Positions 1-64,000 of a stretch of DNA of 64,000 bases are shown here, in pieces. The DNA is taken from contig JAQGBZ010000033.1 in NCBI GenBank assembly GCA_034687125.1, positions 186,001 to 250,000 of the forward strand. Reading direction: 5' to 3'. The notes beneath the pieces are model-generated. The model was not told the DNA's origin and made no database searches. It saw only the letters and a program-made list of their open reading frames with translations. Both the position numbers and the translations under genes were made by a program. Positions within the stretch are counted from its first letter, which is position 1. Every line of letters begins with the position of its first letter. This DNA comes from Neelides folsomi (lineage: Eukaryota; Arthropoda; Collembola; Neelipleona; Neelidae).

Positions 1-142
1 AAAAAATGCAGACACTTCATAATTAATTTCAACCCATGGCAGGTGTGATGCGAACTCTGTTTACTTTTAATTAAGATGGGAGTCATATGAGGAATCGATT
101 AAGAGTTCGTTACACTATTAATTGAATACAAAAGTCGCTCAC

Positions 143-299
143 CACTTTCCATCGTTCTTTGACTATATGTCCAGGCTGAAGAAGATCTTCGCTGGTCATC
201 GTGATGTGGTGGAAGCAGTAGTCGTTGTTATTGTTTGCGTCTGTGACTATGCTGTTGCTATCATCTCCTCCAGCATGTTTAGCATCTTGTATTCCTTTC
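143..299 (-). CDS. Tau-tubulin kinase (Asator/TTBK-type), one exon, gene cut by the window edge
   Basis: Single exon of a serine/threonine kinase of the CK1 superfamily. The last 15 residues before the donor, DLLQPGHIVKERWKV, match the segment just ahead of the glycine-rich loop in tau-tubulin kinases (Drosophila Asator, vertebrate TTBK1/2), which phosphorylate tau and tubulin and act at spindles and cilia. On the minus strand the exon opens after a pyrimidine-rich acceptor (intron ending tatag at 300-301) and closes at a GTGAGC donor at 137-142. The kinase domain itself would follow beyond position 1 and is not seen. The upstream part of the exon is Asn/Asp/His-rich and probably disordered. 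It could be the first coding exon (several in-frame Met) or an internal one. Family assignment rests on one short but distinctive segment. Confidence 0.72.
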
Positions 300-3200
300 C
301 TATATAAAAACAAAACATTGGGATTATTGCCGTGGCGCAGACAATCTTAATTGCAGAGCCCATCATAACAATCCCTTTTTTAAATTCCAACCCCTCTCGT
401 GCTCATTTATTAATCCTAATGGCTACTGAAGAGGGCAATTTACTAAATGGTTCGTTTGAGCCTCCGTTGAGGCCGTCAAGTGGGAATTCACTGCGTTGCA
501 CTTCTCGATTTATTCAAAATTTAATAGTTGACGGAATGATGATGCTCATAATGTTGGCCCTTCACTGCTCCACTTCTCCTCAAATTTGAAAACTTTGCTG
601 TGTTTACAACAAAATGAAAAATGCGTTGGAATAAAACCGAGGCGGATCTAATGATAGTTTAGCTATAAAATTCGAAAGAGTTGACGATGGTTCCGAGAGA
701 TCCGCGAGGAATTCTCTATCCGACTCGCACTAGCTCAAAAGCTAAGTTTAAAATAATGAACATAATATCATCCCACTCAAGAACAAAAATACAAACTGGT
801 TCAACAAGGCCTGACACTCAGCCCGAAGAATGAGACGGCGAGGAGACGAAGATCATTCGCGCAGTATGGAGAGAAAGGAAATGGCAATTCCCTTCGTATT
901 GACTTGCATAAGAAGATGTCATTTTATTTGGAACACGCGAAGAGTGTCCTCTAATAAGAATGCAGATATTATTATAACTCTCCTCGTTAGACTTGAAACA
1001 TTCTTAACTATCTCCTATCTTATCTTAAGTCAGCCAGGGGTGAATAGGAGATGAGGAATACGAATAGTTAATCCATATATATATTTGTGTAAACTTGGCT
1101 ATAAGTCTCCTTACTGTCACTCCTTTCCTTCTTTCTTTGCTATTGATGCACAACTTGCCGATAACATCCTAGCCAAAATGAGAATCAAGGTTTTCACACA
1201 TTTCACTATTAGTTAAGAGAGATCTATTAGTATTAACTAACTGTGCTCGAAAGATATAAAGATCCAGAAGATTTATATTTTCTCGTCTTTGCATATTTGT
1301 TAGCAGAGACAGACAGCAGGTTTAACAGCTAAGTTCACTCATCGTTCCAGCATGTCCGAATCACTCGAGGTCTTGGAATTAAAGGGACCTTCAATTCTTG
1401 TATTATTAGACCTCACGATTTAACAACTCTTTGCTCCCAACGAGTACACACGTCTTGACAAAAGGAAAATGAGGTTCAATTCCACGTGGAGTGATGGAGG
1501 TTTTTTATATCATTAACTCTCCTTTTATTCCCACTCTTCTCCAAAAATAAAATCCAGGATTATTCATTCACACTCTCCGATGGAACTGAACAATTTGTAA
1601 TTATTTACACATAATAAATATATCGGTCTTTCATTCATAAGAAGAATTTAAAAGGGAAATCACAAAATGGCCCTGCATATGAAACAAGGGAGAACTGATG
1701 CATTAAAAAATTAAAATGATCTATTTAATGCTGTCTGTGGGAATTACATTTCCACAACACTCAAGGGTATGCAGCTTAATGAGAATGGAAGAGATTTTGA
1801 GAAACATAATTTACACCTTGAAATATTGTTATTTATAATGCAACAAATTAGCTTAACATAAACATTAAGTAATATTTTAACATTTCCCTTTCGCAAATTA
1901 ATCGTACATGTCTAGTGCATTAAGGTAGAGTACATATAACACACGGTATTCTGTGCTGTATAAACCGTCAAACACAATTAGTTTTGTACTAATTTAGCTA
2001 TAAATATTATAATACCTATTTGCATAATTGCTTTACATTTCGTCGACTGTATAATACTTATTTTATGTAAGTATGGCCTTGAGTTTAGAACATTAATTTG
2101 GTTTAAATGAGGCATAATATTATTATTTGTTTTAAAATTTTAACTTTCAAAACGCAATGAAGTCATTGAATTAAATGAATAAAAGCCTTTTAACTTGCAA
2201 CATGGTACTTAAATATATTTTCTCGGAAAGTTGTGCTATTTTAAATAATTGGCTCTACGCGTTGTGATTGCATTTTTATGTATGAGAAATATCAAGCCGG
2301 GAGTCGCTAATTTCATTGCGTAACGGATTATAAGCCGTGGCACAGTTTTATGGTTTATAGTTTAGATAGAGGATTCTTTGAGGTAAAGCATTGACTTCCT
2401 CTGAACAAAACTGCAATTGTTCAATATGGTTAACCGCAAAGGAGTCGGCAAAAGAAGTGTGGGAGATTGCAGAAGGAGTGAAAAATTTCCTATTTATCGT
2501 AAATGATGAGTTAACACTAATGGTAAATGTTTTCTTGTGTGGTTCAACGGTGTGTTTGACTACTCTTCAATTTAAGAGATTGGAAAGACTTTGCAAACTT
2601 TGTTCTTCAATGATTTCCCTGTAGATTTATTGTGAGTTTAAAAGTAATTAGAACTACCATTATATTAATGAACCAAGATGAACAAAATTCCAAATGATTT
2701 TTTAGTATAATAAGGAAGCACTTTAATTTCCAGACTTTTATATTAGGACTCTTAATGAAAAGAAGGAAAAATCGATTTTAAAGAAGGACAAGGTCTTTGG
2801 GCAAATTCAATTAACTCTGTACAACTTTTATTGACTATCAATTCAGGTTCTAACTTTGTTTTAGAATTATAAGTAAAAGGCTTTTAGGGTTTTTAGTTAT
2901 ATTTAAATTAAATTATGAAAAAAGTAATGAAAAAAGTAAAGAATTTTAATTATCTATGAAACTGGGACTAAAATTCGATTTACTTAAAAACGTACTTTGT
3001 TGACAATTTATGAAATAAGTTAAACTTTTGTAATGTGTTTTATATTAAAGTAATTAGCTTCCATAAAATACTTCCTCTGCTATTTAACTTTCTTTTAAAC
3101 TCATTATCAATTCTTGGTTTTACTTTCCTCGTTTTTCTCAAAGAAAAGGTAATTAGAAATTAAATCAAAAGTAATCAAATCTCACTTTCAGCTTTGGGCC

Positions 3201-6200
3201 CGCATGCGGAGATAGACCAAATTCATGGGAATTGTTAAATTGGTTCCAACATGTAGTTCATTAATTTAGCTATAATGTCTAAAAAGGTGTTTTCACTGTT
3301 AATGAAATGACACTTTGACTTTGACTTATAAAACACAAGTATTCAATAGACAGAAATATACAAAAGTCATGTTGAAAGCATTTGTCAATTCATCCAAATG
3401 AGTTATATGAAAATGGACTCTAAATAATGAACCACGCCCGTTCTAATAAACTTTAAATCAAAGTTAGTACCGAATGGATATCGTTTAAAGTATATAAATT
3501 ATTGAATATCCGTTAAATTATTGATTACAAGGTTAAGGTTCAAGCTGAGGGGCTTTATAGAGATTTTAATTAAACATTGTATAAGTATGGTATAGACTTA
3601 TTGTTAGAATGATATTAGAGCATTCGGAAGTTTTTGTATTAGGTATTTAAATATTTACTCACCTTCGGTGTACTTAAATATTGCTCAATATTTGAACTTG
3701 AATTACAAAGTTTAAATTATGTCATGTTAAAATTCTTAATTAATAAACCCATTTTACTTTTAAACTTCTATGCAATAAATCTCATTGTCTAAAGTGTCAA
3801 ATCAAGAGATAAAATTAACTAACTAAAGTAGTGTCAGGATGATGTACCGGATAGATAGCTGAACGTGTAAGAACGAAAATATAATTTACGACTACTACAT
3901 AATAAATACTCTTTAGGTATATAGATATTATTTGTATTTAATTATAAAGTTCATGAGGTGAATAAATAGGAAACTGAGGCATAGTAGCGAAAGAGCAACT
4001 TAGAAACGGATGATCATACCAAAGTGTATTTCCTCATATTTGTGTCCTCAGGTTATCGATCGTAGACGGGTGAGTATAAACTTGAGTGGAGCGAATCCAC
4101 TTCCCCCACCATTATGTATTGAGCGAGAGAATCAGGCTTTTACATAAGGCTACTTTCCCTATACAACTACTTTGCACGAACCTTCGAGGGGACTTGATAA
4201 TTTCCTATCAAATCCAATAAATTACCTTTTGCACATTATGCACTATGGCTCCTAGGTGTATACAAAGCCCAATATTTCTATTCCTCAATGGTTTGTATAA
4301 ATGAAATGTGTAGTTTAAAAATAATTACAATTGCCGAATCGGCTCAAATCGGTCTCAAGAGAAAATGTATGAATCAATAAATATCCGCTTTGTACCAAAA
4401 GTCGTTGTTGAAAGTGGAGAAAATGGAGTCGTCTCTAATCCCCATCCTACTTCCCGAGTAGGACCAAGGAGCAATATGTAAATGAAGGTATTCAGGAGAG
4501 GAAATAAATTGAAGTAAATAGGGCTCTCTTCAATGTCCGCGTTCCAAGAGACAAATAATTGAAGACTAATCTCGTGTCTGTCAGGAGATCCTTATATACA
4601 GTGAGGAGGTGAGAGGCCCGCCTCACTACATATTAAAACAAGGGAGATGTGTACGAATTCCTATTGCAATTTTGGGGAAGTGCAAGCAGGAGGATGCAGA
4701 AATAGAACCCGAAGTCGGGCAGGGAGGGAATTGGGGGCTTCCACACCACCAGCGGCTCTTTTTATTCCTACCTGGGCTGATGGAGAGGGTCGAGAGACGA
4801 CCAGGTCACTCAGGGCTCAATTCCACCATTCCAAATTATTCCAGGAGGAAGTGGGGCCTGGAGAGGTTCGGGAGAACTGGAGAAAACTCTACGCCATTGA
4901 CACGAGTAGGGAGAGAGCGAGGCCAGGGAGTTGGATGGGAAATCGGGCGATCTCCTGGCTCTGCGCTCTCCGAAGCTTTCCCTCTCTTGCACCAGGTGTC
5001 TATTCTACCCGGGTATTACTCCCCACTTCCCCGGTTTCTCGTTTTCCCCTTTGGAGTGGAGTGGAGAGATGTGACGGTAAATTGTGGTGGCTCAAGAGGT
5101 GAGTTGAGACTGACTCCCCCACTCACCTTCCTGAAGGGATAAAGGTGAGAAATGAATCGAAAGAGCTCTGGCAAGATCAACCGACCCTCCAGTTTAATAA
5201 TGCAGCTGGAATGAAATAGAAATAGCAAACGGTTTCCCTTTATCTTACCAGATCAATGACTGGTCACCCCAGATAACTTTTTATCGAACCAAGCTTTTTG
5301 ATGCTGTAACAGGCTCCCACAATGAGCGAATTTTCGTATTTGTAAACAATTATTTATCTATTATGAAATATTTAGAATGGGCCCATTATTATAACATGAC
5401 TCTAATGTTATAATGTTAATAAAGTTTAATTTAGGATTCACATTTAAAATGTAAACTTGATGTTAGAGAATATTATACAATTAGTAATATTGTAATTATT
5501 AAAACTTTAGAGCAGCACTTAGCAAATATTGTATGTTACAGTTATGTTATTTGCTTACAGTATTTGAAATTCGATCCTTTGTACAATAATATATTTATTT
5601 TTATTAGTATAATTGAAATTTAAGTAACATGATTAACTAGTCATTCAGCATTATATTTCTAATTTACTTGTTGGTTTATAAAAGTACAAAACAGGCAAAT
5701 AGAGATAAAATAAGCCATTATACATCAATAAATATTATTGAATTATAAAATTACTGTCGCTTTATAAGTTACTGAAAATTATAATAACAACACAGCTAAA
5801 GTGTGTGCATTTTAGTAAGTAGACACTCGAATAATGAATAAAATAATAATTGATAGTTTTGAGAGTCGCAAATCGCATATTATTAAAAATATTTACATTT
5901 GCTTTTATGAGGCCTTTTATTGGTCGTAGTTTGAGTAGTTTTGTTAAATGGATATTCTATGAAATGAAGAAATAGAAATTAAACCACATAAAACATGACT
6001 CTTTACTTGCATGATTTTAACATTATGTTTATGCTTTACGATTTCATCGGTCTAGTAATGAATTATTAAGCGTTTCAATTGTATTTAATAAAATATGTAT
6101 TACCATTGCATTTTGAGGATTCAATATGGAAAAAGTCGAAAAAAAACGAACGAGGCTTATTTTTACTCGCAATAAAGTTCTAAAAGGAGTCTTGAGCAGA

Positions 6201-7100
6201 GCACTAGCACAACTTAAAAATAATAGAGTGAGGAGAGAGTGGGAATGAGGACTTCGGAGGAAATGACAATGGGAGTCGGAATCGTCTCTGGAAGCGATAA
6301 ACGAGGTGGAGGCAGAGTGGGACGTCGAAAGCCCCTTCTTCCCATCAACATCCTTCTCATGAGGATGAGAATCCACTGAGGTAAAATCTCTTCGTCCCGC
6401 CAGAACACTCTTCATTGTGGTTTCTTCATATCAATCATCAAATAACCTACTTTGTCAAACAAACTTCCCTGTCGCTCCTTTCTAATTTTATGGGAACTCG
6501 AGCTTTGACTCGTAATAATAGCTGTAATTGCCCATCTGAAACGATATAAGCTTACCACTGCTCATTTTACCCTTAAAATCACGACATTCAATTTCTCTTC
6601 TTTATGAATCATAATCAGAAACACAAAGTGGAAAAATTCATATATTTACTTTTTTAAGATTAAAATCATTAGCTCGTTCCTAATATTTTTACAAGATAAT
6701 ACTTCACGGGCCCATAAAGATGTCATTAGTCATTTTTTATAAACAAACTATGAGAAGAACCATGCATAGGAAAGTTGTGGAAATATAGGAGCCATAATTT
6801 CTTATAATACTTTTAATACCATTATAATACTTGCTTTACCGAAGGTGGCCCATTAGCAAAGCTATTGACTTTTGCCGACGCTTATTATACATATTTGTAA
6901 GACTATGTATTTATACTTCCACTATCATTTAGCTCGCCTTAACTTTAACGCCAATTTATAAATAGAGTAAATGAGTGAACACGTAACGTCGAAATTCCAT
7001 ACTTTAATTCTGTTTGCTCATTTGGAACACGGGAAGGTTACGTTGTTTGAAAGGGAGTAAGAAAAAATATTTTCGCATTTTCTACATATTGTTCTCATTT
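300..7100. other. Non-coding stretch upstream of the TTBK exon
   Basis: No conserved protein segment was recognised on either strand; the open frames are short, unconserved and mostly AT-rich. One block, about 4600-5180, is clearly richer in G+C and open in two overlapping plus-strand frames at once (177 and 151 codons), which points to compositional bias. It could be a promoter or 5' untranslated exon of the minus-strand kinase gene. A 123-codon minus-strand frame at 6044-6415 is also unrecognised. Confidence 0.6.
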
Positions 7101-10100
7101 TTAGTATAAGGAGCCGAGTGCGGCGGAAATATTCTTGAAGCTCTCACGGCAAATACGGTTCAATTCTTGAGAAATGAATTCCTCCGTTAAACTTGAATAA
7201 CTCTCCTCGTCTGCATTAATATTTAAGAAAGTAAAGTCAACCGAAATTAAAAATCAATGAAGGAGAAAATTCAATTTCTATTCCAATATAAATACAATAG
7301 AGATTAGAGCCATACATACTTTTCATAGGGAAATGGCCAGCAAATTCACATAATGCCACGTTCGATTCATCTGTTTCTTTTACACCTGTGAATACGCCAA
7401 TTTATATAAAAGATTAAAGAAAGTCTTACATTTAATTTACCAATACTATAAATATATTCAGATCAAAGTAATTAGAATTATCGTAAAAATTAAGCTTAAT
7501 CTTTATATTAAGAGACACTACGTAAGCAAATCCTAATGATCTTTAAGTTCAAACATTGAAAAGGAAAGAGAATTAAAGTCTTAAAGACATAACAAAGGCA
7601 AAGGTCAGAGACTCATAAATAATGACTATTTAAAATGTACAATGTGGAAGTTAAAGAGTCTAAAATTCATTTACAAAGAATTAAAAGGTTGAGAAAACAT
7701 TAGCAAACCAAATGTTGGACTTCGGCCCCAAACGAATAGACGAATGGAGTCAAAGTGATTCTTTTGACAAAGAGACGATCCTCTCGTAATGAACACATTA
7801 TGTGCCTCCTCTGCTATTTGAAGATATGAAATGAGTTTGAAGGAATCCGTTAGGAATTTCTCAAGTGAGCCATTTTCATGGAGAAGAAAGACAAATCCAG
7901 GGGCTGGATAATCAATTTGGCTATAACATGGATCAACCAGGACCTTCAATTCCTGAACAAAAGGGAAAAAATTCACAACAAATTCCGCATTCCGAGTTTA
8001 TTCTTATTTTTACGAGTTATGCGAGGAAATATATACAATTACACCAGCGTATCATTTAATAAGTATTTTTGCATAATGCAGAAAAATATTTTTCCTTGTT
8101 GAATTAAAAGTTCCTATAAATTGATCGATAACCTTACATAAAAGCATAAAAGAATATTTTTTAATAAGAATCATACCGAATATTCAATGTAGAGACGATG
8201 ATGGAGATAATAAGCATGAAAATGCTAAAAACAATATTTGTTAATTAAATTAAATACACATACACAATTAAGAAATAAGAACAAAGGTGCTATTTTATAC
8301 ATACCTGATGATTGACACTGGCATATCCTCCCAAACTATTAAAGCCAACTCTTAAATCGCTGCAATTATCAATTGTTCAGATAAGTCAAATGAAATAATT
8401 ATTCCACATTATTTTATGATTTATATCTAAAATTTATTATTTAGATGCAGTAGTAGCACAATGGTTTAAAAGCACATTTGATTGGATACCTTGAGTCACT
8501 GAGCAAAATCATTTCCACGGCCATTCTCAATCCTTCGTATGCTACCCTTTGGGGTAAATTTTTGGAGAGGGAAGGAACAAGGAGAACATGACCATATTCA
8601 AGAGGAGAAACGTTGATGAAGATTGCATTCTCCTCATTCTCGTCAGTGGAAGCAGACCATGAAGGGCGGAGGAGAAAAAGAATTTCCTTTCGGTTGGCCT
8701 TGTTGAAATGAAATTTCTCCACGTTAAAAAGTTGATTGATGCTTTTGATCTCATCAGGTTTTCGCCTCAATTTCCCTCTGTCCGGATTCAACTGCATATT
8801 AAATATGAAATTTTTTTTCAAAAGAGAAATTATCATTTTTGCTGACTTAAATTGCATCGTTTGACTTTGATATTAGCGCGTCAAGCGTTGGAAAGCAGTT
8901 TGGACATTTGTCAAAATGAAAAACTGTTATACATAAGTATTCTATAAAGAGCACTCGCTATTATTATAAAATATCACTATTTATGCTAATGTGTGTTAAA
9001 TATTGTTCCCAATTTTCATTTTAGCCTAACGAATTGAAAGACAATAATATTTAGAATGTTTTTAATTCAGCAAATCGTGAAGTGGCTGTCATAAATATCA
9101 ATGGATCGATTGAGTGATGCGATGATCAATTGTTGGTTTTTTATGATTAGAAAATCACCTAATCAAAATTATCAATAATACTGCGATAATTTCGATAAAA
9201 TCATTTTTATAACACTCATTTTGGAGAATACTGTTAGAGAGTTCTCGAAATACATACTTATTTTAAAAGAAAAATTAATTATTATATAGGTTTTTAACTT
9301 TTTTGTCCGCAAATTAAAACATTTGATTTGCAAAAAAGTTAAAATGAACTTTCTATCTATTCTAGCATTAAATTTTCTTCTAGTAGCATCAATATCATGT
9401 CAAGTTTGTAACATTTACTGCGATGGAAGAGAATCAGAATTGTCGACTGGACCAAGGTTCATGGCTTCAACTGAAGTTTGGTTAAGAAAAATCAGTTTGT
9501 TCATTTCTGACGTTGATAATATGGGATATGGGAAAATAGAAAATGGAGATCCAGGTGATTTTCAAATAAGAAAATAATATACATAGTATTACATAAGCTT
9601 AAGATCTACTAATGACAATTATTTTTCTACTGATTCAAAATAGGAGATGAACTTTGGCTCGATAGGACTTTTGACGGAGGAGTTAGTTGGACTGACGGGA
9701 CTAAATTGGGCAATACTGTGATCCCTGCAGGAGAAACGTCAACTTTGACTAATTCCTTCAATGTGGATGTTCCATCTGAAAGGAAACTTGGAGGTTTGAG
9801 AGTTTGTGGGAAAGCGTCAAACCGCCCTGAAATCTCCTGCACTTCTTGGTTTCGATCTTTTGTTCAAGCTGAACGGCGGGTGGACGCAGCAGCAACGGCA
9901 TTAATGCAATTTTATGATGAAAGAGGATTATGGAAAACAACTGGGTGGTGGAATGCGGCAAATTGTCTCACTGCTATAATCGATTATGAGAAAATTTCCG
10001 AAAGAGATTATTACTCATACGCCATAGATGAGACCTTCGAGAAAAATAAAGACAAGGAAGATGGGAATTTTACGAATCTCTACATTGATGGTAAAATACT

Positions 10101-11926
10101 TAAACTACCCCTTGAGCTTTGATGAACATGAAATTAATTAAATTTGCAGACACTCTTTGGTGGGGTCTTGCATGGGTTGGTGCATATGATCTGACCGGAA
10201 ATAATAAATATTTGGATATGGCGATTATCGACTCTGACTATTCCTACGCTTATAGAGATGACCATTGTGGTGGTGGTCTTTGGTGGACAACAAGAAAAGA
10301 CTATAAAAACGCGTTAGAAATCCACAAAAATCAACATTAATAAAAATAACAATAGCTCTATCCAATATAAGTATATGGTACACTTGTGTAGTATATTGTA
10401 AATATCCTAATAATCAATTCAATTGGAAATCAATGGTAATTTCTTTTGACAGAATCCCAAATGAATTATTCATTAAATTGGCGGCTGCCCTTCATAACAG
10501 AATTCCAGGAGATGAGAAGTTCTTGAATCAAGGGCTCGAAGTTTGGAATTGGTTCAAAAATAGCGGAATGATCAACGAAGAAAATTTAATCAACGATGGG
10601 TTAACAGACTTGTGCGAAAGCAATCGGGACACAACGTGGACGTACAACCAAGGAGTAATTCTCGGAGGACTCGTTGAGCTTTACCACGCAACTGGGGATT
10701 ACACGTTTATCGACGAGGCGAAGAAAATCGCCGACGCTGTGGTTGGAAGTTCATTACTAAGCCCTAATGGAATTCTCACTGAGCCCTGTGAGCGTGATGG
10801 GGGAGACTGCGGAGCTGATGGTCCTTCATTCAAAGGAATCTTCATGAGGAACCTCGGAGAACTTGATAGAGAAATTGGGAAAAATGAACAACAAAGGCCA
10901 TATCTCACTTACATTCTGACCCAGGACTTTACTCTATGGGAGAAAGGAAGGAATTCATTCAATCAATTCGGGTTGCGGTATGGAGGATTGTTTGACAAAG
11001 CTGATGCTGCGAGACAACATTCAGCGTTTGAGGCTTTTATTGCTGCTTCTGATGCTGTTAAACATAATTAGTTTCCTTTGTCATTTCATTAAAAAAAGTT
11101 AAAAAATTATGTTAAATTATTTGTTGAATGTGTAAACGGATATTCTGTGTTTTTGATTAAAACTTTTCTTTCTCACTTGATTTCAAACGTCTGATCTGAA
11201 TGGCATGAATTTAACCTTTTTAATTAAAACTAATATTTGGTGTCAAAACTAATTAAAAGTATCTTATTTCGCTTTTACTCATATCGAATATCGAATATCG
11301 AGTGAAGTTACCAAATGAGAATTTGCGAGCTGACTAACGTCAAGCATCAAAATGAAATTGAAGCTCAAAGCGCTACCTCAGAGAACTCAAAGCTAAAAGA
11401 GAAGTTGAGATAGTTCCCAACATAAATCGGCATGCTGCACTCAAGAGGCTTCCAAACTCAATTTTTCAAATTAGCAAGAGCTGAGAATACCAAATCTTAT
11501 ATCCGCTATTCATTTTCTTTTAAATTAGAGTCATCTTCTTAATACACTAACTTTATGAGGTCATAATGTTGGGAACATTTAGAGTGTATAAAAGGTATCA
11601 TGGTTGGAATATTTGTTTACCTGTGCGATGAAATTAAATTTTCCTTTTAGAATCCTTGAAGGGATCTTCTTTGGGAGAATATATCTAAAAAGGGATTCTT
11701 CTTGAGCCGTCTCCCATTTATTTTGTAAAACTTGATCAAAGGTTTTTTGAGTGTTTGGCAAAATTACATTTACTGGTTGATTAGGAGGAAGTTGAATATC
11801 CGGCAACTTCTCGGTCTTCACTTCCACTTCCGAGTTAACATTTTCTTTTTCTCTCACAAAGCAGCCGGGCGGTTGATCTTCGAGATTTATATGAAAATCT
11901 TGTGGGGTATAAGAAAAGGATTCCAT
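7101..11926 (-). CDS. GDPGP1: GDP-D-glucose phosphorylase 1, seven exons
   Basis: Phosphorolyses GDP-D-glucose to GDP and glucose-1-phosphate, a clean-up enzyme that keeps glucose out of mannosyl reactions; cytosolic, of the HIT/GalT-like group. Exons by hand: 11621-11926, 8490-8791, 8305-8359, 8177-8224, 7709-7952, 7320-7385 and 7101-7210, all with GT..AG introns and consistent phase, giving 376 residues against 385 in human. Family landmarks appear in order: SLFRYILP and FNFIAQLNPDRG near residues 80-107, [15 protein letters not shown] around 155, [21 protein letters not shown] near 210 with the catalytic H-x-H-x-H motif as HQHFH, and [12 protein letters not shown] near the end. The catalytic motif is split by an intron after HQ. 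The start ATG at 11926 is the first in frame. Intron 1 (8792-11620) holds a whole GH76 gene on the other strand. Confidence 0.93.
9344..11071 (+). CDS. Secreted glycoside hydrolase family 76 (alpha-1,6-mannanase-like), nested in a GDPGP1 intron
   Basis: Predicted 479-residue secreted enzyme. GH76 enzymes are endo-alpha-1,6-mannanases or related Dfg5/Dcw1 proteins acting on alpha-mannan such as the fungal wall. Exons 9344-9554, 9644-10090, 10150-10312 and 10453-11071 join in phase. Residues 1-20 form a signal peptide ([20 protein letters not shown]). The catalytic Asp pair lies in [20 protein letters not shown], formed exactly across the exon 2/3 junction; [19 protein letters not shown] and [15 protein letters not shown] are further hallmarks. 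The ATG at 9344 is chosen because it begins the hydrophobic leader. The family is typical of bacteria and fungi and sporadic in animals, so horizontal acquisition is likely; the introns argue against contamination. A digestive or antifungal role is inference. Confidence 0.9.
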
Positions 11927-12872
11927 AGGTTAATTTAATATAGCACTTTCTTATAGCGTCTGTAAATATCTCCAACTTTGGGAATAAAATTCAATTCTGA
12001 GTTTACTGAGGTTCAATCTCCGCAAATGGGATTTTCAAAGTTGAATAATAGATCTTTAGGATTTAGTCCACAAGTTCTCTCTCCCACAACTCCAATCGTA
12101 TGTCAGCTCATAAAACAAGAATCATGCTGTGATTTTCTGCCTTTGTCTATAAAATATGTTAGACTTTATCATAAATCATAAATAATTCTTCTCCATTCCA
12201 AATGCTTTTAAAATGATAAAATATCTAACAATATTGGTCTCAATATTTCATTGTTTCTGTATAAATTCGCCAATGTTAAGATCCAAAGAACCATAACTTC
12301 TTATTACATATATCGGTATTAACTATCATGTTTGAACATGTTTGAACAATTGATATATAATATTTTTTGACCCTAAACTACAGATATGAATCTTTACCAG
12401 AGATATTTATTTAAATTTCTAAAAATGAAGAAATTGGGTGTCTTTAAGTCAACACTCTTTGTGAAATGATCCTTGACGTCAAGTTGAAGTTTGTGAATGA
12501 CAGAATGCTTTATGCGCCCATGTGTGTTGGTTCCAAGTTACAATGATCACATTTTATGGGCCACATGTATGTAAACTCCCTATCTGTAATAGTAGAGTAT
12601 TAAATGAACTGGATAGAATGGGAGAGATTCTAAAGCCTCAAGCAAGCTTCGGACAAGGTCTTGAATACATTCTCTAGCCATTTATCGTTGAAGCTGATAA
12701 ACAGCAGACTCCACAGTTCCATTCCTCAGTCTCTGGAAGTTGACAGGTCTGTTTGTGTGTATGGGAGAGAGGACTATACTTTCCTGCCAATAATTAAACC
12801 ATTGCTTCAATCAATAAGAGACTCAAAAAGTTCAACCCTTAAAGTCTGAGCGGTTATAGAGTGGGAAGAATA

Positions 12873-15332
12873 ATGGCAGACGTCGAAATAATAGAAGACA
12901 CGTTCGGAGTTTTCCCACCACACCCGGATTCTCCGAGTCAAAGCCAAGAGATCATCAGGAGATTCACACTCACAAACAAGATGCAAATGAAAGTTCAGGT
13001 ATGTGAGTGGGGTCATCACATTCATCACATCCATTTCTTATTAAATATTTGATTGATTCAAATATTATGTATTTTATCAAGATAATAAGTTATGGAGCTA
13101 CAATTACATCTTTAAGAGTTCCCGACAAAAATGGTCAAGAGGATGACGTCGTTTTGGGATTTGATGATATGGATGGTAAGGGAGTTAAAACTTTTACTTT
13201 TCAAGGTTATTATTTATGGTTAAAATTGAGTCTAGAAATATTTATAAATAAGTCATCTGTAAATGTGCATGAGTTGGTAGCATCATGATAATGGTATAAT
13301 GGTGTACCATAGTTAAGCCCGTAGTTTAAATAACGGTTGATAAATGTAAACAGATTAATTGCATCTATCTGTATGTAATTCCAAAACAGCCTTAGATTCT
13401 TAGGTCATTTGTATATTATTTAAGTATGGATATAACGAAGTATGAATATTTTCTTTCTTCTACATGATTTCTCAAAAAAAAAGATAAAGGTCGTTATTCC
13501 CATTATCATAGTTTGGTTTAATGGTACTACCTACCTAATAATGTATTCTCGGACATACTCTTTTCACATACTGGGAAGATATGGCCAAAGTGAATATTAG
13601 TGTGAGTTCTGAATACATCATATTCAGGCATTCCGTTTATATTTGGACAAGTGTTGATGGAATAATAACTTAATCCATTTTCATGAGGTGTCATTGAACT
13701 ACGGACCCTCATTAATTATTAGTCATCGCTATCATTACCTCTAATTTACAGACGTACATATAGGATACATATCATTTAATAATCGTAAAATAAACTTCAT
13801 ACATTTTGTATTCTGATTATTACACATGCTGGTTTATTGATCAAGCTTTTAAGTATTTTTAATGGCGCGCTTTTTGTAATGAATTTTTGTAATGAATTTT
13901 TGTAATGAATTTAAGGTTATTTGGGCGCTTATGGAAGAAATCCTTATTTTGGAGCTGTAATTGGAAGAGTTGCAAATCGCACTGGTAATGCCAAGTTTTC
14001 ACTCGGTGAAAAGGAATATAAATTGAGCGTCAACACAGCCGATAATCTTCACCACTTACACGGAGGAATTAAGGGATTTGACAAGGTATTATTTCTAATA
14101 AGTAGCATATCACATTCATCTAAAGCTTATTATAACAATGATGATGTCTTAATAAAACACGATGGTTGGTAAAATTCTAAAATAGAGAAATTGGGAATCT
14201 CACGTTGAAGGCAAACGAGTCACATTTAGTTATTTGAGCCGAGATGGAGAAGAAGGTAAGATCATTAATCAGTAAATTAATAAGCCATTTTAACGGAGTA
14301 TTTTGACGAGGAAGGATATCCCGGAGAAGTCCTGGCTCATGTGACATATGAGTTAACACAGGACAATCAGCTCATCATCGACTACCAAGCGACGACGACG
14401 AAACCGACTCCAATTAATCTTACGAATCATTCCTACTTCAACCTGTCATGTCATGTGAGAGTCGTTTTTCATTCTGTCACAATGTTCTGAATATCTCATT
14501 TTAGAAAGAGGTGGGGAAAGAATTGGAAGGCCATTTCGTACTCATCAATGCGGATAATATAACGCCTTTGGATAGTCAAATGATTGCTACAGGTTTAGTA
14601 ATACTTAATTTTAATTAATACCTTTTGGTTTAGTTAGGTACTTACAAGTGGTAACTTTTTAGGAAAAATTGAACCTGTGAATGGTCTATACGATTTGAGA
14701 AAAAGTCAGAATTTGCACGAACTTTTGAAGAAGTTTCCCAAAGGGAATTTTGGATACGACATCAATTATTGCCTCAATAGAAATACTGGCGAAACAGTGA
14801 GACTTGCTGGGAGGTATTGGACCATTTTGCATGAAAAATATTAATTAGTAATTCAGAGTGTGAAGTGATGCTAATAAGCATACCCATGTATTTTCTATAT
14901 GTAGAGAATACATTAAAAATGACACCTGGATGTTTTATATTCTATAGAGTTCAAGATTTGAAGAGTGGGCGAGTTCTCGAAGTGTATACAGATCAGCCTG
15001 GAGTTCAATTCTACACAAGTAATTTTTTCCCAGAGAAGGAGACTCCACTTCTTGGAAAGGAAGGTGCAAAATATTCAAAACACGGAGCATTTTGCCTCGA
15101 GACTCAACAGTTCCCTAATGCCGTCAACATCGTTAGTTTTTTTATTCATCTATTTATCTATTCATACGTTTGCTCATAAAGTTCGAGGTTCTGACCTTTA
15201 ACAACGAAACTTTTACAAAATTAAATATTAATTGAATTTTTTTTCCAGGAATCATTCCCTAATCCTGTGATAAAGCCTGGAGATGTTTACAATCACAAAG
15301 CCATTTTCCGATTCTTCACTTCTCCTAATTGA
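12873..15332 (+). CDS. GALM: Galactose mutarotase (aldose 1-epimerase), nine exons
   Basis: Interconverts alpha and beta anomers of galactose/glucose at the head of the Leloir pathway; cytosolic monomer. Exons 12873-12998, 13082-13175, 13916-14085, 14186-14255, 14315-14454, 14505-14592, 14663-14813, 14948-15131 and 15249-15332 join in phase to 368 residues (human 342). Signatures: [12 protein letters not shown] with the substrate-binding Arg, [24 protein letters not shown] carrying a catalytic-site His, FGYDINYC (the FDHNF region), [18 protein letters not shown] and the C-terminal [13 protein letters not shown] around the catalytic Glu. The N-terminus has about 25 extra residues before the usual start, beginning [16 protein letters not shown], so the exact start is less certain. 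Intron 2 is the longest at 740 bp and ends next to a tandem 13-mer. Confidence 0.94.
13871..13909. repeat. Tandem repeat, three perfect copies of a 13-mer
   Basis: Unit TTTTTGTAATGAA repeated three times without change, ending six bases before the acceptor AG (13914-13915) of galactose mutarotase exon 3, so the copies make up the polypyrimidine/branch region of that intron. Confidence 0.95.
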
Positions 15333-17245
15333 TTTCCACTATGAAGATTATTTGCAATTATCTGCAGGAAGTCCACAGCATGTCATTCGGCAATAAAAAA
15401 CTATTATTTATGGGCCTTTAAATTGCATGAATATGACATTCTTGTTCAATTTTCCAATTTATCCTACGTTTAATTTTACGAAAGCTTTTTTACCAACTTA
15501 AAACACTTATAGGACGAGACATTTTACCATAACCTATTTAGTTATAATATTTATGACCAAGATATAAACAAATATAAAAATCTCTTTTATGTCTTGTCTG
15601 GGAAATGCAACTCCAAGGCACACATGAGAAAACTACATAAAGCATATGCAATTTTGAGTGTTTTCGTAGAAATATCGACTGAACGACTGAATCTATGTTC
15701 ATATAACTTAATATTTTTATACTTATAAAAAGAGACAGACACGATTGACATAAATATATATTTAGATTGGCAGAGCATCAAAATATAAATGGAGGATGTA
15801 AAATGAGCTAATAGTAGGAAAATGATGGAGAACCACAGTTTGGAGCATTGAAATAAACATCCATTTTTTCGGATTAAGCTCTCACATAAATATGAATGCA
15901 CCGGTTGTTGGTTCAGAGAAAGCTTTTTCATTATTAATATAAAATCCTCGAATCAGCAATCCATTAAGAATATCAAAAAAGAAATCAAAAGTAATATTTT
16001 CCTATTGCTTTTATAACATTTTTAGCATATCAGTAAATACATAAATACTAATACAGTTCAAAAATCTTATTCTAATAAATAATACACAACATATCTTTAT
16101 TACTTAAATATAGCTACATATTCCTTAATTCACTTATCTTCACTCATTTTTAATAAATTAGTGAGTTACTCAATAAATGTAAGTTTATTTCTGAAAAAAT
16201 CCAATTAGGAAGAGTATTGAAATAATCTACATTCAATCTTATCCACGAATATCGTGCTTAATGTTAAAACTAGATATAGAACAGAATTATTTTATTAAAC
16301 TATTTATTAACTTGCCTTAGAACTATTCAAATTATTTTATAAGTATAGTATATTACATAGATATTTACTACTATAATAATAATATGGAGTTTGCTGTATA
16401 AAAAAATACAGTCTTTAAGTACTAGGTATTGTAGTCTTTAAAATGTGTAAATAAATCCTAGTATGATATCATTATAAGAGCAATAAGGCTCAAGTTCTAA
16501 TTTACAATTTATAGTGGTTTCTCGAATATTGTTTTTATACGGGTTAAGTAATCGGAGTTCGGAGACATATTAATCCTCCGAGAAAGAGAAATAGAACTGT
16601 TGAATTGTAAATATAAACTTTCGCGAAATAATGCAAGATACTTTTAAGTAGTCTAATCGTCTCCATATCCATACATACCTATATTCCTTGGTACAATATC
16701 CCGAAGAGCCTATATAAAATATATATCGGTATATCCGTCCTGAATCTTTCATTTGAAGCTCTGATAAGATGGCGAGTCGGAGACTGCGAACCTCGGAGTG
16801 TCAACAGTTTTTCCTTCCCCTGCGTGTCATGATTCAACCCGGAGTAAATCAGTAGTAGCGAATGAACCGTAATAAGTGAAGCGGAGGAACCCGGTCGAGG
16901 CATCATTTCCCAAATACCTTCCGCACACTCCTCCCGCTCTCCTACAATCTTCCCGACAATCTTCTCGCTCCGGCCCAACACTTTTAAAAATCTTATCTCT
17001 CCAAAACCCTCCACTTGTTGTATTTTCAAAGTGGGACTCCAAGTCGGTAAAAAATTAAATTCTTCTCAAGTGACTCAATTCTTGAGCTCAAGTGAAGAAA
17101 GGGCCAATTTGCCTTTTGTATATTTACCATATGAGATTAACTATCCTGTCAGTTGTTTTCGGGTAAAGACTCCAGCTGGAACTCTCCACATTTAAGTGTA
17201 CTATTTAAATCAAGTAGTGAGGTTTTGTTCAAATTAATTTAAACC
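15333..17245. other. Intergenic region between GALM and stum
   Basis: AT-rich, with no recognised coding. The last part, roughly 16780-17040, is richer in C and T on the plus strand (repeated CTCCC and TCTCC stretches) and lies just before the stum start, so it may be its promoter or 5' untranslated region. Confidence 0.55.
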
Positions 17246-19301
17246 ATGTCGTTGACCGTTGAAGAAGAAACTGCACGAGGGAAGACGCCTGACCGTGGGT
17301 CACTCGAAACAGGGAAAAAGTCGGAGGAACGTCGAGGATCACATTTGCTCGCTGCTGCTGGAATCGACTATGAAAGGAGAAGAAAGCATTCCCAGGCTAA
17401 TTCTGATTCAAGAGTCTTCCAAGAAGGAAATCAAGTAAATAATATTGTTTCGCCCCTTGCCTTTTAATTTTCTCCTTTCCATTAAGGAATCGATTTCTTT
17501 AATCCTCTCCAAAGGGAGTTGACACGTTCATACATGGATATCTCATTGGAACTCTGTGAGAGCAAGCCTTCACTAATCAATGATGCATTTCATGAACCGA
17601 AGAATTAATTAGAGAGGGGAGAAGAATCATGTGAAATAAATGTCCCTAAGAAATAAGCATCTAATGGCACGGAACGCTGAGAATTTCCATTTATCACCCA
17701 TAGGAGAACTTTGGATTTACTAAAATAAACTTTATATACTGTCACCTCAAAATGTAGACTTTTCCTAACCAATTCTTCAAGGGCGAATCCGTAAAGAATA
17801 ATATACTTTGGTGTATTTTATAGCTATTATACCAGTATATTCATACTCGAACCCAAAGACAGGCTTTTAGATTTCAGGGAGAACGGGCGATATAAATGAA
17901 ATTAAGTCATAGGTTTACATAAAGGGTGTGTATCTAAAAGCAATAAAAGTGGGTAATTTGGCCTTCTGGCCCAGAAACTTCTTCCCATTGCTAAAACTTG
18001 GAAATGATTTCATTTTGGAGACTCCCGGTCGCCGAATCGCCCAAATTTACTCTAACGGGTTTCTCAAAACACTTGAACCCTCGAATGCCACCGAGGTGAT
18101 GGAAGAACCAAGGCGTAAAATTGGCTGGGTGAACCTCCCGCCTGTTGACTTTAGAGACCCATAAAATAAAATAAAATGAATGCGGATTGACAACAGCTAG
18201 AGAAATAATCGTAGTGTTTTTAAAAAATAAAGGCGCCGGGACTTGGAGGAAATTGATCTCTTTCGCTCTTTTCGATGGTTTCCAAACCATGTCATTTGTC
18301 TTTTCTACCAGGAGTTACCAGAGAGTGAAATGGAGTTCTTTGACTCTCCAAATAATTAAATGAAATCGGAGAAGTTTCCCTTTCAATGGAATTGAAAGAA
18401 CAAAGAGAGAGGATCAAGATGAGTTCAAAATTTAGGAAAAATGCATTTGATGATAAGAAAGATACGAGTGGAGTATTTAGGGAATTTATTTTTGGTCCGA
18501 AGTACTTCCTTATCTCTCCTGTACTCTTGCGGGAACAACGTGTGTTTTCCTCCCGTTTCCTACTTTCCGCCTCACTCCATTTAATTAGCGAAGGAGGGCA
18601 AGATCCTACAATTCTGTGTGCTTGTGTCCCATCCCTTGTCATTGAATGGGCGGAGAATTGGGTCGGATGGAAATAGACAATATTCTTGCAGGTGATCATG
18701 GAGGACAAGGATGGGAAAATCACCAAGCTGGAGATCGTGGAAGTGAATGAAAAGATGGGGAACTTGCGAATGGGTGAGGACACTTCCGCAAACCCCCCCA
18801 AATTCGTTTATCATTTCACTGTTGAACCCCAAGACCTAACAATGTTGAACTGGATTTTTTTCACAGCTGTTCCAACGCTCCCTGTCTGTATTGCAGTCTT
18901 CCTCTGTCTAATGAACACAGTTCTTCCTGGCACGGGTGGGAGATAACTAAACGCCTTGATGACTCCCTAATTTATTCTCTTGGTTTGAAGGGACTCTAAT
19001 TGGGGCCGCGACTCTCCTCTGTTGTGGGAAGTGTCGGCATGAGAAAGCTTCAACGGGGATTAAATACGGCGTCTTGGCCGGGTTCATCCAGATCCTCACG
19101 GCTCCACTCATCATCGGTTGGATTTACTCGATCCTCTACGGAGTTAACATGATCCAAGATGGAGGTATAAAAAATCAACTCCTGAGCACTTGACATAAAA
19201 AACTCTTTCTTTTCTCATTAGTGACGAAGGCGGCAATTACACCGCAAAAGGAGGAAGAAGGAGAAAAACGAAAAGAAAGTAAACCTCAAGCTTGGGCGTA
19301 A
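17246..19301 (+). CDS. stum: Stum/SPEC3-family membrane protein, four exons
   Basis: Two-helix membrane protein of the SPEC3/Stum family. Drosophila stum is needed for mechanical sensing in proprioceptive neurons; sea urchin SPEC3 is found in ciliated ectoderm. Exons 17246-17434, 18692-18935, 18991-19164 and 19222-19301 join to 228 residues. The conserved core is MPF-like PTLPVCIAVFLCLMNTVLPG (helix 1, about residues 114-140), then GTLIGAATLLCCGKC and GFIQILTAPLIIGWIYSILYG (helix 2, about 169-190), matching vertebrate STUM (VAVICLFLNTFVPGLGT and LIQILTAIVMVGWI). The N-terminal 90 residues are charged and likely cytosolic; the C-terminus is Lys/Glu-rich. The length is near that of SPEC3 (about 200) and far below fly Stum, which has a long N-terminal extension. 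Intron 1 is 1.26 kb. Confidence 0.88.
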
Positions 19302-22300
19302 TTTTTCTCAAATGTTTCCTATCCATAAATAAATTATTCCTCAAAGCTTCAATGTCCTTTTCCCCATTCCCTTGTTGTTCCCTCTCAAGACTCACGAACA
19401 TCTTTTGATTCGAAAAATGAAACTAATCACGCATCACTAATTTAAAGAGTTGGATTTTCATGATGTGAACCTTTGTGGGCGAATTATGTCAAAGTATTTT
19501 ATAAGTTTAGATTACCTTGTTATGTCTAAAAGGAACCACAAATATAATCTTCCTTTACTTTATAATTCCTTAATTTCAGTTCAACAACCTTAATACCTTA
19601 AAATAAATGTGAATAGATATCTCTAACTTATTTATCGTAATTTATGAATAATTTAAACTTATTGTACCGGATCTTGTTAATTGGAATATTTACGAAATTA
19701 GTTTTATAATTCATTTACAATCATCAGTGTTAAACTTGGTGAAAGCAATGAAAGAACTTTCATTGCTCTGTGTTCATTTTTTATGAATGAGATTTATCTT
19801 TACATTATAAATGAATGTATTAAATATTTTCGTTTCAAGTAAAGAATATTCAATTTCTAAACAAATCAAAATTGAATATTTATTTAATACTCATTGAAAT
19901 GTTTATTACTTCCAATACAAGTATTACCTTACATTTTTAGGTAACATACAAATCTTCAAGCTTTGTTCATTTCCTGCTCCTTTCTCCATTAAAGCACATC
20001 ATACATAGTAGTACATACATAAATACTATTCTAGTTATAAATATTTATTTAAACATGAAAACCTCATTTGCATGAAGTTAAATGTTAAATATCGTTATTT
20101 ATGTGTACTTTATATTTATGATGCCACTAAATGCATATTCCTCTGATTCATTTATACACCATAAATGCCATATATGTAGTAAATAGATACAGAAATTAAA
20201 CCAGTATGAAACTTTTAGGGCAGGCCTAGGCACGCCTCTTATTTGTGAATTATCTTTATCAATATGATATGTTAGAACGTAGAATATAATATTTACCCTA
20301 TATCTAATTAGCACGGTACGGATAGGTGTTAGTATTCTTAAAAATAACATTTGGATTATAAAATAAACCTCAACAAAATGATAAAATTCAACTGTATGTA
20401 TTTCAGCATTAAGTTGTGCTAGTGTACTTAATTTATATAATTTTTTATATAAAATTTTTCCCTACTTGCCGCTTGATAACCAAAATGGATTCAAAGTTCA
20501 TTCAATACATTCAAAGAAAAAATAAAAATGTCAATAAAGATATGATGTCTATTTATTCTCATTGACTATGAATCTTTACATGCTATTTGGCCATCATTAG
20601 CTACTAACTTGACACATAAAATATTGAACTTTGACAAAACGTCAAAAATTCAACACATGACTTCCCAATGAACAAAGTTCTCTTTGAATTTGATTGCGGC
20701 GCATAAAGCTTCAAATCAGTGAAAGATAAATATATGAATTTATTGAGTTATAAACAACTCAACATGATTGCATAATTAGTTCAAATATATTTCTAAAAAA
20801 TGTCCAACTGTGATGATAATTTTTTATAATAAAAACTTAAATTTTTTCTGTTATTATAGTCCGATAATACGATAAATACTGTATTGAAAATTATGAATGA
20901 ATAATTCCAACTGTTACAAGTGAAAATTCTATTATTTAGTCTTCACATAAAAAGTTGGCAGAACTGATTACTTATGATCTAGGATATAAAATAAGAATCT
21001 TTATTTAAGATAGAAAGAATATATTGAACGAGAACATAGTAAGATACATAATACATAGTGTAGGAGGATAACTTCAATAAAAATTGATCTCATTACTTTA
21101 TATCTTGTTGAGAAATGCAGAACAAGAGAAATGTAAAGAGAAAACACCTACTCAGCAGATGTACCTACCAAGGCATAAAAATGCATAAAAAAGTTCATGA
21201 TCTAATACTGACATGTTCTCCGTCTTTCATCATCCATAAGATCGTAAACATGCTGGGAATCTTTGCATGTTAAAATATAAAAATTCGACTCTTTTAAAAT
21301 TAGATTGTCCTTATTTATGCGGATGTTCGTGGGGTTGAGTCAAGGATCTTCCGTATTCAAACATCTTTCAACATAATTTTATGGATCATCGTCTCTCTTC
21401 AAATGTCCATCTTCAAAGATTATATGGTACGACGTACGAGTGAGTAATGATGGGACGGGATTTTGAAACATTTTATTGACATTCATCTGAATAATTTTGT
21501 ATATTATACAGTAGCAGATAGGTACATATATACATACATATACGTACTGTAGTATACAGATAGGTATATTGTATCATGAAGCTATTTATATACTTAATAT
21601 CATTGTCGAATTTTTTAAAAGCATCAATTATCGATATTAGCTATAGCTTTAAAAAGTGATAAAATGTATAAAGGATGATTGTTATATAAAGTGTATACGA
21701 TATAAGTAAGTATACCCATATTCTAATACTTTTGTACTCATCAAAAGTATGTAATTTATTAAAGCTTAATTTGATAAAAACTTTTAGCAGTAACCAAAAG
21801 TTTAATGTAACACAGAATGTGATTCCAAGCTGTAATTATTGAATAATTGCCTATTTAGATGATAAACATTGAGTTTATAAAACATGACGTTGAAGTTATA
21901 AAACACTAAATAAATATTATTTATAATTAAGCATATTAGAATGATAGTCTTTCTTAATGCCTTATCATAATATTTTACTAACAATATTGACAAACAGAAT
22001 TAGACGTCAATTGAACCGGCTACACACTTCTTTTCCACTTCTACTTATTAATACCTGACTCGCGAGAGAAAATGTAGCTGTGCATTTAGGAGTGGTAAAG
22101 TCCTTGAAATTTCTTCTTAAAAATGAATTCATCTCAATACACAGTTTTCCAAGGCTGAATAACGCCTGACATATCTCATTCAACGTCAGCAGTCAGCATT
22201 AACGAAATCCTAGAAATGTATACCTATGTTCTATTGATCATGGATTGATATGACATAAATTGTTTAATACTATTATATTTAATTAATTTAAAAGTAAACA

Positions 22301-24597
22301 TTGTTAATGAGCAATGAAGAACTACTTATTAAAGATCGATATACTTTCTATAGTACATATTGCCTGCAATGTAAGGATGTATCTTTTATGTTATTTTGCT
22401 AGTCAATTAAAGCTATATTCCTTATATAGTAATTTAGTACATTTAGAATAAAAAAGACGAATTTTAAATCTAATATAAATATGAGTATACATGCATGAAT
22501 AACATCATAAATAATATAAGTGTAACGTCCTGATAATGTTTAAAGCTTTGACTTTCTTTGTTTAAAGATAAATAGTAAACTGACAAATGATTTGTTATTT
22601 TGAATCTTATCATTATTTACTGCACAATTTATTACATAATGTATTATGTCATTATCAAATGTTGCGATAAAACGGAAAAGGAGGTGCAGCAATGTATTAT
22701 AAAGAAGAGACAGAGAATTTGACGTCAGGTTTAAAGGAAAGTTTTTAGAGGTCAAATTTGTTTGAGCTTTCCGAGGGTCGATAAGGGTCGAGGGAACAAC
22801 AGGGCAAGTTAAATATAAACTAGATCCCTTGAGTGAACAATGAAGATTGTAGTTGTTTACCTACCAAGGGTGTGTTGGACAGGGTTTGAGATCTCATTGG
22901 CTTTTCCTATGGGTCTGGAGCTGGACACATTTGGAAGGAGCAAGTCCTTGAAGGAGATTGGGGACCAAACGAGAGTCTTGTTGGGCAGGACGAGTCTCTC
23001 TCAGTCACTAATATAAAGTAGAATAAAAAATCCATGAAGGACATTATAGACAGACATGTAAAAGAAGTAGACTCGTGTGTGAACCTCATTCCTCCAGCTT
23101 AATTGAACCAAGTTGTGCGACGCGAAGTGAGGTCTCAAACTCCCCATTCACATTTTATCAATCACAAGGGAAAAGATGCAGAACGAATAAACAGAACGAA
23201 TCAAAAGCCCTTCCGTCTTTAAGCTTCCTATTCAACTCATTGTCAGTCGCCAGTTAAAACTCCTCCATAATCCGTCTCTTAATTACTTCCTTACTGATCA
23301 CCCTTGTTTTTACCATTCAGTTTCAAGGGACCAGTAGGCGGATCAATTTCATATCTTTCTGCTTCCGATGTAAGTATTTATTTGTACAATTATTAATAAA
23401 TTAGATGATTATTTTTTATTAGAATCGTTCGTTATAATCCATTTTATTCTATTTTATTAAGTAAATGCATACTTTCGTCTTTAATAAATCATAATAATTA
23501 AAAATTTTACCGATCAGGCATTATTTTTAATGTAATTTATATATATCTATGTCATTTTTAGTCTATATTTATAATGAATAATAAAATGATCCCAGAGTTC
23601 ATTTGCATTTTGTTTAATTCCGTACCAAATATACAAGTTAAATATTATACTACCAAGTACAATAATTACCATATACATACTATGCATAAGAGTCATTTTC
23701 TCAGTACGCGACGTGGAACTTCGACGTAAGAAGTTTAATAGTCACGAGGGAAAATGTGTGAATAAGGGGCAGAAGCGTAGATAAGAAGCCGATATGTCTT
23801 ATAGCAATAATGTGAAAGATTAGAGAAGTTCATGCAGGTGCTCGGCGGATTCGGCGTTTTGAGAGAGATGAATCAGGGAGATCATTACGCTCACGTCACC
23901 ACCTCTTAGGATCAACAAACAATGGAGGAATTTTGAGAAAAGAGAAGTTAAATAACCTCGAAGACAGGAAGAGTAAATGAGAGCTGATGAGGGATCGACC
24001 ATGACATTGATTGGTTGGTATAAGTTGTCAAACACCGTGGTGGTAAATATAACTCAATTCCAAAAGATTGTCGATACCATTTGAATCCCACGACTCAATT
24101 CTTGAGAGATTTAAGAGATTAAACTCTGGCCTGACCCATATTCATCATACACCATTATTTATTATTTATGAGTTGTAAATGATTTTATACAACATTGCAA
24201 GACACGTATAGGATAATAAGGAAGATTTATTCATAATGGCTTTATTAACCTAAAATTTATCAGGACAAGATGCCAATTTTTTAAATCCAAGATCATTTTT
24301 AGTATTGGTTCAACCGTTAACGTCATACCTGTATATAATTTTAATGTGCATATTTATCATACCTGTATATCGGTATAAATAAGTATATCCAGTAGATCAG
24401 TGCTTACATTGAATATGATGATTACATGTATAAAGTACCATACAGTACATATATAGTATATCTAGCAGTATTAGAAATCAGTATTATCTAATTAAAGTAG
24501 ATATTTCATAAGAGTCTGGCCATGGCTTGTTTAAAATCTTGAGCCGATTAAGTGACGTAAAAAATTCCTTCTTTCAGAATTCCTCCAAGGTGTGAAA
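19302..24597. other. Intergenic region downstream of stum
   Basis: About 5.3 kb, AT-rich, with runs of TA-rich microsatellite-like sequence near 21500-21560. The only structure noticed is a possible short exon at 23321-23369, bounded by the acceptor TTACCATTCAG and a strong donor GTAAGTATT; its frames do not join productively to the next gene, so it may be an untranslated exon of the gene that begins at 24598. An acceptor-like TTCTTTCAG ends at about 24578, which would be the matching splice site. Confidence 0.45.
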
Positions 24598-25131
24598 ATG
24601 TCAATTTTCAAACGAAAGCGAAATCAGTTTTCATCTCCGATGATTAATGAAGTGGAAGCTCAAGGGTTGTCTTATCTTTGTTTTGCCGAAGATGCCTCAT
24701 GGTTCCAGGGAAATATACAAACGGAGGATGAGTCCAATTACAGCATCTACGGCGAAAAGGCAAAGATCCCTTTGAGAGAAACTCCGGCTCTTGAAGAGGA
24801 AAAATTGGAGATTGCAGAAGAGTATTACAATGTGACTTTGATTGACCATTTCTCTGGTCTCAGCTACACACTTCCGAGAATCATGGTCAACAAGAGAGTT
24901 TTAGACTCGGAAGTGGAGGCCCTCGGAGATTCCAATTTGTTCACATGCAAAGGAGGCAGCGTCTGCTTTAATGTGGAGAATGTTTACCGCGGACAGAGAG
25001 CTGACATGATCATTCAAAAATACCTTTGCTCTGCAAATCTTCTCAATAAAAACTGTCTGGTCTACTCTGGCCCAATGAGTATTTCCTTCGATGACGATTG
25101 GAAGAAAAATGAAAAAAGTTGGTGTCTTTAG
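24598..25131 (+). CDS. Unrecognised 177-residue protein, single coding exon
   Basis: Not recognised. The frame from ATG 24598 to TAG encodes 177 residues with no signal peptide and no membrane segment. The composition looks coding: balanced charges, six Cys, most in the second half (LFTCKGGSVCFNVENVYRG, KYLCSANLLNKNCLVYSG), and an acidic middle. It begins with a basic stretch (MSIFKRKRNQ). An acceptor-like TTCTTTCAG lies about 20 bases before the ATG, so an upstream untranslated or coding exon is likely; in-frame codons EFLQGVK stay open back to that acceptor. It could be the last exon of a larger protein. A role cannot be given. The next gene begins about 620 bp downstream on the same strand. 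Confidence 0.55.
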   Translation: MSIFKRKRNQFSSPMINEVEAQGLSYLCFAEDASWFQGNIQTEDESNYSIYGEKAKIPLRETPALEEEKLEIAEEYYNVTLIDHFSGLSYTLPRIMVNKRVLDSEVEALGDSNLFTCKGGSVCFNVENVYRGQRADMIIQKYLCSANLLNKNCLVYSGPMSISFDDDWKKNEKSWCL

Positions 25132-25752
25132 AATACCTTTCATCGAGTCGCTTCGCCTAAAATAAATATTACATAATTTATATACCTAAGCTATGTACAA
25201 TATAATGAATATCGTATGATATGTATTTTAAAATCTTTTGCAATTTTCAATTTCACCTATTTCGATTAAAAGGATATTTAAGTATTAAGTAAATTATATT
25301 TATAAGTTGATTTATAAGTATACTTAATAATTTAAGTATAAATATTTTATGTATATTTTACTGAAAAACATTAAATAAATATAATAGTTTTATGAATGGA
25401 CTGATTGAGAGAGTGGATATGATATTATCATTTTCATGTTTATTTATGATAGTAGTATAGTTAATTATGAAAAGATTAAAACATTTAAGTTATAATAATA
25501 AATAAAGTTAAATAATAATTAATGATAACAAAAAATATGATAATAAGTTTATATGAATCTCTATGCAAATTTCCTTTGAATTCGAATAATAATAAAGAAA
25601 AATATTTTAATATTTTGTAAATGAATACTCTCATAAAAGGTTTTGTTTGATTTCTTCCATCAAAAGAATCAAGAAGTCTTTAGCATTGTTTTTACACTAC
25701 AATTATCAAAAATTATATAACATTGGCAGACTGCGTGTTTTGTTTTCAAATA

Positions 25753-26942
25753 ATGGGGATCAAATGTTATCTGACATTCTATGGGGTGAATATTCATTAA
25801 AAACTAAATAAATCCTGTTTTAAATTGTATATTAGATTTCATCGTTCTCATAATTAATGATTGATTAAATTACATTTATGCACAGCCTGTGTTCCTCGGA
25901 GCTTCCACATGGGGACTTGTGAACGTCTCTCAATATTTTCGCCCACCTCCATTAGCATTGATCTGCCATGCACTTTGGTTCATACTTTGCATTTTATCAA
26001 GCTCCTTTTGCATCATGTCTATAAGTAATTGAATCCAACATTTATATTCAATCAATAATTATTAAAATAACATAATGAAGCATATAAAATTAAATTACTT
26101 TGTTCCAGTAACGTACTTATTTGAAAAACAAAATAATACACCGATCACGGCATTTCTGTATCACGCTCATTACATTTTAGCCTGGCTTGCACTTGTTATT
26201 GGATATCCTGCAGTGAAGAAATTAACAATATTTTTCTTATCTTAACTTGTTGTAAAGTAACACTTATGAATCGTTATTTTGATCGAATGATCACCCAATG
26301 AAATTTAATTGAATTAAATTTACTAACGTTTATTTAAAATTCCAGCTCGTCACTTTCTTCTATCGTATCTACTATCCTCATTACTTCAACCACGTATATC
26401 AACATGAATATATATATATATATAACTCATTATGTATTGATTAAAATTAAAGAGATGAAATTAAGATGCATTTTTTGATCATTTTAGATATTCTTTGGAT
26501 TGGGTCTATTCGTAATTGCAGGTTAAACTAAAAATATTTCAATTTAATTTAATTGCCAATTAAAATAATATAGATAGTCTCCTTTCTGGCGGAAGAATCC
26601 AAAACGGCGATTTTGGTCACCCAAATCCTGATTGTGATTGTGGCCCTTAGTCACTACCACATCTCCACCTTGACTGGAAATTATTCAGGGACGATCGGGG
26701 CCATTTTGATGATATTAAATGTCTTGTCAATTTCTGTCTCTGTCTGCTACAATGTTCAAGGGGTCACTCCAAAGGAAACGTTCATGATTGGGATGCTGCT
26801 TGCGACAATCTTCTTAGCCTCTGCAATAAGAACAATGGGAAGAAACCCGACTCCTGTGCCAAATCTCTTCAGCTTCTACAACATCGAGCTTTCGAAATTA
26901 TTTGAAAACATGGGAAAACCATTCATAAAGAAGACTACATAA
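25753..26942 (+). CDS. Unrecognised multi-pass membrane protein, six exons
   Basis: Not matched to a known family. Exons inferred from splice signals and phase: 25753-25785, 25886-26024, 26109-26212, 26346-26393, 26488-26521 and 26578-26942, giving 240 residues. Hydrophobic spans are PLALICHALWFILCILSSS, ILAWLALVIGYPALVTFF, IFFGLGLFVIAVSFLA, AILVTQILIVIVALSHYHI, GAILMILNVLSISVSVCYNV and FMIGMLLATIFLASAI, so about six helices with short loops and a polar C-terminal tail of about 35 residues. Two His (YHAHYI) in helix 2 and two (SHYHIS) at the end of helix 4 are noticeable and could be ligands, as in haem-binding six-helix proteins, but that is speculation. The last exon is a solid open frame; the small first exon and the 26578 acceptor are the weakest parts of the model. 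Confidence 0.5.
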
Positions 26943-27193
26943 CAAATTTTAAAATGTAAATACCTAAAGTATGTACCATTTTATCCTGATGCTAATTTCA
27001 AAAAAAATTATAAAACGATATGAAGAATGATTAAATTTCAATTTACAAAATATTCACTTGTACTATCTTTTAACACACTTGTAAAATATTAGGTTGTTTT
27101 ATGTGAGATGTACGGAATTAATTTAATTTGAGACAACGTTTATTTAATTCTTCATGGTTTAAGTAAAATCAAGCTTTTAAAAGGAGTCAGCTT

Positions 27194-29552
27194 TTATCTA
27201 AACTCAATACAATAATCTAGAAAGGTAAAAAGTAAGAAAAGACACACTGTGACTAGGATGACTTTAAAATTGAACTGGTAAATATTGCTTGTAATGACGA
27301 CCCCTTTCATGGAGTGTTTCAAAGAGGAAATAATCCTCACTTTGACTTGTTTCCCCATAATGCTAGGGTTTTTTTGAAGTAGGATTTGTTCATAGAACTT
27401 GTTATGGCCCACATAGTATTCTCCGTCGTGTGAAGTTTCAGTCACGAGCACATCATAAATAAGTCCTTCTCTCTTTACATAGTTTTCATATGACTGGAAA
27501 TATTCCGCAAGCTCTTTTGTTCGCTTTTTCACCTTAAAATATAAAAAATAATTTGTAATGAACATATACAAAATTGTGTATTTAAATATGTATCAATCTT
27601 TACTTCTTGTGTTGAAACCCTTTTCATTTTGGATGCCGGGGTTCCAGGACGCGGGTAGAACTGATTTATGAACAACGTAGGGAAATTGTTTTTCTTGCAA
27701 ACGTTCATTGTTTCTTGAAAGTCACTAGCAGTTTCAGTTGGGAAACCACAAATTATATCGGTTGCAATGGTACAGCCTGGAACTCTGTTAAGAAAAATAA
27801 TTTTGTTTAATTTGATTTATAAGATTAAGATAAAAACAAGGGCCATTGTTAAAGACATGTTAATCAAAAAGTCAATAAATGACATTTAATTTTTCAGTTA
27901 CTTTTCCCTGAGAAAATCCACAATTTTTTGAAACTCATCAACACAATATTCTCTTTTCATATCCGCAAGAACTGGATCACTCCCAGATTGAATTGGCACA
28001 TGAAGAAACGAATAAACTTTTGGATGAGCAACAATCTTTGCAATGGCCTAAAATACCATATATATTAATCTAATTAAATTCTTAAACTAATTGGAATAAA
28101 GATGAGGAATTACCTCCAAATGGCTCAGAATATAAGGCGGATTTGTCATTCCAATTCTCAACATACAATCATTAGGAATGATCTATATAAAAAGTTACGG
28201 TCCCTTTCATTTATTTTTCCATTCATATAAAGATCGAGTTAAAATGTAAAAATTAACTTACTTTCACAAATTCATTTAAAAGGTCCGTGATGCTAAGGCC
28301 TAAATCTATTCCCCAAGCTCCAGTATCTTCTGAAGTCATCCAAATTTCTTTCACACCTTCTTTGAACGCTTGCTCTGCTCTTTTGATTATTTCATCTGAA
28401 TAAAAAACAAGGTATATTAATTTATTAATTAGCTTATTTGAGTACGTTAAACTGATTAAATAAGATTATTTACCCATTGGATAACTTGCCAACTCTCCCC
28501 TTGCATGCTTGGTCTTGCAATAAGTACACTGGTTGAGACATCCAGTTGAAATTGGAATAATTTCAATAAGCGGATTCTTCCTAATTTTAGGAAGAGTCAG
28601 CGCACTTCCACCAAGTCGTTTTCCCTTTTCTTTTCGCTGTCCAAGAATTCTGACCGTATTTCCTTTAAGAGTTTCTTCAACAACTTCGACTATTCGATCA
28701 ATTTGCTGTACGCCCACAATACTCAATCCCTAATTATAAATAATGTAAGTATATCATCAATACAATTATTTTCGTTTATATCCGACCCTATATGAATATT
28801 TTTTGAATTATTAAAATATATTGATTTTTATAAATTGGAATACTTTTATATAATCATTCCTTGGTGCGGATTGGGCAACACAACCGGCAAGAACAAGTCC
28901 TTTGTTTAAACTTTGACCTTCCTTTATTTCATTCTTAAAATGTTGCTCAGCTGGTGCTTTGACAGTGCAACTATTGAGGAGCCATAAATCAGCATCTTTT
29001 TTGTCATCTAATAAAAATATTTTTATATTATTTATGCCTAAATTGGCAGACTTTTTACTAGTAAAACAATCGATCTGATCTTGCAAAGAAGTTTATATTG
29101 ACCTGTGAGATTAAAACCATAAGCCGATAAAAGTCCAGCCATATATTCACTATCCGAAGAGTTATGAGCACAACCCCAAGTTTTACAAAATATCTTATAA
29201 GATTGCGGTACGAAATCATTCTTCTCAATTCCTTGAAATGACTGGCAGTCAATGTTTTCTTTAACACCTTTAAAAACATTAATTTTATTACATTATTTTA
29301 TAACTATTTAATCGTGTATAAAACGTTATGAAAAAAGCTAAATTATAATTCAGTTCAGTGCTTCATACCTTCTAAACCATTAACCAAAGGTTCGTCGTCA
29401 GACCTATAACTTTTTTGCCTAACTCTCAACTTGAGTCTATTGGCCAATCTCGGCTCCGGAGCCGAAAATCCGATATCTTCAATATCCTCAATCCCATTAG
29501 ATTCACTTGTCAAATGATGTTTCGGGTTGTCAGATTCGATATCTCTTCCCAT
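27194..29552 (-). CDS. CDKAL1: CDKAL1, tRNA t6A methylthiotransferase, nine exons
   Basis: Radical-SAM enzyme that adds a methylthio group to t6A37 of tRNA-Lys(UUU), giving ms2t6A for accurate decoding. Exons 29369-29552, 29103-29267, 28844-29007, 28474-28729, 28262-28395, 28114-28182, 27902-28047, 27604-27784 and 27194-27532 join in phase to 545 residues (human 579). The N-terminal MTTase domain has its three Cys ([34 protein letters not shown]) for one 4Fe-4S cluster; the radical-SAM triad is [38 protein letters not shown] and [11 protein letters not shown] follow, then a TRAM domain. The end, [21 protein letters not shown], is a hydrophobic tail anchor, as in the human ER-anchored protein. 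Both clusters look intact. It lies head to head with the next gene, about 600 bp between starts. Confidence 0.96.
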
Positions 29553-30149
29553 ATTATTCGGCAGCAAACGGTTTAACGAGGTGAGTAATCAAACTCTCTC
29601 TGAAATGAAACATAAACAAGTTATAATTTTCCCATTTTACATTATGAAATATTTTTGAAAATTGGTTTAAATAATACATTTCAAGATAGCATGTTTATTT
29701 ATTGATTAAATGTTAAAATGTAAAGCTCACCAAAATGAATATTTGTGTCCAACTGTGAGTTAAATAGTTGTTAAACTTAACTTCAAACAATGAAGTGTCG
29801 TGTTACAAAACTCCTCTTGCTCTTCTGAAGTTCTGGTCTGAATGAAAACAAATGATAGAAGTTGTGGAGTATTTGAATTGGTAACACGCGATGCCGCTAA
29901 ATATTGTCAAACATGGAGCGGTGTTGAAAGAATGATTTTGTGTTGCAGAAAATAGAAACTCTCGAATTTCCGAAATCGAATTACAAAATAAATATTCCAT
30001 TGAGGTATTTAAAACTTACTCTCATCGAATTAAAAATTTAATTAATCAATTAAGATATTTTACTATAAAATTGAAAAGTTTTTAACGAATGTTTGTATTT
30101 AGCAAAGAGGAATAAATTCAAGATCCCATATTTTTCCATCTCATAAGAA

Positions 30150-31260
30150 ATGGGTGACAATAAAGAAGCCGATAAAGAAAAGCGTGAGAAATTGTTGAAA
30201 CTTAAATTAAAACTGAAAGCTAAGAAAGAGAAGGAAAAGAATCGTCCTAAGAGAGTTGCTGCTCTTGGTGCTCCTGCTGACGATGTTGAACTTTTGAAAA
30301 CCATGATTGCAAAACTGAAAAGAAAAAGGGAAATCGTCAGCCCCGAAAACGAAGTTGACAACGAGGACAAAAATATAGATATCGACATAAAGAATAAAGT
30401 GAAAGAAGAAGATGAAGCGGCGCTGATCAGAAAGCGGAAGAATAGGAACAAGAAGGCATTGGCTAAAATCATTGCTCGACGGCTCAGTCCACGTAAATGT
30501 AATAAAGATAAGATAAAGCTGAGGGAGGCAGCCAATGCGGCTGAACATACGGATCCAAAAGTAAAATATTTGTACATTATATATAGAAATAGATAAATGT
30601 TACATAATTTATACCTAAAAATGATAGAAATCACAATGATATTATTAATATAACATAACTTATAGTTAATACTAGATAATTTATAATTATTGTATTTTTG
30701 ATAAAGTAATTTATAATTGTCCTCTTTGACTTTTATAGGAAGAAATGGCCAGGATCCAAGAAAAGCTCATGAAACGAAAACTTATACAAACAAACGAATT
30801 GGGTCGAGATTTTTATAATTACAGGATGGACGACATCGTGTCAACAAAAGCAAAAGGTCAAACCTACTACGCTCAAGTTAAAGGGTTTTTTACGAATGAC
30901 TTCAGCAAAAAGTTCCTGAGGGTTCGATGGCTAATTCCAAAACGCGATTATTCCCCGATGTATTCAACTATCTCCTTAAAGAATTTCAATCGCTTGCATT
31001 TCCAAGAAGGTAATTAAAACTTATTGCTTCTCTTACAATAAAAATTTTGAGCAAATATTTTTTTACTGTATATAATTTACTACCAAATTCATTATAAAAT
31101 CTTTATCATATATATTAATATTTTAGGCCCTGACGAGCTCTTCACAATTGACATTGACTTGTTTAATTTCGTTATGAGACCTAATGAAGCACAAAATCCA
31201 CAAAAGGCTTCATCACTTATTTCAAACGCAATTGAAAAATACGAAGAGAAATTGGAATAA
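30150..31260 (+). CDS. GATAD1-like chromatin protein lacking the GATA zinc finger
   Basis: Exons 30150-30560, 30739-31009 and 31127-31260 join to 271 residues, about the length of human GATAD1 (269). The C-terminal half resembles GATAD1: YNYRMDDIVST, YYAQVKGFFTND and RVRWLIP correspond to its YYQIGDVVS, YYAQIRGFIQDQ and ALTWLIP, followed by a PDELFTIDIDLFNFVMRP segment like PEEDLPRKMEYLEFVCHAP. GATAD1 sits in an H3K4me3-associated Sin3/HDAC complex. The N-terminal half is different: a Lys/Glu-rich coiled-coil-like region (EKREKLLKLKLKLKAKKEKE) and basic stretches with no C-x2-C pairs, so the GATA-type finger of vertebrate GATAD1 is absent. This is a distant match made from memory; function in chromatin is inference. 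Confidence 0.55.
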
Positions 31261-31363
31261 TTATTGGAGACAAACCGAGGATAAAGATGTCAATAATTCC
31301 TAATATTTAACTCAATAGTCATCCTTTGTATCGATATTTATAATATATTTAATATTTGTTCAA

Positions 31364-34300
31364 TCAAAAAACAATTGTCGAAATATCATCGTCTGAATAA
31401 TCAGAATTGCTCTGATCGTATTCCTCCCCTGCATCCTCGCCTTCAAATCCTGCTGCTTCTCCAATGAAGGACGCGATTTCTTCTGCGAGTTCATCTTTGT
31501 GCATGTGTCGCTCAACATCCATTGATGCGAGTCGTTTTCTTACGCTCATCTTCCTATGAGAATCAAGGAAGGCTTCACCGAGTTCTTCATCTGTGTCCCT
31601 TATTTCTTCTATCTCCTCACGTGTCGGTTTGATATTGAGCTCATCGATTGCACGTGAAGTTGCGAATTGAAGTTCAACATTCTTTTTTGCTGATGCTTCA
31701 CTTTGTCCTCCCTCACCTTGAGCTTTCTTCAATAACTCACTTTCAACGAGGAGTTTAAGTTGGACGAGAACTGGATGAAGAGAAGAAAGTGCATTCAGTT
31801 CATCTTCGTTTCCAGGAATTTCATAAAGTCCGATGAGGTCATATATTTCCGATACCATGTCAAGTTCTTTTTCAATGTTATCCATCTAAATTAATTAAAA
31901 TCTCAATGATAATTTTTATATTATTTAAATTTTATTAATGAAATTAAAGTACTTTTGTTTTGTAATATTACACATTTAAAGTTTTTTAAGGAAATTTAAA
32001 AACCTCTTTTTCATGAATTTCTTCGAGAATTTCATGTCTTAGCTTTTTCTCATTATCCGTCTTTGGGTCGGATTTCACGATACTGAGAAATTCCATCATT
32101 TTTTCGTGGAGAACGGCTACACACTTTGCACCATAACTATTTGAATGTACAAATTTTTTATTTTAACTATACAGTTATTTTAGTCTATCTAATTATTAAT
32201 GTAAAATAAGTAATATGGTGTAGAGAAAATCCATTGTTGAATTGTTGAGGAATTAAATTGTGTTAAACATTAAGTATTAAAAATTAAAGTTTTCTCGTTT
32301 TATACCTCGGAAGTGCTTCGTTAATTGCTTCAATATATTTTGTTACACTTGGGTAAGCGTTCGCTCTCATGAGAGAATTTGTCACTTTAAAAATCCCGAC
32401 ACAGTTTTCATCCTCAACATTCTTTATAATCTCCATTTCACTGTGAAATCTCTCCAGTAGCATTGTAAATACACGAACGTCTATGAAAAACAATAAACAT
32501 TTTTAACTTAACCGCTATCTTAATTTTACGCTATAATTTATAATTTATTTTCCAATTACCCGTTTCTCGTTCAATGTCCTCAATTTTAATCTTTTCATTC
32601 TGAAGGCAGAAGTCTCTGATGTGGGAAAATGTATCAGCATAATGAGAACATGAATTGACAGCATAGTAAAATATCAAATCGACAACTTCTTTCACCTGAT
32701 GAGAATGTTGAAAATCAGCATATAGAAATTATCATTTATTTAAAGATCCATAACAGTTTTATAGTCAATCTTTGCCATTTTATAGAAAATAAAAGAAACT
32801 TACAATTGGCATATTTTTGTTTGTCGAAAGAAGGAACTCCATACTTGGCCCTTGTCCGCAACCTTTCTCCTCTAAATGTCCGTTTAATATTGGCCTGTAA
32901 TTAATATTATTTTATATCTAATCTCATCCATTTTTAATCCTCAGTTAATCAGAAATGTGACTTAAACAAAAGTTAGGAAATTTTATTAACTGAGTAAATG
33001 GATTGAATGCTTCATTTGGAAGCAAATTGGGATAAGTCATAATTGCCTTTTTCCAGGCTCCAAATAAATGTTTAATCTCATTTTGGAATAAAAGTGTGGA
33101 AGGATTAAATGTCATCGCTTCAATTGCATCCACATCCGGACTCCAACTTACTCCGATCTCAAACAATGGTTTAGTCGGATTGATCGTTTCATTCGTTCCT
33201 CCCTTTAATTTAATTTTATTAAATTTTATATCCGTGCTACTGCTTACAGTGAAGCCATACAACAATTAGTCAAATTAATAGCGAATATAAATTAATTCAT
33301 GTCAAGTTAGTTCTGTACATTGGTCAAGTTGTAATGTTTAAGAGAATCAAGCAAAGGCCCATGTTTTGGAGGAGGAACACTCTCATCCACTTCCACATTC
33401 AATTTAATCCGTTCGTCCAAGTCGCAGAGAAAAGAAATGATTGAATTGTTCAATAATGAATTATATGCTTGTTGAATGTGAAAATCAATCAAGTGAATGA
33501 AGCTATTCAAAAGAATTATTAAAACAAGTCTTATACTCAATTTATATGCTTAAGTTTTAGTTTGTTTCGAGATTTGGTAATTACTGGGTAAGCTTTGCAC
33601 ATAGTCGTTTTTTCCTTGTACATTGAGAAAAGCTAAGCCATTGACCAGGATAATCGTAAATGTGCGAAGGAAGAAATCTTGTTAGTTCAATGGGCTCTAA
33701 TAAAACAAAATATGACCGTGTATAAGGTCAAAGGATACAATAAATGAATATGATTAAAATGTTAAACTGCTTATGAAACTTGTAATTTACGTACGCTCTG
33801 ATGATTTTCCAGCGTACTTTCGTTCTTCTTTATATTCATCAGGAGAAAACCCGGATTCAATAAGACACGTTCGACAAGCTAGATTATAAATGATAAATTA
33901 ACCATTTTTTAATAAAGCAACGACATATTTTATCTCATAATCCCATAATTGATAATTGGAGATATATGTACTAATATGTAGTATAAGTATTTACCTGCAT
34001 ATGTCATATCCAAAGCCATAGCTTCGAATTGACGTAAGCGAACGAGGATGTCATCCAAACGATGCTCTTGCTGTACAGTGAAATCTTTCAAAGCGTAAGT
34101 CGCATTAGGTTTAACAGTCACAAATCGCATTGAAGATATCTAATAAACAATTGTTAAATGGTGTAACTTGTGAAAAGTATAATTTGTATCACAATGACCT
34201 TTTCGCACAACTTGAGAAGTTCCCCTAGCATTTTCCTCAGTGGACGTCGAGTAACGAAAAGAGTTTCTTCCAACTTTTCTTTAATCGCTTTCAGCTTCAC

Positions 34301-36217
34301 ATGTCTGACGTTGTAATGCCATTGGTAAAAGGCTTTCCACAATTTGTATTTTTTGAAAAAGTGAAGCTAAAAATTAGAGCGAAATGAAATCTAATGATTT
34401 ATGGTTCATTAAGATATAATATCGTTTATTTATCAAAAACCTTTCGGCTATTAAAATGGCAACCTTTCTCAGTCGGTCAAAAATGTGCATTTGTCTCTCA
34501 TAATCGTAAAGAGAAGTAAATTCGGCATAGCCTTTTGAAAACAATATTACTCCATATTTACTCAATGTCAAGTAAGTAGAAGAAGCAACATCTTTGAACT
34601 TTACAACCCTGGTTTAAATTGACTTTAAATCACTAATATTACACAATCATACATGTTTGTATGTAAGTAAATATTTTGTCTTAAATGCGTTTTGCGATAT
34701 GTTGGTGAAAATAAGAATAAGTTACTTGAGCGAATATGGATTGAAATCTGGATGATTGACAGGTCTAGCATAAGTGAGAATGATGTATTCATTAAAAGGA
34801 GCTTCCATGATCTTTCTTGAAAGGAGAATGAATTGGGCTTTGGGGAGGGCCACATTTTCTTTAATCCCCCATAACTTTGAAATGTTCACTTGTTTCCTCA
34901 CCAAGTCCCCCGGTGGAAGACATTCCGGATTTCCCTGGGTTCGATCCACGCATTTTTCAAACCTAGGAATCTTTCTCATATTTTTATACTTTTCTTTTAA
35001 TGAGGGTTTAATGACTAACTCTTCTCGTAAATCTGCAAGTTTAATAAATGAAGTTATTTGTATTTTGAAGGGGCATTGAATTGTACATATTATCCGTAGT
35101 ACTTACTTTATAAAATAATGTGGTTTTATGGTTTTAATAAGTTATAACTGACTTGAAAAAATAAATAGCATTACTTGAAATTTTATGTGTAATCGAAATA
35201 TCCGAACCAGTTCCGCTCGTGTCTCTTTCACCCCCAAGATCTTCATCTTCATTAAGCACTTCCTTAAAATACGTAAAAATGAAATATGTTAGCATACCTA
35301 ATTAATGTACTAAATATTCCTTAAAGATCTTTACTTCTTCGCCATCATCGTCAACTATCACAATGACATCTTTCAATTCCTCTTCTTCCATTTCAGACGA
35401 ATCAGGATTTTCATTTTTCTTCTCTCGAGCCTCCCGTGCAGCATCTTCAAGTTTCTTTTGGTCTTCTCGCTTTTGAAGTTCAGCTCTTTTTCGAGCCTTC
35501 GACGTTTCCGTGAATAACTTTACCAAAGGAGGTCTCAAAATTCTATTAAATTTTAATTATTAATATTATATGATGGAATTGCTTTTCAACTAGGATGAAA
35601 ATTTGATATGACGAATATCATTATTTAATTGAAATAAAAACAAACTCTTCATGATAAGTCTTCGGTCCATGATACAAAATCCGATTCTTGACAAAAGTCT
35701 TGGCAGCTATTTGTTTCCCTTTAATTGGACAAAGGTGGTGATGATGATGGGACATTTCGTTTACATTCAGATTCACCGGCATATCAGTGTCAAGGGTCAT
35801 CATGGCGCCTGCAGCAGCTCCGAGTAAAATTTTCTTTTCAAGATCTGCAAGATCAACATTCCCAGCCTCGACTTGCCTTCTATAATAAGACATTGATCTT
35901 GACAATCGTGGTTTTGGAGCTGTTGCCGCTTGAGCCACACTTCTATTCATAAGGGACGCTGCGGTATAAGGTTTTCCTTCCTCTTCATCAGTAAAATTGA
36001 CCGAAGATTCAGTTCCTGGACGATCTTGGTCGAAATCAACTTTTTTTTCTTGCCAATAATCTTCTTCGCCTCCTAAACCTTTGAAAATGGATGATTTGTC
36101 AAAGACTGAAATTCTCTTATGTGCCTTGTAGACTTCGTTCATGTATTTGTCAGGTCCAAACTTCTGGGTCATTTTAACGAGAATTCCACTTGGCAGTTCA
36201 TTAGTTGGTGGAGCCAT
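31364..36217 (-). CDS. Dynein heavy-chain tail protein without linker or motor
   Basis: Sixteen exons encode about 1,118 residues resembling the N-terminal tail of single-headed inner-arm axonemal dyneins (DNAH3/6/7/12 type): FNPYSLKVVKFKD, YLTLSKYGVILFS, YDYERQMHIFDRLRK, FFKKYKLWKAFYQWHYNVR, FNPFTQPILNGHLEEKGCGQGPSMEF, then IYDLIGLYEIPGNEDEL, which marks the stretch just ahead of the linker. Exons: 35646-36217, 35335-35542, 35175-35262, 34726-35032, 34464-34608, 34199-34366, 33995-34139, 33795-33878, 33585-33696, 33319-33535, 32991 to about 33242, 32804-32894, 32560-32695, 32306-32480, 32004-32136 and 31364-31885. The last exon ends in an acidic tail (EEYDQSNSDYSDDDISTIVF, then stop). No linker, AAA ring or microtubule-binding stalk follows; the next genes lie on both strands immediately below. 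One junction (33319 to 33242) does not keep phase in my model. The N-terminal exon has a natural run of five His. Confidence 0.8.
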
Positions 36218-36599
36218 TTTGACTATTTAATTAGAATAACAATGCACTTTTATATTTCAACTGTCTCAACTCCTCTCTCCACTTGTCATTTATTTGTGAA
36301 TGTTGAAGATATTGCGAATAGAATTTTTTGACGTATTCTTATTTAGATCTTTTATTGGAGAATTCCTATAACAAACATTTATTCGGCATATTTGCTTAAT
36401 ACATCTTCGAAAATGAAATCTTTGATTACTCGATAAGCAATTGATATAATGCTAATTATATCTTTTATAAGTTTATTTAAGGGAGTACATTTATTTAGTA
36501 GCATACATATTTCAGTTTATTTAAGGAAGTTTGTCATATTACATGTTTGAAATTTTTATTAACGTTAAGTCTTATAATATTACAGATAGTATAATCCAA

Positions 36600-38393
36600 T
36601 TAGCTTGAACGCAAAGGGTTTTCGGGATGAATCTCCAAACTGTAAATGAATTACATACATTATAATTATTCAGTATAGATTGTCAAGTAATGACTAATGA
36701 GTAACCCTTAAAGTGATATACATAAAATGATACGTAAACTAACCGATAAAGTAAAATCAGTAAAAGTTACCCATTGAAATATTCTGTGAAAATAAATGTT
36801 CTTCCATCTTCTCCAAGATCAAGGGCTTTAATTTCTTTCATTTCTTCTTGACTTAAAACGAAGTCATGTATCTGAAACATTTGAAACATTTAAATTGCTT
36901 TCGATGTTTGGATTGTAAATATTCACGTAAAGGATTTGAATCTCATACATTATAATTGGAAATTATGTTTTTGGTATTGGAGCTCTTAGGAATCACAATG
37001 ATTCCACAGGTCGTAAGGAAGGAAAGCATCACTTGAGCACTTGTTTTCTTATGCCTCTCACAAATCTTCATTATAATTTCATTGGAAAACAAATTCGTGA
37101 TCCCTTTGGATGGACTTTAACAAGATAGACCAATTTATACCATGTGGTGTAATACATAAAGATATGCGGTATAATGTTAATACTTTTTCTAATTAGTATT
37201 TATAATGTAGCGGGGTTGTAAAATAAAAATTAAGTATTGTATAATATTAAACTTAAGTAAGTTATTTGAGTAAAGCCTACACAAATTGTTGTTTTCTATT
37301 CGGAGAGCCGAGTGGGGAATAAGCAGCAACAGCAATTTGATTTTTAAAGCAAAAGTTCCTCAATGGTTTTTGTTGAAATAAAACGTGAATTTCAACCTGT
37401 TAATAAAAACAAAATTCTTGGATTCTATTCATTAAACATTCTGCCCAACTTGATTAACTGCTGGTTGAATTTCGGCAACATCGAGAATTTTGATAATTTG
37501 CGATATATTGAAGTTCGATATACCAATTGATTTTGCTTTTCCCAATTTCACAACTTTCTCCATACCTGGAAAGAAGCACAATTTAACTCAATCCGCTTCT
37601 AACTAAGTTTAAATGTTTATTAATTTATTATGATATTTCAAGAGTGACTTTATAATGAGAATTGTGGCACTTTTCCAAATTAATTGAAGATTTGTCGAAA
37701 AATCAAATAAAAGTTTCCCATTCTTGTCTTTAGGGAAATAATCATCATCAGATGTGTGTTGAAAGCCAACTGGAAAATGAATGAGGTAAAGATCCACAAA
37801 ATCAAGCTGGAGATTTGAAAGTGACAAAGTTAAAAAATGCTCAACTTTGTCTTCATGATTTCCTATACTTGGAAGCTAAAAAACCATTTATTATTAATCC
37901 TTACAATAAAGTACTTTCAGAGCTTTCACAGTTGACCAAATATATTAAAATATAAACCTACTTTAGTTGTAATGAACAAATCATCTCTTTGAACCATTTG
38001 AGAATCGATGCATTTTTTAAGAGCTTTTCCAAGTTCTATTTCATTCCCGTACAAAAGAGCAGAGTCAAAATGTCTATAGCCCACTCGAACGGCTTCAAAT
38101 ATAACATTTTCCATTTCATCCTTTGTAATCTAAATGATAAAAATGCTATAATTAAACTATGTATACTCTGTAAAGTGTAAGTTACCAATAAATAAGTTAT
38201 AAGTTTACAATGTTTATTCTCGGGCACACTCGAGTTAAATAAGAAAATAACCATTTACTGATAAAGTTGAATGTAAAGTTGGATAATGCCAAGTTAGTGT
38301 GAACTTTTGTATAATTAATTTATTAATTACCGATCCAGTTCCTAAACCCATTATGGGTATCGTCTCTTCATTGAATAACTTTAAGCTCTTCAT
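36600..38393 (-). CDS. Aldo-keto reductase, eight exons
   Basis: NADPH-dependent carbonyl reductase of the AKR1-like group, cytosolic TIM barrel. Exons 38331-38393, 37962-38129, 37671-37875, 37450-37565, 37281-37396, 36949-37114, 36771-36871 and 36600-36639 join to 324 residues, the usual length. The catalytic tetrad is visible: Asp and Tyr in GYRHFDSALLYGNE, Lys in LFITTK and His in LYLIHFPVGF. Further signatures are IPIMGLGTG at the N-terminus, KAKSIGISNFN, QPAVNQVEIH, AYSPLGSP and the cofactor-phosphate motif IIVIPKSSN. The substrate cannot be told from sequence; the subfamily is left open. The gene lies in tandem behind the dynein-tail gene (383 bp between its stop and the dynein start) and is divergent from the ACE gene. 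Confidence 0.92.
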
Positions 38394-38977
38394 TTTTAAT
38401 TGATGAAGCTGAAGCCTTCAAGTTGAAAGGTCAAATGAAGAGGAATGAATAAAAAGGATTAGGAAAATTGTAGAGAAGTTGATTTTTTCCCACCCTCATT
38501 GGAATTGTGTCACCTCACGATGCAATGGAGTCATTTGCATGCAAATGGATCCACAGTGTCGCCGTTGTCGCGTCTCGCTAAACGACATGTGGAAAGTGAA
38601 AATGAAGATGAAATGAGTGAAAATGAACTTGAGAGGATAATTAATAGGTTTTCAGTTAGATTACTTTTCAACACTATTATTTACTCCCCATTTCATCAAT
38701 TCGACTTCAAAATTAAAACATTCTACCATGAATTAATTAGCTTACATACGAACATTAAATTATCTATTTATCCATTAAGGCTTTCATATTGGACAATTTA
38801 ACGATGAAGTTTTTAGCAATACCTATCTGTATATTAGTTATTCAAAATTTATTTTCTTGCATAAAACTTCAATTATGGGCTATACCAATGGAGAGAGATG
38901 AGTATTTTTAGAGGATATTTTACATGACTAAATATCAAGTCTAATAAAATAAGTAAAAGGCTTAATCTTTTAAACTT

Positions 38978-39220
38978 CTACGTTCGGTTAAAATAAAGAT
39001 TCCAAAACTCCATTGAAGGGGATTTAAATTCAATTGCAGAAGTTATTCGACTCTCGTGGTAAAGTGGATCACTTAGGATCTGAATAAAGGCTTTTCCATT
39101 AGATTGATGAAATTGCGCATGGAATGAATTCAATTTACACTCAACACTTTGAAGGGATACTTGAACAGCTCGGGAACGGCTTGAGTTAGTTTTCAAATTT
39201 TCAACAAGAGCCATGTCCAT
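38978..39220 (-). CDS. Possible short protein, antisense and head to head with ACE
   Basis: Open frame of 80 codons from ATG 39220 to TAG, with even codon content and no matching family. Its start lies inside the first codons of the ACE gene, so the two start codons overlap on opposite strands. No splice-linked partner exon was found. It may be chance. No function suggested. Confidence 0.22.
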   Translation of the reverse strand: MDMALVENLKTNSSRSRAVQVSLQSVECKLNSFHAQFHQSNGKAFIQILSDPLYHESRITSAIEFKSPSMEFWNLYFNRT

Positions 39221-41954
39221 TCTTGAAAATTTATTAATTTTATTGCTAATCTCGACTAGTTATGTTAAAGCTGAGAAATCGACTTTAAAAGAAGAACTCG
39301 ACGAGTACAACTCTCAGCTTTTGAAGTTTGATCATGAGAAAGCTCTCATTGCTTGGAACATGAGCCTTTACCCTGATGAAAATCTAATGGGTTTACTATT
39401 TAATAAATCTAATCTACTAATATTCCATATTAATTACACTATAATACAAATTACATACTATTGATTCAATCTATCTGATTACAGATTAATTACTACTGCT
39501 TGTATTTATCAATTTAATCCCAAGATTTCTTTTTAGCTGCAAATGAAGAAATCACAATCAAAAAAAACCTTTGGAACAACAATTGGTGTAAGAAAATGAT
39601 CAAGAAAGCATTTGCAAATTTTGATGAAATGAGACAAGTTTATCTTGTTTGTCGTGGCCCAAGATTCACTTCTTATCAATTAAGGTAGATTATGGATCCA
39701 AATGATTAACTTTAATAATCATTTCGTAATTATTTATTTTAAAGAAAATAATATATATTAACAACGGTAATAAACGTCTTTGTCGGAATCTCCTCTGCAG
39801 AATCTTTTATACGTATCTATTAAGCCCAATTAAATAAGCAATACTTTTAGCAATTTACTCGCTGCTCTTACAAAAATGTCAACAACTTACACTTCAACCC
39901 GAGTTTGTATTCGTGGTCATTGCATGAAAATGGAACCAGAGTTGAATCGGTTTATGGAGGAAGTGCGAGACGAAAGACTGTTAAGAGAATCTTGGATGAA
40001 ATGGCATAAAATTGTGGGAACTGCAGTGAGGCCAAATTACATTTATCTAATCAAGATGCTCAATTCGGGTGCAAGAGGAGCGGGTGAGATTTAAACTTTA
40101 AGGTCAACATTTAAAAGGTGACGTTGGTTTGCTCAGTGAAATGTAATGGAAATAATTGGTAGGATATGAAAACGCGGGTCTTTTGTGGAGAGATGAAACG
40201 GAGATTCCCAATTTGAAGGCTCTTGCACTTCGACTCCATTCAGAAGTTGATTACCTTTACAAACTCCTTCATTCTTATGTCAGGTTTCGAATTTCTCAAT
40301 TTTACGGAATCAACATAACTGATGGGATTCCTGCTCACCTTCTCGGTATCCTTTTCTTCTTTAATTGATTATTTTTTTGAAAGCATTGAATTAACTAATG
40401 ATGACGTTTCAGGGAACATGTGGTCACAAAAATGGGATGGACTATTTTCTATCATTTATCCTGAAGAATCCTTTGCTGCCCATGATGGTCTTGTGAAAGA
40501 ACATCTTCCACCAAATGCAACTGTAATTGACATGGTCAAATCTGCTGAACAATTTTTCATTTCAATGGGTAATTCTTAATTTACATTATTAGCAATGTGA
40601 CATGTGTTCAATAAGTATAAATATTTATTAGAGTTAATTAAAAATGCATGTACCTACCTAATTTGAAAGAAAGCACGAAAGTGAAATTTCGATTTCACAT
40701 TAGAAAGTGAGAGAAAGTACATTAAACATTTAAATAAACATTTAAAGTATATTAATTAATGATATTATTAATGATGATCTTTAGGTTTTCCCAAACTCCC
40801 TGAACATTTTTATGAGAACTCTCACTTTACTGAGCAAAACGACAATCAAAATTGTCACGGAACGTCTGCAAATATGTTTGGCCAAGATGACTATCGAGTT
40901 ATTATGTGCAGTGAAATGAAGGATGAGGATTTCATAACGATTCATCATGAACTTGGACATATTTATTATTTCATGGCATATAAAAATCTTCCCACTTTGT
41001 ATCAGGTTATTATATAAAAATATTGATATTTAGAAAATATGCAAAACTTTAAATTATTCCAATTTCATATCTTTTGTTGAATATTAGGACGGCGCAAATT
41101 CGGCTTTTCATGAGTAAGCAACCATTTTGATTTGATCTTTTATTACTATGCAACAATACATTGATTATCATTATATTATTCTTACAATAGTTTTAAAAAC
41201 AATAAAAGTTAAAGTTTATTTAAATAAACAAGGTCGGTGGGAGATTCAATTACTTATTCGCTTCAAAAGAGAAACCTCAAGAGTTTGATGAAAATTGGTC
41301 TTGCGAAATTGCCACAAATTGCTTTTGGGCTTGTTGTTGATCTTTGGCGTTGGACGATCTTTGAAGAAGAAAATTCTGCCGATGAATGGAACGACATTTG
41401 GTGGGAGTTGAATTACAAGTATTTAGGAGTCATCCCACCAAGGTCAATAAGTCCAACATTCATTACTCGTACATTCAAAGGGCATATTCAGTAAATTCTG
41501 TAAATCAAAGTTGTATTTTTTAAGGGGTTACGCAACGGACGGGTTTGATGCAGCTGGGAAGTTTCACATAATCGACAACATGCCATACATTCGTTACTTT
41601 TTGGCAAGCTTTCTCCAGATGCAGTTTTATGAAGCAATGTGCAAAGGAGAATTTTGCGATTTGCGATCAAATAAAAGGGCTGGGGATAAATTATGGTTAA
41701 AAACTCAATAACCATGAATTTAATTGATCGCATATAAATTGTTCCTTATTAATGAAATATTTATGTTATATATTATAATTAGGAAAATGATGGAAAAGGG
41801 ATCGTCGCAGCATTGGTCAATAACACTTAAAGAATTTGTCGGAACTTCTGAAATTAATTCTAAATCTCTTTTACGCTTCTTTGAACCTTTAAAAGTTTGG
41901 CTCGAAGAACAAGTGATTGAACATGATTTGAAAATTGGATGGGGATACAGGTGA
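39213..41954 (+). CDS. Secreted angiotensin-converting-enzyme-like peptidase (M2), ten exons
   Basis: Zinc dipeptidyl carboxypeptidase of family M2, like insect Ance. Exons 39213-39390, 39537-39684, 39851-40083, 40163-40345, 40413-40568, 40785-41005, 41088-41113, 41233-41442, 41525-41695 and 41783-41954 join to 565 residues, a single-domain form. Residues 1-20 (MSILENLLILLLISTSYVKA) are a signal peptide; there is no C-terminal membrane segment, so it should be secreted. Zinc ligands are in IHHELGH and, 20-odd residues on, the Glu of FHE (completed across the 41113/41233 junction). Substrate-site residues remain: CHGTSANMF, KFHIIDNMPYIRYF with the catalytic-domain Lys, His, Arg and Tyr. Between FHE and DLWRW there are about 18 fewer residues than in human ACE, removing the SSEGGSDEHDI loop. 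Insect relatives process peptide hormones and act in reproduction. Confidence 0.95.
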
Positions 41955-42532
41955 AGTTCAACTTAACTTCAAGATTTAATTGGAATTAGAATATTCAAGA
42001 GTAAAAGTTAAACCTAATTAACCAAAGTACACAAACTCATCTGAGGGATTACATTTAATTGTATTGTGTATTTTAAACCTTGCAACTTGTAAACACTGTT
42101 TACAAATTACATTATTATGTACCTAAGCTTAATAAATATATAATTGACATATGTTTGCTTGCAGAAGGTTAAAGGTTAAAATTAACGCTTTAATATATTA
42201 ACATTACTTTTACCTAATTATTAATTATTATTGTGACTTTTAAGTAATTTTATATTTTATCTTGTTCATTGAATTCTACTTAATTTGCAAATCAATAAAT
42301 TGGATTTTTGAGCGTAAGATGTTTACTTTATTTATCCGCTATAATAAGCAAAAAACTTTAGAACGAATAGTTTTTCACCCGTGTATTGTATCATAAGTAC
42401 CATATACAATATAATGCTTATGTATTTTTGTGTCAAAAATAAATATAATTTCTGTTTACTTTAAATACTTGTAATGTAAATATATTTTACTTTATCATGA
42501 TAGATAAATAGATATTATACTATACAGGGTGC

Positions 42533-42603
42533 GTCAAAGGTTGCTTTCTTTTTAGATTATATGATTGCCATTGTAAAAAGAAAGCAATTTGACGCACCCC
42601 GTA
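42533..42603. mobile_element. MITE-like hairpin of 71 bp, Tc1/mariner-type ends
   Basis: Terminal inverted repeats of about 30 bp (TACAGGGTGCGTCAAAGG.. and its mirror starting TACGGGGTGCGTCAAA) flank a loop of about ten bases. The arms differ by one substitution and a 2-base indel. A TA dinucleotide stands at each outer end, consistent with a TA target duplication. It has no coding capacity and sits between the convergent ends of ACE and DHTKD1. Confidence 0.75.
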
Positions 42604-42872
42604 GATATTGTTTTCTAGAGCCTTATTGAGTAGGATAAAGGATAATTAAAGGACACAAAAGGCATTTAATGACTTTTAACATAAAACAACGGATAAGAAC
42701 AAGAAAATGTAAGTAATAAAGTAACTAAAATTAACAGTTTTCACAGTATCAGATATCGAGTGAATAAAATAAAAGTTAAGCTTATAAAATATTCATATTT
42801 AAGGTTTATCTAAGGCAGAATTCAACGAGAAATGACTTTAAAATATTTTCGAAGATTGATTTTGTAAAATAG

Positions 42873-45800
42873 CTAAATAGTGAAAGGTTCTTCAAGAATC
42901 TTCTTGACTTCCTGGTGATGAACTTTTCCAACGCCAACAGCAGGAGCAGCCAACGGTCCACGCCCGCAATAAGTAATCTAAAGAAAACAAATACATACCT
43001 AGTAAGTTAAGGTTAAGAATAAGAACGATTTCCTAACAGTTTCATATTCTTGTGTAATGATATGGTAAATCGAAAAAATACGTCTAAAATAAAAAGCTTT
43101 ATAATTAATTTTAACTTCTTACTTTTCTTCCAATCATGTTTTCAAATCGCGGTTTAATAAACGACCAAGCACCCATATTTTGATGTTCTTCTTGACTCCA
43201 GATAATATCTTAAAATACATTATTTATTGTTATTGAAAAGATTTATCATAGATCATTTATAAAATAATTTTACTTACTTTTCGCATTTTTATATTTCTCA
43301 ACTTCTGCTCTTATTTCCAGCACAGGGAAAGGACAAAGAGATTCAATCCTTATCAAAGCTACGTCTCCTCTTTTCATTTCCTCTTGCTTTTGCTTCAAGT
43401 TGTAATAATGCTTTCCACTCACAAAGATTAGTCTCTTCACATCATTTGGTTTAGCATTCGAATCGCCTGTTAAATTATTTTAATATAATTTTAATAAAGC
43501 AATTTATATGATTTTTGTAAGTAGTTTAATTTTCATTTCAAAGTTAAGACAGGGTTATTAAATTTCTCAAAAATCTCACCAATTATTGGTAAGAAAGAAG
43601 TTGATGGTTCCATATCAGAAAGTGAAGAAGTTGCCTCGGGAAGTCTCAAAAGAACTTTTGGAGCTGCAACAACTAGTGGTTTCCTGAAGTCTCGAATCAT
43701 CTGAAATAAAGCAATTTTAAATATTTAATTAATGTTTAAATGAATATAAGACTTTAATTTTCTCAATTATAAATCAGCAATACATAAATATTTGACATAC
43801 TTGTCTTCGCAGCAAATGAAAATATTGTGCAGGAGTAGTAGGATTTGCAAATTGAAAATTGTTGTAGTCTCCATCAGCCTTGTCATTTTCATTTGAATCG
43901 GTAAGTTGCAAGAACTGGGTAAATAACAAATGACATTTTACATCAATTACTATGAAGTAATTTTAATAACGTTTATTTTTAATTTGAATTTACGCGTTCA
44001 ATGCGACATGAAGAATGCTCCGGTCCAGCACCATCCATTCCATGAGGTAACAACATGACTAGCCCACTTTGAAGCATCCATTTAGCTATAAAAATTAAAC
44101 AACGAAATTAACCTTTACACTTTTCATTTATTAAACTCACTCTCGCCAGATGCAACCATCGTATCAATTTGAATTTGAGCTCCATTGAAGAAATCTCCAA
44201 ATTGAGCTTCCCAAATCACAAGGTTGTTTTTGTGTTCTAAACTGAATCCATACTCAAATGCTAAAACTGCTTCTTCAGACAATGTTGTATTTGCTAGCTA
44301 TTAATTAAAAAGGATTTTTAGAACCATTTAGAATATAGTTTACAATAATTATATCATAAATTCAATTTACTTCAAGAAAAGTTTTTTGATCTTCAAAGGC
44401 TGAATTGAGTGGGATGTGAATAGATCCAGTGCTTTGATCTACAAGCATTGCATGCCTCTGGGAAAAAGTTCCTCTTCCCACATCTTCTCCACTAAATCTC
44501 ACTCCAAAACCTAGGACATTCAAATGAGATTAAATGTAAATGAATTTGAAATCAATCCCAATTCTTTTGTATACCTTGATATAGCAAACTCCCAAGTGCT
44601 AAAGCTTCCGCAGTAGCCCAATCAATTTTTGTTCCAGAAGTAATTTTTGCAATTCTAGATTTCACGTATGTTTTAAGTAGATGAGGGTGGATCCCCTATT
44701 AAATATACCAAGAATGAATACATAAGCGAATGACAATTATTATTAGGAGGGCAAATGCTAATTGCATTGAAATATTTGTAAAATTGTTTTTTAATGAGAT
44801 ATCGAATTCTGTTAAAAAAAAGTTTTGCATACGAAATCTTGAGGAAATTCAACAGATTTGACTCCAATATATTTCAATAAAGATTCCTCTATCCCCGTGT
44901 CCCATGTTGTGATTGCATCACTAGATTGTCCAATTCCACTCCATTGATTCTCTAAATAAGTCGGTGGTGGAACATATGAGTTAATTCGACTCATATTTTC
45001 ATTTAAATATTCGTTATGAGCTGCAATTGAGTCTTTTATTTCTCCTTCGGTCAAAACTCCTTCGTTTATCAGCCTCTCATTAAAACAGTCTGGGATTGAT
45101 CTAAAAAGAATTTAAAAAGAATTAAAAAAATAAAATCATTTATATAACATAAATTTTATTATTACTGTACTTTCTTTGATGAATGAGTTTATAAATGATT
45201 GGGTTTGTGAACGTTGGATCGTCCATTTCATTATGACCCCATCGACGGAAGCAAAGAAGATCGAAGAAAATATCCTTTTGGAACTTCTGCCTATATTTGA
45301 GAGCAAGTCGCGTGGCTTTGGCGACTTCTTCAGGGAAATCCCCATTTACGTGAATGACCGGAGCACCAATTATTTTCGCAATGTCAGTCGTGTACCTCGA
45401 AGATCTTCCACGTTCTTGAGGAGTTGTAAATCCAAGCTGATTGTTAATGACTAGATGCATAGAACCCGAGACATTGAAGTGAGGAACATAAGCGAACCCA
45501 AGCGTCTCTTGATTGATCCCTTGGGCCGACAAAGCAGCGTCTCCATGAATTTGCAAACATAAAACACGAGAGCTATCGTTTGAATCACTTGTTGAATAAT
45601 CATAATCAGAGAGAGACTTTTGTTTCCCTCTTGCTTTTCCAGCAGCCATTGGATTAACAGCCTAACATCAATTTTAAATGAAAGATTAAAATATTAAAAT
45701 AGAATTTCTTTTATCATTTTCTAATCTCTTTTAAAGTTTACAGTAATTGAGATTTGAAAGTCGATAGGCAAAAAACCAATATTTACCTCTAAATGAGATG

Positions 45801-47045
45801 GATTTGGCAAAAGAGAGAAATGGACTGTTTTTCCTCCAGCTTTTAAATCAACTGAAGTGGCTATAAATTTAAAAAATAAGCAAAAACATTCACTTCATAA
45901 GATATTTAAAATTAGTGTTTATTATAAAAAATAATTTTATCAAATGATAACCTAAATGAGAAAGAACATCTCCAGAAGCACGAGCATCTGGAGGAAATTC
46001 TGGCATTCCCTTCATCTTTTGAAACATCCGAACCGGCGGAAATTTGAGAATCCCTGTGAGCAAATTGAGTCTTCCACGATGAGCCATTCCAGCAACAATA
46101 TGATCGACTCCCAAATTAGCTAAAATTAAAGAATTTCAATGAAACTCCTAATTTCATACGAGTTACTTTAATAATTTAAAAAATAAATATTTATTACCAG
46201 AAGAATTTATAAGCTCAAGGAAGAACGCCATTACAGATTCACAACCTTCTCCTCCGTATCTTTTAACAGTTGGAAATTTATTTGCGAGAAAATGGTCAAA
46301 ATTTTGTGACTTTGTCATTTCGAGAGCGATTTCTTTTTTGTACTCATTTGACAGAACTTCCTTATCGAGCTGCTCAATTTCCTTCGCAAACCAGTCTTTT
46401 TCATATTCATCCTAAAATAAGATAAAATAAATAAATGAATAAAGTCTAATATAATAATAATTATATTTTTAATTATTATTGTATCATATTATCAACTCTG
46501 CAGTTAAGTCGGTTTTTTTGGAGCTATTACCTCAATATAGGAAAATTCATATCCAATATGAGATGAATAAGTCTTTTGGAGAAATTCAACTCCTTCTTTT
46601 ACAGTAAAACTCTTTGGGAGAGATTCGTTATATAAAATATCTCCCTTTTCCACATTTTCTGCCCCGGTCAGTCCAAATCTTTCATGAGATAATTCAGGAA
46701 GTTGGCTTTAAAAATAAAATTAAAGTAAAATTAATATTCGTTATTAATTATTATGAAGCATGTGTAATGATCCAGAATGAACTTTTAATCAAATTGATAA
46801 AAAGTAATTTACTTGACATTCGTATGTAATGGATTGATTTGAGCCTGTCGATGGCCATTCTCCCTGAATGCTGTGACTAGTCGATAGAAGTTGGGATATT
46901 CATTCCGCTTGCTATGAACCTTATCTCCGATTTCTTCATTAAAAATTGACTTTGGTCGATGACCATAAACCCCTTTCTCACTGTGGTACAATCGTCTGGA
47001 TGAGAGTTTGGAGCAGGTGGAAATCGGGAATCTGAACAATCTCAT
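42873..47045 (-). CDS. DHTKD1: 2-oxoadipate dehydrogenase E1 (DHTKD1), mitochondrial, sixteen exons
   Basis: Thiamine-diphosphate E1 that decarboxylates 2-oxoadipate to glutaryl-CoA (with E2/E3) in lysine, hydroxylysine and tryptophan breakdown. About 900 residues in sixteen exons from ATG 47045 (exon 1 46813-47045) to TAG at 42873. The N-terminus, [22 protein letters not shown], is a basic Ser/Arg-rich mitochondrial presequence. GVYGHRP right after it is the DHTKD1 hallmark and separates it from OGDH. Then come [69 protein letters not shown] with [20 protein letters not shown] and [16 protein letters not shown] (cofactor and metal site), and [15 protein letters not shown] and [17 protein letters not shown] in the C-terminal transketolase-like domain. 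No frame break was seen. Confidence 0.96.
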
Positions 47046-47613
47046 TCTAATGACTTATAAATGACTTATTAAAAAGGAAACTTTTGGATATTTAAAAAGC
47101 TCAGTTGTTCTTCTTATGAAATGGTTGAATGAAAAGTTATCAACTGGAAGGAGATAAATGTCTCCGTAGATTCCAAAGAGGAATCACACATGTTGGAAAA
47201 GGGTGAAGATGACTTCTGCCTACACGTGGTGAGCATGAATGAGCCTCGGCCAGCTAAAATTATTCTCAACATTTGTCCTTCGATTCCGTTATCCCCCATG
47301 TTCAATGCTATGGTGCCATAATTTGGACTTGGGATTTTATTTCGGTAACAACTTCTTGGAACCCTTTGGGTTTTTTGAAACTCTTATTAAATTAAATCAT
47401 TGGCCATCATTTTATTTTTATTGTATAAAAATTGTTAAATTCATACCAAAATGAGTCAAAATCATAAGGAAATCCTTATGATTCAGTTCTAAGAAAATGT
47501 TTAAAAGAACCGTTTTTATGCCTATAAAATTAAAATTATAAAATGTAATGTGGTGTATACTTTAATGACAAGAGGTTTTCACTTATTTGATTAAAATCCA
47601 TTAATGAAAAAAT

Positions 47614-47619
47614 AAAAAA
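47614..47619 (-). terminator. RNA polymerase III terminator
   Basis: Run of six T on the minus strand, eight bases after the 3' end of the tRNA-Cys gene. Confidence 0.8.
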
Positions 47620-47626
47620 TTACTTG

Positions 47627-47698
47627 AGGGGGCATTGGGGTTCGAACCCAAGACCTCTCGATCTGCAGTCGAATGCTCTACCACTGAGCTATGCCCCC
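47627..47698 (-). tRNA. tRNA-Cys (anticodon GCA)
   Basis: 72-base cloverleaf without intron. The acceptor stem GGGGGCA pairs with TGCCCCC (7 bp) and the discriminator base is T (U73), as expected for cysteine. The D arm is TAGCTCAGTGGTAGAGCA, which also forms the A box; the anticodon loop is CTGCAGA with GCA; the T arm GGGTTCGAACCC contains the B box. A T-run terminator follows. It sits about 580 bp upstream of the DHTKD1 start, on the same strand. Confidence 0.97.
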
Positions 47699-48244
47699 AA
47701 CAGTTGTGGAATTGTGGAGAAAAACAGGGTTAAGTTGTCCAGTTGTTGTAAATTCGCCCCTATGAATATTCCCATATGAACAGACGCCTACATGAAGTCA
47801 TCTCTAATCGTCCTCCCTTATCTCAGAGCTAGACAATGTTGCGGATGTTACTTATTACATTGTCCTACATGGGATTGGGTGGGGGTGTTGTTACCAACCA
47901 AAAAATGTACTTGAGAGTGAAAAGGCAAATAGATTGTTGTTATTTATTATGTGTGAATATGCCATTATGCATAAACTTATTGCTCGGACCAATAATGATT
48001 TTTATGCTGATTGAGCACAGTTTAACTTTTTTATAGTCCTAATAATGAATAAGTTTATGTTTATTATATTAGATGGTTTTTGGCTCTTATTGAATATGAA
48101 TTATGTCTTATGAAAAAGATAAATAATGCAATATGTAATAAGCACATTGTATCTGTAATAGGCCTATTGGCCGGAGGACTATAAAATGAGTGTTTTTACA
48201 CAGGTGAATTTTTAACACATTTATTACACATGTTGTAATTGTGA

Positions 48245-49337
48245 TTAAAGATGATTTGTAATAAATAGTGGCTTATCTGGTTGAGGAAGAAAACACAAAG
48301 TTTCAAAAGATCGTTTCTTTCTCTCAAATGAGGAGTTAAGGAATGAGAGAGTAGTAAAGTCGCCACCGGAATTTTTTGGGAATTGAGGGGCAAAATGAAG
48401 AGGATACAAAAATGGAGTTGATGAATGGAGAAAAAATTCACTTCTTTTCAAGTTTTCTGGTTGGAATTCTATTGGATTGTTATTTGAAGAATGTCCAATT
48501 CGTGACTTTTTTGAATTAGTTAATTGGATGTTTTGATGAGAAGTTCCTTTCGAGAAACTTTCTTGTGGAGTTTCTTTCTCTCTCCGAAATCGAGCTCTTC
48601 TGTTTTGAAACCAAATCTTTACCTGTACATAGAAAATGAAGCCATAATTAGAAATTTGTCGATTCAAGACAAGTATGTGATAATCTTTGAATATTATGAA
48701 ACATGACGTAAAGTTGATCGACATTGAGTTTTAATTAAACTTTGCCATTAACATGTACTTATTCGCATATAAAATTGAAGACTTACTCGAGTTTCACTCA
48801 AATTTAAAGAATCCGCAATTCTCTGAATAGCGTCAGAACTCAAGTATTGTGACTTTTCAAAATTTTTTTCTAAAATGACAATTTGCTGAGGTGAGAATGG
48901 AATCCTTGGTCCACGGCCAAATCTCTTCAACGGATTTCTCTTTTTATTTCCTTCAAATTAAAAATACGATACAATTAGTAAAGTATTGGACCTTAGAAAT
49001 GATTAAGAAATCTATCAATGTTGCTTAAAAAGAACGTCGGTAAATAGTGATTATACATACAAAATTTTTCAAAATTGAATAAGGAAAATGGGCCAAATCT
49101 CATATTAAGTGTGCAACTAGATCATCTACGCATCAAAAATCTCCATATTAAGGAATTGTTAATAAAATTACTTGGAAGTTTAGGAGGTTTAAATCGAGTG
49201 CAAGTGAGCCAAGAGAAAGATTCCGAACTTTCTTCTCCAACTTCTTCCACTTGGATTTCATTTCTGGGGTGAGTTGGAGTTTTCCTCAAGAGCGATTCAA
49301 TGCTGAAGTCGGTCCTTCGTCTCTGGTCGGAGCCCAT
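48245..49337 (-). CDS. Homeobox transcription factor with N-terminal eh1-like motif, three exons
   Basis: Exons 49172-49337, 48787-48950 and 48245-48622 join to 235 residues. Residues 11-18 (FSIESLLR) are an eh1-like Groucho-binding motif, so a repressor is likely. The homeodomain (about residues 67-126) reads GPRIPFSPQQIVILEKNFEK, YLSSDAIQRIADSLNLSETR and VKIWFQNRRARFRRE: Trp48, Phe49, Gln50, Asn51 and Arg53 are in place, so it should bind TAAT-type sites. An intron cuts between positions 44 and 45, just before VKIWF. The KPPKLP segment ahead of the homeodomain and the YLSS helix start resemble the Msx/Msx-like side of the ANTP class; the family could not be fixed. The C-terminus is Phe/Ser-rich. 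It starts at ATG 49337, right below a GC-box cluster. Confidence 0.85.
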
Positions 49338-49382
49338 GATGATTATGATGAATAATCATAAAATTAGGCCCTTATGATGTTC

Positions 49383-49460
49383 AGGGCGGGTCGACGAAGG
49401 CTCCAGTGGCCGGCCGGGAGGAAGAGATTGGAGGAAAGGCGGGCGGTTTGGGCGGAGTCG
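49383..49460. promoter_or_regulatory. GC-box cluster upstream of the homeobox gene
   Basis: In otherwise AT-rich DNA, this 78 bp stretch carries three GGGCGG boxes (Sp/KLF type), a GGCCGGCC palindrome and purine-rich GGAGGAA runs, starting 46 bases upstream of the homeobox ATG. A core promoter is the simplest reading. Confidence 0.5.
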
Positions 49461-50481
49461 TTTCTTCTAAACCTTAATTGAAAGGGAGCATCCTATTGAG
49501 TTGGTCGGATTATCCCTCGAACCCTCCTCAGATGAGACTTAAATGAATTGGAGGGATGAATGTGCCATATGGACCTTCAATCATATAATGTTTCAATCCT
49601 CATCCTAAACCCGAAGCCTTTAATGGAATTTTTAAAGAGGAGGCACAGGGGAGGTCTCAATGAGATCATACCCACTAAATACTAAAAGGACCGGGCACGC
49701 TCTTAATGTATCAACAAATTATTTACAACTCCCAAAGTGAATGAAATGCATACATCACAATAACAATATAAATACTATGTACTATGTATAAAAACATATT
49801 ACTACATAGAGTCTTCACTAAATAACTAATATCGCAGGCCTTCATGTCTCTATTACGTAATCCATTATATGAATTTTGGAATAAATAATACTTTTGTTGA
49901 ATAACTTTTAGCAGATTCCCATCACAGTCGGAGATTTGAAAGAGCTATGTAAAAGTCTTTGGGTTTCTTTATTCCCAACTCCCCTTTCAAATTTTACAAT
50001 ACTTTAGGGTATCAGATTGCATCATTAGCATTAGAATTATGGCAAACTTAGTCGAAATCAAAAGAAATTATTATGGATCGTGTTTGTGGATTAGGGCTTG
50101 ATTAAGTTATGCAGAAAATGATTGTTTAGTTTACTCATGTACTTGAATGAGTATGGTGAGTAAGTTAATAACTAAATAACTTCTGTGAGTGAGACTTATT
50201 GTTTCATTCTTCCTTCAAAAACTTCAAATTCTCAAATTGATATTTTTAAACAAAAGGATGAAAATCTCAAATCCGATATATCTCATATAAGAGTGAGATA
50301 CGTAATTGCCAATATCAAAATTTCATCATCCAATGCATTCTGTAATCCCTTTATTCTTCTTAGATCAATTTCACGATATGGCATAATCTTTTGCATTCAA
50401 CGTCAATCTAATCTCAATCATAAGTTCTAAATATCTCAACGAAATGGGATATTTGACCGTAATCTGTAACGACATCTCATA

Positions 50482-50503
50482 GTACAGTACATGTACAGTA
50501 CAT
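50482..50503. repeat. 11-mer tandem duplication
   Basis: GTACAGTACAT occurs twice in direct succession; the junction creates the palindrome GTACATGTAC. Confidence 0.9.
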
Positions 50504-51105
50504 GACTATCTGTATTTACAATATTGGACTTTCTTGTTCTCATTATTTTAGAAAGAAGAATTTGATCGGTAGAATGGATCTATTCTCAAATTTCTTTGAC
50601 AATTTGTTGATTCTACAAGAAAATTACTCTCATACATTCTTCTACGAGCTTCTCAATGTCAATGTCACCATGAAAGGTTCATTTGACAAGATACAATATA
50701 CTCGCAACCGTTAAATGAACGAGTGGAATTAAGCGAAGAGTTCTCTGCTACCTTTCGTCTGGACAGATTGAATAAGAGATATGAAACAACTTTACCAAAT
50801 TAACCATTAAACAAAACACAAATTGAACTGCTCCTTTGTCAATTTGGACCCTTTAGAAGTTTTAAACCCATGGACGGCTGTTTATGAACTTATGAAGTCT
50901 TCATAACACAGAAATGCCAAAGAGCCTGAAAGTATAAATTTTCATAATTATTGTTCTGTATCTCTTTTATTGTTCCTTTTCTTCGATTTACATTTAAAGT
51001 ATCTGTAGTAGAAAGGACTCGAGAAAAATACTCCCAGCCTTTCCATTAACTCATAACTCATAATGTAAATGGTTCTGAGAGGTAAGAAAAACAAAGGTGA
51101 GGTGG

Positions 51106-51384
51106 ATGTCCATTTGGATATTGAGTGTATTCATGAGTTGTCTGTTGATATTAGTCGGATGGGTGGGCTTGGATGGGACTCATCATCTCCCTTCACTCGG
51201 CCCTTCAACAAAAGGGTCTCTCGTTAAACCAACACTAAAAGGTCGTAAACCGCTTACTTTCAATGATCTGTTGCGTCCCCCACGGGTCATGTGGAAGATG
51301 ATTCGGAAGCTATTAGGTTTCCCATTGAGGGGTATGTGGAAAATGAGCAACGAGATGATCCGGATGAAACGTAATGGAGTCTGA
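51106..51384 (+). CDS. Candidate small secreted basic peptide
   Basis: Frame of 92 codons from ATG 51106 to TGA. The first 20 residues, MSIWILSVFMSCLLILVGWV, look like a signal peptide; the rest is basic (KGSLVKPTLKGRKP, MIRMKRNGV) with a Gly-Arg-Lys that could be a dibasic/amidation site. The composition is locally richer in G+C than its surroundings. The opposite strand is also open over 51183-51467, so it may be chance. No family recognised. Confidence 0.3.
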   Translation: MSIWILSVFMSCLLILVGWVGLDGTHHLPSLGPSTKGSLVKPTLKGRKPLTFNDLLRPPRVMWKMIRKLLGFPLRGMWKMSNEMIRMKRNGV

Positions 51385-54300
51385 GGAAGACCCCGGCTTT
51401 GTTTCTGCCATACGATCTCATTCGGGGCACGGGACAGAAAAAAAAGAATAGGAAGCCTCAACAACATCGCTCACACCAAGGATTACCGCAATGTGGTCAA
51501 CAATTGAAAGAAATTGTTTTTTTCATACTACAGATACTACAACTTATTTTAACACAACTACTATCAGTATTTACCATACTACTCAATTACAATTAAAGTA
51601 TTTATGGTTAATTATGAAGGTAAATAAATGAGAACAAAGTTAAAAATCATTTACTTCAATCTTTATTGAATCTGTGAATCGTGAAGAAATGATAAACAGT
51701 CCGGACAAAACGACATGTCATCATTCGCTTGATCATTTCTCCTCGGTCTTCATTTATGTAATATTAATAAAAAATTACATGATAATTCATTGTCTTACTT
51801 TTTACAATGGTTTTTATATTTATAATATGTATTATTATATGAGTGTTCATCTCCGAAATATCCCAATAATTATTTATGTTTTGATGAAAAATGCTCACGA
51901 GCATTTGGCTCCCCTAAAGTTGTAAACACGTCATTTTTATATTCAATACACTCTTAACTACATTTATTCTCGCAAATCTCACTCGCAAAGTTTTAAAGCG
52001 CTTATCATTTAATAAAGAAACAAATGCTAGCACGAATGCAAGTAAGTATTAGTAAATACATAATGTAGGTATATGTATTGTATTTTACTACATAATTGTA
52101 GAGTAAGTATAATATGGTAAGTAATTTATAAATTATAAATATAATGTATTTATTGTTATTTCGTTAGTCGTACCTACAATAGTACTGTTAAATATAGCTA
52201 ACAATAAAAGTAACACAAAAGTAAAATTCAAATTCAAACAGTCAATCATGTTTAAAGATAGTATGATCAATAAGTGTGCTCGTTTAAAATGGTATAATTA
52301 TATTTAGTAAAACAAGCGAGAAGGAAAAAGAATCAGAAAATTAAAATTTCTAGGTATTTCATACCACTAGAAAGAAGCTTGAAAACAATCAAACTAAAAG
52401 CTTATGGCACTATCATTAATTTTTAAATTTCACAAGGTCAATAAATGTTAATACAATTTAAAATGTTTGGAACAAAAAAACACACACAAGTAATATCGGG
52501 AAAAGATGATTCATAAAATAATATATTATTAAGAAAATGGGTATTATAACTATTGAACTAAATACAATGAGCGAAAAATAATTATAGTTAGGTAATTATA
52601 ATAAATTACACAGTTTAAAGCTACAAAGTTGGATTTTATGAAAATAAAATTAATAAAAAGGTTTAACGGTTAAGTTAAAAACCTTAATTAATTACAATTA
52701 CTTAAAACCTGAGTAAGTTTGTAAAAAGTTATCAAAGAATACTCACCCAGTACAAATGTTTTGATATTTTGATTAGTAAATAAAAATGAAATCTTACTGT
52801 AATATATAAGATTCATACTCAAATATATAATTAAAATTAGGAAATATGTTTAAAATCGGGATCATAGGATTAAAATATCGAAAGGTTTAAGTATATATTT
52901 ATGTATAATATAGCCATACACTCTCTTGAATTTATTAAGCTTTATAATATTTTTAATTGTAATTTTAGAATAAGAATCGTTATGTCTTATTATTAGTGTC
53001 GAAGTCGCATGTAATAGTAAATATAGAAAGAACTGGAAAGAAGGATCACGCGTCCAAAATCACAGTTTCACCTCGTACTCTCAAATTAGTTGACAGTTCG
53101 AATACATAAAAAGGCATTCACTTGAACTCGAAAATATTACAAACTGGAGCGATTAGGAATTCGAGAACTTTAATCTCAAAATTAAAAAATATAGGAAGTT
53201 GAAACAAGGAAGAAACGTTAAACGTATGAATAAGGAAGCAATACAGCCTTATTAATAAAACATAATCTAAATTAATTTCCTAATTATCTTACAGCATTTA
53301 ACTTTTACTTCCAATACGCGCAATGATTATCAACGTTCTCTCATCATTTCTCCATTCATTTCCCATTCAAAGACTCGCAGTGATTATTTAATTATTATTG
53401 AAGAGTTACATTATCATTGAAGCAGTCATTAATGTAGCAAAATTATTATATGGTAGATACTTTAATTACTAGTTATAATATATTATTTATAACTAAAACT
53501 AAGTACCTATAATTATGTTACTTCATTACGAATATTTTATATTATTCAAGTCCATTATTCAATTAGGTAAGTTTAAATGTTCATCGCATTAAAGTCAAAA
53601 AACATTGTTATTATTCATAAAAATTAGAAAGAAATTAGTTGATTTTCATTATAAGGCCATATGTATTTTTATTTAAATGTTATATTATTAATTATTATAA
53701 TATTATATAATCACCTCAATTTTTGGTTATTTGCTTATTGTTAGATGTAAAGAATTGCGCAGTTTTTTGTCGAAATCCTTTTAGTCAAAATTTGATATCA
53801 ATACATATCAGAAGTTTGATTGATCTAAAAAATCCATAAAAAGAACGACAAGGTAAAATGTTGCGATTATAAATAACTAACTTTAAAACTAATAATTTCC
53901 CCGAAGATACATTATCACCTAAAGTACTAAACTACTTGCATTGATAATACCTTTATGCTATCAATTTTTAACCATCATGTTAAATGTTTTAAATGGAAAC
54001 TCATTTCCATTTTCAATTTTCCAATCTTGAATAATTGAATAGTAAATAGCATTATTTATAACATTAAATGAATTATTAATTCATTTTCAATGTTATTATA
54101 TGTAAAAGATAAACTTGAATTTACTTTGATTTTAAATATTTAAAGGTCGAGTTTTCTTCGCAAATACATATACCTTTTAGGATCCTTTGGAAGTACAATT
54201 CTCACAAAAGTATAAAATATACACGCCTAACACTATACGTATATAATCTAAAAATTAACTAGGTAAAAGCCACTCTCAAAATAATTGTCTAGTCAATTGA

Positions 54301-54496
54301 AATTCACTGCGAGTGAAATTTCAGTCTACAGTCTAATACATTACTAATAGTCTCCCAAATATGAGAAAATACGGATTATTTTATGGTGTTTGAACAAGAA
54401 CCAAGAATGGTGACATTAAGGAAGGAAATCTTGGAATACTTCTTTGAATCCATTTAAATATATTAAACATTATACATATCCCTAATTGGTCGATCC

Positions 54497-57400
54497 TCAA
54501 TTCACCATGAGGGTATGAGATTCAATGGGAGGTGAGGAATCATAGAGTGTATCAGTGTCTTGTGTTGGCTCCCCTTGCAATTGGCACTGGTTGCTTAATG
54601 TCCCCGCTCCACAGTCGCAAAAGAACCTACAAAGAATAATTCCCATATACGTATTACAAATAATCTAAACCTTCTGTTAAAAATAATTCACAAATATCTT
54701 GAAATCCAATTTAAAATTCAAATACCTGTCATGTCGGATAAATTCAATGTCATGTCCGGCATGGCAGGTCTTGATACAATTGACACAGATTGCATTCCGG
54801 TCCGTCGTGTTACACGTCCTGCAGCGGTAGAAATCGTGCATTGGGAAGCTCGTGTAAGAAGAGATCTTGTACAAACACTGGCCATTCGTTACAGCTTTTT
54901 CCACTGCATCCTGATTGTTGAATATCTTGTTCCCTGCAATGATAACCAGTCGTTCGTCTAAACCATTCGAAGAAAATCCAACATCATATTGACATAAATA
55001 ATGTTATTTTGTCAAATTGAAATTTTCTAATCACCTGTGCAGATGGGATGAACACCGGAAGCTAAACAAAGGCCACCAAATCGATTATTGAATATTTGAT
55101 TATTTTCAAGCGTTGCTGTTGCGTTGTTCGTTATTTCAACTCCGGCAGCCAAACCATCAAAAATACGATTTCGTCGAAGAACTGGATGACTTTGGGTTGA
55201 AATTAACACTCCAGCTTGTGCGTTCCGACAAATGTCATTTTCCTCCAAGATTCCCTTTCCTCCATTGAAGATGCAAATGCCTCCATCTCGACCATCGTAA
55301 ATTTTATTCCTTCGGAGTGTTGGATTCGAGTCGGTTTTAATCCATACACCAGCCATTGCATTGTCAAATATTTCATTATTCTCAAGGATTCCAAGACCTC
55401 CGTTGTACACCAAAACCCCTCCATTTTGCCCTCCCCAGATTTTATTCCCTCGTATCATAGGATTGCTGCCAGTTCTAAATTTTAAAAAAAAACAATTAAA
55501 ATGTTTTACCAATGAAATTGATCACAAGAAAATTGACTTGGAATTAATCGCTTAATGAAAGAAATACATTGATGTCAAAATACCTAATTTGGACTCCGGA
55601 ATATAAATGATTGAAAATGTCGTTATCCTCAAGCCTTCCATGGCCATTATCGTAAAAGTAGACTCCGACTTGTTTCCCCGAATGAATCCTATTTCTTCTT
55701 AAAACAGGTGTTGAACCAGTTGTAATCCAAACTCCAGCCAAAGAATTCGAATACACTTCATTTTCCTCGATGAGTCCTTGTCCTTTCTCATGGACGTAAA
55801 TTCCACCATGTTGCCCATGGTGGATTTTATTATGTCTGACAATTGGGTCACTATTGGTTCGGATTTGAATCCCAGCCAAGGCATTCCCTGTTAGCACATT
55901 AAAAATCTTGTTAAATGCTGTTGACATTTATGGGATTTATATAAACTGAGGATAAAAGAAGGAAATAAAAATAATTTTATATTCAATTAACGTATTTGTA
56001 TTTCATTTACCATAAATATTATTATGTTCGATGAGACCTCGTCCTTCTCCAAAGATGTAAACTCCACCTTGATGACCATTATAAATCTCGTTCCTTCGAA
56101 TCGTTGGATTTGAGTTGGAAGTGATCCAAACTCCCGCAAAGTTATTAGAATGAATCTTATTTTCAATGAATTGGCCTTGTCCGTTCTCATGAACGTAGAT
56201 TCCTCCAGTTTGCCCGTGGTGAATCTCACAGTGAACGACAGTAGGATTCGCTCCTGCCTTCACTTCAAATCCGGCGATGCGATTATTATGAATGTCATTC
56301 GCTTCAAAGTATCCCTGTGAAATCCAAAAATCCAAATGAAATTCTGCTAAAACAAAAAATAGTATTCCAATTCTATTGAAAATTTGGAGCTGACCAAGCC
56401 ATTTTCAAATGTGAAAATCCCAACGTCTCTTCCATGGTGTATATGATTCCTTCTCATAATGGGATTGGCAAAATTCTTGACCCAAATTCCAGCTAGTGCA
56501 TTCCGACTGATTTCATTATCTTCATAGGTTCCATGGGCATAATCAGTCACATAGAGCCCAACGTTCTCACAATCACTGATATCGCAAAATCTTATCGATG
56601 GTTCCGCTCCGGTCCCATTCACACATACAGCTGCTCCAACTAAAAAGTGACGTTTCCATTGTATTATGTAGATTTACAATTCAAAATATCATTTTACGCA
56701 ATTTGTGTCAAAGTCAAGGAATTTTCTTCTGCCAGAATTATCAAATGGAATTTTATAATGATAAAAGATGTATAACCTGCTGAAAGACTCCTAATGATGC
56801 AATGATCAACGGTTGGTGAACTATTGTCTTTAACTTCTAAACAATAGTGCTTGTGATGTGGTGCATTTGATCCTCCAACAACGTCGGGGGCAAATCTTAA
56901 TGTCACATAGCCTAAGTACGCGTGTTGAGCCCCTTCAACGAACATTACAGTTGAGTCGCGATCCGTCTCTAATATGATATTTTCAGCCATATTCCCCGGA
57001 GCAGCTCCAATTATCTAAAACATTAAAATACATAAGTAAAACATAATTTTATGCTATATAAAAATGATATAGGATTTTTAATGCAAAAATTGTAACTCAC
57101 TTCTGCATTGTTGTCGATTATGAGGACTTCTCCAACATATTTATTGGCATGGACGAAGATGAGAGGCGAGTCTCCGCCGAGGCTAAGGGCAGATTGTATC
57201 GTATCGACACACAATATATTTCTTCCGGAAACAGAATCCAAATAAAACTCTTGGAATCCCTTTCTCACATGGATTCCTCGAGCAAGCTGCTTGAACGATT
57301 CTTTCCAAGGATTTTCGAATTCACACTCGTCACATCCTACGAGTTCGAATTTTCCTGGTCCTTGCCGGAACAGAGGGAGATCGTATTCAAACAATCGTTG

Positions 57401-58748
57401 AAATATAGTTTTCCTAAAAATCCATTACACATATAATAATGAACTATAAAATTATTGAATTAAATTCCAATAATGAATAAATAACAATTTCGTAAAATCT
57501 TACCACAGCTTGCAATCGTTGGCAATACTGTGAAATCTCTTACAAACTTGAGCCATTCTACACAAGTCCTTCTCTTTTAAATAACTAAATATTGTCAACA
57601 ACACTTCATCTGGTAGCTCGTACTGAAGATATTGCGCTGCACAGTTACTTGAAAACCCTTAAAATTAAATTATAATATTAATTAATATATTTTCTAAACA
57701 AGCCCTTAAAAAATAACACTAAAACGTTACAAAAACAAAACACGTTCCTAGTTATTTAATAAAAATGGAGCTTACCTTCGGTAGCAGAGAAAGTTGATCG
57801 CCTGGGCCTCTTTCTGGAAGCGGCTGTTGTTGGGAGGGAGCTGCTCGTTGCAGGTGCCGGGGAGGGGAGTGCCCCAGAAAATCCGGGAGGCGGAGAGGCG
57901 GGTGAGGCAGGGAGGAACATTGGACTCGCAGCTTCTGGGCTTTTTCTCCTCAGGTCATACGGGGCCTGATGGCACGAAGATCCACAAAGACTTTGAGCAG
58001 CGGAGGCGGCTGCGGCCGGTGCAACCGGCGGAAGAGCCGAGGAACTCTGCAGCCCCACTGATGGGGAACTGGAAGCATTGGAAGATCCCGGGTCATTGCT
58101 ATCGATAAAAGCAATTAGCCGGATGGAAGGGGCTTGAACACATCCAAGCGACTCGTCTGAGACTTCTGAAAAAAATTTGAAAAAACTCAGAAACTATAAA
58201 AATTTTCAACATGGATTACCATTAATTGTGCAATAAACAAAGAACTTTCTAAATCTCAAAATCAAGCTCAAAATAATTCTTACAAAATTATCCACTAAGC
58301 CCAATAGAATTTAGTCTGATATATAGCATTACATATAAAGTTACAAAATTTAATAGTTAATCCTGTTTTGTCCATTACAACGTTGGAAGTTAAAGTTCAT
58401 GGTCACTCGTCTAATTTTTGTTTAATGCGTTCTTAATGAAAATAGCTAAGAATTTCCTTTACAATCCTAATAGTCTCCAAAAAGTATATAAACGATCTTA
58501 TTACATTTAACTATAATATCAATCTAATTAAAATGTAAATTGAATTATTATTGTTTGATAATATTTAAAAAAGAACAAGGAGTGGAGAGAAAGGAAGGTT
58601 ATTCATGTAAGGGTAAATGGTGTTTTGGAAAGTGGTGGTTACCAGGATTGGAGTTGGAGGGTATGGACCTTGAAGAAATCCCGGATCTTCGGATGACCCT
58701 CCTCTTTGACCTCCTCGACCTGGAGGAGGACACAGAGGCACTCGGCAT
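54497..58748 (-). CDS. FBXO11: F-box only protein 11, eleven exons
   Basis: Substrate receptor of an SCF (SKP1-CUL1-F-box) ubiquitin ligase, known to target BCL6 and CDT2. About 980 residues. Exon 1 (58643-58748) begins [17 protein letters not shown] and exon 2 (57776-58165) is Pro/Ala/Ser-rich with the conserved APYDLRRKS and RKRPRR. Exon 3 carries the F-box ([20 protein letters not shown]). Then come [12 protein letters not shown] and a long array of PbH1/CASH beta-helix repeats at 55027-56990, e.g. [19 protein letters not shown] and [11 protein letters not shown], nearly identical to human.The C-terminus has a UBR-type zinc finger ([30 protein letters not shown]) and ends [18 protein letters not shown]. 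The first exon is inferred only from splice phase and a basic Ser/Arg composition like the human start. Confidence 0.96.
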
Positions 58749-59623
58749 CGTCAGGGAGGAGAGGAGATTGCGAAGAGAGAACGGCCCCTACTAGCAGCCA
58801 TTTCCGAGAAGGTGCAGAACGCAGCTGCAATCATTGCATCTGTCAGCTGGCCCCACAACAATAGTGGATGGGGAAAAGTCTGTCAGGGGACCAGCGATCA
58901 CTTCCCCATCTCACGTCAAAAGAACCCAAGATACAAAATACACATCCCTCAACCAAACAAACGTTTATTCCTTACAAGGAAGGATTCCCTAAAAGCCTTA
59001 TAAATTAGATTCATTTTCATTACCTTGATTAACGTAATAATTACGTTAATCAATTATTGTAATTTAAGATTAAAGCCAATTAAATTATTTAATTGTCATT
59101 GAATAATAAAGGGTAACAATAAGTTTCACAGATTTATGTTGTAAATGAAATGTTATGTGCTTTTATGGTATAAAAGGGAAGCCTCCAACTTTGTGTTCCG
59201 CGAGTTTTTAAATATTTAATTAGACAAAATATTACATTTGGAAGTAACATATAAGGTTAATTAACTCGGTAAGTTTAAGGTTAAAATAAAATTTAAAATA
59301 AAGTTTTATTTAGAATATTTTTTACATTTGTGTTTTATACTAGTAAGATAATTTGAAATGTTTATTTAAATGGCTCTGCCAATTTCACCAATTGTAATTA
59401 TATCAGTATATGGTAGAAAGTAGAATGAAAAGAAATGTTAAAACTTATAAAATTAAAAAATACTGAAATAAGATCTTAAATCTTAAAAGTATTGAAATGA
59501 CTGGATGTGTTAATAAAAAAAACTATAATCTAAAATATTAAATTATTAGGTAAATAATGGAATTTGAGTATTATAGTGTTAAAAGGTAATGTGAGTAGTA
59601 GCCTGTTAAAGTTGTTCCACGGT
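58749..59623. other. Intergenic region between FBXO11 and MLH1
   Basis: The part next to FBXO11 (to about 58960) is G+C-richer and probably promoter or 5' untranslated. Then AT-rich sequence with a 29 bp palindrome. No coding seen; the MLH1 stop lies at the far end. Confidence 0.5.
59025..59053. repeat. Near-perfect 29 bp palindrome
   Basis: Two 14-base arms (TTGATTAACGTAAT and its exact complement) around a single central A. It contains ATTACGTTAAT-type sequence on both strands. It lies 277 bp upstream of the FBXO11 start codon. Confidence 0.95.
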
Positions 59624-62600
59624 TTAACATCGTTCAAACACTTTGTAGAGTTCAGGTAAATCTGTGAGTCGAATAAAGGTTGAATCTCCAACAAAACAAC
59701 TTGGAGGAATTAAGCCTTTTCGAAATTCAGGATACAAGATGTGTTCAATGGTCCATCCCCAGCTTTTACCATTCTATTTTTTTTATTAAAATTGTTAATT
59801 CTAATTTAACTTCATTTATATTGCTTGATTTGGTTTAATTTGTCAAACATACCTCACTGATTTCTGAGAGAGATTCACGATCTCCTTTTTGGACACTATA
59901 AAACAATGACAAATAATGGCATAAAGATGTGAAACAAACCATTTCACTTGACCAATCAACATCCTTATACATGTCCAAAAGTAGATCTCCAAGGTATGTG
60001 AAATCAGGTACATAATTATCTGTAATCCATGAAAATATAAGTATATTATTCATAAAATCAAAATTGAATATGTAATAGTTTAGGTAGTAGAGTAAACAAA
60101 AAGGACTTAATCAAAATATCTCTTTTGAGGAATGGTGGTCTTTTACTCTTACCAATAACAAGTGGCAAAGTTAGAATTGTTCCATCGGGAGAGATGCTGA
60201 AGCTAAAGTAATCTTTAAGCATCGCACGTTTCTTCAAAAGGAAGTTTTGAACTTCTTGTGATTTCTTAGTTTTCTCCTCTTCAGTTCCTTCCTTCAAATG
60301 TGAGTGGACAACATCGGAAATGGTGAAAGGCTCTTCGTTCTTAAATACAAATTAAACTTTTATTATTACATTCTATGGTTTAATATTAAAATTACTTGTT
60401 TATAAGCGTTCTTACAGTAAAATTCATAATTCCAAAATTTCCGAAATCCTTTATAATTTTCTGGTAGAAGAATTCAGCTCTATTAAAAATAAAATTAGAC
60501 ATTTTAACCTAAAAAATGACTATAGTGTATCCGATAATTGTAACATTGAGTCCATTTATACACTTAATTGTCGCTTAACATTATATAATTTACACTATTA
60601 ATACTTTTATTAATTACTAATATAATTGTAATTTTCATACGAAATATTGCAGTTATTGACGAGATAGAGTCTGGAATCATCTTGAATGACACTCAATTTT
60701 TTGTCGACGCAGCCAACAAACACGAAATTCTTAACAACACTTGTTAATTCCGTATGACCTTCTTTTACGATCTTTTCTCGAAGCAACACCAGACTTTTTA
60801 ATTTCATTTCTCGTCTTTATTGAAAAATGTCAATTACATATTATTCATTACTTATGCAATCATTATCGAATTATCGATTTTATAATGATGAAATTTTCTA
60901 AATAAAATTATTTAATGTTGAAAATAAAAGGTAACCTTTTGGGAGTTTGGGGATTTTCCTGGCCATTTAAATCCACTGGCATAAGAGAGGAATTTCCCAA
61001 TGAGCTATCATCCAAATTTCTTTCCTTTGAGACAACATTGTTGAGGGCAAAAGCTTTTGGATCGTTAGGTTCCTTCCCGTTTAGATCTGCTCCGAAATTT
61101 AAGAAAAATTTGTCGAGCTTTTGGTCTGAAGGGCAAGTTCGAATAACATTCTTTGGTTGCATCCCAGAAGAACCTTCTCCTTCTTCGACTGGAGTCTTCT
61201 TTTTAGTTATCGCTTGCTCCGCAACGGTGGTGTTTGGTAAAAGTGACTATCATATACGAAATAGAGTTAAATATTATAACACTCTAAATTAGATTATATA
61301 ATAAAAATAATGATAATTTCAATTATGGCTATCTTTAAACTTACACGTAGGAGAAAAGTCCTTGAGTTGTTCGAAGCAAGAAGAGTCTTTTCAACTTCTT
61401 TGGCCAACGTTTCAATGATGTGAGCTTCATATAAGAAATGAACTTCATGTTTTGTTGGATGAACATTTACGTCCAGATTTATTGGGTTCATCTCAAGACT
61501 CATGTAAACGAATGGATCTGATTTCTTCGGCAAGTACAGAGAGTACAATGTGTCAAGTGCCTTTTTCAGTGCTGAAATGAATATAAAAAATACCAATCCT
61601 TTTACCCTAGGACTTATTTTTAGAGTAAAATTTTTTAGTCAATTAGGATATAACTAAAAAATTATTTAATTAAGGCTAACTCACCACGAGATTCGACAAG
61701 ACGATGATTAATAAAAAGAAGAAATTTTCCTTTTTTCATGGAGTAGTTTACATTGGATATGAAACCTTTCGCTTCGAAATACACATCTTTATAATTCAAT
61801 TCCAAAAGCTCTCTAAAAATAATATATTAAATTAGTTAATCTTTTTTGATAAATATACACAAAACTAACTAAATGTAAGTAGGTATATATTTAGTCAATC
61901 CTCACCGAGAAACCCCTGATGAATACAATAGTTTGATGTTCTCTAAAACTGTTGAATTTGATGGGGTTCGAATTTCAATTCTGTTGTCATTTAACTTTTT
62001 GCATGTAAATCCAACAGAAGCATTATGAATGGAGTATTGAGAAACGATATCAAGAATCTTTTTGTATTCTTCTGATTCGTTCTTTAAGGCTTTTTTTCTT
62101 GCTTCCATGTTATAAAAGAGATCCTCAATTGTGATGATCGTACCGTCTCGTCCGGCCATCATCTTGGGTTCCCCAATCATTTGACCATTTCGGTACTCGG
62201 CTTTCTGAGCGCATCTGTCGATACTCGTCTTCGTCGTGACGGTGAGATGAGCAACATGTGAGATTGAGGCAAGAGCTTCACCTCTGAAACCATACGTAGT
62301 CATCTTAGAGAGATCATCAAAGGTCTTCAATTTGCTTGTGGTGAAACGCTCGCAGAGGATTGGCAAATCTTGGGATCGAATTCCACTACCATCATCTTGA
62401 ATTTGAAGAAGTGACATTCCCCCACCATTTACAGTCACTTGGATGTTCTTTGCTCCGGCATCAAGACTAAACATTAAAAGAGAAATAAATGTAAAAATGA
62501 CTATGGTTTATTAAAATAATATTGTATTTTTCAATGAATATAAATATACAACAAAAATATTTTATTATAATAGCAATGTAATTGTTAATTTTTTGATTAT

Positions 62601-62757
62601 TTGTTATTCAATTTAACTTCTATTAAAAGATAATATTATGTCTTTACCTGTTCTCAATAAGTTCTTTTAAGGCATTAAATGGCCTTTGAACGACTTCACC
62701 AGCAGCAATTCGATTGACAACCACCTCGTCAAGTTTTAAAATTGGTCTTGGCTCCAT
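59624..62757 (-). CDS. MLH1: DNA mismatch repair protein MLH1, ten exons
   Basis: GHKL ATPase that pairs with PMS2-type partners to form MutL-alpha and nick the strand at mismatches; nuclear. Ten exons, exon 1 62648-62757 and exon 2 61906-62466, give about 690 residues (human 756). ATPase motifs are intact: [25 protein letters not shown] (catalytic Glu, Mg-binding Asn), [15 protein letters not shown] and [29 protein letters not shown] closes the N-terminal region. The C-terminal dimerisation domain includes [27 protein letters not shown] and [12 protein letters not shown], and ends with the conserved KVFERC. The disordered linker is about 60 residues shorter than in human and begins at the exon starting [14 protein letters not shown]1-type identity rather than PMS1/2 follows from the FERC ending. 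The N-terminus begins [11 protein letters not shown]; the first ATG after an acceptor-like site was taken. Confidence 0.96.
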
Positions 62758-63378
62758 TGTACCTTTGTTCACGATGAACCTATAATTTAAAATTGTTCTA
62801 TCAAAAAAGAAAATAATGCACCAGAAAGAGACTTGTGAATTTAACGAAAATACAATAATATAAATTTTATTTATTAATTCTTATAATAAATGTTTGGAAC
62901 ACTTACAATCAGAAGATATAAATCTCTTTCAACTACTATGTATAATGTTAACTACGATATAAATAATATTAGGATTATTTTAATAAAAACATTAAACTTA
63001 ATGTTTACACGTGGGGATGTGGATTGTCTTGTTGACTTCCATTCCCATTCGCACTCACTCGCATACGCACACTGATACTGATTCAGAGGTTGGAATAGAA
63101 AGCAAAGAGAAAACCGGTCACTTCGCGCTTCATAGTCTCATAATAGTTCGATATTCAATTCCAGCCTGCATATCCGCACTTTAATGGTTAAACCCACAAT
63201 TAAGCATGCTGATGATTTGATGACTGATGAATTGACGATTGATGAAGCTCAGTTTAATATGCTTAGGTAAATATTCAATTTATCCAATTGTGATTACTTT
63301 ATATTAAATAAAATTACACATGCTAATAAAATTAAATGATAATAAATACTTTATTAAATTACTGTCAAATATAAAAAA
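62758..63378. other. Short intergenic region between MLH1 and DDX23
   Basis: Mostly AT-rich, with a G+C-richer patch at about 63000-63130 that fits the MLH1 promoter. A 28-codon plus-strand frame at 63185-63269 ends at a GTAAATA donor-like site but has no partner exon; not called. Confidence 0.5.
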
Positions 63379-64000
63379 TTAAGCAAATATTTTTTCTTCT
63401 CTTCTCTTCTTTGTTACAACAGTTCCGGGCTTATGCATTGCATCAGGATGGTTCGCAATTTCCGGTGGACATGTAGAGACAGGGCTCGTAAGAATTAATT
63501 GTTTAAGATCGTAGAATACAGGAGAATCGTCCTTAGTAAGGAAAGTGATTGCAACACCATTCTTTCCAGCACGACCAGTACGTCCGATACGATGAGTGTA
63601 ATCTAGAAATTGTAATGAATTCATGAATATAAATAAATTTTAATTTACAAATCGTTAAAAATTAATTAATATAAAAATATAAAATATGTACAAGTATGAC
63701 AAAAAGAACAGAAAAATAAAATAGTTCATCACCTTCAATAGACTTCGCCATGTCGTAATTGAGTACGAGCGACACATCTTTAATGTCAATACCACGACCA
63801 GCGACATCCGTCGCAACAAGAATATCCTTTTGTCCAGTTTTGAGACTTTGAAGAGCGTAGTCACGCTGTTCTTGTCCTTTTCCTCCGTGGAGAGTGCAGG
63901 CGCTATACTGAAAATACCAGAGAAAATAAATTAATCATTTAATACCAATTTATAAATCTTTTAACATGAGAAATAAAATGTTTTAATTACGCCAAGTTTC
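63379..64000 (-). CDS. DDX23: DEAD-box helicase DDX23/PRP28, C-terminal exons, cut by the window edge
   Basis: Spliceosomal helicase of the U5/tri-snRNP that displaces U1 from the 5' splice site. Three exons are visible: 63379-63602, 63733-63907 and the last ten coding bases of an exon at 63991-64000. Conserved helicase motifs of the second RecA domain are present: [33 protein letters not shown] (motif V) and [17 protein letters not shown] (motif VI). The C-terminal [34 protein letters not shown] matches human DDX23 almost residue for residue, including the end. The rest lies beyond the right edge. Confidence 0.96.

Follow-up and report, generated by a model that had tools for sequence, protein, structure and literature searches.

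The tails of axonemal dynein heavy chains dock the arms and the heads make force, and the separability of the two has been tested in a few algal mutants. The heavy chain of inner-arm dynein g binds actin and a light chain (centrin or p28). DNAH6 is the heavy chain of inner-arm dynein g (IDAg) and DNAH1 that of dynein d (IDAd), and both are described as neighbours near radial spoke 3 (RS3) in the accessible text of PMC10266980, which also records a contact between DRC3 and the DNAH6 linker. The g/d dyneins form one of the dynein pairs at the radial-spoke bases (PMC6249098, accessible text), and CCDC96/CCDC113 forms a bridge from the dynein g tail to RS3 and the nexin-dynein regulatory complex, or N-DRC (PMC7987202, accessible text). 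In Chlamydomonas, arms still assemble with beta and gamma chains that are without motors, according to the part of PMC12338079 that was available. A search of open-licence papers turned up no description of an axonemal heavy chain that is motorless in nature.

The gene described here was found in a window comprising the whole 64-kb stretch of DNA that was analysed (C33:186001-250000). It occupies 31364..36217 on the minus strand of the window (C33:217364-222217) and comprises 16 exons encoding 1093 aa, with the ATG at 36217 and the TGA ending at 31364, exactly the bounds given in an earlier note on this DNA. The gene model was put together manually, using reading frames and splice sites. Exon 1 (35646..36217), which carries the ATG, is followed by exon 2 (35335..35542), exon 3 (35175..35262) and exon 4 (34726..35032), within which homology to DNAH6, located with phmmer, starts near 34790. 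Exons 5 (34464..34608), 6 (34199..34366), 7 (33995..34139), 8 (33795..33878), 9 (33585..33696), 10 (33319..33502), 11 (32991..33202), 12 (32804..32894), 13 (32560..32695), 14 (32306..32480) and 15 (32004..32136) continue this homology, which spans 31742..34790 with introns counted in (residues 371-968). Exon 16 (31364..31885) encodes its final 49 residues, a lineage-specific acidic C-terminus of coding-like composition (31367..31741, residues 969-1093) and the TGA. An ATTAAA lies 10 bases past the stop (31348..31353, minus strand) and, as a consensus match only, is a possible poly(A) signal.

Each of the 15 introns, 59-169 bp in length, has GT-AG ends and a compatible phase, and the 16 joined exons contain no internal stop. 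A custom gene predictor, which was simple and had been trained on this same hand model, gave 19 exons when the intron penalty was low and 16 exons with 1075 codons, compared with 1094 by hand, when it was higher; the two models resemble each other overall but differ at the edges, so some exon edges are uncertain. A processed or decayed pseudogene was rejected on the intact frame, the 16 exons and the 15 of 15 GT-AG introns, and the simple pseudogene that the earlier note had named as a way for its proposal to fail was not borne out. The locus is an open, intact gene, predicted to encode a motorless DNAH6-type heavy chain.

The surrounding genes are close. A convergent GATAD1-like gene, named by eye and with no Pfam match, occupies 30150..31260 on the plus strand, its stop lying 103 bp from the dynein stop, and a radical-SAM/UPF0004 neighbour was consistent with CDKAL1, although its TRAM match was under the cut-off (Pfam). 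An aldo/keto reductase gene (36600-38393, minus strand, Pfam 3.3e-42) shares the strand of the dynein gene and lies immediately upstream of it, and an angiotensin-converting-enzyme-like M2 peptidase gene with an intact HELGH motif is found at 39213-41950 on the plus strand (Pfam 1.9e-97).

The predicted protein was compared with the chains in PDB using phmmer. Three DNAH6 chains headed the list (1.1e-56, 1.1e-53 and 1e-53), a similarity well past anything chance would give, and the first non-DNAH6 chain was a heavy chain from a protist, labelled 'putative' (6.7e-29), from which protist and algal heavy chains continued downward; none of the chains up to E = 10 bore another DNAH number. Residues from about 370 to 968 align with DNAH6 200-787, and identity to one DNAH6 tail was 25.6 % over 613 aligned positions. 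On this search, a tail of the DNAH1/3/7/12 type was rejected. The class-specific N-terminal tail of DNAH6, or inner-arm dynein g, is present in the window gene, which is accordingly classed by similarity as DNAH6 type; the earlier note's description of a single-headed inner-arm dynein tail standing on its own was thereby upheld, and the tail given a class. Residues 1-370 gave no convincing match in PDB (phmmer) or Pfam, and Pfam named no family anywhere in the protein, its single sub-threshold match being to Ribosomal_S2 (E 0.28). All 16 genome matches to the tail at E ≤ 1 were the gene itself, and a second full-length copy or paralogue was therefore rejected.

The DNAH6 homology ends at DNAH6 residue 787. 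The linker of DNAH6, its start judged from where other chains align, begins later, near 836-867, so the protein ends in the neck before the linker. None of the 27 listed genome matches to the linker profile (DHC_N2) fell at C33:217364-222217, although two were located on C33 at 5772-6749. Beyond the homology, the C-terminal 125 residues (969-1093) carry a net charge of -18. GC content is 43 % in this stretch and 22 % in the introns, and the frame in use gives the highest score (0.61 per codon, versus 0.27 and -0.10 off-frame); for both reasons the acidic end looks coding by composition rather than like intron read-through. Homology up to the pre-linker segment followed by an acidic tail and a stop, the architecture initially proposed from the letters of the sequence, was thus recovered, and the profile check proposed with it gave neither a DHC_N2 nor an AAA_6 match at the gene. 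A donor-like site is present at the end of the DNAH6 homology (score 3.25; true donors 2.2-6.18), one of 11 sites in the last exon that score above 1.

Two further heavy-chain genes in the same genome resemble the window gene in that the tail is present and the AAA motor absent. The first (C33:1-6782), on the same contig about 210 kb from the window gene, begins at the contig start, with its N-terminus missing, and consists of an 18-exon model ending at the linker end, with an AATAAA 39 bases downstream of its stop. Its best PDB match (1144 bits) was a 4730-aa chain labelled CFAP57, a label that cannot fit such a length, followed by DNAH5 (1083 bits); by these matches it is a motorless chain of the outer-arm gamma (DNAH5/8) type, with predicted tail and linker. 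The second (C335:9000-17667) matched DNAH1 at 240, 233 and 224 bits, the next chain scoring 154, and is by the same reasoning a motorless DNAH1-type chain with predicted tail and linker. A convergent open frame starts about 100 bp past its stop. Its tail contains His-rich stretches. Both genes finish near the linker/AAA1 border, motor domains being absent in the searches, and both retain the linker, whereas the window gene stops before it. An AATAAA or ATTAAA closely follows the stop at all three loci. The genome thus appears to hold three axonemal heavy chains without motors, the window gene among them, and that all three are cut near domain borders would fit selection.

Motor domains were searched for throughout the assembly (75.1 Mb, 840 contigs), the genome-wide domain counts being lower bounds. 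No match on C33 or C335 was found among at least 28 to the AAA1 motor (AAA_6), at least 15 to the microtubule-binding stalk (MT), at least 19 to AAA5 (AAA_9) and at least 13 to the C-terminal domain (Dynein_C); all 75 listed matches to these profiles (of at least 75) fall outside the two contigs. A local search with three motor proteins of the same genome found nothing at E ≤ 1 in the window, C33:1-30000 or C335:1-40000, and its positive control gave 87 matches on two control contigs. A motor further downstream on the same contig was rejected on all of these searches. The earlier note had held that no motor coding follows the tail stop, on the ground that neighbouring genes fill the space; the searches support that conclusion, but the neighbours alone are no proof, as genes can nest in introns. 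Eight of the eight contigs with AAA_6 also have DHC_N2, which leaves no motor without a tail, and AAA_9 and MT were found on seven contigs, all within those eight. Two heavy-chain loci, on C674 and C117, are cut off by the contig end, and orphan Dynein_C pieces sit at contig ends on C159 and C224, the rest of these genes lying elsewhere. The C159 and C224 pieces are nearly identical. They may be allelic copies, or a single 3' end that was assembled more than once, perhaps that of C117 or C674.

Other heavy chains were assigned with phmmer. DNAH7 (C399) looks complete, DNAH2 (C66) is intact as far as modelled and a second DNAH5/8 chain (C500) has its motor. Among the loci placed by these comparisons, none was assigned to DNAH10, the partner of DNAH2 in I1/f, or to DNAH12. 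C674 was assigned to DNAH3, which it matched at 302.9 bits, the top chain (362.6 bits) having an ill-fitting label. By eye, we take C117 to be DNAH9/11/17, C44 to be DYNC2H1 and C122 to be DYNC1H1. The remaining chain (C453:27343-45651) is divergent, full-length and fast-evolving, and was missed by the Dynein_C profile. In the linker/AAA1 region it is nearest to DNAH6 (212.9 bits, compared with 196.3 for the next non-DNAH6 chain), but against the DNAH6 tail segment, which the window gene does match, its best E was a non-significant 0.80; it is possibly DNAH14-like or a substitute dynein g. CFAP91, a spoke-base marker, was not found in the genome in a search run without a positive control. The genome looks like that of a panarthropod, its COX1 being 68 % identical to Drosophila COX1 and at least 39 matches to the cuticle domain Chitin_bind_4 being present. 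A tardigrade origin was not supported: a CAHS query, likewise run without a positive control, gave no match, and CAHS is said to occur in every eutardigrade (PMC13389832, accessible text).

On balance we lean towards the reading that a DNAH6 chain minus its motor has been retained as a non-motile axonemal subunit or scaffold. Such a chain would have lost the linker, AAA ring, stalk and C-domain and kept its docking tail, to which the new acidic end is attached. The tail would dock at its doublet-microtubule site near RS3 and the N-DRC and maintain local structure without force production. Since the g tail takes part in bridging and motorless Chlamydomonas chains assemble arms, the tail alone could fill the g site and tie RS3 to the N-DRC; we infer expression of the gene, docking of its product and the structural role. 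Against this reading, C453 might supply a motor at the g site, the tail alone would lose the DRC3-linker contact, CFAP91 was not found in the search without a positive control, and the assembly is not complete, as its contig ends show (loci on C674 and C117 cut off, orphan Dynein_C on C159 and C224).

A wider proposal is made tentatively, as a possibility that we would not call probable: that in this lineage DNAH6 (g) and DNAH1 (d), the two RS3 dyneins, were decapitated along with one outer-arm gamma chain of the DNAH5/8 type, the tails persisting as a permanent scaffold. Motors would have been removed singly, with the 96-nm layout left standing. If true, dynein arms without heads would exist in nature and axoneme reduction would have taken a new route, and an axoneme with tails only at RS3 and a headless outer-arm chain would provide a natural experiment on dynein position versus motor during beating.

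The main rival of the scaffold reading, although we judge it unlikely, is that the genes are relics: relaxed selection, for instance in a lineage whose sperm flagella are reduced or seldom used, would have cost them their motors and left tails that are still to decay. The earlier note had likewise suggested a retained remnant, should the lineage have reduced its cilia or sperm flagella. The truncation of three heavy chains in one genome is in favour of a relic, the fast evolution of C453 suggests that constraint is relaxed for at least one dynein, and the idea would gain weight if males are rare. Against a relic stand a tail open over 1093 codons in 16 exons and an acidic end that is coding-like. 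The lack of motor remnants and the closeness of the neighbours make the deletion look old, yet the frame is intact. In addition, DNAH7 looks complete and DNAH2 is intact as far as modelled, and conservation is higher in the motorless DNAH5/8 tail than in the paralogue that has a motor: an N-terminal stretch of the former scored 484.8 bits against human DNAH5 (723 aa), versus 313.5 bits (707 aa) for the comparable stretch of C500, a gap of which model errors in C500 may explain part. This difference suggests that constraint acts on the motorless copy.

A regulatory or competitor subunit, vying with full-length arms for light chains or docks, or an extra-axonemal role in which the acidic end binds something new, appears distinctly improbable. 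The acidic C-terminus and the 370-residue N-terminus without detectable homologues could bind partners, but direct support is nil and no full-length DNAH6 is left as a rival, except possibly C453. We are a little more doubtful still of a split dynein, in which the motor half would be a separate or trans-spliced protein that was missed or unassembled. The assembly is in 840 contigs with some heavy chains cut at contig ends, and the domain counts are minima, which would leave room for such a protein; against it, all eight AAA_6 contigs have their own linker, AAA_9 and MT occur on seven contigs that are all among those eight, and three motors would need to be missing simultaneously. An assembly or annotation artefact, through a wrongly joined contig or a 3' extension that was overlooked, is scarcely credible: it can draw on the donor-like site at the homology end (3.25, one of 11 in the last exon) and on gene models without RNA backing, but the same architecture recurs at three loci, each with AATAAA or ATTAAA soon after the stop, and no motor sequence is present in the 64-kb window or on C33.

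The scaffold reading may be set against three known systems. In Drosophila, the DNAH6 orthologue Dhc16F is used in sperm and chordotonal neurons and its knockdown left 10 of 10 males infertile, as given in the accessible text of PMC6367277, where Dhc16F is listed as an ordinary heavy chain; it is likened to the window gene by description only. The same text gives no Drosophila orthologue of DNAH1. Lineages thus differ at the g/d pair. With DNAH6 itself, the window gene shares the tail homology (DNAH6 200-787), the best match of all solved chains, but it is without linker, AAA ring, stalk and C-domain and adds the acidic end and an unaligned N-terminus of about 370 residues. The Chlamydomonas mutants oda4-s7 (beta) and oda2-t (gamma) have the N-terminal part of the chain only and their arms assemble, as described in the available portions of PMC12338079, PMC11496786 and PMC6249098. 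The window gene has the feature of these mutants, an intact tail frame ending before the AAA ring; oda4-s7 and oda2-t, however, are laboratory mutants of outer-arm chains, whereas the window gene is a natural inner-arm locus with a new, coding-like end.
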